From NCBI GenBank assembly GCA_036925085.1, contig JAUPFP010000005.1, positions 4,431,383 through 4,495,382 on the forward strand: DNA of 64,000 nt. Direction: 5' to 3'. Below the pieces are notes generated by a model. The model had not been told where the DNA came from, searched no databases, and was given only the letters and a program-made list of their open reading frames with translations. The DNA comes from Brachycybe producta (taxonomy: Eukaryota; Arthropoda; Diplopoda; Playtdesmida; Andrognathidae). This document shows, piece by piece, positions 1 to 64,000 of this stretch (position 1 is its first letter; the number at the start of each line of letters is the position of its first letter). The position numbers and the translations under genes are program-made.

Positions 1-3000
1 ATTTTGATATTTTAATAAGTTAATTTAAATTAACGTTTTTTTTTTCGTTTTCACACTCCCTCCCAACTTTTACTCATAGATCGACCGACCACTCAAAAGC
101 TGCGGCTAAGAAAAAAAAAACTTATGAAAATGATGGACCAAACTTTTTTCGGTTCAATTTGTTGTGTTCTTGAGTTAGTTTTAATTTTTTTTAAACAAAA
201 AAAAAACCGAGCTGGAAATTATATCAATTTTATGATGTGTGAGGATACTGTGTGGTTATGACTGTGGATGTGGCGAAATAACAGAAAAACGACATTTTTT
301 TAATAAAAAACAAAACAAACAAAACAACAGAAAATTGATTAATTTCAATTTTTGGTGGTTGTTGTGGTGTTGTGGCTCCTTTTCTAGCCTTGTATAAAAA
401 AAATTTGAATAATTGGTACTTTTTGTGCATTGATTGTGTTTATTATATCGATAAATTCCCATTCCTCATATTTACTATCTGCTAGTTGTGTACATTACTA
501 TATATATAATATACATACATATATATATATTTACAAGTATATATATTGTTTGCAGACTTAATTTGTATTCATGTTGACCAGTCCTCCCTACAATCTTGTA
601 ACTATAAAAGAAAACAACTGCGATGAATTTCGTCATATCCACAATTTTTATCCGTTATAAAAATCGCAGTCAGGAACAAAAAAAAACTTCTTATGGTTCT
701 GTAAAGTACTGTTCAAAGTTTTTTGTTTTTGTTTTTGGAAACAGTTTGATTAGTTGAGTTCCCCCCCCCCCTTCTTCCACCTTGACCCCTCCCCACACAC
801 TTGTATAATCTCTGTACTTTGTTTATAATGATATGTATAATGAGTAATGGTGTATGATATGCCCAAGCGTAAAATTGTATAATCTGACTTTTCTTTTTTT
901 GATTTTTGTTAACTTTTTTGTTTGCAAGCCCCTTTTGTTGTCCTCTTCTGCTCCGCCGCGAAAAGAAAGTTTTTTTTATCGAAACAATTTTCTAACTTGT
1001 CAGTACATTTTCTAAAGGTTACAAAGCAAAATGCCTTTCCACACATATACAAAATTGTAAGTGAATTTAGCTGTGCACTTCTGCAGCTTATAGCTTTTTT
1101 TTTTTTTTTTTTAAAGTACATTTGCAAGGGAAAAATAATAATAATGCACGGCACGTTTGGTTATGAGCGTTTACGAGCCATTCATTCAATATTACACTTC
1201 AGTGACTTGACTTGATTTAAAATCCTGAAATAGTGCTAATTTATAAAACGCACAAAAGTACAACTAAAGCATTGATTTCCAAAACAAAACTTTAATGAAC
1301 TATTTACAGGGTGTCCATAAAAGTGTATCCATTTTAGCGAAAAATGTTAAAAAAAAATTGGCAAACAAAATATAATGGTTATATTAATTAATATGAAGTT
1401 TGCAGTCTTATTTTAAAACAATTCAGCGTGGTTCCGCCGTTTTCAAACACGGCTGCCAACGCTCCACAGTTGCTCGAAAAACATTTTGTAACAAATCTGC
1501 TGTAATGCTGTCAACTGCAGTTCGAATTCGATTTTTAAGATCTTTGTCTTTGACAATGCCTGTTCACAAGATTGCCGAATGTTCTGCCAGATTTTTTTTT
1601 AAATTTATGCGTAAACTCGCCTCCAACTTCTTCATATGTTAATATTCTTAAACATGCGCTGACGACAGCTAATCGTAAAGTTAACATTGGTCTACTAGTT
1701 TCCAACACTTTAAAAAATAATTAACGTTTTCTGTAAAATGAAGTGAGACTTTATGGACATCCTGTATAATTTGTAAATCCTTGAAATATATATCTGTATA
1801 AGCGCTAAATTCGGCGTTTATTCAGGTTGGTGCTAGTTTCAGCACAGCCATATTTAAAGCAAAATTCTCTGCAATAATCAATGACTGTCATTGTTATTTT
1901 TCGCACTTGTTAAGCAGCGACCACACTGGCTAATTTTCTCGGAATATTCCGTGCAAGAAATAAGTCAACTATTGCTGTGAATCTTGCAATAACATAAAAA
2001 CGAAGATCATCGTTTTCTGTAAGATAGGTGTTGTGTGCAAGAAAAACCACTTTTTAAGTCTTGTAATAGTATTATCACATTGGCAATTGCAATTAATAAT
2101 TAATTCAAGGACACATCCGCCCCAATCTTACAGGCAACGCCTGTTTATCTTTGTAATTTTGCAAAACGTGCAAGAGTAACAGCAACATATGAATGATTTT
2201 TTGTATGGTAACTCTCAATGCAAGTATTTGAAGTGCGATAACAACTTTTTTTCTTAAGAATGTGAGTAAATTTAGCTGCCATTCTCTGGAGAAAGAGATT
2301 TTCTGTCACATTTTAGTGTGCAGTTTTTCAATTGCGAAGGTGTTTGCTAAACTGCCAAAGTGCAAAAGAGATGGCTTCTTTGAATCTTATTTTAGCTCAC
2401 TTCAGGAATGTCATGTCATATGTCAGTAGGTTGTCTTTAGTATTCTGCAGATAAGCATTTTGTTACGAAAATGTTGCCTAGCTGCCTCTCGATTGATTTT
2501 GTAAGTCACTTGCGCAAAGCACATTTAGGCGACTTACGCCTAGTTCAGACCATGAAATTAATGTAGGTTAAGGTAAGGTCGCGTTTTTACTTTGCATGTT
2601 CAGAATGCAATTCCTGAAGAATTCTCTACTTGGAGACATTTGGAAATTGTTCTTTTGCAGTAGTAGAAAGCAATTTCTCGTAAGCTGCATTTACCTTCAT
2701 GCTGTGAACGAGAGGCCATAGAGAGTAATGTTTCTATGTGCTGCGTTTGATTGTATTTCATTTTAAATGACACACTTATTTTGTTTTTTAGATTTTTTTT
2801 TTAAAAAAAACTTTAGGGACGTCACAGCCTTCAGTCACTTTTCTTTTTGGTTTTGGTTTTTTCTCTCGCAAGAATTCCTCAAAACAGGAATTTTTTATAT
2901 TATACTGTAATTATTGTGATTATATGAAATATTTTTTATCTAAAACAATTTTTTTTCCCGCAAATGTACATTATTACTATGATAAAAAAAAACCCTAATG

Positions 3001-3740
3001 CCTTTTTTTTAATTCGGCGGGACCGTTAAGTAAATATGTAAAAGAAACAACAAACTTTTTAATCAGAAGAAGAAAAAAAATTCAATCTCGATTCAGTTGT
3101 AATATTTGTAAAATGTTTGTAGACATTTGTACATTTATAATATTAATTATTGGTTCATGTGTTTGTAATTATCTATTTAAAGTAGCTTGTCTTTTTTCAG
3201 AGAGGATGATGCAAAACATATATATGTAATTAGAAGAAACAAAAAAAAAGGAGGAAAAAAAACCCTGTTGATATTTTTATTAATTATTTGTACATAACCT
3301 TGTTTGTACTAAAAGTGATTATTATAATTATGAATGCAAATTATGTGACTCAATCCCTCCGGCTAAAAAAAGAGAAAAAGAGAGAGAGGAGAGGAAAAAA
3401 GTCAACATAACAAATTTTTATCAAAAGTTTTAATCCATTTCTTTTAATTTTGAAAAAAACCAAATCTTAAAAAAAAAGTTTTATTTTTGTTTGTTTGTTT
3501 GGGAGAGTGTGACGTCGATTGATTTGAAGATAAAGAAAGGGAGGTGTGGGGGGGTTTGGGACGGCATTGGGGCTTGCAGCTTGTGTTAAATAGTGCGTTT
3601 TTATTATATGACGATGTATTATTAATTGTAGATGGGCTTATGTCGTATATATAATATATATATATATCAGTTGTGTACATGCTGTACAAATGTATTAAAC
3701 CTTGTGTTTTGCATAGATCGAATAAAAAAAAAGCTTTTTT
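1..3740 (+). other. Non-coding AT-rich stretch, possibly 3'-UTR of a gene to the left
   Basis: I see no convincing coding exon here; the open frames are short and low-complexity. The stretch is rich in T and A runs, TATA/TGTA-type motifs (many TGTACAT and TGTAAATA strings) and ends near an AATAAA at about 3721. That resembles a long 3'-UTR of a plus-strand gene whose coding part lies outside the window. This is inference only; it could equally be intergenic. One TIR element (1305-1766) sits inside it. Confidence 0.25.
1305..1766 (-). mobile_element. Degenerate mariner/IS630-like DNA element
   Basis: The ends are imperfect inverted repeats: TACAGGGTGTCCATAAAAGT on the left and, read in reverse, TACAGGATGTCCATAAAGT on the right. 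The first TA may be the target duplication. On the minus strand a short stretch around 1400-1520 reads like the C-terminal tail of an IS630/mariner-type transposase (residues resembling LLQNVFRATVERWQPCL), but the frame is broken and no DDE core is left. I infer a short non-autonomous or internally deleted copy of about 460 bp. Confidence 0.55.
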
Positions 3741-3830
3741 CAAATGTTAAACTAACTTAAATATAATCAAGACATTGAATATCTTGATTATTAAAAAGAA
3801 CAATAAACCTCTAGAATTTTTTTTTTACCA

Positions 3831-4104
3831 TTCAAATTAAATGTGTTTAGGTGAATTATACAGAATCCAGTTAAGGACATGAACCAAATAAAAATTGACT
3901 TTATTATTAATATTTTAGAATGAAATACTAAAACAATATTTTGTAAATAGTTTCTATATTATATTGAAGTATTAACTCAATATTTTGAGATTATTAACTG
4001 AATAAATTGAATTCGACATATTGTTTGTTTGCCCTTCACAGGGTTCTGTAGAACACGTTTATTATTTAAATGCATTTAAATTATCAGGTGTGTACTAGGT
4101 ATTA
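3831..4104 (+). repeat. Dispersed repeat R1, copy 1
   Basis: About 270 bp that recurs in inverted orientation at 19941-20236 and partly at 44666-44768. Shared landmarks are ATCCAGTTAAGGACATGAAC, the stretch ending AATATGTCGAATTC (reverse), CCCTTCACAGGGTTCTG-like sequence and TTTAAATGCATTTAAA near the right end. The outer ends carry GTACACACA-type inverted repeats, so it is probably a small non-autonomous DNA transposon. No coding capacity. Confidence 0.6.
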
Positions 4105-4521
4105 CCCAACGATTTGCCAAAATCATCATCATCAGCATCATTTCCTGTACCTTATCCCGCAAGCAGCAGGGTCGGCCTTGCTGGTTCTAACTCTCCACTC
4201 GTTCCGATTTTGCACCAAACCCCCAGTGACCCCACATGCCACCATATCCTGTTTTAATACCACGCCCCAGGTTTGTTTGGGTCTTCCTCTACCCCGTTTT
4301 ATTCTCAGGTCTTAAGTTCATTGCTTGCCTCAGCAGCCCATCTTTGCCGCTCCTGAGGACATGCCCAAACCACTGCAGCCTATTTTCCTGCATCTTTTCT
4401 ACTATATTTGTTACCCCTAATAAAATCATTTCTGATCCTATCCCTTCTGGTCACCCCACTCATAAACCTTAGCATTCTCATCTCAGCTGCCTGCATTCTA
4501 TCCTCATGCACCTTCTTGATG
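4105..4521 (-). mobile_element. 5'-truncated LINE fragment (RTE-like), 3' end
   Basis: Read on the minus strand this matches the last part of the LINE at 21717-22358 (for example the coding stretches for EDRMQ..EMRM, FMSGV and RLRWFGHVL) and continues about 140 bp further into a 3' tail ending in (ATG)n-type triplets at 4122-4140. It therefore shows the natural LINE 3' end that the other copy lacks. The reading frame is interrupted and the copy is dead. A minus-strand insertion with 5' truncation is typical of target-primed reverse transcription. Confidence 0.7.
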
Positions 4522-4895
4522 AACTAATCTCGGACATGACTACTTCTGATAATCGAAAGTTCTTATAATGGAACTCCCATTAAAAAATGGAGAAAAGTAT
4601 GAAAAATCCGATGCAAAGACATTTTTTTTATTTACATAAGAATAAGTAAAAAAAATTGGTTCCGATAATCGAGGCTCTGCTGTAACGCAAGATGACAACA
4701 TGAGCATCTGAATTGATAGGTTTTTTTGGTCTATTGGTTTTTTATTGCCAATGTCTAAATTAAATTATATTAATGACTTATTTTATTTTTAAAAATCATT
4801 TTAGTAATTGTTGGGTTTGTCCAAAAGTGTGTACATTATTTTAACGAAACATTTCTGGGGTTAATGGTTTTTTTTAAGTTAACTATTCTTATGCC

Positions 4896-5317
4896 GCAGT
4901 CACACTAGGCTGGTTTCCCAGCTGCTGGTTGTTGCTGGCTGGTTGTAGCGCTCTAGCAGCATAGTCTGAACTGCTACTAGCAGCTGCTTTCTCCAGCGGG
5001 CTAGTGATTTTAACAGCAGCTGGTGAAGTTGGACATGTCCAACTTTAGCAGCTACCAGCTGGTCATGTGACTCTTCCTGCTGCTGCCATCTAGTGTGAAC
5101 TTTTTGTTGATAGTAGTGGCACTAGTGATTGTTGAAACTCCACTGCTTGGGTTGGTTGTTGTTAGTTTGTGTTTTTGCAAGATGGTGATTGGATGACTTG
5201 CACTGCTAATACCAGCAGTGACTGGACAAGTGTGAACCCAAAGCAGCTACTGCTTGCTGTTGCTGCTAATAGCCAGCAGCAACCAGCGGCTTGTAAACCA
5301 GCCTAGTGTGACTGCTG
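4896..5317. mobile_element. TIR element with CAGC-rich interior (MITE)
   Basis: The left end GCAGTCACACTAGGCTGG is matched exactly, in reverse complement, by the right end, and the similarity extends imperfectly for tens of bases (GCTGGTTG/CAACCAGC). The interior is full of CAGCAG/CTGCTG blocks that can pair with each other. No protein is encoded. About 420 bp; family not recognised. Confidence 0.6.
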
Positions 5318-5348
5318 CTTTATAGAGCAGTTGAGAGAGAAATAATAC

Positions 5349-5650
5349 AGGGTGGCGCAAACAATCATCGAATTTTGTTTATAACTTTTTGGTTTTGGAA
5401 TCTTTTCGTTTTTTGTGTTTTTTTCAGAATAAACTGGAAAGTTGGGAATTTTGTGTGAGCTGACACACGCCACGTCAACGAGCACAAATAGTGAAGTTAT
5501 ACTTCGAAAACAATTTATCGATTCAATATATGGTAATTTTAACATGTCCACCAAAATCACCAGATTTGACTTCTCCAATTTTTTTTTTCCTATTGGGCTA
5601 TCTTAAAGATACCATTGGTTGATATTTGGTCTGATGCTCATAAAAAGGTT
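5349..5650 (+). mobile_element. Mariner/IS630-like transposase remnant
   Basis: It begins with ACAGGGTGGCGCAAAC, a TIR-like start similar in style to other elements in this window. At 5548-5590 the plus strand encodes PPKSPDLTSPIFF followed, in a shifted frame, by residues like a GYLKD motif. PPRSPDLTP..FFLWGYLKD is a signature of IS630/mariner-type transposases just after the second catalytic acid. Only a fragment remains and the frame is broken. Confidence 0.55.
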
Positions 5651-5656
5651 GGGTAA

Positions 5657-5764
5657 ATGATTATATTGTGCTGTTTGTGGCTCTTGCTCTGTCTACCTCT
5701 CAGTCTACAGTGTAGACTGAGAGATAGACAGAGCAAGAGCCACAAACAGCACAATATAATCATT
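5657..5764. repeat. Near-perfect hairpin 1 (about 53-bp arms)
   Basis: The sequence reads into its own reverse complement with only about one mismatch (ACCTCTC against GAGAGAT). The centre is GTCTACAGTGTAGAC, leaving a loop of about one base. It is the first of a run of adjoining inverted repeats up to 6256. Confidence 0.85.
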
Positions 5765-5852
5765 CACCCCCCAACGTCCACTCCCCTCGCCTTAGACCAT
5801 GTGTAGACTCTACACATGGTCTAAGGCGAGGGGAGTGGACGTTTGGGGGTGA
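5763..5852. repeat. Near-perfect hairpin 2 (about 44-bp arms)
   Basis: Arms beginning TTCACCCCC and ending GGGGGTGAA fold around GTGTAGACTCTACAC with about one mismatch. It directly abuts hairpin 1, and its tip resembles that hairpin's tip, suggesting related elements. Confidence 0.85.
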
Positions 5853-6256
5853 ATCTCATACGATATGGCAAGCCATTTTAGTTTTTATCCGCGTTTTACT
5901 GGATGTTCAGATTTTAATTCTATACTGGGAATCCAGTAGAATGCGGATAAAACATTCAAATGGCTTTCCGTACCTACGATCTGCTGTGAATCTTAGTGAA
6001 TCTCGTACATGATTTTCTTCAATGTCGGCTCCCTTAGTCTAAAGTCTGCAAGGGGGACAACATTGAAGAAAATCATGTACGAGATTTACTAGAATTTACA
6101 AGATTCACCAAGATTCAGAGCCGATCAAAAGTACAAAACGCCATTTTAATATTTTATCCACGTTCTAATGGATTCCCAGAATATATTTTAAATCTTTAAA
6201 ATCCAGTAAAACGCGGATAAAAACTAAAATGGCTTGCCATACAGTACGAGATTCAC
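5850..6256. repeat. Nested inverted repeat 3 with two inner inverted repeats
   Basis: Outer arms 5850-5905 and 6201-6256 (about 56 bp, a few mismatches) contain GGCAAGCCATTTTAG, TTATCCGCG and TTTACTGGAT. Inside, 5930-5970 and 6140-6180 are diverged versions of the same arm, and 5996-6028 pairs with 6059-6092 (ACATGATTTTCTTCAATGT against its complement). No coding capacity. Confidence 0.75.
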
Positions 6257-6944
6257 CCCCTATGTCCTCCCCCTTGAAACGTGTCTCTGTTCCTTTATAA
6301 AGGAACTCTAGTGTTATTAGTGGAGGGCTGCCACCTATTGAGAAGGTGTATAACTACTGTTTTTTTCTTTTCCCGGATGATATTACATACCAGGTATCAT
6401 ATGTTTTCTGTGTTAGTGGTTTGTCTTTCGGCGCGTTTTTAGCCAATGTTCTCGTAGTTGTAAGTGACTTTTGACCCTACTTTGTGCCCATGTCATCCAG
6501 TGTCAACTTGGGACGTAAGAAGTTCAAGTCGTTAACGAACTTCCTTTCTGAATGCAGTATGCAGGTGAGGCGTTATATTTAATGTAGGCCTAAATGTACG
6601 AAATATATAGAAGTATTGTACCAACTTTACAGACTGCATCTTATGGAAAATGCGTTGCCATCAAGGGGGAAGTTAAAAGGGATTGTTGTGCTAAAGAGTT
6701 CGAGGCCCTCAAGAATTGCATCATGCGGGCACGGTAATATATATGTATACGTTATACGAAACATTCAAGAGTGGCCCGAAAGGCATCTCTTACCGCGTAT
6801 AGACTGTATATTAGGCACAAGGTGCACGTCATAGAAATTTATGTATTGGACACATGGAAACAAAAATTGTGTATATCTCTGTTATTGGCATTATTTAATT
6901 AGATGATGGGGATTTTTTTTTCAGCTCTTAATGGTATATTGTTC
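6257..6944. other. Unassigned stretch between hairpin cluster and foldback element
   Basis: Contains a 72-codon plus-strand open frame (6616-6834) with no recognisable family, no clear splice context and no codon bias I can see. Nothing else supported. Confidence 0.3.
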
Positions 6945-6948
6945 TTAA

Positions 6949-9147
6949 GAGGCTACATCGCAAAATTTCTTCGAAAAATCTCCGCAAAGAGCGCTAGCAT
7001 CGTTTTTCTATTGCGCAATGTTAAAGACCCAATGTTAAAGAAAAAATGTTAGTTTTTAAAATACACAGTAGTAGTGGCAATATGTTTATTTTTTTCATAT
7101 TTAAAAATGGTTAAAAGTGCAATGTGCACCTTAAATATATGCTGATCGAGTGATAGAATGACAAAAAATTGGTAAGTGCGGTTATGTTTTTAACAAGGGA
7201 TTCAAGGAACCCTATAGACCTCCATTGCTTTAATATATGCTTTCATATATCAAATAACCAACTTTTTTTCATTGTGCGCATGTGTATGCACATGTACACA
7301 CTTGTGCGCATGTGTATGCACATGTACACACGTGTGCGCATGTGTACGCACATGTACACACGTGTGCGCATGTGTATGCACATGTACACACGTCTGCGCA
7401 TGTGTACGCACATGTACACACGTCTGCGCATGTGTACGCACATGTACACACTTGTGCGCATGTGTACGTACATGTACACACGTGTGCGCATGTGTACGCA
7501 CATGTACACACGTGTGCGCATGTGTACGCACATGTACACACGTGTACGCATGTGTACGCACATGTACACACGTGTGCGCATGTGCACGCACATGTACACA
7601 CGTGTGCGCATGTGTACGCACATGTACACACGTGTGCGCATGTGCACGCACATGTACACACGTGTGCGCATGTGTACGCACATGTACACACGTGTGCGCA
7701 TGTGCACGCACATGTACACACGTGTGCGCATGTGTACGCACATGTACACACGTGTGCGCATGTGCACGCACATGTACACACGTGTGCGCATGTGCACGCA
7801 CATGTACACACGTGTGCGCATGTGTACGCACATGTAAACACGTGTGCGCATGTGCACGCACATGTAAACACGTGTGCACATGTGTACGCACATGTACACA
7901 CGTGTGCGCATGTGTACGCACATGTAAACACGTGTGCACATGTGTACGCACATGTACACACGTGTGCGCATATGTATATAGATAATCACACATGTATGTA
8001 CTCATGTACATGACATAGTTACATGTGATGCGCATGCGTCATTCATTTGTAATATGGGTTTAAAATGAAAATACGTCACATGTATTCTAATATACAAAAA
8101 TAATAACAGAACATAAAAAGGAACACCCCTCCTAAATAATAGAAAAGTCCCCCCTTTCGAATGCTACAACTGGAAAGAGGAAGAATCTCGATTTTTTGAA
8201 AAAAAAATTACGTTTTTAAAAAATCGAAATTTTATATATCGAATCGCTCTAAAATTCCAATTTTTTTCCAGTTTCATCGTCAGAATGTTTACATCATTTT
8301 AGGTCTGATGACATTTTATCGTAGGTGGCCCCGTTTTTGAGTTGTTCGACCCACTAAAAATTATGACCAAAAACTCAAAATTTGTTTCTAAAACATTCAT
8401 AAAAAAATAACCCCTGGGTAAAATTTTCTAATTTTTTGTCAGGAGCTTCATATTGACCCACGGAATCAAATAAAAAATACTGCATGTCTTTATCTCATTC
8501 CGTTCTTGAGTTGTTCGAGGAACTAAATCGGGTTCCGGACACACACACACACACAGACATCCTTTTTTTCCCCTTTTCTTGCATGATCCTATATACCTCC
8601 ATTGCTCTTTAGAGCAATGGAGGTCAAAAACTATTTGAAAATCGCAAATTAATAACTTTTATGTTAAACTCCATTGAGTACGCGCTCGTGAGCAAAAAAA
8701 CATCCATTAAAATGCTCGTAAAAATAATTTTAAAAAACTAGAAAAAAACCAGCACGTGCGCCAATGTATTGGCTTCTTGTGGTTTTTAAAATTATTTTAC
8801 GTATTTTTACGAGCATTTTAATGGATGTTTTTTGCTTACGAGCGCGTACTCAATGGAGTTTAACATAAGAGTTAAGAAATTCGCGATTTTCAAATAGTTT
8901 TTAAAAATAGAACCGTACTTTCCTATTTTTGTCATTCTATCACTCGCACTTTGAACAACTTGAAAACTTGACAACTTGAAAACTTAATATTGGACAACTT
9001 TAAATATGAAAAATAAACATATTGCCACGACTGTGTATTTTAAAAATTAACGTTTTTTTCATTAACTTCGGGTCTATGGGCGCGATAGAAAAACGTTGCT
9101 AGCGCTCTTTGCGGAGATTTTTCGAAGAAATTTTGCAATGTAGCCTC
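6949..9147. mobile_element. Foldback-type DNA element, copy 1, with TTAA ends
   Basis: The ends are long inverted repeats of over 200 bp: GAGGCTACATCGCAAAATTT at the left and, in reverse complement, GAGGCTACATTGCAAAATTT at the right. They share CTCCGCAAAGAGCGCTAGC and CACCTTAAATATATG-type sequence. Both ends abut TTAA (6945-6948 and 9148-9151), as piggyBac-type insertions do. Internally there is a second inverted repeat (about 8625-8745 against 8781-8905) and, in the left half, the 7275-7975 minisatellite. No transposase is encoded, so it is non-autonomous. A diverged second copy lies at 21703-23588. Confidence 0.75.
7275..7975. repeat. 30-bp minisatellite, strictly alternating purine/pyrimidine
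   Basis: About 23 tandem copies of a 30-bp unit made of GTGTGCGCATGTGTACGCA followed by CATGTACACAC, with few variants (CTTGTG, CGTCTG, TGCACG, GTAAACAC). The unit is itself near-palindromic and alternates purine and pyrimidine without a break in most copies. Because 30 is a multiple of three and the unit lacks stops, all six frames stay open for about 700 bp; the resulting long open frames are artefacts, not genes. Confidence 0.95.
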
Positions 9148-9231
9148 TTAAATATAGCTCCATTTGAATGCAGCCGTTCTCAAACATTTGCCAATAAACC
9201 ATTAATGATTTTAGGAAATGCGATTAATTTG

Positions 9232-9611
9232 TGGTCCTGACACACAACATGAGCGGGCCAAAACAGGGCCGTCTTTCCAACCTTGTCTCAGTCCTGTACT
9301 CTGGGAAACACATTTGTCAGAGAGACGTCCGCATTCCGGCCGTGTCTCGGTTGTCTAGGACACACTTAATCATGTCATGCATTAGTTGGGTTCCATTTGT
9401 TGATAACTAATGAAACTCCCCCGTCTCTAATATGCAAACCGAGAGCGGAAAAAAGGATGATGACAATATCCACCCGCATCTGTTTGGTAGGCTTAAGGCT
9501 CTGTCCTGTGACAGCACGCTGTTGTGTGAACAGACGCATTGAATTCAACGGTGCAATTCCTCCACCGGGTGACGGCCGTCTTTCCGGCCCTTGTCGTGTG
9601 TGTCAGGACCA
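9232..9611. mobile_element. TIR element (MITE), GGTCCTGACACACA ends
   Basis: TGGTCCTGACACACA at the left is matched by TGTGTGTCAGGACCA at the right, and GGGCCGTC/GACGGCC blocks further in also pair. About 380 bp, no protein, family not recognised. The 75-codon frame inside is a by-product of the element. Confidence 0.55.
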
Positions 9612-10018
9612 TTGTACAAGGTGAAACAAGACATCTGTGGAGCTCACTCTGAGCTTATTGTTGTTATGGTGATTATGATTTCTTGCGAGGCCAGGGATGG
9701 GGTAGGTATAATACGTCATGTATTGTACGTGGTTGTATAATACGTGACGTATAAAACTGTTATTTTGTGTACGTATAAAACCAAACGTATAAAACTAAAA
9801 AAGTACAGAAAGTTTAATAAAACAAAAAATGTCTAATTTCTCGAAAATTTCATAAAAAATTTTTTTTAAAAAAAGTTCTAGTTTTTTTCCATTGCAAATT
9901 TGCAAAGAAAAGAAAATTTGAATATTTTAAAATTTAAATGCAACTATTATTTCAAATATTTATGGCCATTAATACTCATCAGAATGCTGTTTATCTTGAA
10001 GTTTTTTTTAATTTCTCT

Positions 10019-10069
<51 letters not shown>

Positions 10070-10346
10070 CTATTCCTTATTGCAGAATGAACTTAAGAGC
10101 AGTTCGAAAACACTTTCCACCATAGCTGTGGATGCTGGAATGCTTAATATTTTTTTCAGTCAGTTCACTAATTGTATCAAGTTTCTTTCTTGATGAAAAC
10201 AAACTTGATACAATGAGTGGGATGAGTGGGGTTTAATATTTTATAGGCCTTAAATATAATAGGTTTTATGTTGTATACATTTTACAGTATACAGGTTTTA
10301 TACAGTACTAGTGGGGTAACCCGTCATAAATGACGGGAGCCAAATT
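9612..10346. other. Unassigned AT-rich stretch with a (GA)n microsatellite
   Basis: A GA dinucleotide run spans about 10021-10067. Otherwise there are repeated ATACGT and TATAAAAC strings around 9710-9800 and a short inverted repeat near 10180-10215 (CAAGTTTCTTTCTTGATG region). No gene seen. Confidence 0.5.
10021..10067. repeat. (AG)n microsatellite
   Basis: An uninterrupted AG dinucleotide run of about 23 units. Confidence 0.95.
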
Positions 10347-10494
10347 CACAGGTAATTGTGCCCAACATTAGAATTTCTTTTCCTCCGCCCTTTTATGACG
10401 TCAGACCAAGTAACAAACCAATTAGAAATTGATGACGTTCATAAAAGGGCGGAGCAAAAGAAATTCTAATGCTGGGCACAGTTAGTTGCCTGTG
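10347..10494. mobile_element. GGCGGAGC-family MITE, copy G1
   Basis: An inverted-repeat element: CACAGGTAATTGTGCCCA at the left pairs with CTGGGCACAGTTAGTTGCCTGTG at the right. The arms contain CTCCGCCCTTTTATGACG and its complement around a centre AACCAATTAG. Four further members (18658, 21432, 22838, 26214) share the GGGCGGAGC/AATTAGAA core. Confidence 0.7.
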
Positions 10495-10850
10495 ATAAAT
10501 TCTAGTTTAATTTTGCTACTATTATCCCCTCCCCTTTTTATATTTGAAAGAGAAAATGAGTTTTTCATTTTTCTCTGGTGTGCGCATGCGCATCGTTTGT
10601 TCCTTTTTTACTCCTTTCATTTCAATTTCAGTCACCCCCTCCACCTTTTTTTTTCCCTCCACGTTTCTCTCTCTCCCCTAACTTTTCCAACCTTTTCCCC
10701 TGTCCAATTTAATAGCATGGGGTTCTTGGATGGGGAGAGCGCAACATAATGTTGACCTTGAGAGAAAAAGCGGTTCATTTAAATTTATATAAATTCTGAT
10801 GTGCTTACACGTTTTTGTCCTTATTTGTACAGCGTTAGACATACAGTGAG
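10456..10850 (+). repeat. Dispersed repeat R2, copy 1
   Basis: This stretch recurs at 44306-44665 with high similarity: CTACTATTATCCCCTCCC, AGAGAAAATGAGTTTTTCAT, the CATGCGC/CGTTTGTTC region, ATGGGGTTCTTGGATGGGGA and the GACCTTGAG..AAAGCGG block. It overlaps the right edge of MITE G1, so G1 may be part of, or inserted in, a larger element. The 87-codon frame at 10486 is inside the repeat and not a host gene. Confidence 0.6.
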
Positions 10851-12145
10851 AAGACAGACTTGGCTTATTATATATATAATAAATTATAATACGTTATGTA
10901 TTATACAACAATGTATAAAACATTAGTTTTGTTACATTTACCCATCCCTGCTTGCAACACTTGAGTAATTTTGTTTTTGTTTTCTTTGTAAAAGGCTCAA
11001 AGGAAAATAATACAGACAAGAAACAACATTCAAAAAATCCAAAATCATTTTTTTCTTTAACCTGAGGAACAAATATCAGGTTTTATTTTGTTATAAACAC
11101 TTCCATTCATCCAAGAGAAGAAAAAAATGTAATTCAAACTCACACAAATTGTATACAAAAACGAGTAAAAATGAACACATTTGAAATACATTATATATTT
11201 ATATATATATATATATAAAAAAAAACACACCATCCGTTGTAAAAAGAAAAAATTAAATACTGACCAATACTGCATAGCAATTAAGTGATGACCACTACCC
11301 ACAACATCCTCCCCCTCTCCACATTAGAAAAACAAAATGAATTTTATGTCGAGGAAGAACAATTAATTAGTAAAAAAAAAAAACAAATCTAATTAGTAGT
11401 CTTTAAGAGAAAAAAAAATCTAATTAGATGAGGATCGATTAAAAGCGAACGGGGAGAAGATATAAAAAAAGAGTAAACATAAACCTAACAAGTTATCATT
11501 TTTTCTTTCATTACTTTTAAACGTTTTCTTCAAAACTAGAAAAGTGTCTTTTTCGTGACACCCCATTATCTTTCAAAATGAAAACAGGTAAACCTTGGAT
11601 TGCCGAGCATAATTCGTTCCGGAAACGTGTTTGTAATCCAAAGCACTCGTATATCAAAGCGAACCAAAGGTTCAGTTCAGACAAAGCGTATACGTACTTA
11701 CTACTCGTATTGCAAGACCAGCCTCGTTTATCAAGTTAAAATTTATGAAAAATGTTTGCTCATCTTGCAAAACACTCGCAAGCAAACAACGGTTATTCGC
11801 AATCCAAGGTTTCACTGCATTTCGTTTTTCAAGTCTCAAAACTATCATGACATACTTTTTTTTATATATATATCATTCGATGTTTACCCTTCTAGTTTTT
11901 GATAATAAAAAAAAATCTTATGAATTTCCTCAAACTTAGCAAGATAACTTAACTTTATAGAGATAACAATCGAAAATTGACTGCCAAATTCGTATTAAAA
12001 TACAAACATTAAAAATTCCCCTCACCTCGAATTTTTTTTAAAAAATATAAAACTAGAGAGAAAAACAACAATTGTTAAAATTCATAAAAATTAGTTTTTT
12101 TCTTCTCAAAAAGGCACAAAATCACCAAATCTATTTTTTTTTTGG
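10851..12145. other. Unassigned AT-rich intergenic stretch
   Basis: Only low-complexity runs, an AT-rich (TA)n patch near 11195-11216 and short open frames. A Tc1/mariner-like inverted segment may lie around 11587-11815 (CCTTGGATTGC against GCAATCCAAGG). I see no gene. Confidence 0.4.
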
Positions 12146-12571
12146 TAAGGCTCGATCCACATCAAGGCGACAAAACACAAAACGAAAACAGAAACTCAAG
12201 TGTTTCCAGACAAAATTGGTAACAATTTTGTATGCAATTTCACAAACTATTCCATGTCCCGCCACCGCAGGTCGGTAAATATGAAAAGGTTCGTGTTTTG
12301 TCTCGGTTTGCCAATTCTTTGTCCCGCACAGTGTGGACAGTTATAAAACAACAACAGAACAGTTGCGTAGTCTACGTAGGACAGCTATTGAAACAAAAAC
12401 AAAACCCAATTTGGTTTGTGTTGTGTCGCAAATTTGTTGTGGTTTTGTCTCGAGTCATGCTTGCTGGCAGTTTGAGGTTTTTGTTTTGTTTTCGACATCT
12501 GCTTTTTCTAGCGTTTTTGTCCTCTCGAACTCATGTCGCACGCTTGTCAGCTTGATGTGGATCCAGCCTAA
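12146..12571. mobile_element. TIR element, ATCCACATCAA family, copy F1
   Basis: TAAGGCTCGATCCACATCAA at the left is matched by CTTGATGTGGATCCAGCCTA at the right. The interior is rich in ACAAAAC/GTTTTGT and contains GGACAGTTATAAAACAACAA-type sequence, also found (inverted) in copy F2 at 31564-32047. Non-coding; the overlapping 81- and 107-codon frames are by-products. Confidence 0.7.
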
Positions 12572-13732
12572 GAATTAAACGACCGCTGCAAGAAATCTAA
12601 AGAAGTTAATTTTAAAAGTCATTGAAAATAATTAATTATAATTTGGCAAACAAACAAAACAAACACAGAACGTTAAGTTAACAATCGGAGGGGAAAAAAA
12701 TATCTGAAGACAGATCTTTGGCATTTACGCACGAAAAAAAAAAAACAGAAATTTCTGAAGCAAAAACGTTTCGAAATTATTGAGTTATTTAATGATTTTT
12801 CCAAACAGCCGGTTTTCGAACTCCTTGGTTATTATGCGTTTCAGAAGAGCAGATATTGAAAGTGTTTTAGAAACTAGAAGGTTACGTCGATTCACTTAAG
12901 GTGTTGACGATGACATCTTTCAAAATACATTTTTTTACGGACAAGAATTTAAAAAAAAAATCTTAAAAGTTCGGTGATTTTAAAAATGACATCATCATCT
13001 TTTTCTGCAACACGTCCCCCACACGGTGCAGGCTCGGCCAATGACGACGATGAATGACAAACACAACAACCATGCTGAAACCGGGGCCACCTTCCTAGTC
13101 CCCCCCTCCCCTCGGTCACCCAGTACCACAAGCGATGATTACAACCACTCCAACACCGGGGCGTAAAAGGATTATATTAATTTTAATTTTCCTCTATAAA
13201 AAGTTTATTTAAAAAAATTAGAAGATATAAACATGAAAATATCCGTAAGTGATGTTAAACCACCCTTCTAGTTTCTAAAACAATTTCAAGTTTTCTCTTA
13301 ATTCTGCTTTTTGAAACACAGAACAACCAGAATTCGGGAGGGTGAAATAAAAACATCTTAAATCACAAACCAACTATGTAATAGGTTTTCGTGTATTTTG
13401 GAGAAGAGATATTTGTTCTTTCGGGTTGCGATCAAATACTGTTAGTATCATCACAGTGTTGAGAAATAATTTGTCAAAAGCAACCAATTAAGGGTAATTA
13501 TAAATTACTTTTCAATTTTCTTTAAATTACTACATTTCTTTTGAAACTTTTATAATTGTAAATTAATTACCTTTTCTAATTCAAAATTACTTTTTAATTA
13601 TCTTTCAAATTTACTTCGTTTTTTTTTTTTGGGGGGGGGGGGGAATTTTTAACCATTGTTGGTCTCGAACTACTTGGAACTTGTAATTTAACTAGTCCCG
13701 ATTTCTGTCAAACGGACTTGACGTTCGTTTGT
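12572..13732. other. E2F-downstream non-coding stretch with a dispersed core repeat
   Basis: The stretch lies 3' of the minus-strand E2F gene and may include part of its 3'-UTR or flank. It contains two copies of the dispersed CTTCTAGTTTCTAAAAC core in opposite orientations (12861-12881 and 13264-13281) and a G run near 13631. No gene seen. Confidence 0.4.
13195..13365 (-). repeat. Member of the dispersed CTTCTAGTTTCTAAAAC repeat
   Basis: The block shares with 18975-19100 the order: AAAAAGTTTATTT, then GATAT(A/C)AACATGAAAATAT, then CCTTCTAGTTTC(T/G)AAAAC, then TTTCTCTTAATT. Shorter matches to the same core occur at 12861, 32891, 40531, 47283, 61625 and 63192. Confidence 0.6.
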
Positions 13733-14039
13733 GTGCATCCACACCATGCCAATCGGCATTGCCGCTCGTCAAAACCGATCGGCTTTGTTGAAAATACCTC
13801 AACGTCCACACTACTGGGGCGGACAGTGAGTATAAAATTGTAACTTGCGATCAGGCTGAACACAAAGCCGCACAAGCAAGAATACGTCCCAACTATGCGG
13901 CTTGGGCATCCTTTGATGAGACCGACATCGTACGGTTTCGATTCGGCACGCCAATCAGCCTGTCGTCAGTGCCAACTGACGTGCCCTCACCTATTCCACA
14001 ATGTCGATTCAATGCCGATCGGCATGGCGTGGATGCACC
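13733..14039. mobile_element. TIR element (MITE) with ATCGGCAT ends
   Basis: GTGCATCCACACCATGCC.AATCGGCAT at the left pairs with ATGCCGATCGGCATGGCGTGGATGCAC at the right. About 300 bp with GATCGGC blocks inside, no protein. It lies close to the 3' end of E2F. Confidence 0.6.
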
Positions 14040-14504
14040 TTCAGAGTGCCAATATTTAGTTTGTCGGTTTTCATTTAATCTTGTATCACCGGACTAAATG
14101 AGGCAATCCTAAATATTACAGCAATCCCAATGACGTCACAAGCTTCTTCTTACTGTAAGGGTAAGGTATATTAATTATATTTAATTTTAATTGCTTCGAA
14201 AAGTCATTTGTCTCAACACTGGTTAGTAACTTAGTACCGTTTTCTCCAAGAACTCCGAACGAGTTTAGTTTGGCGCAAGTCGTTCGTTACCTTCCTCCTC
14301 GTCAAAGCCCCCCCCCCCCCCTTCCCAAATTAAACTCAAAGAAATACTTAAAATATTGAGGGGGAAAAAACGCTTTCATTGCAATTTCTCCCCTCCTTTT
14401 CAACGTGCTCCAATTTAGTTAAGATTGATATTGATTAGACAAAAGGAGCGAGGCAGTGAATTTCAACGTATTTCCTTATCGAAGACGGACACTTTACGGA
14501 CTTT

Positions 14505-17500
14505 TTACTTGGCAATTCTTTGAGCTGTTGTGGTTGTCGTCGTGCCAACCTGGCAACCGAAGTCGTAAGCATCGAACAGATCGGCAAGACCCTCGCCCTC
14601 GTGAAGGCTGAAATTGTAGTCGTCGTCGGACAGCGGCGGCTCGAGAGGCAAGAAAGGCAGTTCGGTCGCATTCTGATCGTCGGTCTGTAATAGAAAACTC
14701 TTGCTTCCCATCGGCCCGAGATCGTCCTGTTCGGAAATGAGCGCCTCCTTGAAAGACGTGTCCCAATTCACACCTAAAAAAGAACGGAATTTATCGAAAT
14801 TGGAATAAAAAAAAAAAAACAAAAAAAAAAAAAGATCCGCTCCAGAAACTGCTTCTCGAGGTGACCATTTACGGATGGGATCGGGACCGAGAGAGATCAG
14901 GGATCTGGTCGATTTGTTCCATTCGTATTACGGCTTGAATCGATTTAATTTTATACGATTAATCAGAACCATAAAATTGATCCTTCAATTAATTGAATCG
15001 GAATCGGGCATTCCGAATGTCAAGGGGGAAAAAATGGAACGAAGAATCGTGTAGTTTCGAATCGATTCATTCCTTCTTTTTATGACGGATCGAATCGAGC
15101 TTCCATACCCTGAATATCATCCTCCACGGTGCAAGCGCCGTCGACATTGTCAGAACATTCCACGTCGGCCGTCACTTCCTCCTCGGGACAGAGAAACACT
15201 TCGATCTCTCCGTTTTTACTCTTTAACCAGATTTGGATCGACTGCGAACAAAACGATCGATTAGAAACAATATTCACGAGAACGAGGCTAACGATGATGA
15301 GGAATGGGGTGTTTTGTTAACGACCTCCTTTGGATCTGGAACCTCCAAACTGGTCTCTGGCGGTGCCTTGATGGCCACCACTGTCTGATTCTTAAGTGAT
15401 TCGATTTTGTGAATGTCCTGATAAGTGACGTAAGCGTGACGGTTTTCAGATTGCTCCATCATATTCTGTAAATTGAGCGTCACATTCTCGATCAAATCGT
15501 CTAACTGATTCTCTTTGGTTTCTAGGTCGATTAGTTCGGAATGTAAGTTTTGTATCTGCTGAGCGCTCACTCCACCGACTCCGACGGAACCTCTGTAAGC
15601 AAAGAAGATCGAGAAAACGGATTATGACTCCACCGGTTCTTTCATTCTTCCGATTTTTGTCTTTTCTACTCACTTCCATTGAATGTTGTTCTTCGATGTC
15701 TTTTCTATGAGATTCACACCTTCCAAGACGTTCGTTATGTCGTAAATACGTCGCTTTTGAACTGATAGATCCGTCGCTGCGCGACTCAGCTCCAGAAGCT
15801 GTTACGAAACAAACAAACAAAAAAACCCCGAGATCGGTAAGAAAATGTATCGGATCGTCTTCTTTCCCGTTTTACTAACCCCATTCGGAGCCGTTTGCAG
15901 CAAATCGACGAAACGTTTTGTGAGTAAACCGAGCGACGTATCGTAACGGCTTTTCTCGCACGGTGACTTTGGAACTACAGCTACAAATAAAAGATGCACC
16001 GAAAGCGGCGACACGGTTACTTACACAAGGGCAGTTATTATTTTTTGTCTCGACTAAAACGAAGTTTCACCTTTCGGACATCGTTTACGAGGATTACTAC
16101 TGACTAATTTAGTCGTCTTTCGACTCTTTGGCGTTTTGAATCCATTCGAAACAATCTCTTCGGAACTTTCGAGATTCAGTTTCCGTTTCACCTACAATTA
16201 GGAAAAGGCAGTCTAATTAAAAACCACACCATTGTATTTTCATAATAAAGATTTTAAAATATTATTTCAATTGGCGGCCGCTAGCCTCCAAGACTTATAA
16301 TAATAAGGCTTCGAAGTTCGTATATATTCGGCGCCAAAAGCACGAAATAAGGCGAGCGAAAAAGCCGTACAATCTTTCGCATAGAGGCTAAGTGGCTGCT
16401 AATCGAAAGAATTTGCAAACTTTTATTTTAACAATAATAATGGGTAATTTTATTATACAGAAATCCGTACGAAACACAAACTCGAAATTAGTTGGGTTTT
16501 TTGTTCTCATTTTATTAGATAATTAATGTGCTCTATAAATGCAATGTAAGGAAACATTACGACGAATGCGGGCAGTTACTTTTACGTCTTCCGTAAACGT
16601 CTTCTTGCAAAAAAAAAACAACCGCAACCGTATCAGCAATGAATTAGGCCTACGTGACGAGCATTAGCACCAAATAACGCTTATTTATTATGCCACTGTG
16701 TGTCATCATTCGTTGCTTATACGAATGCAGTTAACGATTTCCTTGATTTGTTTCCGCATCTGTAAGTTCAGAGTGAAATGTCTTGCGTTGCTTAAGCGGA
16801 GACATTTTCCGCACCAGTAACTTCCACAAACAAAAGACTAACGACGTCAGTTAAGGCAGAAATTCAAGAAGAAAACATAACACTTGAAGTTCAACTTTAA
16901 CCCTCTAGACAGGGTTCCAACACAGAAAAAAAAACTGCTGTATTGTTAACCTTTAAACAGTTTTCGCTCTCTCTCTCTCTCTCTAGAATTGGAACTCCTG
17001 CTTTAGAGAGTTCAAGACGAAGTTAAGTGACGTTTTCTTAAAATTAAGGTCTGCGAGGAGGGGGGGGGGGGCATTCGTGACGTCATTCGATCGCCAGTGT
17101 TGCGGCTCTTACCGAAGCGTACTTTTTTTAGCTGGAGAAAAAGAGAGAAAGTGGAATGGAAGGGGTCAAATGTTAACTTATTGCTTCCTGATTAATAAGA
17201 AAAAAATCTAAACAAAAAATTAAAAAGAAGCGAAGTTCAATTGGAAAATGTATTTTTTAAAAAAAAAAAAAAAACATTTCTTTTTGATTTCCTCATGGAT
17301 TCTTAAATTAATTTGGACGAGTTCAACGTATCTGACAAAGAATTTTCAGAAAGAGAGAAAGTTCGAAACAAAGGTCGAAACGGACGAACAAAATAAAGGA
17401 AAGGGAGGGGGGGGGGGGGGGGAGGGGAAGAATGCGGGGTGTGTTACTCATTTGCATAATATCGAGAGCCAATTACGAGGTCAAAGGTGACTTCTCCTTC

Positions 17501-17904
17501 TCCCCCCCCCTCCCTCTCCTCAAAAAAATTCCTTTGTCCTTTCTTTCGTTGCGGCGTCAAACATCAATAATTGGCTCTCTCACCTGCGCTTTTCCGATTG
17601 CGGGATTTGTTACGGTTCTAGCCGTATGATAAAAATGATCGGGCGTTTGTCCGTATTGCTGTAATAATTGTTGTTGTTGATGATTATGATTATGTCGTTG
17701 GTCGTTATTATTATCTAAAATGATGGAAGACGCAGCAAAAGAATCTTCGTCATCATCCTCGATAAGTGAAGTTCTGACCGGTGATGAATTCAACCAACAA
17801 CCGCTATCGGCATCAACGGTCGCCGTCACCGCGTTCCTGCTCCTACGCGATGATGATGATGATGATGCACTTGACCGGCGAGCGGCCGATGCCATCCTCG
17901 GCAT
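14505..17904 (-). CDS. E2F: E2F1/2/3-type transcription factor, complete, 7 exons
   Basis: Cell-cycle transcription factor that binds TTTSSCGC sites with a DP partner and is restrained by pRB. Exons on the minus strand: 17904-17584, 16191-16071, 15980-15880, 15798-15674, 15592-15325, 15241-15109, 14773-14505; all phases agree and give 445 residues, close to human E2F1 (437). Residues 1-107 are Ser/Asn/Gln-rich and unrecognised. VKRKLNLE (108-115) matches the cyclin-A/CDK2 docking motif. The winged-helix domain spans about 158-224 with [13 protein letters not shown] and [14 protein letters not shown] leucine-rich coiled coil and the marked box follow (about 230-330; [29 protein letters not shown]). 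The C-terminus has [16 protein letters not shown] and DLFDAYDF, the pRB-binding transactivation motif. The ATG has an in-frame TAG two codons upstream. The cyclin motif and C-terminus point to the E2F1-3 class; I cannot say which member. Confidence 0.93.
16192..17583 (-). other. Intron 1 of the E2F gene
   Basis: About 1.4 kb bounded by a GTGAGA donor (17583 downward) and a TTGTAG acceptor (16192). It holds G-rich runs on the plus strand at about 17060 and 17406-17421, a (CT)n patch near 16970 and homopolymer tracts. No separate gene is seen. Confidence 0.8.
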
Positions 17905-18333
17905 AGTCTAACTGAAAGCTGACGACCTTGCTTGCTCACACCTAAAATATTCTAACCGGACAAGGAACCGAACTTTTCCTACTACAACTACTACTACTAC
18001 TATTGTAACGTACTACAACAACAACAACGCCGCGCGATTCATTCGCCGTTTTTTTTGTTCTGAATTACGCGAACAAAAATAAACAAATTAGTACTCGAAA
18101 GTACAAAGTTCAATGTTGATTTTTTTTTCCTCTAAATCTTAAATTAAATTTTAAAAATAAAATGAACTGATAATAAAAAGAACAAAAAAGAGTAGAAAAA
18201 GGTTTTTGTTCTCGTTCGACATCTTTGTTTGTTGACGGTAGCGGCGGCGGCAGAGAACGGCTTGGTGGTGAAAACCGCTGCTTGTGCGATCGTCGCGCCG
18301 CAACAAGCAGCAGCAGCTGCCAACCAACAAAAT

Positions 18334-18390
18334 GAAGCGGGAAAAAAAAAACCGGTGTTTTATTTGGCGCCAAATTGTATTTCCCGCTTC
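18334..18390. promoter_or_regulatory. Cluster of three E2F-type sites upstream of the E2F gene
   Basis: Within 57 bp lie GCGGGAAA (18337-18344), the perfect palindrome TTTGGCGCCAAA (18363-18374) and TTTCCCGC (18380-18387). The two outer sites are exact inverted copies over 11 bp (GAAGCGGGAAA and TTTCCCGCTTC). All match the known E2F consensus TTTSSCGC. The cluster is about 430-490 bp upstream of the minus-strand E2F start codon. E2F1 autoregulation through such sites is known in vertebrates, so autoregulation here is a reasonable inference. Confidence 0.75.
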
Positions 18391-18657
18391 TTTTTCTCTT
18401 GTTATTTGTTCGCCTGAACTGCCTGCCTCCACCATAATAATCTAAACTTGTCATCGTAAAGGGTAATCAATTGTTTTGTTTCGGATTGCCTATGTATGTT
18501 ACATACGGTGTATATAGAATGAGAGATAAAAGAACAAACAGAAAGATAACGGAGTGAAATATATTGAGGAGAAGAGCACAGGAGGAATTTTGTGTTATCC
18601 TCCTCGTGTCAAACACTCAGTTTGTATTGACGCCATTTTCTCTTATCTTGGTAGCTA

Positions 18658-18818
18658 GCAGCTGTCGCACGCATCTGTAGACAGCTTCAGAATTTCTTTG
18701 GCTCCGCCCATTTATGAGCGTCAGACCCAGTAACAACCCAATTAGAAAGTGATGACGCTCATAAAAGGGCGGAGCCAAAGAAATTCTGAAGCTGTCTACA
18801 GATGCCTGTGCAGCTGTC
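18658..18818. mobile_element. GGCGGAGC-family MITE, copy G2, between E2F and SLC17
   Basis: The arms GCATCTGTAGACAGCTTC and its exact complement flank TTTGGCTCCGCCCATTTATG and its near complement, around AACCCAATTAGAAAG. About 160 bp. It sits in the 1.6-kb interval between the divergent E2F and candidate SLC17 starts. Confidence 0.75.
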
Positions 18819-18974
18819 ATTGTTACTTCTTACGTCATTAACTAACTAGCCAATAACGAGAGTGTATTGATGTAGCCTTGTGAACGATATCAATATGACT
18901 TGGTAAATCGATTTCGTACTGTAGATCGTTTTTTTAGTGTAAACGCCTCTTGAAATGACAATATTTATTTCAAT

Positions 18975-19100
18975 TTTTGGTCAATAAAAAGTTTATTTTA
19001 AAAGATATCAACATGCAAATATATCGTTGTGATTGAGATGCCCTTCTAGTTTCGAAAACATTTTCTAGTTTCTCTTCATTTTTTTTTTTCTCAGAATATA
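18975..19100 (-). repeat. Member of the dispersed CTTCTAGTTTCTAAAAC repeat
   Basis: Contains AATAAAAAGTTTATTTTAAA, GATATCAACATG and CCCTTCTAGTTTCGAAAAC in the same order as the copy at 13195-13365, including the following TTTCTCTTCATT. It lies within the intergenic region upstream of the candidate SLC17 first exon. Confidence 0.6.
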
Positions 19101-19338
19101 AAAATTTTGTTTACGTAGAATAAACTACCAATTCATTTAATTTTTAAATATAATTTGCGAAATTGCATAAAATTTTAAATTTCTTACGCTTTATTTATTC
19201 TGGCATAGCTATAGAATTCGCTGTAGTTCGCTCTTTTTTTTTTTTAGAAGATTGAATTGATTTTTTATCGCTAACAGTTCGATATCGATATGTCTGATAT
19301 CACTTGTTGGTTGGCGGGAAACAAATGGACATGAATTA

Positions 19339-19370
19339 TGACGTCACAGTACTTTTAACTCTATAAATAG
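19339..19370 (+). promoter_or_regulatory. CRE plus TATA box of the first SLC17 gene (candidate)
   Basis: TGACGTCA, a full cAMP-response-type element, at 19339-19346 is followed 15 bp later by CTATAAATAG at 19361-19370. A start site about 30 bp further would give a leader of roughly 80 bases to the ATG at 19470. An upstream ATG at 19418 opens a short frame that overlaps the main start, which could lower translation. Inference from motifs only. Confidence 0.45.
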
Positions 19371-19469
19371 AGAAAGATGTCCATTGAAATGGATTATAAA
19401 CGGGTTTTAATTTTTGAATGGAGTTAGTTGAACTCCTTATTTTGTTTTTGTGTGTTTTATGTTGCAATA

Positions 19470-19518
19470 ATGAACCAAACTAAAGTGGAGACGAAGAATT
19501 CGCCACACAAACCAAATG
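19470..19518 (+). CDS. SLC17: Candidate first coding exon of the first SLC17 transporter
   Basis: ATG opens 16 codons (MNQTKVETKNSPHKPN) and ends in a phase-1 donor G|GTAAAA. The next exon at 30099 begins in the matching phase (G|GA, giving GSGCIAYRYMF), so the joined frame runs through. A CRE and a TATA box lie just upstream. The peptide is a short hydrophilic cytosolic N-terminus, as expected before transmembrane segment 1 of SLC17 proteins, but the sequence is too short for homology. The resulting 10.6-kb first intron is long compared with the rest of the gene. Another unseen first exon is possible. Confidence 0.5.
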
Positions 19519-19940
19519 GTAAAATATACAGTCACGACTTTTATGTAAAATTCGATAACTCAAATTTGTAATAGGAAAAATGGACATGTGATGTGGGAGG
19601 GTCAAAGTTCACTGATTTGTAAAGTTATTTTAATGGAATTCTTAATTATAGAGTTAGGATGTTTTTCAAGTACAAAAGGACTTTCTATAGTTGTGTTATT
19701 GCCTTTCAGAATTAAATATTAAGAAGAATTTGAAAATCTGTTTTAAGATACTAGAAGAGTGGTTTTAAGTATTAATTTCATTAAAAAAATACTTTTTAGA
19801 TGTCGGAAAAGAACCAAACTTTTAAAGGCTTTAAATAATAGTCTGCAGACGGTATTTATTTTGCAGATTTTTGGTTCATAAATGTTTTATTTAATTGATA
19901 GTTAAGATGGTTTAAAGCGTAAACGATTCTGAGACTCTTG

Positions 19941-20236
19941 GACTAGTACACACACAGGCTGATAATTTAAATGCATTTAAATAATGTGTTCTACAGAGCC
20001 CTCTGTGAAGGGCAAACAAACAATATGTCGAATTCAATTTATTCAGTTAATAATCTCAAAATATTGAGTTAATACTTCAATATAAAATATATAAACTATT
20101 GACAAAATATTGATTTAGTATTTCAATTTAAAATATTAATAATCAATTTTTATTTGGTTCATGTCCTTAACTGGATTCCGTATAATTCACCTACTTAATT
20201 TGAATTCATTTAACTCGTGTGTGTACAAGGTATAAC
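19941..20236 (-). repeat. Dispersed repeat R1, copy 2 (inverted)
   Basis: Reverse complement of 3831-4104, sharing AATATGTCGAATTCAATTTA, CTCAATATTTTGAGATTATT (reverse), TTCATGTCCTTAACTGGAT and TTTAAATGCATTTAAAT. Here both ends are visible as GTACACACAC inverted repeats (CTAGTACACACACAGGC and CGTGTGTGTACAAGG), which supports a small TIR transposon of about 290 bp. Confidence 0.65.
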
Positions 20237-21431
20237 CCCCTTCGAGACCCCCCCCCCTCCCCCTGTAACAATCTTAATTTAATGTAACCCCACCTAATCA
20301 CCTTTTAGAGTAACATCACGCTGTTCATCAGTTCATCAATTAATCCTTTTAATCAGTCCCTAATTTAAGTGGACGTTTAAGTTTGTTAATATCGGAAAAC
20401 CAAATCCCTTTTGTAAAATAGTAAACATATATTATTTGGTAGGATGTTTTTATGTAGATTATTTTGACTTATCATAAAATAATCATAAAAAAGGCAAAGT
20501 AAACATTTGACTAGACAATGTAAAAAAAAAAAAAATAAGAAAAATAGTTAGGCGCTTTTTATACACGGTGGCGCAACTAAAACGCATCCCGTTTTTTTTT
20601 TAAAAAAAAATGGCTGTTTAATAATTTAATAAACTACGGTAGAAAAAAAAGGTGGATAATTTACTGTAAATGTTGCAGCTTCTTATAGATAGACACAGGG
20701 CCAGCTTAAGGGGCTGGCCGTGATCCGTGGGCGCCAAAAGAACGAGAGAAGAAATATTCAAATTATGTCTGTCTTTATCTTAGGAACTAAATTAATCTGT
20801 TCTGTTTTTTGCAAAACTTATATTAACCCCCCCCCTCCTCCTCCTCCTCCTCCCCCCTATTCTTCAATATATCGATATATTTAATAATATAGATATATGC
20901 AAATTTTTTTTTTGCTTTTGGGCCGGACGGCGCCGGGCGCAGAATAAACAGAAATATAATTTCTCTTTGTTCTGAGGGACGGGCCATCATGGATAGATAA
21001 CACTTCTAGTATGTATTGAGTTGAATTGAATTGGATTACTGAATGAATATATTGAGTTAAGTAGTAACTCAATTTTTATTGATTCTTATTGAGGCCAATA
21101 TAATTTTCTGTGCCTTAATGACAAACACAGTTCTCTGTGAAGAGCATCACTTGTTATTTATTTACATTTGAACTTATCATTGAGGCCAAAACCTCCTTTA
21201 TGTAAATACAAATTCCATAAAAAAAAAGTCTAGGCCTACATTTTTTTTTTTGTTTTTGTTTTTTAAAAAGTGTGCCGTTTTATGCGGCAAATGACAAATA
21301 ACACCAAAATGAGACCAAAATCGTTTTATTGATACAAATAAAAATGGTTTATTGTATAGAGCCACCTTGCAGAAGTCTGCCAGCGCCATCTACTTGAAAA
21401 ACAAATTGGGGGGGGGGGGGTATAGGGGTTA
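20237..21431. other. SLC17 intron 1: mixed repeat debris
   Basis: Contains C runs near 20250 and 20827, a TIR-like CACGGTGGCGCAACTAAAAC near 20573, and a hAT-type CAGGGCCAGCTTAAGG end at about 20697. No coding exon recognised. Confidence 0.4.
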
Positions 21432-21628
21432 CAGGCAATTAGAAATCGGGACGAACTTTAGTTGGCCCCGCCCGTTTCATGACGAATGACAACTTCTAAT
21501 TGGTTTGTTATGTGGTTCGATTTTGAAAAGGGCGGAGTATGTGACGTCGAACTACATAACCAGCCAATTAGAAGTTGCTTTCGTCATAAAAAGGGCGGAG
21601 CCAACTAAAGTTCGTCCCGTTTTGCCTG
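21432..21628. mobile_element. GGCGGAGC-family MITE, copy G3
   Basis: The ends are CAGGCAATTAGAAATCGGGA and, reversed, CAGGCAAAACGGGACGAAC. The arms contain CTTTAGTTGG, CGCCC, TCATGACGA and CAACTTCTAATTGG with their complements. The middle carries AAGGGCGGAGTATGTGACGT. About 197 bp; most similar to G5 at 26214. Confidence 0.75.
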
Positions 21629-21716
21629 GGGTATAATGATGGTAGCTTTCCCTACTCTCAGTTGTTTTTCTCGTTACTAGATGGCGCTGGCTTAATTATT
21701 AAGAGGCTACATCCAA

Positions 21717-22358
21717 ATTGGAACTCGAGATAAGGTTAGAGGAGACTAGGAATGCCTTGGAATCAAAGGGGTTGAAAATAAGTAGGGCAAAAACGGAGTA
21801 CATGAAATTTCAGTGGGATGGGAAAGAACAGTTGAATGAGGGGATTAGACTTGGGGACAGTTTAATGCAGCAGGTGCATGACTTCAAATATTTAGGATCT
21901 GTGCTGCAAGATGATGGGAGCTTAGACTTAGACATCACAAACCGGATAAAAGCAGGTTGGCATAGGTGGAGGCAGGCTAGTGGGGTTTTATGTGACAGGA
22001 AGTTACCTATAAAATTGAAGGGAAAGTTTTATAGAACAGTAGTCAGACCAGCTATGCTGTATGGGTCAGAATGTTGGGCAATCAAGAAGGTGCATGAGGA
22101 TAGAATGCAGGTAGCTGAGATGAGAATGCTAAGGTTTATGAGTGGGGTGACCAGAAGGGATAGGATCAGAAATGATTTTATTAGGGGTAGTGTAGGGGTA
22201 ACAAATATAGTAGAAAAGATGCAGGAAAATAGGCTGCGGTGGTTTGGGCATGTCCTCAGGAGTTGAGAAGATGGGCTGCTGAGACAGGCAATGAACTTAG
22301 ACCTGGGAATAAAACGGGGTAGAGGAAGACCCAAGCAAACCTGGGATGTGGTAGTAAA
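21717..22358 (+). mobile_element. LINE reverse-transcriptase C-terminal fragment (RTE-like)
   Basis: A 182-codon open frame encodes the end of a LINE polymerase: LKISRAKTEYMKF, FKYLGSVLQDDGS, ITNRIKAGWHRWR, LKGKFYRTVVRPAMLYGSE, CW, EMRMLRFMSGVTRRDRIRND and RLRWFGHVLRS. These are the thumb/C-terminal motifs common to RTE-like LINEs of animals. The catalytic FADD core and endonuclease are absent. Unlike a normal LINE insertion its 3' end is also missing (compare 4105-4521). Its open frame suggests a fairly recent copy. Confidence 0.8.
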
Positions 22359-22837
22359 ACGGGATATTCGAAGAATATCCGCAAAGAGCACAAGCAGTTT
22401 TTCTATTGAGCCCATAGGCCCAAGTGGCGGCAATATGTTCATTCTTCATATTTAAAGTTGTCCAGTTTTTGATGGTTCAAAGTGCAATGTGCACCTTAAA
22501 TATATGTTTATCTAGTGATAGGTCGTCAAAAAATTGGTAAGTGCGGTTTTGTTTTTACAAACTATTTCAATATCGCGAATTTCTAACTCTTTTATGTTAA
22601 ACTCCATAGAGTACGCCGAAATAAGAAAGAAAAAAAACATCCATGCTCGTAAAATACCTAAAAATAATTTTAAAAAAGCACAATAGGCTTAGTTTATAGC
22701 CTATTACTTTACTGGACTGGCAATTCCCTATCGTCTCCATGTTAAAGCGTTGACTGCATGTTCTTAGGCAAAAGTGATGAAAGCTCCGTCTGGCGCATTA
22801 TTTTTTACAGAAAATTAGAGTGAAAGTCTGTTTTTTT

Positions 22838-22975
22838 TTTGGTGGTTCGACGTTGATTGATGTGATGTCAGAGTACATAGCCAACTAATTAGAAGTTGCG
22901 TTCGTCATAAAAAAGGCGGAGCCAACTTGTGTTCGTTCCTCCCGATTTCTAATTGCCTGTGGCCTGTGTCATCGG
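22838..22975. mobile_element. GGCGGAGC-family MITE, partial copy G4
   Basis: Carries GGTGGTTCGACGTTG, AACTAATTAGAAGTTGCG, TTCGTCAT, AAGGCGGAGCCAACTT and the end CCCGATTTCTAATTGCCTG, matching the right two-thirds of G3 and G5. The left end is missing. It lies inside the second foldback element. Confidence 0.7.
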
Positions 22976-23592
22976 CCATACTTTTTATACTAATATATAA
23001 AAATACACCCTATATAGCTGCAAAATGAACTCGTCCAAAACTTGACTTTTACTATCAAGTTCATATACCATAGTCCCGCTAGAGGCGCCACTTGGAAAAC
23101 AACATGCATAACTATCAAACACGCAATTTCGGTAGTTGCCAGTCCAGTGAAGTAATAGTCTTAAGATTAAACCACAGTGAAGCCAACATATTGGCGCACG
23201 TGTTGATTTTTTTTTTTATGGTTTTTTAAAATTATTTTTACGAGCATTTTAATTGATGTTTTTTTTTTTCTTATTTGGGCGTACTCAATGGAGTTTAACA
23301 TAAGTTAGAAATTCGCGATTTTGAAATACTTTTTTAAAAAACTAACTGCACTTAACAATTTTTTGTCATTCTGTCACTCGATCAGCATATATATATTTAA
23401 GGTGAACATTTCATTTAGAAAACTTAATATTGGACAACTTTAAATATGAAAAATAAACATATTGCCGCCGCGACTATGCATTTTAGAAATTAACGTTTTT
23501 CCTTTAACATTGGGTTCTATGGGATCAATAGAAAAACGATGCTAGCGCTCTTTGCGGAGATTTTTCGGTAAATGTTGTGAAGCAATAATTAA

Positions 23593-24595
23593 TGACTAAC
23601 GATCATCATCATCACAATTGGCAACACATTTGGCACTAACCAAAAAAAAAATCCTTGAACAAAGCATATCTGTTAATAGGAATAGGAATACCTTATAGGA
23701 AACCTTGTATTTATTTTTATGACAAGTTCTTTTTGTTTAAGAAATAAGCGAAATTATGTGTGTTTACGGCATATTTTCATGGAACTTATATATACACACA
23801 GTTTGTGCCATTGTATGCAAGTTTTTGTCCTTAAAGATTAAGCGGATATGGAATAGATAATTAGATTCAGGAGCAGCTTGTGGTAGTGTGAACCGTTGTT
23901 AGAACGGTGAGACTGATAAAACCTATTTTTATTTATTCTTGGGAAGTAATTTGACAACGGAATTCTTAATGGAATTTTTCCAGTTAGTTTAATTAGTGAT
24001 TTACCACATTATTTTTTTTTTGTTGAGACTTTGTCATTTGTATTGAAATTTTTTTAATTACTTTTCAAATGATTTTTTTTTGTTTAGTTGAAGCTATTAT
24101 TCAAAAGATGACTTGGAACGTTTGTTAACTTGTTTGCTGATAATAGTTGTCAGATAGACTGACGTTGTTCTTTTGAACGTCACTTTCTTTCTTCATATTG
24201 GAATTGTGTTGGAAATGTTTTTGCATTTAGTTGATGTCGCAATATTTCTTGTTTATGATGCGCATTTGCAATTGAAATGCTTCAATGCGAGAAAATGAGA
24301 ATTTTAATTTTTTTTAAATTAAATAATTTCAATTAACAGGTTGGTTCAGAACCGGTTTAATCTGTTCGCGATTTTTTTTTTTTTTTTGGAAACCGGTTCG
24401 TATCAGTTTGTGGATCTTTACGAACCGGTTCCCAATATGCGTTAGCAGATTGGCGCAACAAATTATGCGCAATATTGCACAGCACAGTAGTCAAATGACG
24501 TGCTGTTCAAATCTGCTAATTATTCATTTGAACGGGTTCGTCAAGATAAAAAAAAAAACTGATCAGAACCGGTTTCCTATATGTATGCATTAGCA
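23593..24595. other. SLC17 intron 1: no gene recognised
   Basis: AT-rich sequence with T runs; repeated GAACCGGTT-type strings at about 24340-24430 and 24550-24575 (AACCGGTTC palindromes). Nothing coding. Confidence 0.5.
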
Positions 24596-24603
24596 GATTT
24601 GCA

Positions 24604-25775
24604 CAGGGCCGGATTTATCTATAAGCTAAAAAAGCTGCAGCTTAGGGCCTCACAATACAAGGGGCCTCACTTCATCAAAATTATTTTTTCATTTTTAACA
24701 CAGTCTTAAGATAAAATAATGAAAGATGATATTCCGCGTGATATTCCGAAATTTTTTGAGCCTCATGATAACAAATTGTTCAGGGGAGAGAACTTTTAGC
24801 AGGCTAAAGAGGATAAAAAATGAATACAGAGCTACAATGCACCAAAGTAAACTCTCCTCCCTGGGTATTTTGTGCATCGAGAATGACAAGCTTCGAAGAC
24901 TATCCTTTGATGATATAATAACCAACTTTTCTATGATTAAGTCGTGAAAGAAAATGTTCTGAAATTTTTGTTTTCTATTTTATATTTTGTATTTCTCATA
25001 TTGTTTCATACCACAAATGTAGTGATGGGCAATTTCATGAAATTCATTTTGTTGAAATATTTTGTGAAATATTTCATGAAATTTATGACAAGTTATGAAA
25101 TTTATTGAAAAATAAACACACATAGGAACATGAGATATTAGGAGCATGCACAAGCGGCATTATGATATCTATACATATTAGTGCATCCAGTGCAATCCAG
25201 GACGTATCGACCAATCTATTGAATGCGAACCTGAGATCCGAAACCCTAGGATTACATTTCCTAAATTGGTCGATCGGATTTGTCGATACGTCCCGGATTG
25301 CACTCCCTAATTAAAATGAACAAAAAGATTAATCATCAAAGTGTTCAGAGTTAGAAAGGTCATCTTTAGAATCATATGTAGCATCATATACGACATCACC
25401 TATTCCATTAAAATGGAATTTGAGGGTCCACTTGAGGGTTATGACATGTTTTTGATTGCAAACAAGCTCAAAATACTCTTATGAATCAATTATATGCACC
25501 AGTGTTTCTTTTTTTTTTTTGGTTTTGGTACTTGAATACAAGTTTTCTAAATAAATTGTCACTTTTTGAAATATTTCAATTTCAGAGACCTGTGAAATAT
25601 TTCAATGAAATGAAATATTTCATTGGAATTTCATTTGAAATATTTCACTGGCACACCACTACACAAATGTTAAGGAATTAAAATGTTAAAAAAATTTGTG
25701 ATAATTTTTTGGTGGAGGAGAAAGGGCCTCTTAAAGTTATAGCTTAGGGCCACAACAAGTCTAAATCCGGCCCTG
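24604..25775 (+). mobile_element. hAT DNA transposon remnant with intact ends and 8-bp target duplication
   Basis: The termini are CAGGGCCGGATTTATCT and, in reverse, CAGGGCCGGATTTAGACT. The flanks are GATTTGCA (24596-24603) and GATTTGCG (25776-25783), an 8-bp duplication with one difference, typical of hAT. The plus strand at about 24730-24950 encodes a hAT C-terminal dimerisation domain: SGERTFSRLKRIKNEYRATM, then HQSKLSSLGILCIEND and FDDIITNF. The N-terminal and catalytic parts are missing, so it is an internally deleted copy. A second element is inserted at 25021-25662. Confidence 0.85.
25021..25662. mobile_element. Second hAT-like non-autonomous element nested inside the first
   Basis: Starts AGTGATGGGCAATTTC and ends GAAATATTTCACTGGCACACC followed by ACTAC; the ends are imperfect inverted repeats. 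ACAAATGT occurs on both sides (25013-25020 and 25663-25670), an 8-bp duplication as for hAT. The interior has many GAAATATTTC repeats and a hairpin at about 25186-25305 (GTGCAATCC, GACGTATCGACCAAT and complements). No coding sequence. Confidence 0.7.
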
Positions 25776-26213
25776 GATTTGCGCAACACATTAGAGGTGG
25801 TAGTTCCAATAATTGGCGAACCGAAGGTTCTACCGGTGCTGAACCGTTAACATCTGTATTAACAGGACTTTGGAGCAACCATTTTTTTTTTAAATTGCTC
25901 CACTTTGGCAACACTATTGGCAATTATGACTCCACACAATCACGGTTCAAATTAATTTTGAATAAAATTAATAAAATATGTAAAATTTCAAAAAAAAAAA
26001 TTATAAAATTTTTTTTAACACATTTTATGGTTCCTTAATATTTAATGATTACAATTTACATTAATTAACTCATTAAATGTTACCACACTCATCAACATTA
26101 ACAAACAAAAATTATTCATTACAATTTATTCTCTGAAAAAGTACTGCAGCTACCAAGTCTTCGTTCAAAATAAAACTTTAAAGCAGAAAACAGTTGCACA
26201 ATAGTGGTTTGTG

Positions 26214-26421
26214 ACAGGCAATTAGAAAACGGGACGAACTGAAGTTGGCTCCGCCCTTTTATGACGACTGGCAACTTCTAATTGGTTGGTTATGTAGTCT
26301 GCCGTCACGTGCTCCGCCCCTTTTCAACGTCGAACCACACAACAAACCAATTAGAAGTTGCCGGTCGTCATAAAAAGGGCGGAGCCAACTTCTGCGCACG
26401 TCCCGATTTCTAATTGCCTGT
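26214..26421. mobile_element. GGCGGAGC-family MITE, copy G5, with 9-bp target duplication
   Basis: The best-preserved member: ACAGGCAATTAGAAAACGGG at the left and, in reverse, ACAGGCAATTAGAAATCGGG at the right. Arms of about 90 bp include GTTGGCTCCGCCCTTTTATG and CAACTTCTAATTGG. TGGTTTGTG flanks both sides (26205-26213 and 26422-26430). A 9-bp duplication with long TIRs fits a Mutator-like (MULE) mobiliser, though that assignment is inference. Confidence 0.8.
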
Positions 26422-29400
26422 TGGTTTGTGTTGTTGGCCTTTGAGTCCAAAAGTGGCCATTTTTTATTATTGACATTGCCTGCTGTTTGTGTGCGTAAAA
26501 CAGTTTTTAAAAGCGTTTTAGAAGCCTCGTATTAGCTAACGGTAATCAGTGAACGCTCGAAATACGCTAAAAGTATCGATAATGAAGCAATTGCTAAGAA
26601 TGACAATAATTGACGGGTGCATTTCAAAAACGTTGTATATGCTAAAATTTAAATTTTTCAGGGGGTAGAAATACAATTTACAGGAAGCTAAGAAATTAAG
26701 AGAATGAATTAAAAATTATTAATCAGTAATTAGAATACACGTCAAAACATTCTTCTCAAGAATGCCCACCATCCCATCTGGTTCCGAGACGAAAAAATCT
26801 GCTCCAGGAGGCTAAGGCTGGCACTATACTGCCTGCCTTAGCCTCCTGGGGCAGATTTTTTTCAGGGCGGGGCCCCATTCAAAATGAGAAAATGAAAATA
26901 TTTGCTTCATTATTAGTACAAAAACACATCGATTATGTCCACAGAAAAAAACCATATTATTTTTAGATTAAAAAATGACAAACTATTGCAAAGATCACAC
27001 AGAAAATTTTAAACCAAGTTTAATTATAATATCTGAAGATTAAAAGTCTGGCTTTTTTTATCGGGGAAATCTTTAATTAGAGCAGAAAAGTGGAGATTTG
27101 TCGGCGATTTCATTTTCAATGGATAAGAGTTCCTAAACTGGAAAGTATGTTTTGTGACATTGTAGACCTGGACCCCATAAACATAGTATAAAAGAATGTT
27201 AAGAAGGGCGGTGCACGACCTCGCCACCCCCTAAGGCCGGCACTGTGGCCGGTACGTATAATACGGTGTGAATCGAACTTTATACTGCAACAGTGCTAAT
27301 TAGAATAAAATGTTATTGGCTCGTTTTGTCAGTTGGTAGACATCTTTAATGATAGCTGCGTGCAAAACGTAGTTAATAATTATTTTATGTTTTTATTTGC
27401 ACTCTTGTCTCGAATTTTAAAATGAAATTATTTGCATAAGACTACATGTATATAGTGTACGTAATACATGTATATTGAAAGTTTAAACATTGATATTTGA
27501 ATTTTATGCCTTTCCATTGTACTATTATTAAAACATGCCAATTGTTTGGTAATTGATACTTTACGAGCTTATTTAATGTCAAAACTCAAAGCTCTACTCG
27601 AATTTTGGAAATATTATTAAAAAACTTGACAAGTGTTAATGAAACAAGAAAAATCTAATTGCTGTGAGCGCGTGCACGTGCTGCAATAACGCCACAAACG
27701 CAGTGTTATTTTGACGTTTCCGAAAACATGGTTTCCATTCTAAAGCACAGTTTACACGAAGCCAGTCGATATTCAGGTTCTCCTGGCGTTAGTTTGACTG
27801 ACAGTTGGCTTGCAATGGGCCGGTTGGCCCTGGAACCGTCAACGCGACGCCGGTTGAGGGGCCAGTCTACAGAAATGGTGGTAAAAGAAGCCACTGACTC
27901 GACCAACCGGCTCGAAACCTACTCCTCGGGTAAGTCGACCGTGCCTGGTCAGGTTTGCATTTGCAACCTGCTCGGAAAACCAGGTCAGGGCTGCATTTCC
28001 ACACGAAGCCAGTCGAACCTGCCTATCAACTGGCCTAGTGTTAACGCGGCTTAACAATAAAACTGTCTTGGAATTATGTTTTTGACAATAATTCAAGATG
28101 TATAACTTGCTTCTCGAATGTTTTTTTTTTTGGTTTCAATATTCAAAGAGGTTTTTTTTATTTTGTACCTTTTGAATTATGTTAATTTGGTTGACTCATG
28201 TTAAAAGTTCATTGACCATAACAAGGCCCATTTTGTGAACAATAACCTGATCTTTAGTAACATATTTGACCTTTCAGAAACTGGTCTCTGTATTCCTTAG
28301 TAGACTGTATGTTCTTCAGGGTAATAAGATATTTTTGTGACATTTCGAATGTTCGTTTGATTGTGGGAGCGATTTGCAATAACTTCGGAATTCAAAATTT
28401 TTTGTGGACAAAATTTTACATTAACCCCTCTCCCTCCCCCCCCCCCCCCCAATAGTCCATTTTAGGAGTTAATTGTTTTTATTAGTATATTTTTCAAACA
28501 GTTTTTTGCTTTGGGATTAGAACTTTAATATTAGAAACAAATTAATGTTAAGCCTCGTTTTCACGATGATAGTTTTCATGATAGTTGCTGTCATGACATG
28601 CTGTCATTGACAGCGACTATCTAGACACTTTTTACTTTTTGAATTTATGGGTTTTTCTGGTCTTCGGAAGTCTGTTGGGCCCTCCTGAGTTTATTTCAGT
28701 GCTTTTCAGGGCATCTAGAAGACTTTAATTTTTTTGGAGTTTTTTTGGAAATTTTCCAAGAGTATACGACATTTGCCACCTTGCCGCCTAGGCCAGAGTA
28801 CGTCCCTTAATTGAAAAACCCGTTTAACACGTAAAAGAAATATTCCGGTTTCTTCCATTTTGTGTCTGAACACTGTTTCCATTGTAATCCATTCCTACGT
28901 AGTTCTGACAATGACATTCGTTTAAACTCGAAATTTCGACTTTGCGCAACTTGAAATTTTGACTTTTGAAACTCGAAATTTCAAGTTTTCATTCAACTTT
29001 TTTTTGCAGTAGGCCTACTATTTAATATCAATGAAGTGGTTCAAATACAATGTTAATTGTATTTCATTGTTTAATATACTTAATTATTTGCATATTTTTC
29101 AATGACTGCTTGTGACAATCAGATTGTAATTTGAGTAGATTTTAGTATGAGAGCAAAAAACCAAATAGATTACAATTACGAGTATGTAATTTATGAAATT
29201 ATTTGTTTCTAAGAAAAAAAAGCTAAAAGAAAGATGAAGCAATTGTGAAGTTACTAATTGTGTGAATGAAGAGGAATTTTTTTTTTTGAACAAGAATGTT
29301 GACACGTGTCATACATTTATGTTGAAGCACTTTCTGAATAGTGATGCACTTAATTGATAATAAATATTTCACTTTTGATTGATTTTAATCGTAATGATTA

Positions 29401-30098
29401 ATGAAATGGAACATCTATTGGAAATCCAACGTTCCTAGGTAGATATCATGATATGTTTGTATTTTCTATAAGCTTGAGTGACTCTTGACTGAACTCGTGA
29501 TTATTCTGCCTTTCAGAAATAAAATGAAAAAAAAAAAACTAGAACGGTATTTCATTCACTTAAGATTATTTTCATGTTTATTTTTCAAAATAAACTTTTG
29601 TGACACCCTGCATTTCGCCTCATTGTAAAAACTCCAGCAACGGGATCTCGTGCCCCAATTTCTCCCGTTTCCACTCCTTCTTTTAAGGTCAAGGGGGGGG
29701 GGCGTAAAGGACAAACTAATATCCTGGTCAGTTCGTAAATTGGCGAATGGATACTTATTGAGACACTGACGGACTCTTGACTTGAGTGCACTGCACCGCG
29801 CAGGTGTACACAGGCCCAAGGTTTAACGGCCCGTGCGGCCGTGCCTTAATCAACTCGCGGTTCATTTACTGATTTACGAAACTGAAACTACTCCCATAAC
29901 AGGGGCTCTGCGCTGTTACACGTTTATGGGCAAAAATTAAGAAATGTCATCTGCCAAGCGTCATCTGCTTAAAGTTGGGTCATTTTCAAACTTAACATTA
30001 ATTAAAAACTTATTTTGAAAAATATCGACATGCCCTCAAGTTACTGAACTAACCCACCTTGATGTAGTTTTCTAATGACTTTTTCTTTGTAATCTTAG
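26422..30098. other. SLC17 intron 1, distal part: repeats, no exon recognised
   Basis: Holds a tight hairpin (26792-26861), a region around 27737-28050 with repeated ACACGAAGCCAGTCGA strings and an inverted-repeat outline, a C run near 28437, and a block near 28625-28790 resembling the repeat at 40150-40460. Several short open frames, including the 108-codon one at 27728, sit inside the repeat and show no family motif. Confidence 0.4.
26792..26861. repeat. Hairpin, about 32-bp arms
   Basis: AAAAAATCTGCTCC and AGGAGGCTAAGGC pair with GCCTTAGCCTCCT and GGGGCAGATTTTTT around a loop of about six bases. Probably the ends of two abutting or back-to-back element fragments. Confidence 0.75.
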
Positions 30099-33000
30099 GA
30101 TCGGGATGTATCGCCTATCGCTACATGTTTGCATTGTGCGGTCTGATGGGTTGCATCGTCTCATACGCTATGAGATCGAACATCAGCGTTGCCATGGTGG
30201 CCATGGTGAAAGTGGCGGCCGCTGCAAAATCAAATACGTCTGAGTGCTCGCCGAGCGATGTAATCTTCATGAACGGCACTGCTGTCGATATGGGTGGTGG
30301 CAACGTAAATAAAGCTTATTCACTTTATAAGAGCTGATTGTGGTTATTAATTTATGTAAGTTTGTGTGTTTCAGGGTGACGATGGAGAGTTCGACTGGAA
30401 CGAAGAACTTCAGGGAATCATTCTTGGCGGTTACTTTTGGGGCTACATGATTCCTCAAGTGTTGGCCGGTCGACTCGCCGAGAAGTACAGTGCCAAAAGG
30501 GTTGTTCTAATCGGAGGTGCCATCGGAGTGGTCGCCACCATGATGGGACCGATTGCAGCCAGGACCAACGTGTGGCTCTTTGTTGCTACGAGAGTCTTGT
30601 GTGGTCTGGGTCTAGTAAGTATTTCCATAATATGTGTATATACGAGAAATTATTAATTCGATTGAATCTGAATCTGTTTTATAGTCTGTTTTGACGCCTT
30701 CGTGCCATTGCCTCATTGCCAGATGGTCGCATCCGACGGAAAGGAGTCGAATGGCAGCCTTTGTTTATTCAGGTGAGAATTTGCAAGTTCAACTTGCAAG
30801 AAAAGAAAATATTTAGAAACGACGTTAAAAATTCTCATTTGAATAATTACGGAGAGCTTCTTTTTTTTTCGACTGTGTTCGCCTAAGCAATATATTGATA
30901 GAAGAGGGTAAGGAAATAAAGTACAGAAGTAAATTATACGCAATCTAAGTGTGTTAACGCATGTAGGTTGCGTGTTATTTACTTCTGACTAACCATTTTT
31001 TTTCTGGCCCCGCTCATCGTTATAACTTAGGCCCAGGGCTGGCCCTAGAGTACGCGAGGCCCGAGGCAGCAAGCGATGAGCGGAGCTGATAAAAATGTTT
31101 AGTCAGCAGCGCGGGGCCCAAGGCAGTTGCCTCGCTCGCCTTGCCCTAAAGGCGGTTGTAGACATTGCGAGTTTGCCTCGCGAGGCAGTTTCGCAAATCA
31201 AATGTCGCATGTTCTAGACTATTCCTCGCCCTGAGTCTTTGCCCCACTTGCCTCGCTTGGCTGCCTCACTCCCCATCCGCGTACTAGTCGGTAAACACCC
31301 TGCATCAAAGACGTTTCGCGGTCGAAACTCGCGGCGTGTAGACTGAAAATGATCCAGGCCGAGGCAATCAGGCTCATCGAAGTTTACAGTAATTACCGAT
31401 TATTGTATAACCCCTCAAGACAACTGTCCGCTCACCTTTGATTCACGTAGATTCGCGGAACACATTTTGGATCGCCTCGCACCTGACTCGCGAGGGATAC
31501 TCGCTATTGCGATTCGCGAGGAAAAACTCGCAATGTCTACAACCGCCTTAACGCCGGCCCTGCTAAGGCCAGGTCCACATCAACCTGACAAAAACAACAA
31601 AAATGCCAGAAAAAAAGCAGATCTTGAAAACAAAACAAAAAACTGAAACAACTGTCAGCAGTTCTCAAAACAAACCCACAACAAGTTTGTGTGACACAAC
31701 ACAAACAAATTATGGGTTTTGTTTTTGTTTCTATAGCTGGCCACATCAGACGTGCACAATACTCTTTACATAAATAAACTACGCAACTGTTCTGTTGTTG
31801 TTTTAATACTAACTGTCCACACTGCACAGACAAAATTGGACTACGTGTTGCGTAGTACCGAGACAGAACAAATCCCTTTTATTGTTTTTTTTTACAGAAT
31901 TCAGCCGGGACATGGAATTTGTTTGTGAAATTGCAGACAAAACAAAAACAAAACAACGAAAGTCGAAGAAATGCTTTAAAATTGTCGCCAGTTTGTCTCG
32001 AAACACCGATGTTTTGTGTTTTGTGAGCTTGATGTGGATCCGACCTTATATTTTCTATTTATTGTGTGTAACCTGAAAAAGTCAAGAGAATTTCAGAAAT
32101 GAAAATCGGTGGCCACCCTGATCGAATGTATAGATCGTGTGGTTATTTTTGCTACTTGTTGTTTGAATTTGTAATTGGATAAAATAATCTCTGTGAGTAT
32201 AGCCATGAATGCATGCATGTGGCAGAGGGATAACAAAAGTCCTATGATGTCCTTATTACAGCTGTCGTCAGTTGATAAGATGTACATTGTCGCACGCACA
32301 CACACACACACTGTCACACAAAATATATTTTCGATGATTGTTACCCAGTTACTGTTGAAGTAACAGTGTCACAAGTAGTGACGTACGGTAGTGTGGAAAA
32401 AAACTATCGATAGGATTTATACAGTCGATTGATAGTATCGATAGTTTTTTTGTAATTAATATTAATTAAAACGGACGAGGTTGCATATTTCATAAAAACA
32501 ATACATTAGAAGACGTCTTATATTGTTTTTATGCAATATGCAACCTTGACCGTTTTAATAAATTGAAGCTGGGTTCTACTAAAGTTAATAAATTCATTTC
32601 AGTATGTTGAAGCTGTCTTAGATTGTTTTATGAAATATTGCAACCTCAACCATTTTAATTATTATTAATTATATTTATATTGTGGTCAAGATTTTTTCTA
32701 ATTTTATTGATAGTTATTTGGAATACTAAAAAATGCACAAAAAATGCATAGCCTTGTGCTGAAATAACGCAACAACTTATTAATTTTACTAACTAGAAAA
32801 TATTAAAAAACAGTGCGTTTCTAAAATGTAAACGTCACTCAAACTTTGATAAGTCTGTCTTTCAGGAGCAAATATAAAGTGAAATTTCGAAGTGTTTTAG
32901 AAACTAGAAGGGTTGTTTTGTTTAATCTCTCAATTGTATTTTTTATCTTGACATCTTAGTTTAGAAAACACCTTCCAGTTTTTCTTAATTTTTCTTCCTG

Positions 33001-36000
33001 GAAGATTAAGATTGAAAATCTTATCCTTCAAAATAAGGTTTCAAACAGCCGATTCTACTATTTTGGTTGCTCAACCATTCGATAGTTTGACTATCGAATA
33101 TTTTACTATCGCGATAGTATTCCAATCGCTATCGGAGCATCTCTAGGTACAAGGTTTTGTTTTATCTAAAGTTATGTTTCCACCAGAGGCGTGCTGGTAA
33201 AATAATCTGGTCCCGGCGTTTTGAAGATAAATACTGACCCACATATTAGTAAGCAAAATCATAAAATCTTCTAGCTGGCGTTCTCTACAGTAGAATGTGT
33301 TTGGAAACCATTAGTATACAATTTATTGAAAGCGCAGGACCTATTCGAAAACCCGTAAGTAACAAACACCTGACTAGACACAGTTGTACGGAGACAAGAA
33401 AAATAACGACCCGCGAGTTTTAGATTTTATACTGGATTGTCAATATTTTTTTTTTTTTTTTGAAAAAAAGAACAACTGGCTCAACTGAATTCCGGCCCTT
33501 CTGCCATTTTCCTGAGCTGCCATATGACCAGCACGCCTCTGGTTTCAACTCAGACTCATGTGTCTGTATGGAGTCTGAGTGGAAACGATGCTTGAAGTAT
33601 AATTATATAAACATTAATCGAAGAGCCCGTTATTAATAATACGGGGTTTTTTTTTCGTTTCTTGGTGAAAGTCCACTTACGATTATAAATGACCGAGCTT
33701 TAAATTGTTTTCAGGATCTCAATTAGGAGTTATCATTTCGCTTCCAATTGCTGGTTTTGTATCTGGGTTAGAATCTGACGGTGGCTGGCCATGGGCTTTT
33801 TATGTATTTGGTATCATAATTTTTTGTTTAGAATTTCAAACAGTTGTCATTGAGTGTGTCTTCAAAGTTATTGTTGTTCATAGGTATCGTCGGAGCATTT
33901 TGGTTAGTAATGTGGGCTTTTCTGGTCTATGACACACCTTCGAAGCATCCCTATATCTCGAAAGAAGAACGCTCGTATGTCGAAGACAGTCTTCTAGAAG
34001 AAGTAAACAGCAAGGTCGAAGTGAGTCATCTGATGATATTCACGAGAGTAAATAAAAAGCACAAAGGTTTAACGAATTAATTGTTTAAAACATTTGTTAT
34101 TCCAGAAGCCGCCTGTACCATGGAACCATTTGGTCAAGTCCAAACCACTTTGGTCTCTTGCTTGGGCTCATTTCGGTCATAATTGGGCGTTTTACACCCT
34201 CCTGACTCAAATGCCTACTTATATGGAAAACATTTTGGGGTTTAGCATCGAAGAGGTATGCAACAGTCTCAATAACTGAAGTTAGGAAGAATATTGATAT
34301 TTGATCGGAAACCTAGCCGAGAGATGCAAAGCCGTAATTAGGGCAAGGCGCGAGTGAGGCACCTGTCTCGGTTGTAAAGGTTAGGGGCTCAGAAATATGG
34401 GCACCAAATAACTACTATGATAATACTAAGGAGGCGCAAGTTTTTTTTATCTTGCCTCGGGCGCAAAATAAGCTATAATAGGGTCTTGCAAGAAAAGAAA
34501 ATATTTAAGAAATGACGTCAAATTCAAATTCACTAATCAGGGAGAGCCTCGTTTTCGACTACGATCTTCAGTCGCGCTTTCGACTCTCAAGCAGAGGGTT
34601 GATAAATAAGTTCGTGAGGTTTTTTTTAAAGAATTTACAGGATTTTATTTTCTACATAAATAACATGGCCACAATATAACTCATGAGCCAATTTCCAAAT
34701 TGTTTGGCGGAGATTTGCATGGATTAAAGCATTTAAATGATTCTCATCGACGTCAGATGGCCTCTCGGAGTGTGAAGATGTCACTCTATGTTGAAGTTGG
34801 CCTCCTTTAAGGCCGCGAACCATTTATGGACGGTTCTTTAAGCAGTACAGCCTTTTTAGTTGACGGAACAAATATTTTGTCTGTCTCTGTAGGCTTCAGC
34901 TTTGGAGCATCTATTGGACTCGTAAAGAAGAAGGCGTCTGAAATGTGGTTTTTGTCGATGTAACAATGACTAGTTAACTACGCACTTGAAAGTGATTCGC
35001 CAACCTAAAGTTACTACTCTGCAGCCCGAGATACAACGTGTCGTTAATAAATATCTTGCTTAAACCCAGCAGTATTAGAGGCTATTTTCTGCCCAGTTGG
35101 TAATTTTCAAATTTAGCCTTTGTTATTCGCTCGCCCCCCCTAAGAAATAATCCTGTCGCGGCTGTCAGAGCTTCTCTTTATGTATTTTATACGAGAAAGA
35201 ATTAATAAATATAATTTGCAACATTAATTAATGTGCCATTTTCAGAATGGAATCTACTCGAGTTTGCCCTACATTTTAATGATGGGCAACGGAATACTCA
35301 ACAGCATAATTGCTGATTACGTGATCAAGAGAAAGATTGCTTCTGTCGCAGTCGTTCGTAAGACTTGCAACACGATTGGTACGATAGAAGAAACGGAGGA
35401 ATTAAAATCAGAATTTAAAAGTGAAATCTTTTGTTTAGCTCTTTATGGGTCGGCTGCTTGTCTTTTTGCGATTACGTTCTTAAAGTGTGAAACGACAGTC
35501 ATTTATGTGCTACTCGTTTTGGCAGTTGGTTTCGACGGTGGCATCTACTCCGGTTACCAAGTAAACCAAGTAGATTTGTCGCCCAACTTTGCTGGTAAAA
35601 CGTTTAAACAAGATCACATATCTTATTTAACTGGATTTAAGAGGGAAAGATGTATAATCGACAGCAATTGTCGTTTTATTTTCAGGTACGCTTCAAGCAA
35701 TTACGAATACTTTGGCATGTGTTCCTGGAATTTTATCGCCGTTTATTACTGGCATAATCACCAATGGACAAGTAAATATTAAATAAGAAAACGATGATAA
35801 AATTATTATCGGGTTCACAAGATTGTAGTCAAAAATACGCTGTGTCCCAAAAAAATGTATACCGGGTACTCACTTTGGTTGTTAATAACTGGATTTACTG
35901 TCATGTTTATTTTCTTAAAATTAATTTAAGGGTAACTGTTACATTAAAGATTGGATGTAACAGCAGTCCGTGTTTTACGTTAAAATGAGCATTATCTAAA

Positions 36001-37235
36001 GTGTTCAAAATGGCCTCAATTCTCATCAATGAATTACTGTCATCGTAGAGAGAAACCGATTTCTAGACATCAATTAACGTATTTCTTGGAATTGTGCGAC
36101 AATTTTCTTCGATTTCATGCCATAATTGTAGAAATGTGAAGAAATCGAAGAAAATTGTTGTAGAATTGTAAGAGATGCATTAATTGATGTTTGCAGATCA
36201 GGTCTCTTACCAGTATCAACAGTGCGAATGGGTGACGTTTTGAAAACTTGAGATAATGCCATCATTTAAACATAAAACATGTAATGCTGTTATAAACAAC
36301 CAATGGCAGTTATTAACAACCGAAGTGTGTGCACATTTTTTAGACATACTGTATTATACTGTAATATAGTTTCGTTTGTGTGTTCGGGTGGCAAAATCTT
36401 GCCTACAGACGAAAAATCTCTTGAATTAACTGGCTCTGAGGCTTGTGGTGTAATTCACACCTAACAGTGCCGTGTCAGTTCCATTACAGCTCAGTATCAG
36501 TAGCGTTTGGGACGTATCAGTCATGCCTATTGACACATACAGGTACAGTTCTGAGTTTTGTGATCTTCCGAGATGGCAAAATTTACTATATTTCACTTAG
36601 TCATCCATTGTTTTGATTGATGTCTTCGTGAAACCATAAAAATGTCGGCGGCGACGATATATAATATCATGGTATAGATACTGAACTTAGACTAAAGGCT
36701 AAAGTACGGCACTGAGCCGGACTGGTGTAGACGTGCCAATTGAAATCCAAAGAAACGATATTTCTCATCACTTGATACTGAAGCAATTTCACGGAACTGA
36801 GTGGACATGTCACTGGTATGTGTGAAAAGGCCATTAGTTTCGAGGGCATTTTTAAAATTGTGGCGTTTCAGGAGGTGTTGTTTTTCAATGAAAGTGAAAG
36901 TGCGTGTGTCTTTCTCTAATAATAATTCATAAATATTATAATATGTATAGTTTTATTAGAATGGTTGTTTTTTTTCTCCCGTTCTTCTGTGCTGTTATTT
37001 GTAGCAAACAAGACAACGTTGGTCCATTGTATTTTACATTACTATTGTGATAATGGTGTTGTTTGCCACTCAGTTCTGGATCTTTGGAAAAGGAAACGTT
37101 CAATACTGGAATAATCTCAACGAGGAAAGTGTTGAAAAGGAAGATAACGATGAGGAGAAGGGGAACTATTCGAAAGGCAATGATATTGGAACATACGGCT
37201 CAATCGTTGGTTGCACAGATGTTAAAACAAAATAA
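30099..37235 (+). CDS. SLC17: SLC17-family anion transporter (sialin/phosphate-cotransporter-like), copy A
   Basis: Major-facilitator transporter of organic anions, expected in lysosomal, vesicular or plasma membranes. Exons: 30099-30304, 30375-30614, 30685-30772, 33715-33810, 33884-34020, 34106-34255, 35246-35378, 35439-35594, 35686-35771, 37005-37235. All phases join; with the candidate exon 19470-19518 the protein is 523 residues (human sialin 495). Visible family features (numbering with that exon): TM1 CIVSYAMRSNISVAMVAMV with Arg42; a luminal loop with NTS and NGT sequons; WNEELQGIILGGYFWGY; TPSCHCLIARW with His173 in TM4 and PTERSRM; DTPSKHPYISKEER; HFGHNWAFYTLLTQMPTYM; NGIYSSLPYI; VRKTCNTI; the conserved NFAG..QAITNTLACVPGILSP; and a last TM followed by an acidic cytosolic tail. 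TM4 keeps the histidine used by sialin and VGLUTs, but begins SVLTPSCH instead of GVT(Y/F)PAMH. An AATAAA overlaps the stop codon. Substrate cannot be told. Confidence 0.92.
31034..31562. mobile_element. hAT-like ends CAGGGC(T/C)GGC in SLC17-A intron, with a nested TIR element
   Basis: CAGGGCTGGCCCTAG at 31034 faces GCCGGCCCTG at 31553-31562, ends typical of non-autonomous hAT elements. Inside, 31147-31551 is a separate TIR element: TAAAGGCGGTTGTAGACATT and GCGAGTTT at its left are matched by AAACTCGC and AATGTCTACAACCGCCTTA at its right. Interior rich in GCCTCGC. No protein. Confidence 0.6.
31564..32047. mobile_element. TIR element, ATCCACATCAA family, copy F2
   Basis: TAAGGCCAGGTCCACATCAA at the left and TTGATGTGGATCCGACCTTA at the right. 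The interior matches F1 (12146-12571) in inverted orientation, with AACTGTCCACACTG, GTTTTGTTTTTG and GACACAACACAAAC strings. Directly abuts the hAT-like element. The 98-codon minus-strand frame inside is a by-product. Confidence 0.7.
32820..33690 (+). repeat. Intronic repeat shared with a TRAPPC9 intron
   Basis: This part of the SLC17-A intron resembles 61560-62035: GTGTTTTAGAAACTAGAAGG, GATAGTTTGACTAT, CTACTATCGCGATA, TCGGAGCATC, the TGTTCTATCTAAA region, then TAATCGAAG, TTAATAAT and CTTGGTGAAAGTCCACTTA. Here an extra TIR-bounded segment (about 33183-33543, CAGAGGCGTGCTGG ends) interrupts it. Probably one transposon family; no coding sequence. Confidence 0.55.
34596..34985 (-). mobile_element. 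Mariner transposase N-terminal fragment
   Basis: On the minus strand, 34640-34790 encodes SERPSDVDENHLNALIHAN, then LRQTIWKLAHEL. This matches the linker and second helix-turn-helix of mariner transposases (GRPSEVDED..ALIEADPRQTTRELAE). The left end GATAAATAAGTTCGTGAGGT also resembles a mariner terminus. The catalytic domain is absent. Confidence 0.65.
35843..36352. mobile_element. IS630/mariner-like short element in the last SLC17-A intron
   Basis: Begins GTGTCCCAAAAAAATGTATA and ends TGTGCACATTTTTTAGACAT, imperfect inverted repeats with the style of the 1305-1766 element. It contains an inner hairpin at 36068-36189 (CATCAATTAA, CGACAATTTTCTTCGATTT and complements). A degenerate minus-strand open frame shows no clear motif. 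Confidence 0.45.
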
Positions 37236-37236
37236 A
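37231..37236 (+). terminator. Poly(A) signal overlapping the SLC17-A stop codon
   Basis: AATAAA at 37231-37236 includes the TAA stop. If used, the 3'-UTR would be only tens of bases. An ATTAAA near 37508 is an alternative. Usage cannot be told from sequence. Confidence 0.3.
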
Positions 37237-37722
37237 AAGAAGCTGACATAATATAGGTCAAGTCAAAGGAAGTATTCGTAATTGTAAAGTTAAAGCTAGT
37301 GCTAAACTCATTAACTTTTGACAGGGATATTCTATGTCAAGTATGATGAGTTTAGCACAAGCTTTAACTAAGCAAGTCATTATTAGATGACCTTTAATAT
37401 CTGAAATCTTATTTGTAAATGTTAAACATTTAAAATTGTCACAGCATTTTTTATTGTTTTGTAAATTCGCGATTCATACTCAAGGTATATGTCAAGTTTT
37501 GATTGAATATTAAATATTTTTGATTTATAATTAAAGTTGCTTCTAATCAAAAACCGAATTGTTTTTGATAAAAAAAATTTCAAGAGCGTCAGGGGAGTTT
37601 GATCTTTGTCTGCGCCTAAGTTTTTAACATAGAGCTCTTTTATCACGCTTCCCCCCTCTTTTTATAGTACAATAGTTACCAATTTTTTTTGCTCAAGTCA
37701 GTTTTTTGTGTGTAAAGACATT

Positions 37723-38100
37723 AAAGGTGCGTCCCGACTACTCGTACTCTTGCTTGATGAGGTGGCTCGTCGACAAGCCCGAATAATGTGCACGGACTCG
37801 CGAGCAGCGATACCAGTAGCACGAGTAATGCAAGCCAGGGGCTCGTCTGGCTATAAGCCTGGTGTCAGTACATCAGAGGTCAAGACTTGCAAGTCATTGG
37901 ACGGGGACGAGCAGTTTCGTTGACTCACTGTACTCGTGGCGTTTGTCCCAACATTGGGTGCATGATAATAACATTTTCACGTGTAACCAAAACTTCGTTG
38001 CCGCTCATCTGATCTGCGCGAGTCAAAGCATCTCGAGTCACTGAACTCTTAACCCTCGGTTGACAAGAGTACGAGCACAATTAGTCTGGACGCACCTTTT
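37723..38100. mobile_element. TIR element (MITE) with AAAGGTGCGTCC ends
   Basis: AAAGGTGCGTCCCGACTA and CTCGTACTCTTG at the left pair with ACAAGAGTACGAG and TAGTCTGGACGCACCTTTT at the right. About 380 bp with CTCGTCG/ACTCG blocks. Non-coding. Confidence 0.65.
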
Positions 38101-39388
38101 AAGAAATTGTGGCACACCTAGCAAAACTCGCGGCACACTCTTTAGGAATCACTGCTATAATATTGTAACGAACCACCTTGTGGTGGATAAAATATACCAA
38201 AAAGCGGTTGGCTAAGCCGCTTATTTTATCCTGGTTCGGGAGGAAGGGAACAAATTAATCCCTTTTCCTATTCCTCACAAGTTCTTCCTTGTTGAACTTT
38301 TACAGTAAAATGGATCTTTTAGCTGTCTGCTATCCCTCGGGCTTTCGCCCGTTAAAAGCTAGTTGATCGTGCTGTCCCTTGAAGTTGCATCTAGAAGTGT
38401 TGATCCGGGTTTTCACCCGGATTGATAATTCGAGATGAAGATGATTTCAGAACTTTCGTTCTCTCCATAAGTATAAGAAATAAGACTTGGCAATTTTTAA
38501 AGTATACCATTTGTTTATTTACAATTCCATTCTAGTCTTTAAAAAGACTGTTCTCTCTGAACAAACTTGAGCATAGATTCGTTGTCTCAAGAGTGCTTAA
38601 TTTACACAAAAATACACGGCCTTTTATACCCAAAAAGAGGATACTGAGAACCATTTCTCAGTATTCTCTGATTGGGCAAAATCGAAATGAAAAACCAAAC
38701 TGGCCAATCAATTTGATTGACCAGTGGTCACCAAAATATAGAAATATGATTCATCCTTTAAAAACAATAATTTTCCAAGAAAAATACAACCCCATTGACT
38801 TAATGCTACTGCTTATCAGCATGATCTTTTTGTATTAAGGGGTGGGACTGGGAGAGAAAGAGACCCAAGACCCAAGAGGTGACCCAAGACAGGATATTGG
38901 CGTTGTCAGCTGAGAGAACTAGGTCAATCCTCTGTACATCAGTACAGAGGGTTGACAAAGTTCCAGGCCAATTCAAAAACAAAAACAAACGATCCACAAA
39001 AAAAACTAAGTGAGCCAGGAGCGCTCCTGGACTGATCGTTTCAATATAGGCCTATCATGCAAAATGAAAATCTTCAGGAAAATGTGAAATTGGCGAAATA
39101 GAACCTGTTATCTTGACACGATGATGTTTACCGTAAAAAAATGTTATATTTATTTTTTTAATAAACTTTTAAATTATCGAACAAAACAATTAAATAAAGT
39201 AATGGCTTTGTTGAGCTGTTGGCTTTATGGAAAATTTTAACGCTTGAATAAAAAAAAATGCCAAATTCATGCAAAACCCCAATAAATTTCAAACAATTTA
39301 CAGGTTGTTTCATATTAAGTTATTAACAGTTTCAAATATAGGGAGTGATATTTTTAACGCCTTGTACATAACGCATTGGGACTGACAC
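38101..39388. other. Unclassified block, possibly an old mobile element
   Basis: From about 38165 (TGTAACGAACCACC) there is a composition change, with short stem-loops (GGGCTTTCGCCC; ATCCGGGTTTTCACCCGGAT; CCTCTGTACATCAGTACAGAGG; CAGGAGCGCTCCTG) up to about 39040. It looks like an inserted repeat of about 880 bp, but I cannot assign a family. No gene. Confidence 0.3.
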
Positions 39389-39863
39389 ACTACAGCTACT
39401 TAGGTCACTACAGCTACCAAAAAAAAATATAGACCTTTTTTCATCAAAAGGGTCACTACAGCTAGCAAAAAATATGGGCCTTTTTATTTATCAATACGGT
39501 CACTACAGCTACTTGAGTCATTAAGTTTAGTTTAGGTTCGGTTAGGTTTCATTAGGTTAGGTTCGGTTCGGTTCGGTTTCATTAGGTTAGGTAAGGTTCG
39601 GTTCGGTTTCATTAGGTAAGGTTCAGTTAGTTACGGTTCGGTTCGGTTTCATTAGCTAAGGTTCGGTTCTGTTAGGTAAGGTTAGGTTACGTTTCATTAG
39701 GTAAGGTTCGGTTAGGTTAGGAAGAAAGGGTTATATTTTTTTTAGCTGTAGTGACGAGAAAGTGATAAAAAAGGTCTAAAGGTGCCCCTATTTTTTGGTA
39801 GCTGTAGTGGTCCTTTTGAGGAAGAAAAGGTCTATATATTTTTTTGGTAGCTGTAGTGACCCC
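39389..39863. mobile_element. TIR element with a TTAGG-like tandem core
   Basis: GGTCACTACAGCTACCAAAA at 39403 (with further copies at 39448 and 39500) is matched in reverse by TTTTGGTAGCTGTAGTGACC at 39844-39863, and AAAAGGTCTATA/TATAGACCTTTT also pair. The interior 39526-39722 is a tandem array of GGTTAGGTTCGG and GGTTTCATTAGG units. No protein. Confidence 0.6.
39526..39722. repeat. Degenerate GGTTAGG/GGTTCGG tandem array
   Basis: Roughly 200 bp built from GGTTAGG, GGTTCGG, GGTAAGG and TTTCATTA blocks. The TTAGG element resembles the arthropod telomere repeat, but the array is irregular and lies inside a TIR element, so a telomeric origin is not shown. Confidence 0.7.
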
Positions 39864-42767
39864 CAACCTATCGAATTAGCTGTCCATATACAGTATAGTA
39901 TATACTTTATATTAAGTTACTCTAAATGCAGAACGCTCTTCAGCATATTTTCATGTAGATCAAAATAAGCTTTTTATTTTAGTTTGAAAATGACCTAACT
40001 TTATGCCGACGGCGCTTGACAAAGGATTTTTATTACTTTTGCCTTTGGAGAAATTTTGAACGAAATATCACAAATGACAATACCCTTAAATGACTGAGCA
40101 AAAGTGGCGCCCGCAGGATAATTTCATAATGGGGGGGGGGGGTGGCGATTCCCAGCGCCGCTGCGTGGGTATAAGGCGCCCTTGAGCAAACTCTCATAAA
40201 AGCGCCCTCGGTTTTTTACCTATTTTTTCGAATTTTAAAAATTCTTAAATCCTTGTGTTTTTCAAGCTTTTTGGGACTTTTGGGGCCAGTTGAGTGCTCC
40301 TGAGGCATTTTAGAGCTTTCAGAGCATTTAAATTTTTTTCGACTTTTGGTCGTTTTTTGAAAAAAAAAACCAAAGTCTTGCCTTTTGAATCTATTTTGTC
40401 GAATTTTAAAAATTGTTGAATCTTTGTGCTTTTCCAAGCTTTTTTTGGGACAACATTAAAAATGGCTTTGGAAAGGGGGGCGACAGTCCCCCACCTTGCC
40501 CCTATGTACGAGCGCCCATGCTGAGCTACTCTTCTAGTTTCTAAAACTTTTTACTGTTTCTCTTAATTTTATACCTTATGACTGAAAGACAGAATAATGA
40601 GCAGAGTTCCTTCATAATTCATCTTAATTGCACTTTCACATTAGGTGCATTTCAGTACATACCAAAGTGCATCCACACATACTGGCAGATTCTGTATAAT
40701 TTTAGAGCAATCATACTGTGCATTCTTTTACTAATCATTTTATCTAATGTGACGTTAAGTTTTTGCATTATCTTTGGACGTTACTTTACAATTGATTAAT
40801 CGATTAGTAACAGAATTTGCATTATAATCGCACTTAAGAAATTTTACAGAAACCTGTAGAAGTTTGCGGCGGCGGTGGGTGGGGGGGGCGTCACGACGAA
40901 AAACAATGTCATTAATGCCACAAATAAACATTTCACAGTTACTATTTTAATAAGTTACATTTGTATGAAACGTTTGAATATAAAATTTATTACTGCTCGT
41001 AATAAGATAATGAACTTGTTTCTATTGGTTCAATACTTTTTGGAGCAATAAAAATAAACAACAATAATAATGAAATAATATTAGTAATAATAAAAATAAT
41101 AATAATAATAGCGGATCAAGTCCATTGCAAGTTGCAAAGGTACACTTGTGCTTTTGTATTATTATATTTTTTTAAAATCAAATAATGTTGCAAAAGCAGC
41201 TGTTTGATTTTTCTTTTTCATGTTGGCACAGTGAATGACGTAATTTCTGTATTTTGTTATAATGTAGTTTGTTCTCTATTTACCTTTGTGACTTTTAACA
41301 CCTGTCGTGGTGAAGTATGTCATGTGGTCTTTAAAGACCAATAGTAACGCGAGGATGCTCTCTTTATAATTGGAAGGATTAACTTTCAGAAAAATAGTGC
41401 AATGTGTTTTCTACTACTTTGTAAAATGCACTCCGTAAATTAATTGTTTTAATGGCCGCAAATCAGTCAATTTGTCTTTTTTTTTTTACAGTGGAATTAA
41501 TTGTGAACAGTTTTTAATGTCAGGAAAATAACAGCCATGGAAATTAAGGAAACTCATAAAAGTAAGCCAATGATTAATTTGCAAGTATACTAGCAATGCA
41601 ATTTATACTTAGGCCCAAATTAAAAAAGAAAAGTTAAAAACTTGAACTTGGACTCTGTATTTTCAGTACCCGGTACAGTATAATTATTAGAACAGGAAGC
41701 CGTGCTCAGAGGGTTCCAGTTGAAATTCAATTGCCAAGGTTTTTTTTTTTTTTGGGGGGGGGGGGGGGGGTGAGGGTTGGCATAAAGGAGCTTCCACACA
41801 GACTGCAACAAGTGGAGACCTTTCCAAACTTCAACATTTTTCTGCAACGTAGTCTGCACTTGTCTCCAGATGTTTCTGTTGCAAGTTCCCTGATGACTCT
41901 TCTTGTTTCATGTTTTCATTTTAAACATTTAGTAAATTTTAAAGGAACAAATGCAACATGTGGAGGCAAATGAAGACTGGCTCATGCCAAGGTTGGTAGT
42001 ATTCTACCAACCTTGAGCTCATGGTGTTCCTCTAGTTGTGGACGGTCTCTACTGTACTGGTCAGAGCCCTTATAGCCATTATACTCATTTGGGTGGGTGG
42101 GGCGTAGAATCATTCCTGTACTGGTCAGATGTTTCATTTGTGTATTTGCTTAGTGGATAACAGTCATTTGTATGGATACAATGTCTTGTCATGTTTCCTT
42201 GTTTCATGTTTATGGAAACAACTGGAGACATATTACAACAAGAATGTTTACACTTGTTGCTGTTGTGTGGACGAACCTTTAGGCACCTTCATACGGTTAA
42301 GTTTTTTTTTCTTCATGTGTTCGGAACATTGTTCTGGGCATGAATTTCGAAAGTCACTATTGGGCAAAACTAAAAATGGAGTTATGGCACTCTAACTTCA
42401 GCGAAGTGACCCATTTGTTAAAGTGCGCGATAATCCAAATAGTTTTGTTTTGTACTATTCTTAAAAAAAAGCATAAAGTCAACTATAAAGACAGCACATT
42501 ACTCAGGTGTTGCCTTTCACAATGGCAGTGAGTCATTTATTTTAATCCATGCAGTGAAGGAAAAATGTGTGTTCAGCAGGATATTTACATATACTAATGG
42601 TGTGCTGTAAATATTTTCTTATGGGAAAAGTTTATCACACTATATTTTTTGTGATGTTTTATTGGTATCATTGCTAAAGTATATTACGACCTGCCTCTCT
42701 CTAAGAAGAAGCTTGTGACATCATATGAATAGAAAAAAAAATTAGGATTGTGCCATTTTGTCTGCTA
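39864..42767. other. Intergenic AT-rich stretch, no gene recognised
   Basis: Holds a repeat block at 40150-40460 related (inverted) to 50735-50910 through TTTTCAAGCTTTTTGGGACTT, GGGGCCAGTT, GTGCTCCT and CGACTTTTGG. It also holds a CTTCTAGTTTCTAAAAC core at 40531, (AAT)n patches near 41070-41110 and a G run at 41756. The many short open frames show no family features. Confidence 0.45.
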
Positions 42768-42948
42768 ATGCCTTGTTTCCACTGAGGCAACAATTTGAAC
42801 TATTTGAAAATTACAACTGGTGAAAAATAGAACAAGCATGCCGCCCGCCTATTCACTATCATATGTAAAGGCCACGTGCGTTCTATTTTTCACCAGCTGA
42901 AATTGTCAAAAAGTTCAAATTTTTGTCCCGGTGGAAACATGGCCTTAA
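42768..42948. mobile_element. TIR element with GTTTCCAC ends (short copy)
   Basis: ATGCCTTGTTTCCACTG at the left and GTGGAAACATGGCCTTAA at the right, with about 75-bp imperfect arms (CAATTTGAAC, CTGGTGAAAAATAGAAC and complements). A related, longer element lies at 51547-52157. Confidence 0.65.
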
Positions 42949-43519
42949 GGGTTAATAAGAAAATAATTCAAGAATCCTTTTGTTTAAATTGACATCATCT
43001 TTTTTTATCAGACTAAAATGAGACACATTTCCTAAATTTTTGTTCAATTTCTATGACGTCACAAGCTCTTTTTTTAGGCTGAGGTAGATATACAAATGTG
43101 CCAATCAGTTATAATGTGATGCAAGAGACACATTTACATTTATTTTATTTTAAGAATTGAAAATTAAACTTCACACTATAACATCTGGTTTTTACTTTGA
43201 CTTTAGCCTCTATGACCTAATGGGGTACAACCGATATAAAAGGTTTTCAGTGTGAAATACAAGTTTTGTTTTCGGTTTAAAAACGCGTTTCCATGAAAAC
43301 ATGATGTTGGTGGCATATGAGTTAGTTGATTCAGAGATTTTTGCTTGGCAAATGTTTGGAAAAGGTTAGGTCCTACTCTTTGTAAAGGTGGCCAGAGATG
43401 GTGCGTGCACTTGTCCGGTGTTTGCACTTTGATTCAGGGTGAAATTATGTTACAGGTGTTTGCAGCGTCTTTTTTTTCGTCTAAGAAAAAGTGTAATAAT
43501 CTAATAATCATGGTATATT

Positions 43520-44270
43520 GGCAAATGTTCCTTTAGGGTAAATGGTTTTAGGGCAAATGTTCCTTGAGGGTAAATGGTTTTAGGGCAAATGTTCCTTGAG
43601 GGTAAATGGTTTTAGGGCAAATGTTCCTTGAGGGTAAATGGTTTTAGGGCAAATGTTCCTTGAGGGTAAATGGTTTTAGGGCAAATGTTCCTTGAGGGTA
43701 AATGGTTTTAGGGCAAATGTTCCTTGAGGGTAAATGGTTTTAGGGCAAATGTTCCTTGAGGGTAAATGGTTTTAGGGCAAATGTTCCTTGAGGGTAAATG
43801 GTTTTAGGGCAAATGTTCCTTGAGGGTAAATGGTTTTAGGGCAAATGTTCCTTGAGGGTAAATGGTTTTAGGGCAAATGTTCCTTGAGGGTAAATGGTTT
43901 TAGGGCAAATGTTCCTTGAGGGTAAATGGTTTTAGGGCAAATGTTCCTTGAGGGTAAATGGTTTTAGGGCAAATGTTCCTTGAGGGTAAATGGTTTTAGG
44001 GCAAATGTTCCTTGAGGGTAAATGGTTTTAGGGCAAATGTTCCTTGAGGGTAAATGGTTTTAGGGCAAATGATCCTTGAGGGTAAATGGTTTTAGGGCAA
44101 ATGATCCTTGAGGGTAAATGGTTTTAGGGCAAATGATCCTTGAGGGTAAATGGTTTTAGGGCAAATGTTCCTTGAGGGCAAATGGTTTTAGGGCAAATGG
44201 TTTTAGGGCAAGTGTTCCTTTAGGGCAAATGGTTTTAGGGCAAATGTTCTATTAGGGTTAATGGTTTTTA
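43520..44270. repeat. 32-bp satellite array, about 23 copies
   Basis: A highly uniform head-to-tail array whose 32-bp unit is itself a diverged dimer of a GGGCAAATG-type half (17 bp) and a GGGTAAATGG-type half (15 bp). Most copies are identical. Three adjacent copies near the right end (about 44068-44135) carry GATCC for GTTCC, and the last copies are more variable. 32 is not a multiple of three and there is no long open frame. Confidence 0.95.
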
Positions 44271-44305
44271 TGGCATGTATCGGGAGAGCGCAACGTAATG
44301 TTGAC

Positions 44306-44665
44306 ATAATTGCTGGGCACAATTACCTGTGATAAACTGTACATAGTTTAATTTGGTACTATTATCCCCTCCCTTTTTATATTTCAAAGAGAAAATGAGT
44401 TTTTCATTTTTTCTGGTGTGCACATGCGCGTCGTTTGTTCATTTTTTTACTCTTTTCATTTCACTCCCCCTACTCTTTCCAACCTTTCCTCCCCCCCCCC
44501 TCTCTCCAATTTAAGATCATGGGGTTCTTGGATGGGGAGTGTGCAACATATGATATAGTTGACCTTGAGAAAAAAGCGGTTCATTTATTCATTTAAATTT
44601 ATATAAATTCCGACGTGCTTCAAGGTTTTTGTCCTTAATTGTTTGTACAGCGTTAGTCATAGACA
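44306..44665 (+). repeat. Dispersed repeat R2, copy 2
   Basis: Close match to 10456-10850: GGGCACAATTACCTGTGATA, CTATTATCCCCTCCC, GAGAAAATGAGTTTTTCAT, ATGGGGTTCTTGGATGGGGA, TTGACCTTGAG and AAAGCGGTTCATTTA, up to GTACAGCGTTAG. It directly follows the 32-bp satellite. Confidence 0.7.
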
Positions 44666-44768
44666 AAACAATATGTCGAATTCAATTTATTCAATTAAAT
44701 TAAACGTGTACTGTACACGTTTAATATTAAAATGCATTTAAATTATCAGGTGTGTACTAGGTATAAGG
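44666..44768 (+). repeat. Dispersed repeat R1, partial copy 3
   Basis: AATATGTCGAATTCAATTTA and TGCATTTAAATTATCAGG then TGTGTACTAGGTAT match R1. The middle is replaced by a short palindrome (ACGTGTACTGTACACGT). Confidence 0.6.
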
Positions 44769-45573
44769 TGAGTTGTGCGCTATTCATTTACGACTGTCGT
44801 ATTATGTTGTACACCAGTCAATGTCAATTATGTCACATTATTTATAATAATCATATTTTGTTTAATTTGATTTTGTGACTGTTACACGGTTATGAGCTAC
44901 ATATTCCTTTTCCTGGTGGTTTTTTTTTTATGAATGTGTATCAGAATACGTTTTATTTCAAAAGAAAAAAAAATCATTGTAGGAAGTTTTGCAAATTGCA
45001 TTGTTAACAAAAAACAAAATCCTATATTGAATACATAATGTATTATGTATTACAAAATACTGCCTCAATTTAGTTCTTGGATGAAATGCCAAAACTTTAA
45101 AAAAGAGATGACGTCACATAACATCAAGGACGTTTGAGTGTGTTTAATTTCAATTGGCTACAAAATAATGTTCCTTTAATTATGTTTGATTCATTCTAGA
45201 CAAGATTTTTTTAGGTAGAATAATAATATACTCTGTATATGAGACACTACTGAAAACAATATTAGATTTTTGTATATGTATTTTTTAAAAAAAAAATATT
45301 ATAAACTCCGGTGTCTAGAATACAATAATATGTTCTAGAAAACAAAACAGTGAATTGAGAAACAGCTGTTAAGTGTCATATTGGATATAAATACAGTATA
45401 TGATTCTAATAAGTTGATAACAGGAGACTATAGGTTTCATCTGTTAGATTTTATTATTGAATATCACTTAACCTTCCCAAAAAGGATTACATAAGTTTTG
45501 TGTTTTTTTATGAATATTATTATGATTATTTAAGAAAGAAAGAACATTGCAAAACGACATTCATGCAAATGAA

Positions 45574-48500
45574 ATGATTGCAGACATGATTATGGACGCT
45601 GCTGATGATGATGATAATGATGATGGCACTTGTAATCCTAATTATCCTCTTTTAGGATCTGCTGTCAATGCAACCACATTGGAACATCAGCACCTGCTCG
45701 CATCTAAAAGGGTAACAACTACAACAACAACAAAAACAACAACAACAAAATGCGGTAATTACATACACTTATAATAATTTTTTTTTAAATAATCAATCTA
45801 TAGTAATAATAAAATATTAGTGATTTGTGTGTGTGTGTGTGTGTGTGTTACTTTTATCGGTTGAAATGTCATATGCACAATTTTAAAAAAAATGTTTATA
45901 AACGTGACATCTAATAGACTTTTGTTATCCTGTATAGCTTTAATAAAAAGTCCGAAGTCCCGGTACTCTAGTTATAACTATACCCGGATTCTGACAGAAT
46001 AAGGATGCAGGCAATCTGCGTTGTCAAATGGCCTTGAATACATGAATTTAGAATGGCCTTGTCCATTATGTACCACAACATTACACTTATTTCATTACCG
46101 CTGTCTGTACCCAAATCATACGATTGTATTTCAAACGACGGGATTTGTAGGTCGAGGCTAGAGCTCGAAGAGTACTAGCAGCATGCTCCCCGAGCCCCTC
46201 ATAAGATGGAGTCATAGACATTCCAGCGTGCACGTGCTGCGTGTCTCCATTACAGTGGCCGAGAGGTGCAATCCTATATACAAACATGCACACGACAACA
46301 CCCAATACTCCACGACAATTACTTCCAAAACTCCAGAACAACACCCAGACACCACAACATATTAAATATTATTTAATTTATATTTATTGATAATTATTCA
46401 ATTGGGTGTAAATGAATAGAGCCCCGGGTGGAAGCGCGAAGAAGAGTGGCGCGGCACCGCTCTGGAGAAAGTTTGGAACTTCTTGATAGCCGAGCATCCA
46501 CTACGTCGGTGACGTGCCACGCCGCGTCACCGACCTAGTGGATGTGGAGCTTTATACTCCAACTCACACCGGGCCAAACAAAACGTTTTGCGAACTCTCT
46601 GCTGCCGCATACCTCCTCGCACTTACTTCCTTGTAAGAAGTGTTTGCTTGTGACTTAAACAGGCAAGGTAGCGCCAAACAAATTTAAAAAAATGACTGGT
46701 TGTGTTTGGGTGAGGGCCGTAGAGAGACAGCTCAGATAGATTATCATCCCGGGCCCCTTAACACATAATCTCTAATCTCTGCAAAACGTCTTGTCTCACT
46801 GCTAGTGGGTGGCGGGGAAGAGACCTCCTTTAGAAAATATAGCCATTGCAGTGGGGTCAACATTAAACGACTTCTAATTGTTTGTTTATATTTTTTTAAT
46901 AGGATCGTTTCCAATGCGGTTTTTGTTTGTGGGTCTCGGTTGTTTCTTGTGCTTTGTGGTCTATTCGACAAGAGTGTGTATGAGCATTGCGCTGGTCTGC
47001 ATGGTGAACCAGACAGCAGTTCTACAAAAGTCTCACATTCGAAATGATATCAATGGGACAGTTAAGTGCTCAAGTCTAATTGTTCCTAGTCACAACCAAA
47101 CTGATGATGGTGATGATGATAAGCCAAACAATGAGGTACTGCTTGCAAGCCGAGAGCAACTGTTTGTTGCCCATGTTTCACTTAATTGTGATAAGCGTGC
47201 TTTAATCGAATGATTGGTGGACTGACTGCTCAAAAAAAAAAAAGAAAAACTTACTTTTCTCAGCTTATCGAAAATAACTTCAAAATGTTTTAGAAATTGA
47301 AGTCATTCAACCAACTATAGGTTTTTCATGTCGAATAGTTTCATATCGAAACCCTTTTCATCTTCTCAGTTAGGGGGAAGTATTCTGAGAGCTGGTGCAG
47401 ATTAACCTGCTAGGCTAGGCCACAAGTCAAATTATTAATTAACTTGACCTGAGCTATCGTAGCCAGGTAGGTTTATACCTAAATGAAAACAATGAGGCTG
47501 TTGTGATTTGTTTGCACAACTGTTGTGATGATTGCACATCTTTTAGATAAAATGAAATAATTTGATCGACACAAACACTGCAAACTACCGTTTGAATAAA
47601 AACCAAAGTGTTAACTGTAGAATACGAGGTATATCCTGTTGTGGTGGTGGTGTCACAACTTAAAAGTCAAATGCAAAAAACCGGTGCTGCAATTTTTTTT
47701 GATAGTTTCTATTAGAGGTGGGACGTATCATAAATTTTCTCAAATCCGAATCCGAATCCTAAAAGGTTCTCGAAGCCCTCAAATAAGAATCAGGCTATAT
47801 TATTCATTAAGAAGATAAAAATAAAATTAAATAATATTAAATATTAAATTATTAATAATAAAAAACAGTGTGGCCCTCAGGGTTGCCACACGGTGATATT
47901 GGTGATCCGGGTTGCAACAATCGCCGGTTTTTTGTTAGTGAACGCTTCTATTGGACGTCAATGGAATTAAAACTATTTTTTACCAAAGTTTTAACAGTTT
48001 TTTTTAAAGTTAGGATTCGAAAGATTCAAAAGACGAAAAAAGTTTGAAGATTCGTGTTTCTGAATCTCGAATAATTTCCAAGATTCGCGGGATTCGAGGA
48101 TTCGAATGTCCCATCCCAAGATTTTATTTGTTGCATGTGTTATCTATTAGCATCAACTATGAGATCCACTGCTAGAGTTGCTAGAGGGATTGTCTTAGAC
48201 CCCCAAGTCTCAGAACAACACCTGAGTTGGTTCAATGACCAGAGTTCTTCGTTTATAATGCAGTGAATGTTGAGCTTCAATAAGCTATGTTTGCTTAGAG
48301 CACTTCGATATGCTTACTTTTGCTGAGAGGTGCATTCGTGGTTAACGATAGATAGAAATGCTTTGCATTGCGGTTGCGATAAACGTGATGAAATTACACA
48401 AAATGAATGGTAAATGATATATACAAATTGAATTACATAATAGGCAAGCCACAATCGCATATTGCCAAATAGAAATAAACATTGTAAAATTAACAGCTAT

Positions 48501-51500
48501 TCACACAAAAGAATGAAAACAATGATTTAAATGAGAATTAAATACGAAAATAAATTGATGTTGGCATGTTGCTTGCTGCAGTAACATAAGTCTACTGAGG
48601 TTTTCTTAAAAAAATCTGTAACTCTTACATGAAATTACAAATTATCTTCTTCACAGTATGACTCTTGGGAAGTCAAACAGTAGTCTTAACGTTTTTTCCA
48701 GTGATCGTAGCAGTGCTGGAAGTTATTTTCTATTAGGGTGTTTAGTACATCTGAAACACTTTTTTGGAAGTTATCTACTGTCCAGTAATGATGATCCTTC
48801 ATCTTTTATTTCAACTTGGGGGAAGAGGTCGAAGTCATATGAAGCCAGGTCAGAGCTGTAGGGGCGTTGCAGGAGTGTCTATATGTTGGTCGTTCTCTGG
48901 CTAGAGAGCTTTATTTTTGAGAAAAATCAACTGAGAAAAAAAGACATGTAAAGTTTCCAATGAAATTGATGCAACAACAAATTTATGTTAACAAGATTTT
49001 ATTTAAATATAGAAATGAATTTTAATATAAAGTAATATAATATGCCTGAAGGGCAAATAAACAAGGGCAAATCAAAAGAAATAATAATTGATTATATTCA
49101 ACTATTATGCTTACAATATGTGCAAAAGTGAGAAACTAGCTAGTTATTACTAAATAATAAAAACTAAAAATTCAAAATACATTTATTTATGTGCTAGAAT
49201 AGAGTATGAAATGGTACAAGCAAAAATGGTAGGCTTAAGTATTGTTTATACAAACAAATCCTTAATACAATCAAAATATGACAAAAACAAAATACAATGT
49301 TACACTTACATAAAATCAGCAACAACTACAGCATCAAATGAGGATGAGCACTTCCAAACTAGCTCTGACTGAGTTTACTCTCATTTGTCTTTAGAACCAA
49401 CTGGCTACAGTACTCCATTAAAATGGAAACTAGTAGATTAGTGGTACCCTCTGAGTTTACTTAAATAAAGCCAGCTCAAGCTACCTCTTTTTGAATCAGT
49501 CATGCTGAATATGCCCTTTAGTTTTGTCACTAGGAACCAACAGATCTGCAGTACTCCAATAACATGGAAACTAGCAGAAATCTATGGTACCCTATTGCTT
49601 TACTCAGGTAACTCAGGCTGACTATTCCAAAGCATGTTAAACTATGGTCTCAGGAGCAACCATCAAAACTTAGCCACAGTACTCCAATTATATGGAAACT
49701 AGTGGTTTTAGTTTTGCGGTATTGCTCCAAAGTACTCTTAACTGTTGAGAATTCTCCAATGAAGATGGCTCAAAAGCCAAAAAGCCTTTTTTCTAAGTAA
49801 TATTGTGGCCTTTTTTATATAAAATAGCCTTCATAGACTAAGAGTGGATAATTCTCATTGGTCACTGTGATATAAAAAATTAAAATTAAAAAAAAATTAA
49901 AAAATATTTAGATTCATGTAGAATGAAAAATTCTTCATTCTACATAGATGTCTTTTTTGACCCAAAACTCTCGAATTGGCAACGTTGTGTGAGCAGGTGC
50001 GTTGAAACATTGCAGATGATTAGGTGCTACATCACGACAATCCGGTTGCTCAAGCGTTGCTCTTCCGATAGACAGAATAATCAGAATTCTAAAATCAGCT
50101 GTTTATAAAAAAATCTATAAAGAGAAAACTGTGAAAAGGAAGTTAGAGAGTCTAAAACTCCACACAAGCTCTATAAAACTATTGTTTAATTCGTTTGTGT
50201 CGTTTAGGATGGACCTTTTGTTTGGGAGGAACAACTTCAGGGAATCATTTTGAGCTCCTTTTTCTGGGGTTATATAATAACACAATTTCCAGGAGGTATT
50301 CTGGCTGATAAAATAGGTGGCAAGTGGATTTTGGCTTGGTGTCAGTTGGCCACTTCAATCCTCACTATGTTGGTACCAGTGGCATCTCTAGGCAGTGTCT
50401 ATATTGTCATCTTGCTACGATTTTTGTGTGGCATGGCGCAGGTAATTTCAGTTCCCTTCACTTTGAATTTATTTCCAAAATGTTAAATACAATGGTTTCC
50501 ATTTACTGTTTTAAAATTTCAGCATTCCCAAAATTAATAATCTGATTAGGCTTTTTAAAACTATTTTTCAAATACTGTAGTGTAGTTAATTAGAAATTTA
50601 AATTCTTGCTTTATTATTGTTTTATGATCATTTTTCATTTAGTAGAAGTTGACGTATAAAATAATAAACTGTACATTCACTTTCTGTGGCTTGCTGCTTG
50701 GTTTTGCCTTAAGATTTACAGTAAACTTTCTAAAAGCTCTAAAAAAATACCTTAGGAGCACTGAACTGGCCCCAGAAGTCCCAAAAAGCTTCGAAAAGCA
50801 TAAGGATTAAAGAATTTTTTTAAAATTCGAATAAATGTGTAAACATGATTTTAAAACATTTTAAATTTAAAAAAAAACTACCAAAAGTCGAAAAATATTT
50901 AAATGCTCTAAATTTTAAAGTGACGAAGACATTCGGACTGCATATTCTCGACCACCCTTTTAAATGCTATGACCTGATGCAAATATCAAACCCAATGAAA
51001 GCTATTATACAGTATATAATTATAAAAAGCAAGCAAGCAGCAGCTGTTTGCTTTTTTAAAGACGCATATATATGCAGAAATATGAAAAGCTACAAAAAGC
51101 AACCCAAAGTTTAGCTTTAAAGTTACAGAAAGCGAATATGCAGTTTAACCTAAAGAGAATTTGCCAAATTTTAGCATTTTTGTTTTATATGCCGCTATAA
51201 TTTTGGTTATTCTGCGTTTTGAAAACAACTTTTAAAAAGTATTTGAAATTGTTTTAAAAAAGAAACTTTCGTAAGTTTGTTTACTTTGTCGAACAATTTA
51301 TTTTTGATTTTTTAGCCTAAAAACGAAAATCGAGAATTTAGCAAAAAATGCCATAAAAAGTTCATTTTAAAAAATGATATATCAGAATGAAAAGTTTCCA
51401 CTTATGGGTAACGTCATTTTTTTAATTTTTTTTTAAATAGGGAGTAACGTTTCCAACACTTGGCTCCCTTCTTTCTAATTGGGCTCCAAAACCTGAACGG

Positions 51501-54500
51501 AGCATATTGATGACCCTGACTGGAATTGGTATAAATTATTTATGTCTTAAGGCCATGTTTCCACTTAATAAAAATTATTAAACTGTCAAAACTTCAAATG
51601 AAAAAATGACAATTTACTAGTGTGAAAATAGCTGATGCATTTCCACCAATTGGATATAACAAAATAAAAAGCAAGTTGATATGTGACCACATCACACTTG
51701 GTCCTTTGAATCTACTATTTTGATAATGATTTTTCCAGTTTAAACCACAATTTCATCCTCTTTCAGGGGCGCACTGGCCTATCGGGCAATCGGCCAATAG
51801 GCCGCCTCTTCTTCATGGTTTCATTGAGGGCCGATTTTATGATGAAACTCGATTTAAAATTTAAAAATCGCAGAAGAAAAAGAACAGAAGAATACTAAAA
51901 TGAAAGCAAAATGAGAAAATTTGTGTAATTAAAGAAGAAAAGCGGGAAAATGTTTTTTTTTTTAAAAAAAGTTAGTACAAAAGGACAAAAAAGAAATTGA
52001 CATGTTTATTGCAGGCAAAAATGATAATAGAACTTACATTAGAAGTGAAATTTCGGTTGGAGACTGGAGGTTCTACGCATTTTAATTCCTTATTCGTTCG
52101 GTCTGTAAATAAAATTTCCTCTGTTCGCATTGTTGTCAAGTGGAAACAGGCCCTAAAAGCCATATTCTAAAACGTTACAAATCAAAGTTTAGAAATTCTT
52201 CTTAAACGAAAATTTTGTGAAGCTCATGTTTTAAGCTGGACTTTTTTTAGCAACGTTTTAGAACAATGTACAATGTAATATACTAGAGATTCTGTGTTTA
52301 TTTTTATTTCAGGTTGTTCCATTGGCATCATCGTGACATTCCCGGTGTCTGCATTTTTATGCAAATCTACTTTAGGATGGCCCGCAATATTTTATTTATT
52401 TGGTGGAGCTGGAATCTTGTGGTTCGTACTGTGGGTGCTGTGTATCGAGAATAAACCGTCGGAACATCCTTGGATCTCATTAGAAGAAAAAACATTCATT
52501 GAAACTAATACGATGAACAACAGAAACGAAGTAATTTATTAGTGTTTGGTAGAAGAAGAAAAAGAAATAAAAAGTTTCATTTAATTCATTTCAGGTTGTG
52601 ATAATTCCATGGGGTTTGATTTTAAGATCTCCAGCATTTTATTCTTTGTGTTTAGCAAATTTTACATCAAGTTTTAAATATTTCATGCTTTTAACTCAAC
52701 TTCCAACCTACTTAAAAGTCGTGATGGACTTCAATTTAGAACAGGTATTTGGTCACTTGTTCATCTGCAGGTTGAAATTCCACTTTCGAAAGCACTACTG
52801 GAAGTCGTATCGTGGAACACTGTTGGAAATGTTCGTCTCGTTTCGCTTTAATTTCATTCATACGGCGCACACTGCCTTGTCTGCCCCAAATGAGATTTTT
52901 TTTCTTATTTCCAAAGTTGAAAATCATCAAAGGACGTCGCTTTGATAATGTGGATGAAATTAAAGCCCAAACAACAAACGTTCTCAACAGTTTTACTGAA
53001 ACTAATAATAGTATATTATACGCACACTCAAGTGTCATGACAATCAAAGTGCGAGACACTGGAAATCAATTTCTATGAAGACCTGTACAAAAAAAAGCCA
53101 ATTTTGACTTACAGAATGGACTAATTAACATAATGCCATACTTGTTGGGTGCGACAACGGCCGTATTTTCGAGCATAGCTGCCGATTATATAAAAAATAC
53201 TGACAAAATAAGCATAACATCTGTACGAAAGACCTTTTGTTTTATTGGTACCAGTATACACAAATAATTACTGAATCGGTATCTATTGTAATAATCAAGT
53301 ACGTTTTTAGGAACATTCTGCAGCGCCATTGGCCTCATCGGAGTACCAATTGCTGGTTGCAATAGGGCTTTGGTAATATCATTGTTGTGGATTTCTATTG
53401 GGATTGATGGGCTTAATGCCGCAGGCCTTGATGTCATTTCATTAGATATGGCTCCTAAAATGTCAGGTGATCGAATGAAAATTAATAAACCTCAAATACT
53501 CCAATCAGGGTTTCAATATCTTTTAACGTGATTTTAATTTTTTTTAATTAAGGTACAATAATAGGAATTGCGAATTCATGCTCTGCAGCCGGTGGTATAG
53601 TCGCACCTTACGTTGTGGGAATCCTTACACAAAACAGTGTACGGTAGAATACCAAATATTAATTTAAGCGCCTTTGCACAAGAGCACGTTTGGTGGTCGA
53701 TTTCAACTGTGAGTTGTCGAATGTGTGCAAAGGTCCAGCTTTTTCTGTAGCAATGTATTGCAACCATAGACCAGCCATCTACGACAACATGCATTTTGCA
53801 GTCAAAATCGATCACCAAAAGTGGTCTGTATGCTAAGGGCCTCAACACGGCACTTTTTGATGTTGCTTTATAACAAAATTGCAGCTGCCTAATGTCTCAA
53901 TGAAGAGCCTAGACACTCCATAGACGCAATGTTAAGTGAAGTTTGATGTGCCCAAAAACACGGTCTCAATTCTAGCCACCTTAGTGCCTTTAGATTGAAT
54001 TTTTAACGATAATTGAAGATGCAATCTTTTCTTCTGTGTTGTGGTCGGGTTTTTACAATATTTAAAGAAGTTTTTATTTTTATACAATTTTAAATTTTGC
54101 TAATTTGCCCTACCCATGTTACAGGCCATTCACCTTAAAAAGGTCCATTTTTCTTGCCACCTTTTGGTTTTTTAGAAATGTCTTTCAGTTTTAAGAAGAA
54201 TTGGGTGTATTCCTTAGTATATTCCGGTATTAAGGTAAATTCACGCCGTTTCATATTGCTGTTTGGTTGCTACAGCCTTTTTAACCTGCAAAACTGACCC
54301 GTGTCTCAGGGCACGAGAAACTCTGGAGTATATGTCTCTATTCTCTTAAGAGCCTCTTATGACGCCACATTAAATTAAATTTGACGTTTCTAAAAACATG
54401 GTCTCGATTCAAATCACCTAAACCGTCTTCAAGGTTGCAATCGATTTTTAAATGTTGTGGTCAAGTAACAAGGTCATTTCGACTCATTTGGTTATATTAT

Positions 54501-55262
54501 TCGAAGGAGTTTTTACTTTACACTCTTTTAAGTCGGGCCAATTTGCTTGACTTCAGGAACACTGGATTATTCTTTAATGTGTTCTTCAGGTAACAAGGCA
54601 TTTTCAAGAAGTTTCAAATCGCCTTTTGGCTAGAACCACAACATTGACCATGTCTCGAGCATGTGTAATGAGACACATTAAAATTTGGGTTTCCAAGTTT
54701 AAGGGTGTTTTTCTAAAGAAAAATCATTTTTAACTCCTTTAAATATTGCATAAAAACGATGACAATGACTGGCAAAAAAGGCAAGAATCCTGTCTAGAAA
54801 GGACACTATGTTTCTGATGGACGCATCAAATTCCACGTAAAAGTGCGTCTATAGAGTCATGCAGCACGTGTTAGAGATGGATTGAAAACACCGTTACATG
54901 AATCATTTGCTCTTCTAGCTTCAACAATATTTTCAGTTGCTATTTACGAAAAGCACAATAACCAGAGTTTTGTTTTCCATCGTTATTTTTCTTTCCATTT
55001 ACATGTTTTGCAATGGCTTCTTAAAAACTAACTTAACTAAAAAAAATCGTCGCTTATTGTGTTGCAGAATACAAAGTCTTCATGGGATCTCGCATTGTAC
55101 CTGTCGTCGGGCGTTTGTCTAGTCGGTCTTTTCACATTTATGCTGTTTGGTTCGGCAGAAATTCAACCATGGAACCATTCTGTGCCTGCAAAGACAGAGG
55201 ATGAGGACTGCGACACGACCGTTCTATTTGAACGTACCCATTTCGAAAAGAATTATTCATGA
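45574..55262 (+). CDS. SLC17: SLC17-family anion transporter, copy B (diverged paralogue)
   Basis: Exons: 45574-45754, 46903-47135, 50208-50441, 51441-51528, 52313-52530, 52595-52744, 53115-53247, 53311-53466, 53553-53638, 55068-55262; all phases join to 557 residues. The first exon is less certain: start chosen at the first ATG after an in-frame leader, acidic (ADDDDNDDG), with two dileucine motifs (NYPLL, HQHLL) like the lysosomal sorting signal of sialin, and ending in the required phase-1 donor. Later features: TM1 YSTRVCMSIALVCMVNQT with Arg84; sequons NQT, NGT, NQT; FVWEEQLQGIILSSFFWGY and QFPGG; GVTFPTLGSLLSNWAPKPERS; ENKPSEHPWISLEEK; MLLTQLPTYL; NGLINIMPYL; SVRKTFCFI; DMAPKMSGTIIGIANSCS. 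TM4 lacks the family histidine (Gly224 there), and HFGHNWAFY of copy A is NFTSSFKYF. Exons of 88, 150, 133, 156 and 86 nt equal those of copy A, so the two are duplicates. Confidence 0.9.
45826..45849. repeat. (GT)n microsatellite
   Basis: About twelve uninterrupted GT units in the first intron of SLC17-B. Confidence 0.9.
46492..46556. repeat. Hairpin related to the TAF5L-intron MITE
   Basis: GAGCATCCACTACGTCGGTGAC and GTCACCGACCTAGTGGATGTG pair. The flank CTCTGGAGAAAGT...TGAGAA-like sequence resembles 57030-57060 inside the element at 56932-57273, so this looks like a rearranged relative. Confidence 0.55.
47712..48118. mobile_element. TIR-like element with GATTCG-rich interior
   Basis: AGAGGTGGGACGTATC at the left opposes TTCGAATGTCCCATCCC at the right. 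The arms hold CGAATCC/GGATTCG copies. Ends of the form AG.GGTGGGAC recall non-autonomous hAT elements. Confidence 0.45.
49394..49710. repeat. Three imperfect repeats, period about 130-140 bp
   Basis: Each unit has CAGTACTCCA, then ATGGAAACTAG, then (in two) GGTACCCT, at 49409, 49546 and 49677. Not a protein repeat; family unknown. Confidence 0.6.
50735..50910 (-). repeat. Dispersed repeat related to 40150-40460
   Basis: In reverse complement it matches the 40.2-40.4 kb block through AGCACTGAACTGGCCCC, AGTCCCAAAAAGCTT and ACCAAAAGTCGAAAAA. Lies in an SLC17-B intron. Confidence 0.5.
51547..52157. mobile_element. TIR element with GTTTCCAC ends (long copy)
   Basis: TTAAGGCCATGTTTCCACTT at the left and AAGTGGAAACAGGCCCTAAAA at the right (the final A run being flank). 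It is longer than the relative at 42768-42948, partly because of a segment starting at about 51768 (GGGGCGCACTGGCC). Inside SLC17-B intron 4. Confidence 0.6.
53639..55067. other. Last SLC17-B intron
   Basis: About 1.4 kb. An inverted-repeat element spans roughly 53660-53850 (TTTGGTGGTCGATTTCAACTG against CAGTCAAAATCGATCACCAAA). The rest has imperfect internal repeats (for instance AAACATGGTCTC and AAACACGGTCTCAATTC near 53955 and 54395). No exon seen. Confidence 0.5.
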
Positions 55263-55313
55263 GAAATTCATTTCTAACATCTCTTAATTTGTAGACCGGA
55301 AAAAAAGCACAAA

Positions 55314-55319
55314 AATAAA
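55314..55319 (+). terminator. Poly(A) signal of SLC17-B
   Basis: AATAAA, about 52 bp after the stop of SLC17-B. Cleavage 10-25 bp later would fall on top of the poly(A) signal of the convergent TAF5L gene. Confidence 0.55.
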
Positions 55320-55334
55320 TGTTTTAGTTTCTTT

Positions 55335-55340
55335 TTTATT
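55335..55340 (-). terminator. Poly(A) signal of TAF5L
   Basis: TTTATT on the plus strand is AATAAA on the minus strand, 34 bp after the TAF5L stop. The two genes' 3' ends therefore overlap by a few tens of bases or just meet. Confidence 0.5.
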
Positions 55341-55373
55341 TAATAGATAAGGCTTTAAGCGTGATTGATGCGA

Positions 55374-58300
55374 TTAGGATTGACGAGCTCCGACAGCCAC
55401 CAAAAGATTATGTAACGAATAATGAAGAAGGTGAAGTCCGACCGATTTGGCCGGATACGAACAAAGGAGTTCTGGAGAAGTGTGGTTGTCGGCTCTAGAG
55501 AACGAGACACGGAGTCAAAGCTTTTATCTTTAAATGACGATAAACACTATGATGAAGAGGGCTTACGGGTTGGCGGCAGCGACACCTTTACGCGTGTCCC
55601 ACAATCGGATGGTTCCATCGAGACCACCTATTGTAGAAAACATGGACAAGATCATCATCGTAAATGGTATCGGTAAGTAAACAAACGGTTTGGTTTTTTT
55701 TTTATCGACGTAGTGCAGAAAGCCGATAAGAGCGCCATTTTTGAAACAACTTATAAAATAAATTCAAAATTAATTTGAAACTAGAATAATAACAGACTGG
55801 CTTAAAGTACTGACATTTTTTTTAAAGAAACTTTTTGTGGAAATTTAAAAATGTGATTTTCCTAATTAAGTAACCTAATAGCAATTTAATAAATAATTTT
55901 CCTTAACACCAACGTTCCAATGTCCTCTATGTACGCTTGTAAAAACTACTCTCATCTCTTGTAAAAACTGGTCCAAACGCAACGTTTTATTATTAGTTTA
56001 AGTTAACTAACCTGAAGCTAACGACGAGTTATCACGACTAAAACAGAGGCTGTAAACAGTGTCAATGTGTCCACGGAGTTCCTTTAACATGGTTCCGGCA
56101 CCCAGATCCCAAATTCGTATTCGCCTGTCCTCTCCTGCGGTTCGAAATAGAAACGTACAAAATGGTTAATCGAACAACAGAAGATCTTGAATGATATTGT
56201 AACACGATTTCGCATCGTACCGGCAGAAGCCAAAAATTGTCCATTTGGCGAGAACGCTAAAGCAAAGATCGTCCCTCTGTGACCCTGAAAAATGCGAACC
56301 ATTTTGCCTTCTTGAACGTTCCATAAACGAACGGATTTATCGCTCGATCCCGTGGCTACGTAACTCGCATTTGGATGGAACTTGACACACTAGAAACAAC
56401 CGAAGACAATTTGTACGAGATCGATTGTTAATTGAGGCTGTGACAAGATGGCAATTACGTCCACATCCATTTCGTGTCCGGCAAATATCCTGACTGGATA
56501 AGTCCGATCGAGATACCAGAGTTTTGCCGTTCTATCCTGAGATGCAGTTGCAAAATAGCTCCCGATTGCACTGTCGAAGATATGCTTTGTAGTATTACAA
56601 TTATGGCTAATTCTTTGGTTAACACGTGATATTGTTATACCTGCAATCAATGTCCCAAACGGGATAATTGTGACCTCTGTACAGTGTCACATTCGAATGA
56701 GATTCGGTGCTCCAAGCTCGAACTAAAAATAAAAGGAACTTTAAACTTTCGTGTTGTCAATGTTAGGCTCGAGTTTGAGAAGTCTAGAGTTCTCGATTCC
56801 TTGTTTTAAATTTGAAATTGATGTAAAACAACAATTTTAAATTTTTCAAGAAGCATATATCAAAAGTTATGAACTTTGAATTTTATTTTTATAAAATTTC
56901 TTTTAAAAAGCAGCTTCACCATTTTGCCGAATTAAGCTGAGCGTCCACTAGATCGGTGGGGCAAAACAGCCCTCAAACAAAATGCACGTAAATGAATGGG
57001 GCCCTGTCCATTAGGGCGCTGGAGCGGAGCAGGGCCGCTCTGGAGAAAGTCTGAGAAGTCTTGAAGTAGGCGTCGCGCCGCTCTACCGCCCTAATGGACA
57101 GGTGAGCAATTTGGAATTCATCGGGTTACTGAGCCAAAATGGTGCCATACTTTGCAAGAACGGAGGGGACAAAACCGACGCACCGTGCTGCTTTTCACAG
57201 TGGACGGACCTCATCTTGCAAACTATGCGCCGCGCCACTCCAGCCCACGGACCTGGTGGATGCTCAGCTTTACGCAACAAAAAAGAATGCGTTTTCCACT
57301 TAGTATAAATTCACCCCTTGGACGCTTTTCGTATCGTTTACACTTACTAAAGATTAAAGACTGAAAAAGAACTTCACCTGTCGTATCTTCGGAGCAGGAA
57401 AGCAATAACGGGAAGTCGGGAACAAAAGAAACTCCATAAACGGGTCCACTGTGAGCTCGCATCGTTTTCATTTCGCAACCGTTAGCGTCTAAAACTGTTT
57501 CACTGCAATATCACATTTCAAACGTAAGGTATCGATCGCACCGAAATTGTCGCTTACTTTTGTAAACGGATTTCGTTATTATTTTCGTACGCATTCGATT
57601 TCGTCGGATCACGATCGAAGTAACAGGTGTCGTAGTCACAAGCCAAGCGAACCCTCGAGACTCCACTGGCGATTCCTGTCGACACGAGAGGCGCAGGAGT
57701 CAAGCTCCAAAGACGAATCGCAGAATCTTCGTAACCGCCGGCCACCAAAGAGATATCGTTCGAAAGGCACACGGAACTAAGTCTTTAAATTTACATAATT
57801 AATTTGATTTAATTAGAATCAAACAGCTTGAGGAAAAATAATCGTTTAGATAATATACCGTGCAGAAAAACGATGAGAACACAATTTTGAATTATTCAAA
57901 ATGGGATATAGACATTTGCCTTTAGACACTTGCTCTAAAGAGACGTCTGCCCTAAAGGAAGGTTGCCTTAAAGCCACTTTTTTTCTCTTTTCATATGGTT
58001 TTGTGCCTTTCGGTGATGTATGTATGTGTGTATGTATGTATGTATGTATGTATGTATGTATGTTTGGCTTGACGAGTATTTTACTCGAAAATTCTTAACT
58101 AAAAGCGTTTCCGTCGATTTTCTGTGTACCATTTGAAAATGAAGAAACCAAGTACCCTTGAAAAGTGTTTGTGAAGGTGTACAAACAGATGGACGGTTGA
58201 TTCGGTGGACCTTCTTTGACTTTCTGTATCGCACTTTCAAGAGATCTGAGTTCTGATTCGCTGGCGGTTTCCGCCTTCGTTTCGGCACCGATTTTTGATC

Positions 58301-60146
58301 CCACCTTCGTATTGCTTTTTAACCGATCTTCGTACAGGTGGAGGTTGTTCTTTTCAGTATTCTGAACTAAAAAAAAAACACGATAAGAAAAAACAAGATT
58401 CACAAAATTGGAATCGAAAATGTAACACGATCTTAGAAAACCTTTGATTTCAATGTGTAAATTTAGAATCTGCAACAGAATCAGATGATTGTTTCCACGT
58501 AGAAAACGCAACAGGTAATCAAAAACGTCTTCGGACAATCGAACCGTGTATTTGTTTTCTCTGTATAAAAAAAAAACAATAACCGGTTTTAAATCGTATG
58601 ATAATTTTAATAAAAATATCAAAAAAAAAAAAATTATAAAATTATTGCAGTTACAAAAAGTTACTTTATGTTGTTTACGGTGGTTTTTACGACAATATGT
58701 TTAAAAATAAATATTTTATTACAGTTTGAAAATTTTCTTGAAACATTCGACTATAAAAATAAATCGTAAAATTTGATCACTTTCTAACTGCTGCAAAAAC
58801 TTTATTATTAATGATTTCATAATTTAAAACGTTTTTAACATGGTCTGTGATCGCCTACTATTCTAGTTTTTAATAAACATAAAAGTTGTTATTTATGAAA
58901 AACAGTTGCATAAATTTATAACGGCTGGTTTTGAATCTATTGATTTAAAAACAAAATATATGAATTTGAAGCAAAATAAAATCAGCATTGCGATGCGAGA
59001 GGTGATTTTACTCGAACCTGAAAACCTTGACACTTGGATATTTCGAAGGATCCTGACCAGTAGAAACGTTGACGAGACCTTCGATCGTTCCCTTGTACTC
59101 CGCGACATCGGCAAACAAACCCTGATGTCGATTACGAAACTTCTGAGCTGAAAAACAAAACGAAAACGTCAGACTTTTGTCTCTCGACAACGACGACACC
59201 CGAGTATAGTACGTCACCCGGCGTTTTCTGTCCGTTTTTGACCAATTCCAAATACAAATGGACAAAAACGGGAAACAAGATGTGAGTGAGTTCCGACTTG
59301 TACGGTTCGATCGCTTCGCTTACGAACGATTTCAACCTGTGATCGACATGAGAGAAACCAATAAAATAAGCACGACCAAAATCCTTTAGTTTTTTTTTTA
59401 ATGTTTTGACAATAAATAAAAACATATTTTGTAAAACAACTCATGAAAGATTTTCAAAATTCATTTGAAACTAGAAAAGTAAAGAAAGATGCATAGATAA
59501 TTTTCATCATGTTATCTTTAAAAAATAAACTTTTTATCACAGTTTTTCTGATCAACAAGAACAGTAATAAATATGTTTCGAACTTCGCATATGTTTATTT
59601 TTTAAAGATATCACAATATTTTTTCACATCTCGTATTAGTTTCAAATAAATCTCGTAAAACTTTTTCTAAGGTGCTTCAAATAAAATCGTGTCCACAGTG
59701 TTCCGAACAGTTCTGTTAAGACTGTTCCTCCCAATGAACGAGGAGGAGGGTTCACCTGGTGAACTGTTGGTCGATTGCAGTTACGTCTCTATTGATGCTA
59801 CTGTAACAAATGACGTTCTTTTCACTCGATTCGTTCGTCATTGCGCCCAACAATGCCAATTCCTGAAGACTTTGTGACAGTTTCAGTTCATTCTTCTTGA
59901 ATGTATCCGATTCCTAAATCAGATCAAAATTGGAAACAATAAAAAAATATAGAAAATTTGTTCAAGTATTTCATTCATTCGACAGCTCAAAACTTAAGAC
60001 CATTAAGAGCTAGTAATGGTTTTAAGTTCAAACCGTCATCTGTAATAATCTACGTTTAAAAAAGAACGATACTTTACGGTGTATTGACGTCGCTTTAAGT
60101 AGTTCCCAGCGGCGTTTACAGCATGTTCACAACGAACTTTCTTCAT
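55374..60146 (-). CDS. TAF5L: TAF5L (PAF65-beta), WD40 subunit of SAGA, complete, 14 exons
   Basis: WD40 scaffold of the SAGA/PCAF histone acetyltransferase complexes. Minus-strand exons: 60146-60078, 59913-59756, 59336-59218, 59147-59018, 58560-58442, 58366-58156, 57782-57558, 57502-57378, 56722-56641, 56570-56459, 56389-56221, 56134-56012, 55627-55567, 55494-55374; every phase joins, giving 607 residues (human TAF5L 589). N-terminus MKKVRCEHAVNAAGNYLKRR matches TAF5L. The NTD2 region (about 76-200) has ILFPVFVHLYLELVKN and ENKYTVRLSEDVFDYLLRFL. AIQKVKEGPP precedes the propeller. WD repeats from about 270: GGYEDSAIRLWSL; AHSGPVYGVSF; YRGHNYPVWD; ASQDRTAKLWYLDRTYPVRI, FAGH; GSSDKSVRLWNV; GHRGTIFALAFSPNGQFLAS; EDRRIRIWDL; GHIDTVYSL; GLDGTIRLWDT. 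The end LHNLLVAVGARQS aligns with the family C-terminus. DRTYPVRIFAGHEMDVD and KVKEGPP favour TAF5L over TAF5. It is tail-to-tail with SLC17-B and head-to-head with TRAPPC9. Confidence 0.94.
56932..57273. mobile_element. TIR element (MITE) inside a TAF5L intron
   Basis: TAAGCTGAGCGTCCACTAG with GTGG at the left opposes CCACGGACCTGGTGGATGCT and CAGCTTTA at the right. It lies wholly within the intron between 57378 and 56722 and includes an inner inverted repeat (CCATTAGGGCG against CGCCCTAATGG). Confidence 0.65.
58017..58063. repeat. (TGTA)n microsatellite
   Basis: About eleven TGTA units in the TAF5L intron between exons 58366-58156 and 57782-57558. Confidence 0.95.
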
Positions 60147-61035
60147 TGTTCTCTCATCCAATACGTTTAATTTTCAATAATCACATGTTTTCGTTGTTTC
60201 AAAAACAAACAACTGTCACGCACAAATCGTTTTCCGTATTCTCTGTGGCTTTTCCGTGTCACCTCTTAGCTCCAGCCTCATTTAAGTGGATGGTTGTTGA
60301 TTCATTGTTTCCGTTTCGGGTTTTAGGTTTACCTCATGTTATGCTGCTATTGAACTCTGTAGTACTACTACTGCTGCTGCAACGAAGGAAGGGGAGGAGA
60401 AGGAGGTGGATCCGATTTATGCATAAAGTCGATTGTTTTTTTTCACTTTATTAACTAAAGTTATTGACTCGAAAGATTTTTATACGCACAAAAATGTAGT
60501 CAGTTCGTTTGTCTTTCATTATAAACTCTGTTTCTTCTGTTATTTTTAGGTGAGAATCTTGTTTTTGTGGTTTTTTTTCTTGACGGTAGATTCTGAATAT
60601 GAGTTGTTCGTTTCAATGATTCAGTTACTTTTTCATTGGTTTTCACGTCGTTTTTGGAAGTTTTTCTTCAGTTTTCATCTGTAAATATGGTAATATTTGA
60701 TAAGGAAAAAGATTGTTTCGATAATAAAATACTTATTAAACATAATTCAGAAAGAAATGTGACATTTGGTGGTACCTCCTGGTAATTATATTATAGGATG
60801 ATTTCGCGCAAAGAAAAAAGCTAAATTTTGCAGACGATTTGAGTTCATTTTCATGTGATACCAGCTGTTTTCTTGTACTATAGAATCCTGTTTTCAGAAT
60901 ATTTTAAAGTATATTTCTTGTTTTAACAGTTCCGCTTGAAATGATTCGTATTTGGAATCGTGTTTGAATCCACAATCCGCGTCGATGAGATCGAGCGTCA
61001 CCGTCATGTTCAACAACCCTCCCCCAGAAACTACC
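60147..61035. promoter_or_regulatory. Shared upstream region of TAF5L and TRAPPC9
   Basis: The two start codons diverge across about 890 bp, so the interval must hold both promoters. I see no clear TATA box, no CpG-rich stretch and no recognisable gene; the 102-codon frame at 60146-60454 has no family match. A shared bidirectional promoter is inference. Confidence 0.45.
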
Positions 61036-64000
61036 ATGAGTTACCCTGACTACAAACAAAGGGCCAAAGATCATGGAAGTCTTTTGATTCTGGTTAAACA
61101 GATCGGTAATACGAATGAAGGACGATAATGATCGAAAGGAGGCGATTTAAATATAGGTTTTGATTTTTTTTTTTTCTTTTCATTTTCGACAGGTCAGAAC
61201 ATGGCGCCAAAATGTTTCAACGTCGCTTTTGACCGAATCTGTCGTTTGCAACACATCAAACTGCCAGAATCTCAAACTGGGGGCCAAAGGGGAGTATGGG
61301 TACGATACAAACGGAACTACGCCATCGAAAACAACGAATGGGGAGACTTTCAGGCTCATCGCAAAGTCTTGGGACTCATTTGTATAGGTTGAGTTTCATT
61401 CTTATATTTAGTTTCTAGATTTGAACCAAAAACAACATGATTGTTTAAAAAAAATAAAGTTAAAATTGTAAGTAAAATGCAATTAAAACAAAAAATTGAT
61501 GTGATTTATTAATAGCTGATTTTTGAACTCCGGTTATCCTGCATTTCAGGAGCAACACTAAGGAGAAATTGAGATTGAGCCACTCAAATCTGATTAGCCT
61601 TTCTTTCAGAAGCAAAATTCAAACCGTTTTAGAAACTAGACTGGTTGCTCATTCACTCAACTGTATTTTCATTTTGACATCTTAAAAAAGCTTCTTATCC
61701 GAGTTTGAAAATGACACAATTTTAAGCAGACGATACTTTTCATTTTCTTCTATAAAAAATTCGTTGTTTATTACATCGGTTGGTCAACCAGTCGATAGTT
61801 TGACTATAGAATATTCTACTATCGCGATAATATTAAAATATCGCCATCGGAACACCACTGGTTACAATGTCTTGTTCTATCTAAATGTATGTTTCCACTT
61901 GGACTTATGTGTCTGTTTACATGTGTCTGAGTAGAAACAATGCTTTTAAGTAATTATATAGACAGTAATCGAAGGGTCCGTAATTAATAATGTGTTTTTT
62001 TCCCTTGGTGAAAGTCCACTTATGATTATCAAAAAGAAATTATCATTAATTTTTATTTTTTTAAATGTCATTGATATTTTACAGGAAAATGCGGTTCTCA
62101 GGACGAATTGGACAGTCTTTGTGCTGAACACGAAAAGATAAGAGAGCGTTATTTGACTACGTTGTATGATTCGAGGTGTGTCGTCTTTGGAGAGAAGGAC
62201 GAATGTCACACTTCGAACGGAAGTTACGAAGATTCCCGACGATCGGGAGTCGAGAACGTTAATTGCGATGTCTTGAACGTACTGAACAAACAAGGAAGTG
62301 ATCAAGATAGTGGTGTTTTTGATACTCAGAATGCCGACGTTGTCGATCCAACGAAAGATAAGACTTTGACAGCACCGTTGATCGAGACTCCTTTGCTCAT
62401 GACGACAGTTGACGGATCGATTCAGAGTAAAAGCGTAGAACCGATCGAAACACGGCTGATGGCCATTTCGATGTCCACAAACGGCGATTCTCTATTTCCC
62501 TTTCCTCTCACTTCGACGATTCCGTCTCCTTCGAGTCCGATGTCGCCGGCCGGATCGATTGAAAGTAGTTCCGACACTCCGACTAGTCCTCGTAGTTTGG
62601 CGGACGACGTTCCGTCTCCGTCCGACGATCATTCCAGTAGTTCGACTCCTACTAACAGCAGTCAGAAGAGCGATGCGAGTTCGGACAGTTCTTCGCACTG
62701 CCCGAAACCGTTTCTTCCTCCTCAGAACTTGAAGACGACCGTTTTGTATTACAAAAACGAACAGGAAAGTTCTACTCAATTAGAAAAAGATCTATACGAC
62801 TTTATCTGCTCTCTCTTTTGGGTGCTGGAGTCGAAACGACTCGATCGTTCTCACGAAAAAGTCGATCGGTTACCTCTACTGTACGCGCCGTTCGAAAAGA
62901 AAGATTTTGTTGGGTTAGACATGGATAGCAGGTGATTGAACTAATGTTTCTTCAGTGTTGGAAACAAAAATCATGATTTTTAAGTAAAAAAAATCCAGTT
63001 ATTCACAGGGTGGATTGATTTAAATCGCGATTTAAGTCAAATGGTTTTTTAATAAAAATCAGATTTGTTTCATTTTTTTAAAACAGATTTTTTTTAATTT
63101 TTTTTTTTAAATTTTTAAATTGAATTTTATTTCAAAAACGTCACTGTGACTTAGGTTATCCTGTTTTTAATAAATATTTTAAGAACTTCGAAAGTGTTTT
63201 AGAAACTATAATTATAGAATAGTAACTGAATCACGTAGAAATATTGGCATATTGATTTCTTTAAAAGGAAGCTTTTTTATTGTAATTTGAAAATAACCAA
63301 ATTTTTAGTTTTTCGACGACGTTATCAAACGATTTTTTCGCCAATTTGAAGGTTAAAAATTCGATAATTTGAAATTTCTATAAAAAAAGTTTATTTTATT
63401 TTAAAGATATCAACAAGAAAATTCCATTTCGTCAAGGCTGCGTCACATTGGATACTCACGTTCCGCTCACACTGTTGCGCGCTACAATTGAAATTGAATG
63501 AAAGGAAATCTATGGGAGTGTTCACATTGGTGTGAACGCCGCCACGCTTACGTGCACTCATACTGACCGCCGCGATCTTTATCGAGAATATTTTGGGCGT
63601 TCGAACTTCAGCGCACCCTGAACCGAGTGTCTAGTGTAAACAAGATGCACGCGGCTCGGTCACACAAGACACGGTGTAGAGCGTTGGTGTTACTACCTCA
63701 GAACGTGCCACGAGTGTGAGTGTTCCGAGAGCGGGAACACGGCTTGACCAATGGCGTAACACAACCTTTGCTATTATACTTTTTAAAGCACTTACAGTTT
63801 ATTCTTAAGGTGGCGCCATAGTTGAATTTTGCGAAACGTTAATACTAATTATTAACAAATTTTATATTATCCCAAAATTAGAAAACAAATTACTAAGAAA
63901 AATCATTTTGGAAAATTAAAACTTATTTAAATCCTAACCTACATGTGGTATAATTTTCTATTAACTAATAGGGATTACTTTTTGTTTATGTCGTTTTTAG
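61036..64000 (+). CDS. TRAPPC9: TRAPPC9 (NIBP/Trs120 homologue), N-terminal part, truncated by window edge
   Basis: Subunit of the TRAPPII tethering/GEF complex at the Golgi and recycling membranes. Exons in the window: 61036-61105, 61193-61387, 62085-62931; phases join, and a further exon probably starts at 64001 because the window ends in TTTTTAG. The N-terminus [20 protein letters not shown] matches the TRAPPC9 start. [26 protein letters not shown] and [10 protein letters not shown] are hallmark strings, as are [16 protein letters not shown] and [16 protein letters not shown] at the end of exon 3. Between residues about 125 and 315 lies a long acidic/Ser-Pro-rich stretch where the human protein has only about 25-30 residues. 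Start ATG is supported by alignment with the family. 371 residues of an expected 1100 or more are visible. Confidence 0.93.
61540..62035 (+). repeat. Intronic repeat shared with SLC17-A intron
   Basis: In TRAPPC9 intron 2. Matches 32820-33690 through GTTTTAGAAACTAGA, TCGATAGTTTGACTAT, CTACTATCGCGATA, TGTTCTATCTAAATG, TAATCGAAG, TAATTAATAATG and CTTGGTGAAAGTCCACTTAT. The AGACTCATGTGTCTG-like part is present in both. Confidence 0.55.
62932..64000. other. TRAPPC9 intron 3
   Basis: Donor AG|GTGATT at 62932, probable acceptor at the last bases of the window. Contains the dispersed core GTGTTTTAGAAACTA at 63192, a TTTATTTTATTTTAAAGATATCAAC block like those at 13.2 and 19.0 kb, and from about 63437 a GC-richer segment with CTCACGTTCC/GGAACACGG-type inverted ends suggesting another TIR element. 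No exon seen. Confidence 0.5.

Follow-up and report, generated by a model that had tools for sequence, protein, structure and literature searches.

Three clustered E2F-type sites upstream of a predicted activator E2F gene in the millipede Brachycybe producta, a probable autoregulatory promoter element

Introduction

Vertebrate E2F1 is said to regulate its own transcription, and its promoter reportedly contains E2F sites (the work named for this is that of Johnson et al. from 1994). The promoters of vertebrate E2F1 and E2F2 are both said to carry such sites, for which the 1994 work is cited together with that of Sears from 1997. The locus described here resembles these promoters in having an activator E2F gene, TTTSSCGC-type sites upstream of it, and presumed RB-controlled autoregulation. 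It differs in its set of three sites, the outer two of which are inverted relative to each other.

Activator E2Fs are induced upon release of pRB/DREAM, with a feedback loop, according to passages of one source (PMC10740672), and passages of another give TTT(C/G)(G/C)CGC as the consensus for cell-cycle E2F targets (PMC12785935). For Drosophila, passages on the Rbf1/Rbf2-E2F network describe how Rbf1 binds genes of the RB/E2F pathway itself, a situation like the one that we propose here (PMC3484676, PMC4502384). The genes named in those passages are rbf1, cyclins, cdk4/6, and dREAM-related genes, and no site cluster at E2f1 is described in them (PMC3484676, PMC4502384). Our literature search found no paper on B. 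producta or on this locus. The window, that is, the whole stretch of DNA that was analyzed, is 64 kb long, and all positions below refer to it unless a contig is given.

Results

Within its 57 bp, the block at 18334-18390 holds three canonical E2F sites:

18334..18344, minus strand: left flanking E2F-type site, GAAGCGGGAAA on the plus strand and TTTCCCGCTTC on the minus strand; exact match, recovered also by the TTTSSCGC scan
18363..18374, no strand: two-sided palindromic E2F site TTTGGCGCCAAA; exact match, sole copy in the 64-kb window
18380..18390, plus strand: right flanking E2F-type site TTTCCCGCTTC; exact match, exact reverse complement of the left site

An earlier note on this DNA had reported these sites, and all of them were recovered exactly at their positions. 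The flanking pair, which it had described as exact complements around a palindromic site, is an exact 11-bp inverted repeat within the 57 bp. With mismatches allowed, the arms reach 21 nt at 86%, a similarity inflated by their A-rich flanks. Both arms are one-sided E2F sites (TTTCCCGC and then TTC), and only the middle site is two-sided. The layout had also been called unusually symmetrical, which holds for the exactly inverted outer pair but not for the palindrome: the arm pair is centered at 18362.0 and the palindrome at 18368.5, 6.5 bp off center, with spacers of 18 bp to its left and 5 bp to its right. Strict symmetry was rejected on this ground. A repeat origin of the block was unsupported as well, as the 121-bp stretch 18300-18420 matched the genome once, at itself, in a search that passes over simple repeats and very common words. 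Elsewhere in the window, there is a long repetitive stretch (7157-8038) that is open in several frames on both strands.

The gene that follows the block on the minus strand was modeled as follows:

14505..17904, minus strand: activator E2F gene; seven-exon GT-AG model, 446 aa
17904-17584, 16191-16071, 15980-15880, 15798-15674, 15592-15322, 15241-15109, 14773-14505, minus strand: exons of the model
18333 (A), minus strand: possible E2F transcription start, Initiator-like TTCATTT adjoining the left arm; consensus match only

This model is one of several choices of exon borders and was preferred since in it the E2F DNA-binding domain stays in frame. The 446-aa product matches the Pfam families E2F_TDP (1.1e-26) and E2F_CC-MB (6.3e-34), and among PDB structures the DNA-binding domain of E2F-4, with E2F1 (2aze) as the best match of the CC-MB part. 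Its winged-helix DNA-binding domain contains the RRIYD recognition helix, and by eye we found KRKLNL and an E2F1-like acidic, RB-binding-like C terminus. The former may be the N-terminal cyclin-binding motif KRxLxL, and the C-terminal stretch may be the pocket-protein binding motif; the C-terminal exon by itself had no Pfam match. Judged by its predicted protein, the gene is an E2F1/2/3-type activator E2F, as the earlier note had proposed from the letters, and the distance of about 0.5 kb that it had given is in agreement with the 429 bp that separate the end of the block from the ATG at 17904. An in-frame TAG lies two codons before this ATG, and there are upstream ATGs at 18435, 18222, and 18042 (within 17905-18450). 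The Initiator consensus is TCAKTY, and since the match at 18333 is one of four on the minus strand in 17905-18450, it marks one candidate start among several.

On the other side of the block, a divergent gene begins with these features:

19470..19518 (49 nt), plus strand: likely first coding exon of an SLC17-type transporter; donor GT/acceptor AG, in phase to 30099
19362-19369: SLC17 TATA box TATAAATA
19339-19346: SLC17 perfect CRE TGACGTCA
19314..19321, minus strand: fourth E2F-like site, TTGGCGGGAAAC on the plus strand, given also as GCGGGAAA; near the SLC17 TATA box

The exon after the first one matches MFS_1, and exons 2-3 match the structures of sialin and VGLUT, while exons 1-2 alone (95 aa) matched no Pfam family. 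The intergenic region also contains, near the SLC17 promoter, the octamer TATCGATA at 19283-19290, presumably a DRE-type octamer.

The clustering of the sites is not due to chance. Dinucleotide shuffling of 17905-19470 and of 18301-18500, 20,000 times each, never produced three separate sites in 60 bp, so that by this test of clustering TTTSSCGC upstream of the E2F gene exceeds chance. The window contains 15 copies of TTTSSCGC, against a mean of 6.7 in shuffles, and four of the 15 are inside the block. The reversed motif is found 13 times, so that overall the window shows no enrichment of E2F sites, and it is their clustering, rather than their number, that is unusual. Similarly, the 12-mer TTTGGCGCCAAA alone has 177 copies genome-wide compared with 169 of its reversed control, and some copies are clustered, with six within 0.5 kb at C1:3107208-3107676; the palindrome alone was therefore rejected as evidence. 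Considering these near-equal reversed controls, single sites prove little. The two-sided pattern TTTSSCGSSAAA was found 852 times versus 386 for the reversed pattern, a control that is a poor match because its core is GC rather than CG.

The inverted pair GCGGGAAA-N20-50-TTTCCCGC exists at two places in the 295-Mb genome, this block and C1:21542697, and only in the block is there a palindrome within the pair (20-50 bp spacing). The triple arrangement at the block's spacings occurs once in the 295 Mb. At C1:21542697, no cell-cycle gene was recognized by reading the 3 kb there. The combination TTTGGCGCCAAA-N0-30-TTTCCCGC has three matches genome-wide, of which two are the two sides of the block and the third, at C30:1418175, precedes an Ima1_N-domain open frame, which we take to be TMEM201-like. 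In front of this frame, GCGGGAAA is joined to TTTGGCGCCAAA (L057:1501-1521), and the gene is possibly a further E2F target. The outward inverted pair had no match genome-wide, and direct pairs had 73 (37 plus 36), many of them in tandem arrays; some direct GCGGGAAA pairs (C23, C24, C31) enclose GACGTCA. The control for the inverted pair, CGCCCTTT-N20-50-AAAGGGCG, was unusable, with 4,612 matches that apparently stem from a foldback repeat. One copy of this repeat, with 56-nt arms that are 96% complementary, lies at 18668-18808; the 4,612 matches suggest thousands of related copies throughout the genome, and inspection of L025 by eye showed a similar copy at around 2580-2700.

The same motif was found at other cell-cycle genes of this genome, where the upstream 2.2 kb of each gene were covered. 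Upstream regions were covered for eight of the 11 MCM-domain places (C13, C41, and C42 were left out), and seven of these eight MCM-family regions carry TTTSSCGC: those of all six replicative genes (MCM2, 3, 4, 5, 6, and 7) and one more (C8, L069). The remaining gene (L063), which we assume to be MCM8-like, has no TTTSSCGC in its 2.2 kb. The reversed motif is present in one of the eight MCM-family regions. As background, 2.2-kb tiles of the window, those of the block included, contain TTTSSCGC in 8 of 29 cases and the reversed motif in 9 of 29. Upstream of PCNA, one TTTSSCGC and one TTCCCGCC site lie at about 135-165 bp from the ATG, RRM2 (the ribonucleotide reductase small subunit) has TTTSSCGC upstream, and the regions of MCM6 and RRM2 both contain the 12-mer TTTGGCGCCAAA identical to the palindrome of the block. 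The MCM5 site is about 50 bp before the ATG; start codons were located for MCM5 and PCNA only, and for the other controls the site is upstream of the first recognized coding exon. These classical E2F targets support the reading of the block as E2F sites, and by its sequence the animal appears to use TTTSSCGC sites at its replication genes. The E2F block has the same kind of site as MCM2-7, PCNA, and RRM2, but the stretches examined at these genes contain only one or two sites per gene, compared with three within 57 bp at the E2F gene.

The genome codes for further E2F-type DNA-binding domains, one at C95 and a pair at C9 whose members are about 0.9 kb from each other, and E2F_TDP domains are also found at C94 and C180. 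The C9 pair would be E2F7/8-like, and C94/C180 would be DP-like. One of three other E2F/DP-type upstream regions examined contains TTTSSCGC, that of the E2F7/8-like gene (L072), and the other two have none. The DP-like E2F_TDP gene appears on C94 and C180 (L020/L021, L023/L024) with identical scores and spacing, perhaps as an uncollapsed haplotype.

Discussion

Considering the exact sites, the absence of comparable clusters among 20,000 shuffles, the single triple arrangement, the identity of the gene, and the controls at MCM2-7, PCNA, and RRM2, it seems likely that the block is an E2F-responsive promoter element of the activator E2F gene, through which E2F would regulate its own expression. 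Transcription probably begins near the block, in which case the 5' leader would be roughly 0.4 kb long. In resting cells, complexes of E2F4/5-like proteins, DP, and pocket proteins would occupy the sites and hold the gene off. In late G1, activator E2F-DP would displace them and raise its own transcription, and the result would be a positive feedback loop that promotes entry into S phase. Several findings speak against an E2F-responsive element: the arms lack a second E2F half, the block is farther from the ATG (429 bp) than the sites of MCM5 and PCNA, TTTGGCGCCAAA in the genome and TTTSSCGC in the window hardly exceed their reversed controls, the upstream regions of the MCM8-like gene and of two of the three other E2F/DP-type genes have no site, and the 3 kb read at the second inverted pair (C1:21542697) revealed no recognizable cell-cycle gene.

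The block could instead be a true E2F element that serves mainly as a repressor platform, where E2F4/5-like or E2F7/8-like proteins, together with pocket proteins or DREAM, silence the gene and its activation has another source. Both activation and repression are known to act through E2F sites, and the genome does contain, besides the DP-like domains at C94/C180, further E2F-type domains at C95 and, paired as in E2F7/8, at C9. However, a matching DNA-binding domain is present in the activator protein itself, and nothing at the locus tells activator from repressor occupancy; we consider a predominantly repressive role rather unlikely.

A role shared by the two divergent genes, which would be compatible with E2F autoregulation, was also suggested by the earlier note. 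The likely first exon of SLC17 at 19470, on the other strand, and the E2F-like site at 19314-19321 are consistent with it. However, about 1 kb separates the block from the SLC17 promoter, and a role of the block there, though conceivable, is unsupported. At that distance, SLC17 is equipped with a TATA box and a CRE of its own, together with the separate GCGGGAAA, and the foldback repeat copy lies between the block and the gene. No reason is known to us why SLC17 should be under S-phase control, and altogether a shared element seems very unlikely. Hardly any weight is left for a chance or compositional cluster, bound incidentally at most and with no role in E2F transcription, since the near-equal counts of the motifs and their reversed controls and the arm similarity inflated by A-rich flanks, which would favor it, are set against the shuffles, the triple arrangement found once in 295 Mb, and the same kind of site at 6/6 MCM2-7 genes, PCNA, and RRM2.

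With the block taken as an E2F-responsive element, the inverted triple cluster might further be a dedicated cooperative switch that this animal has at its E2F gene and nowhere else. We regard this as unlikely; if true, three adjacent E2F/DP dimers would give the autoregulation a sharper threshold than the one or two sites of ordinary targets.

As read from its motifs, the block is a real, non-random E2F element, unusual in the density of its sites and familiar in its logic, with a wiring already known from other animals. It is a further likely example of an E2F gene under direct autoregulation, accompanied by controls from the same genome (MCM2-7, PCNA, RRM2). As such, it would fit the view of E2F self-feedback as general animal wiring and leaves that view unchanged.
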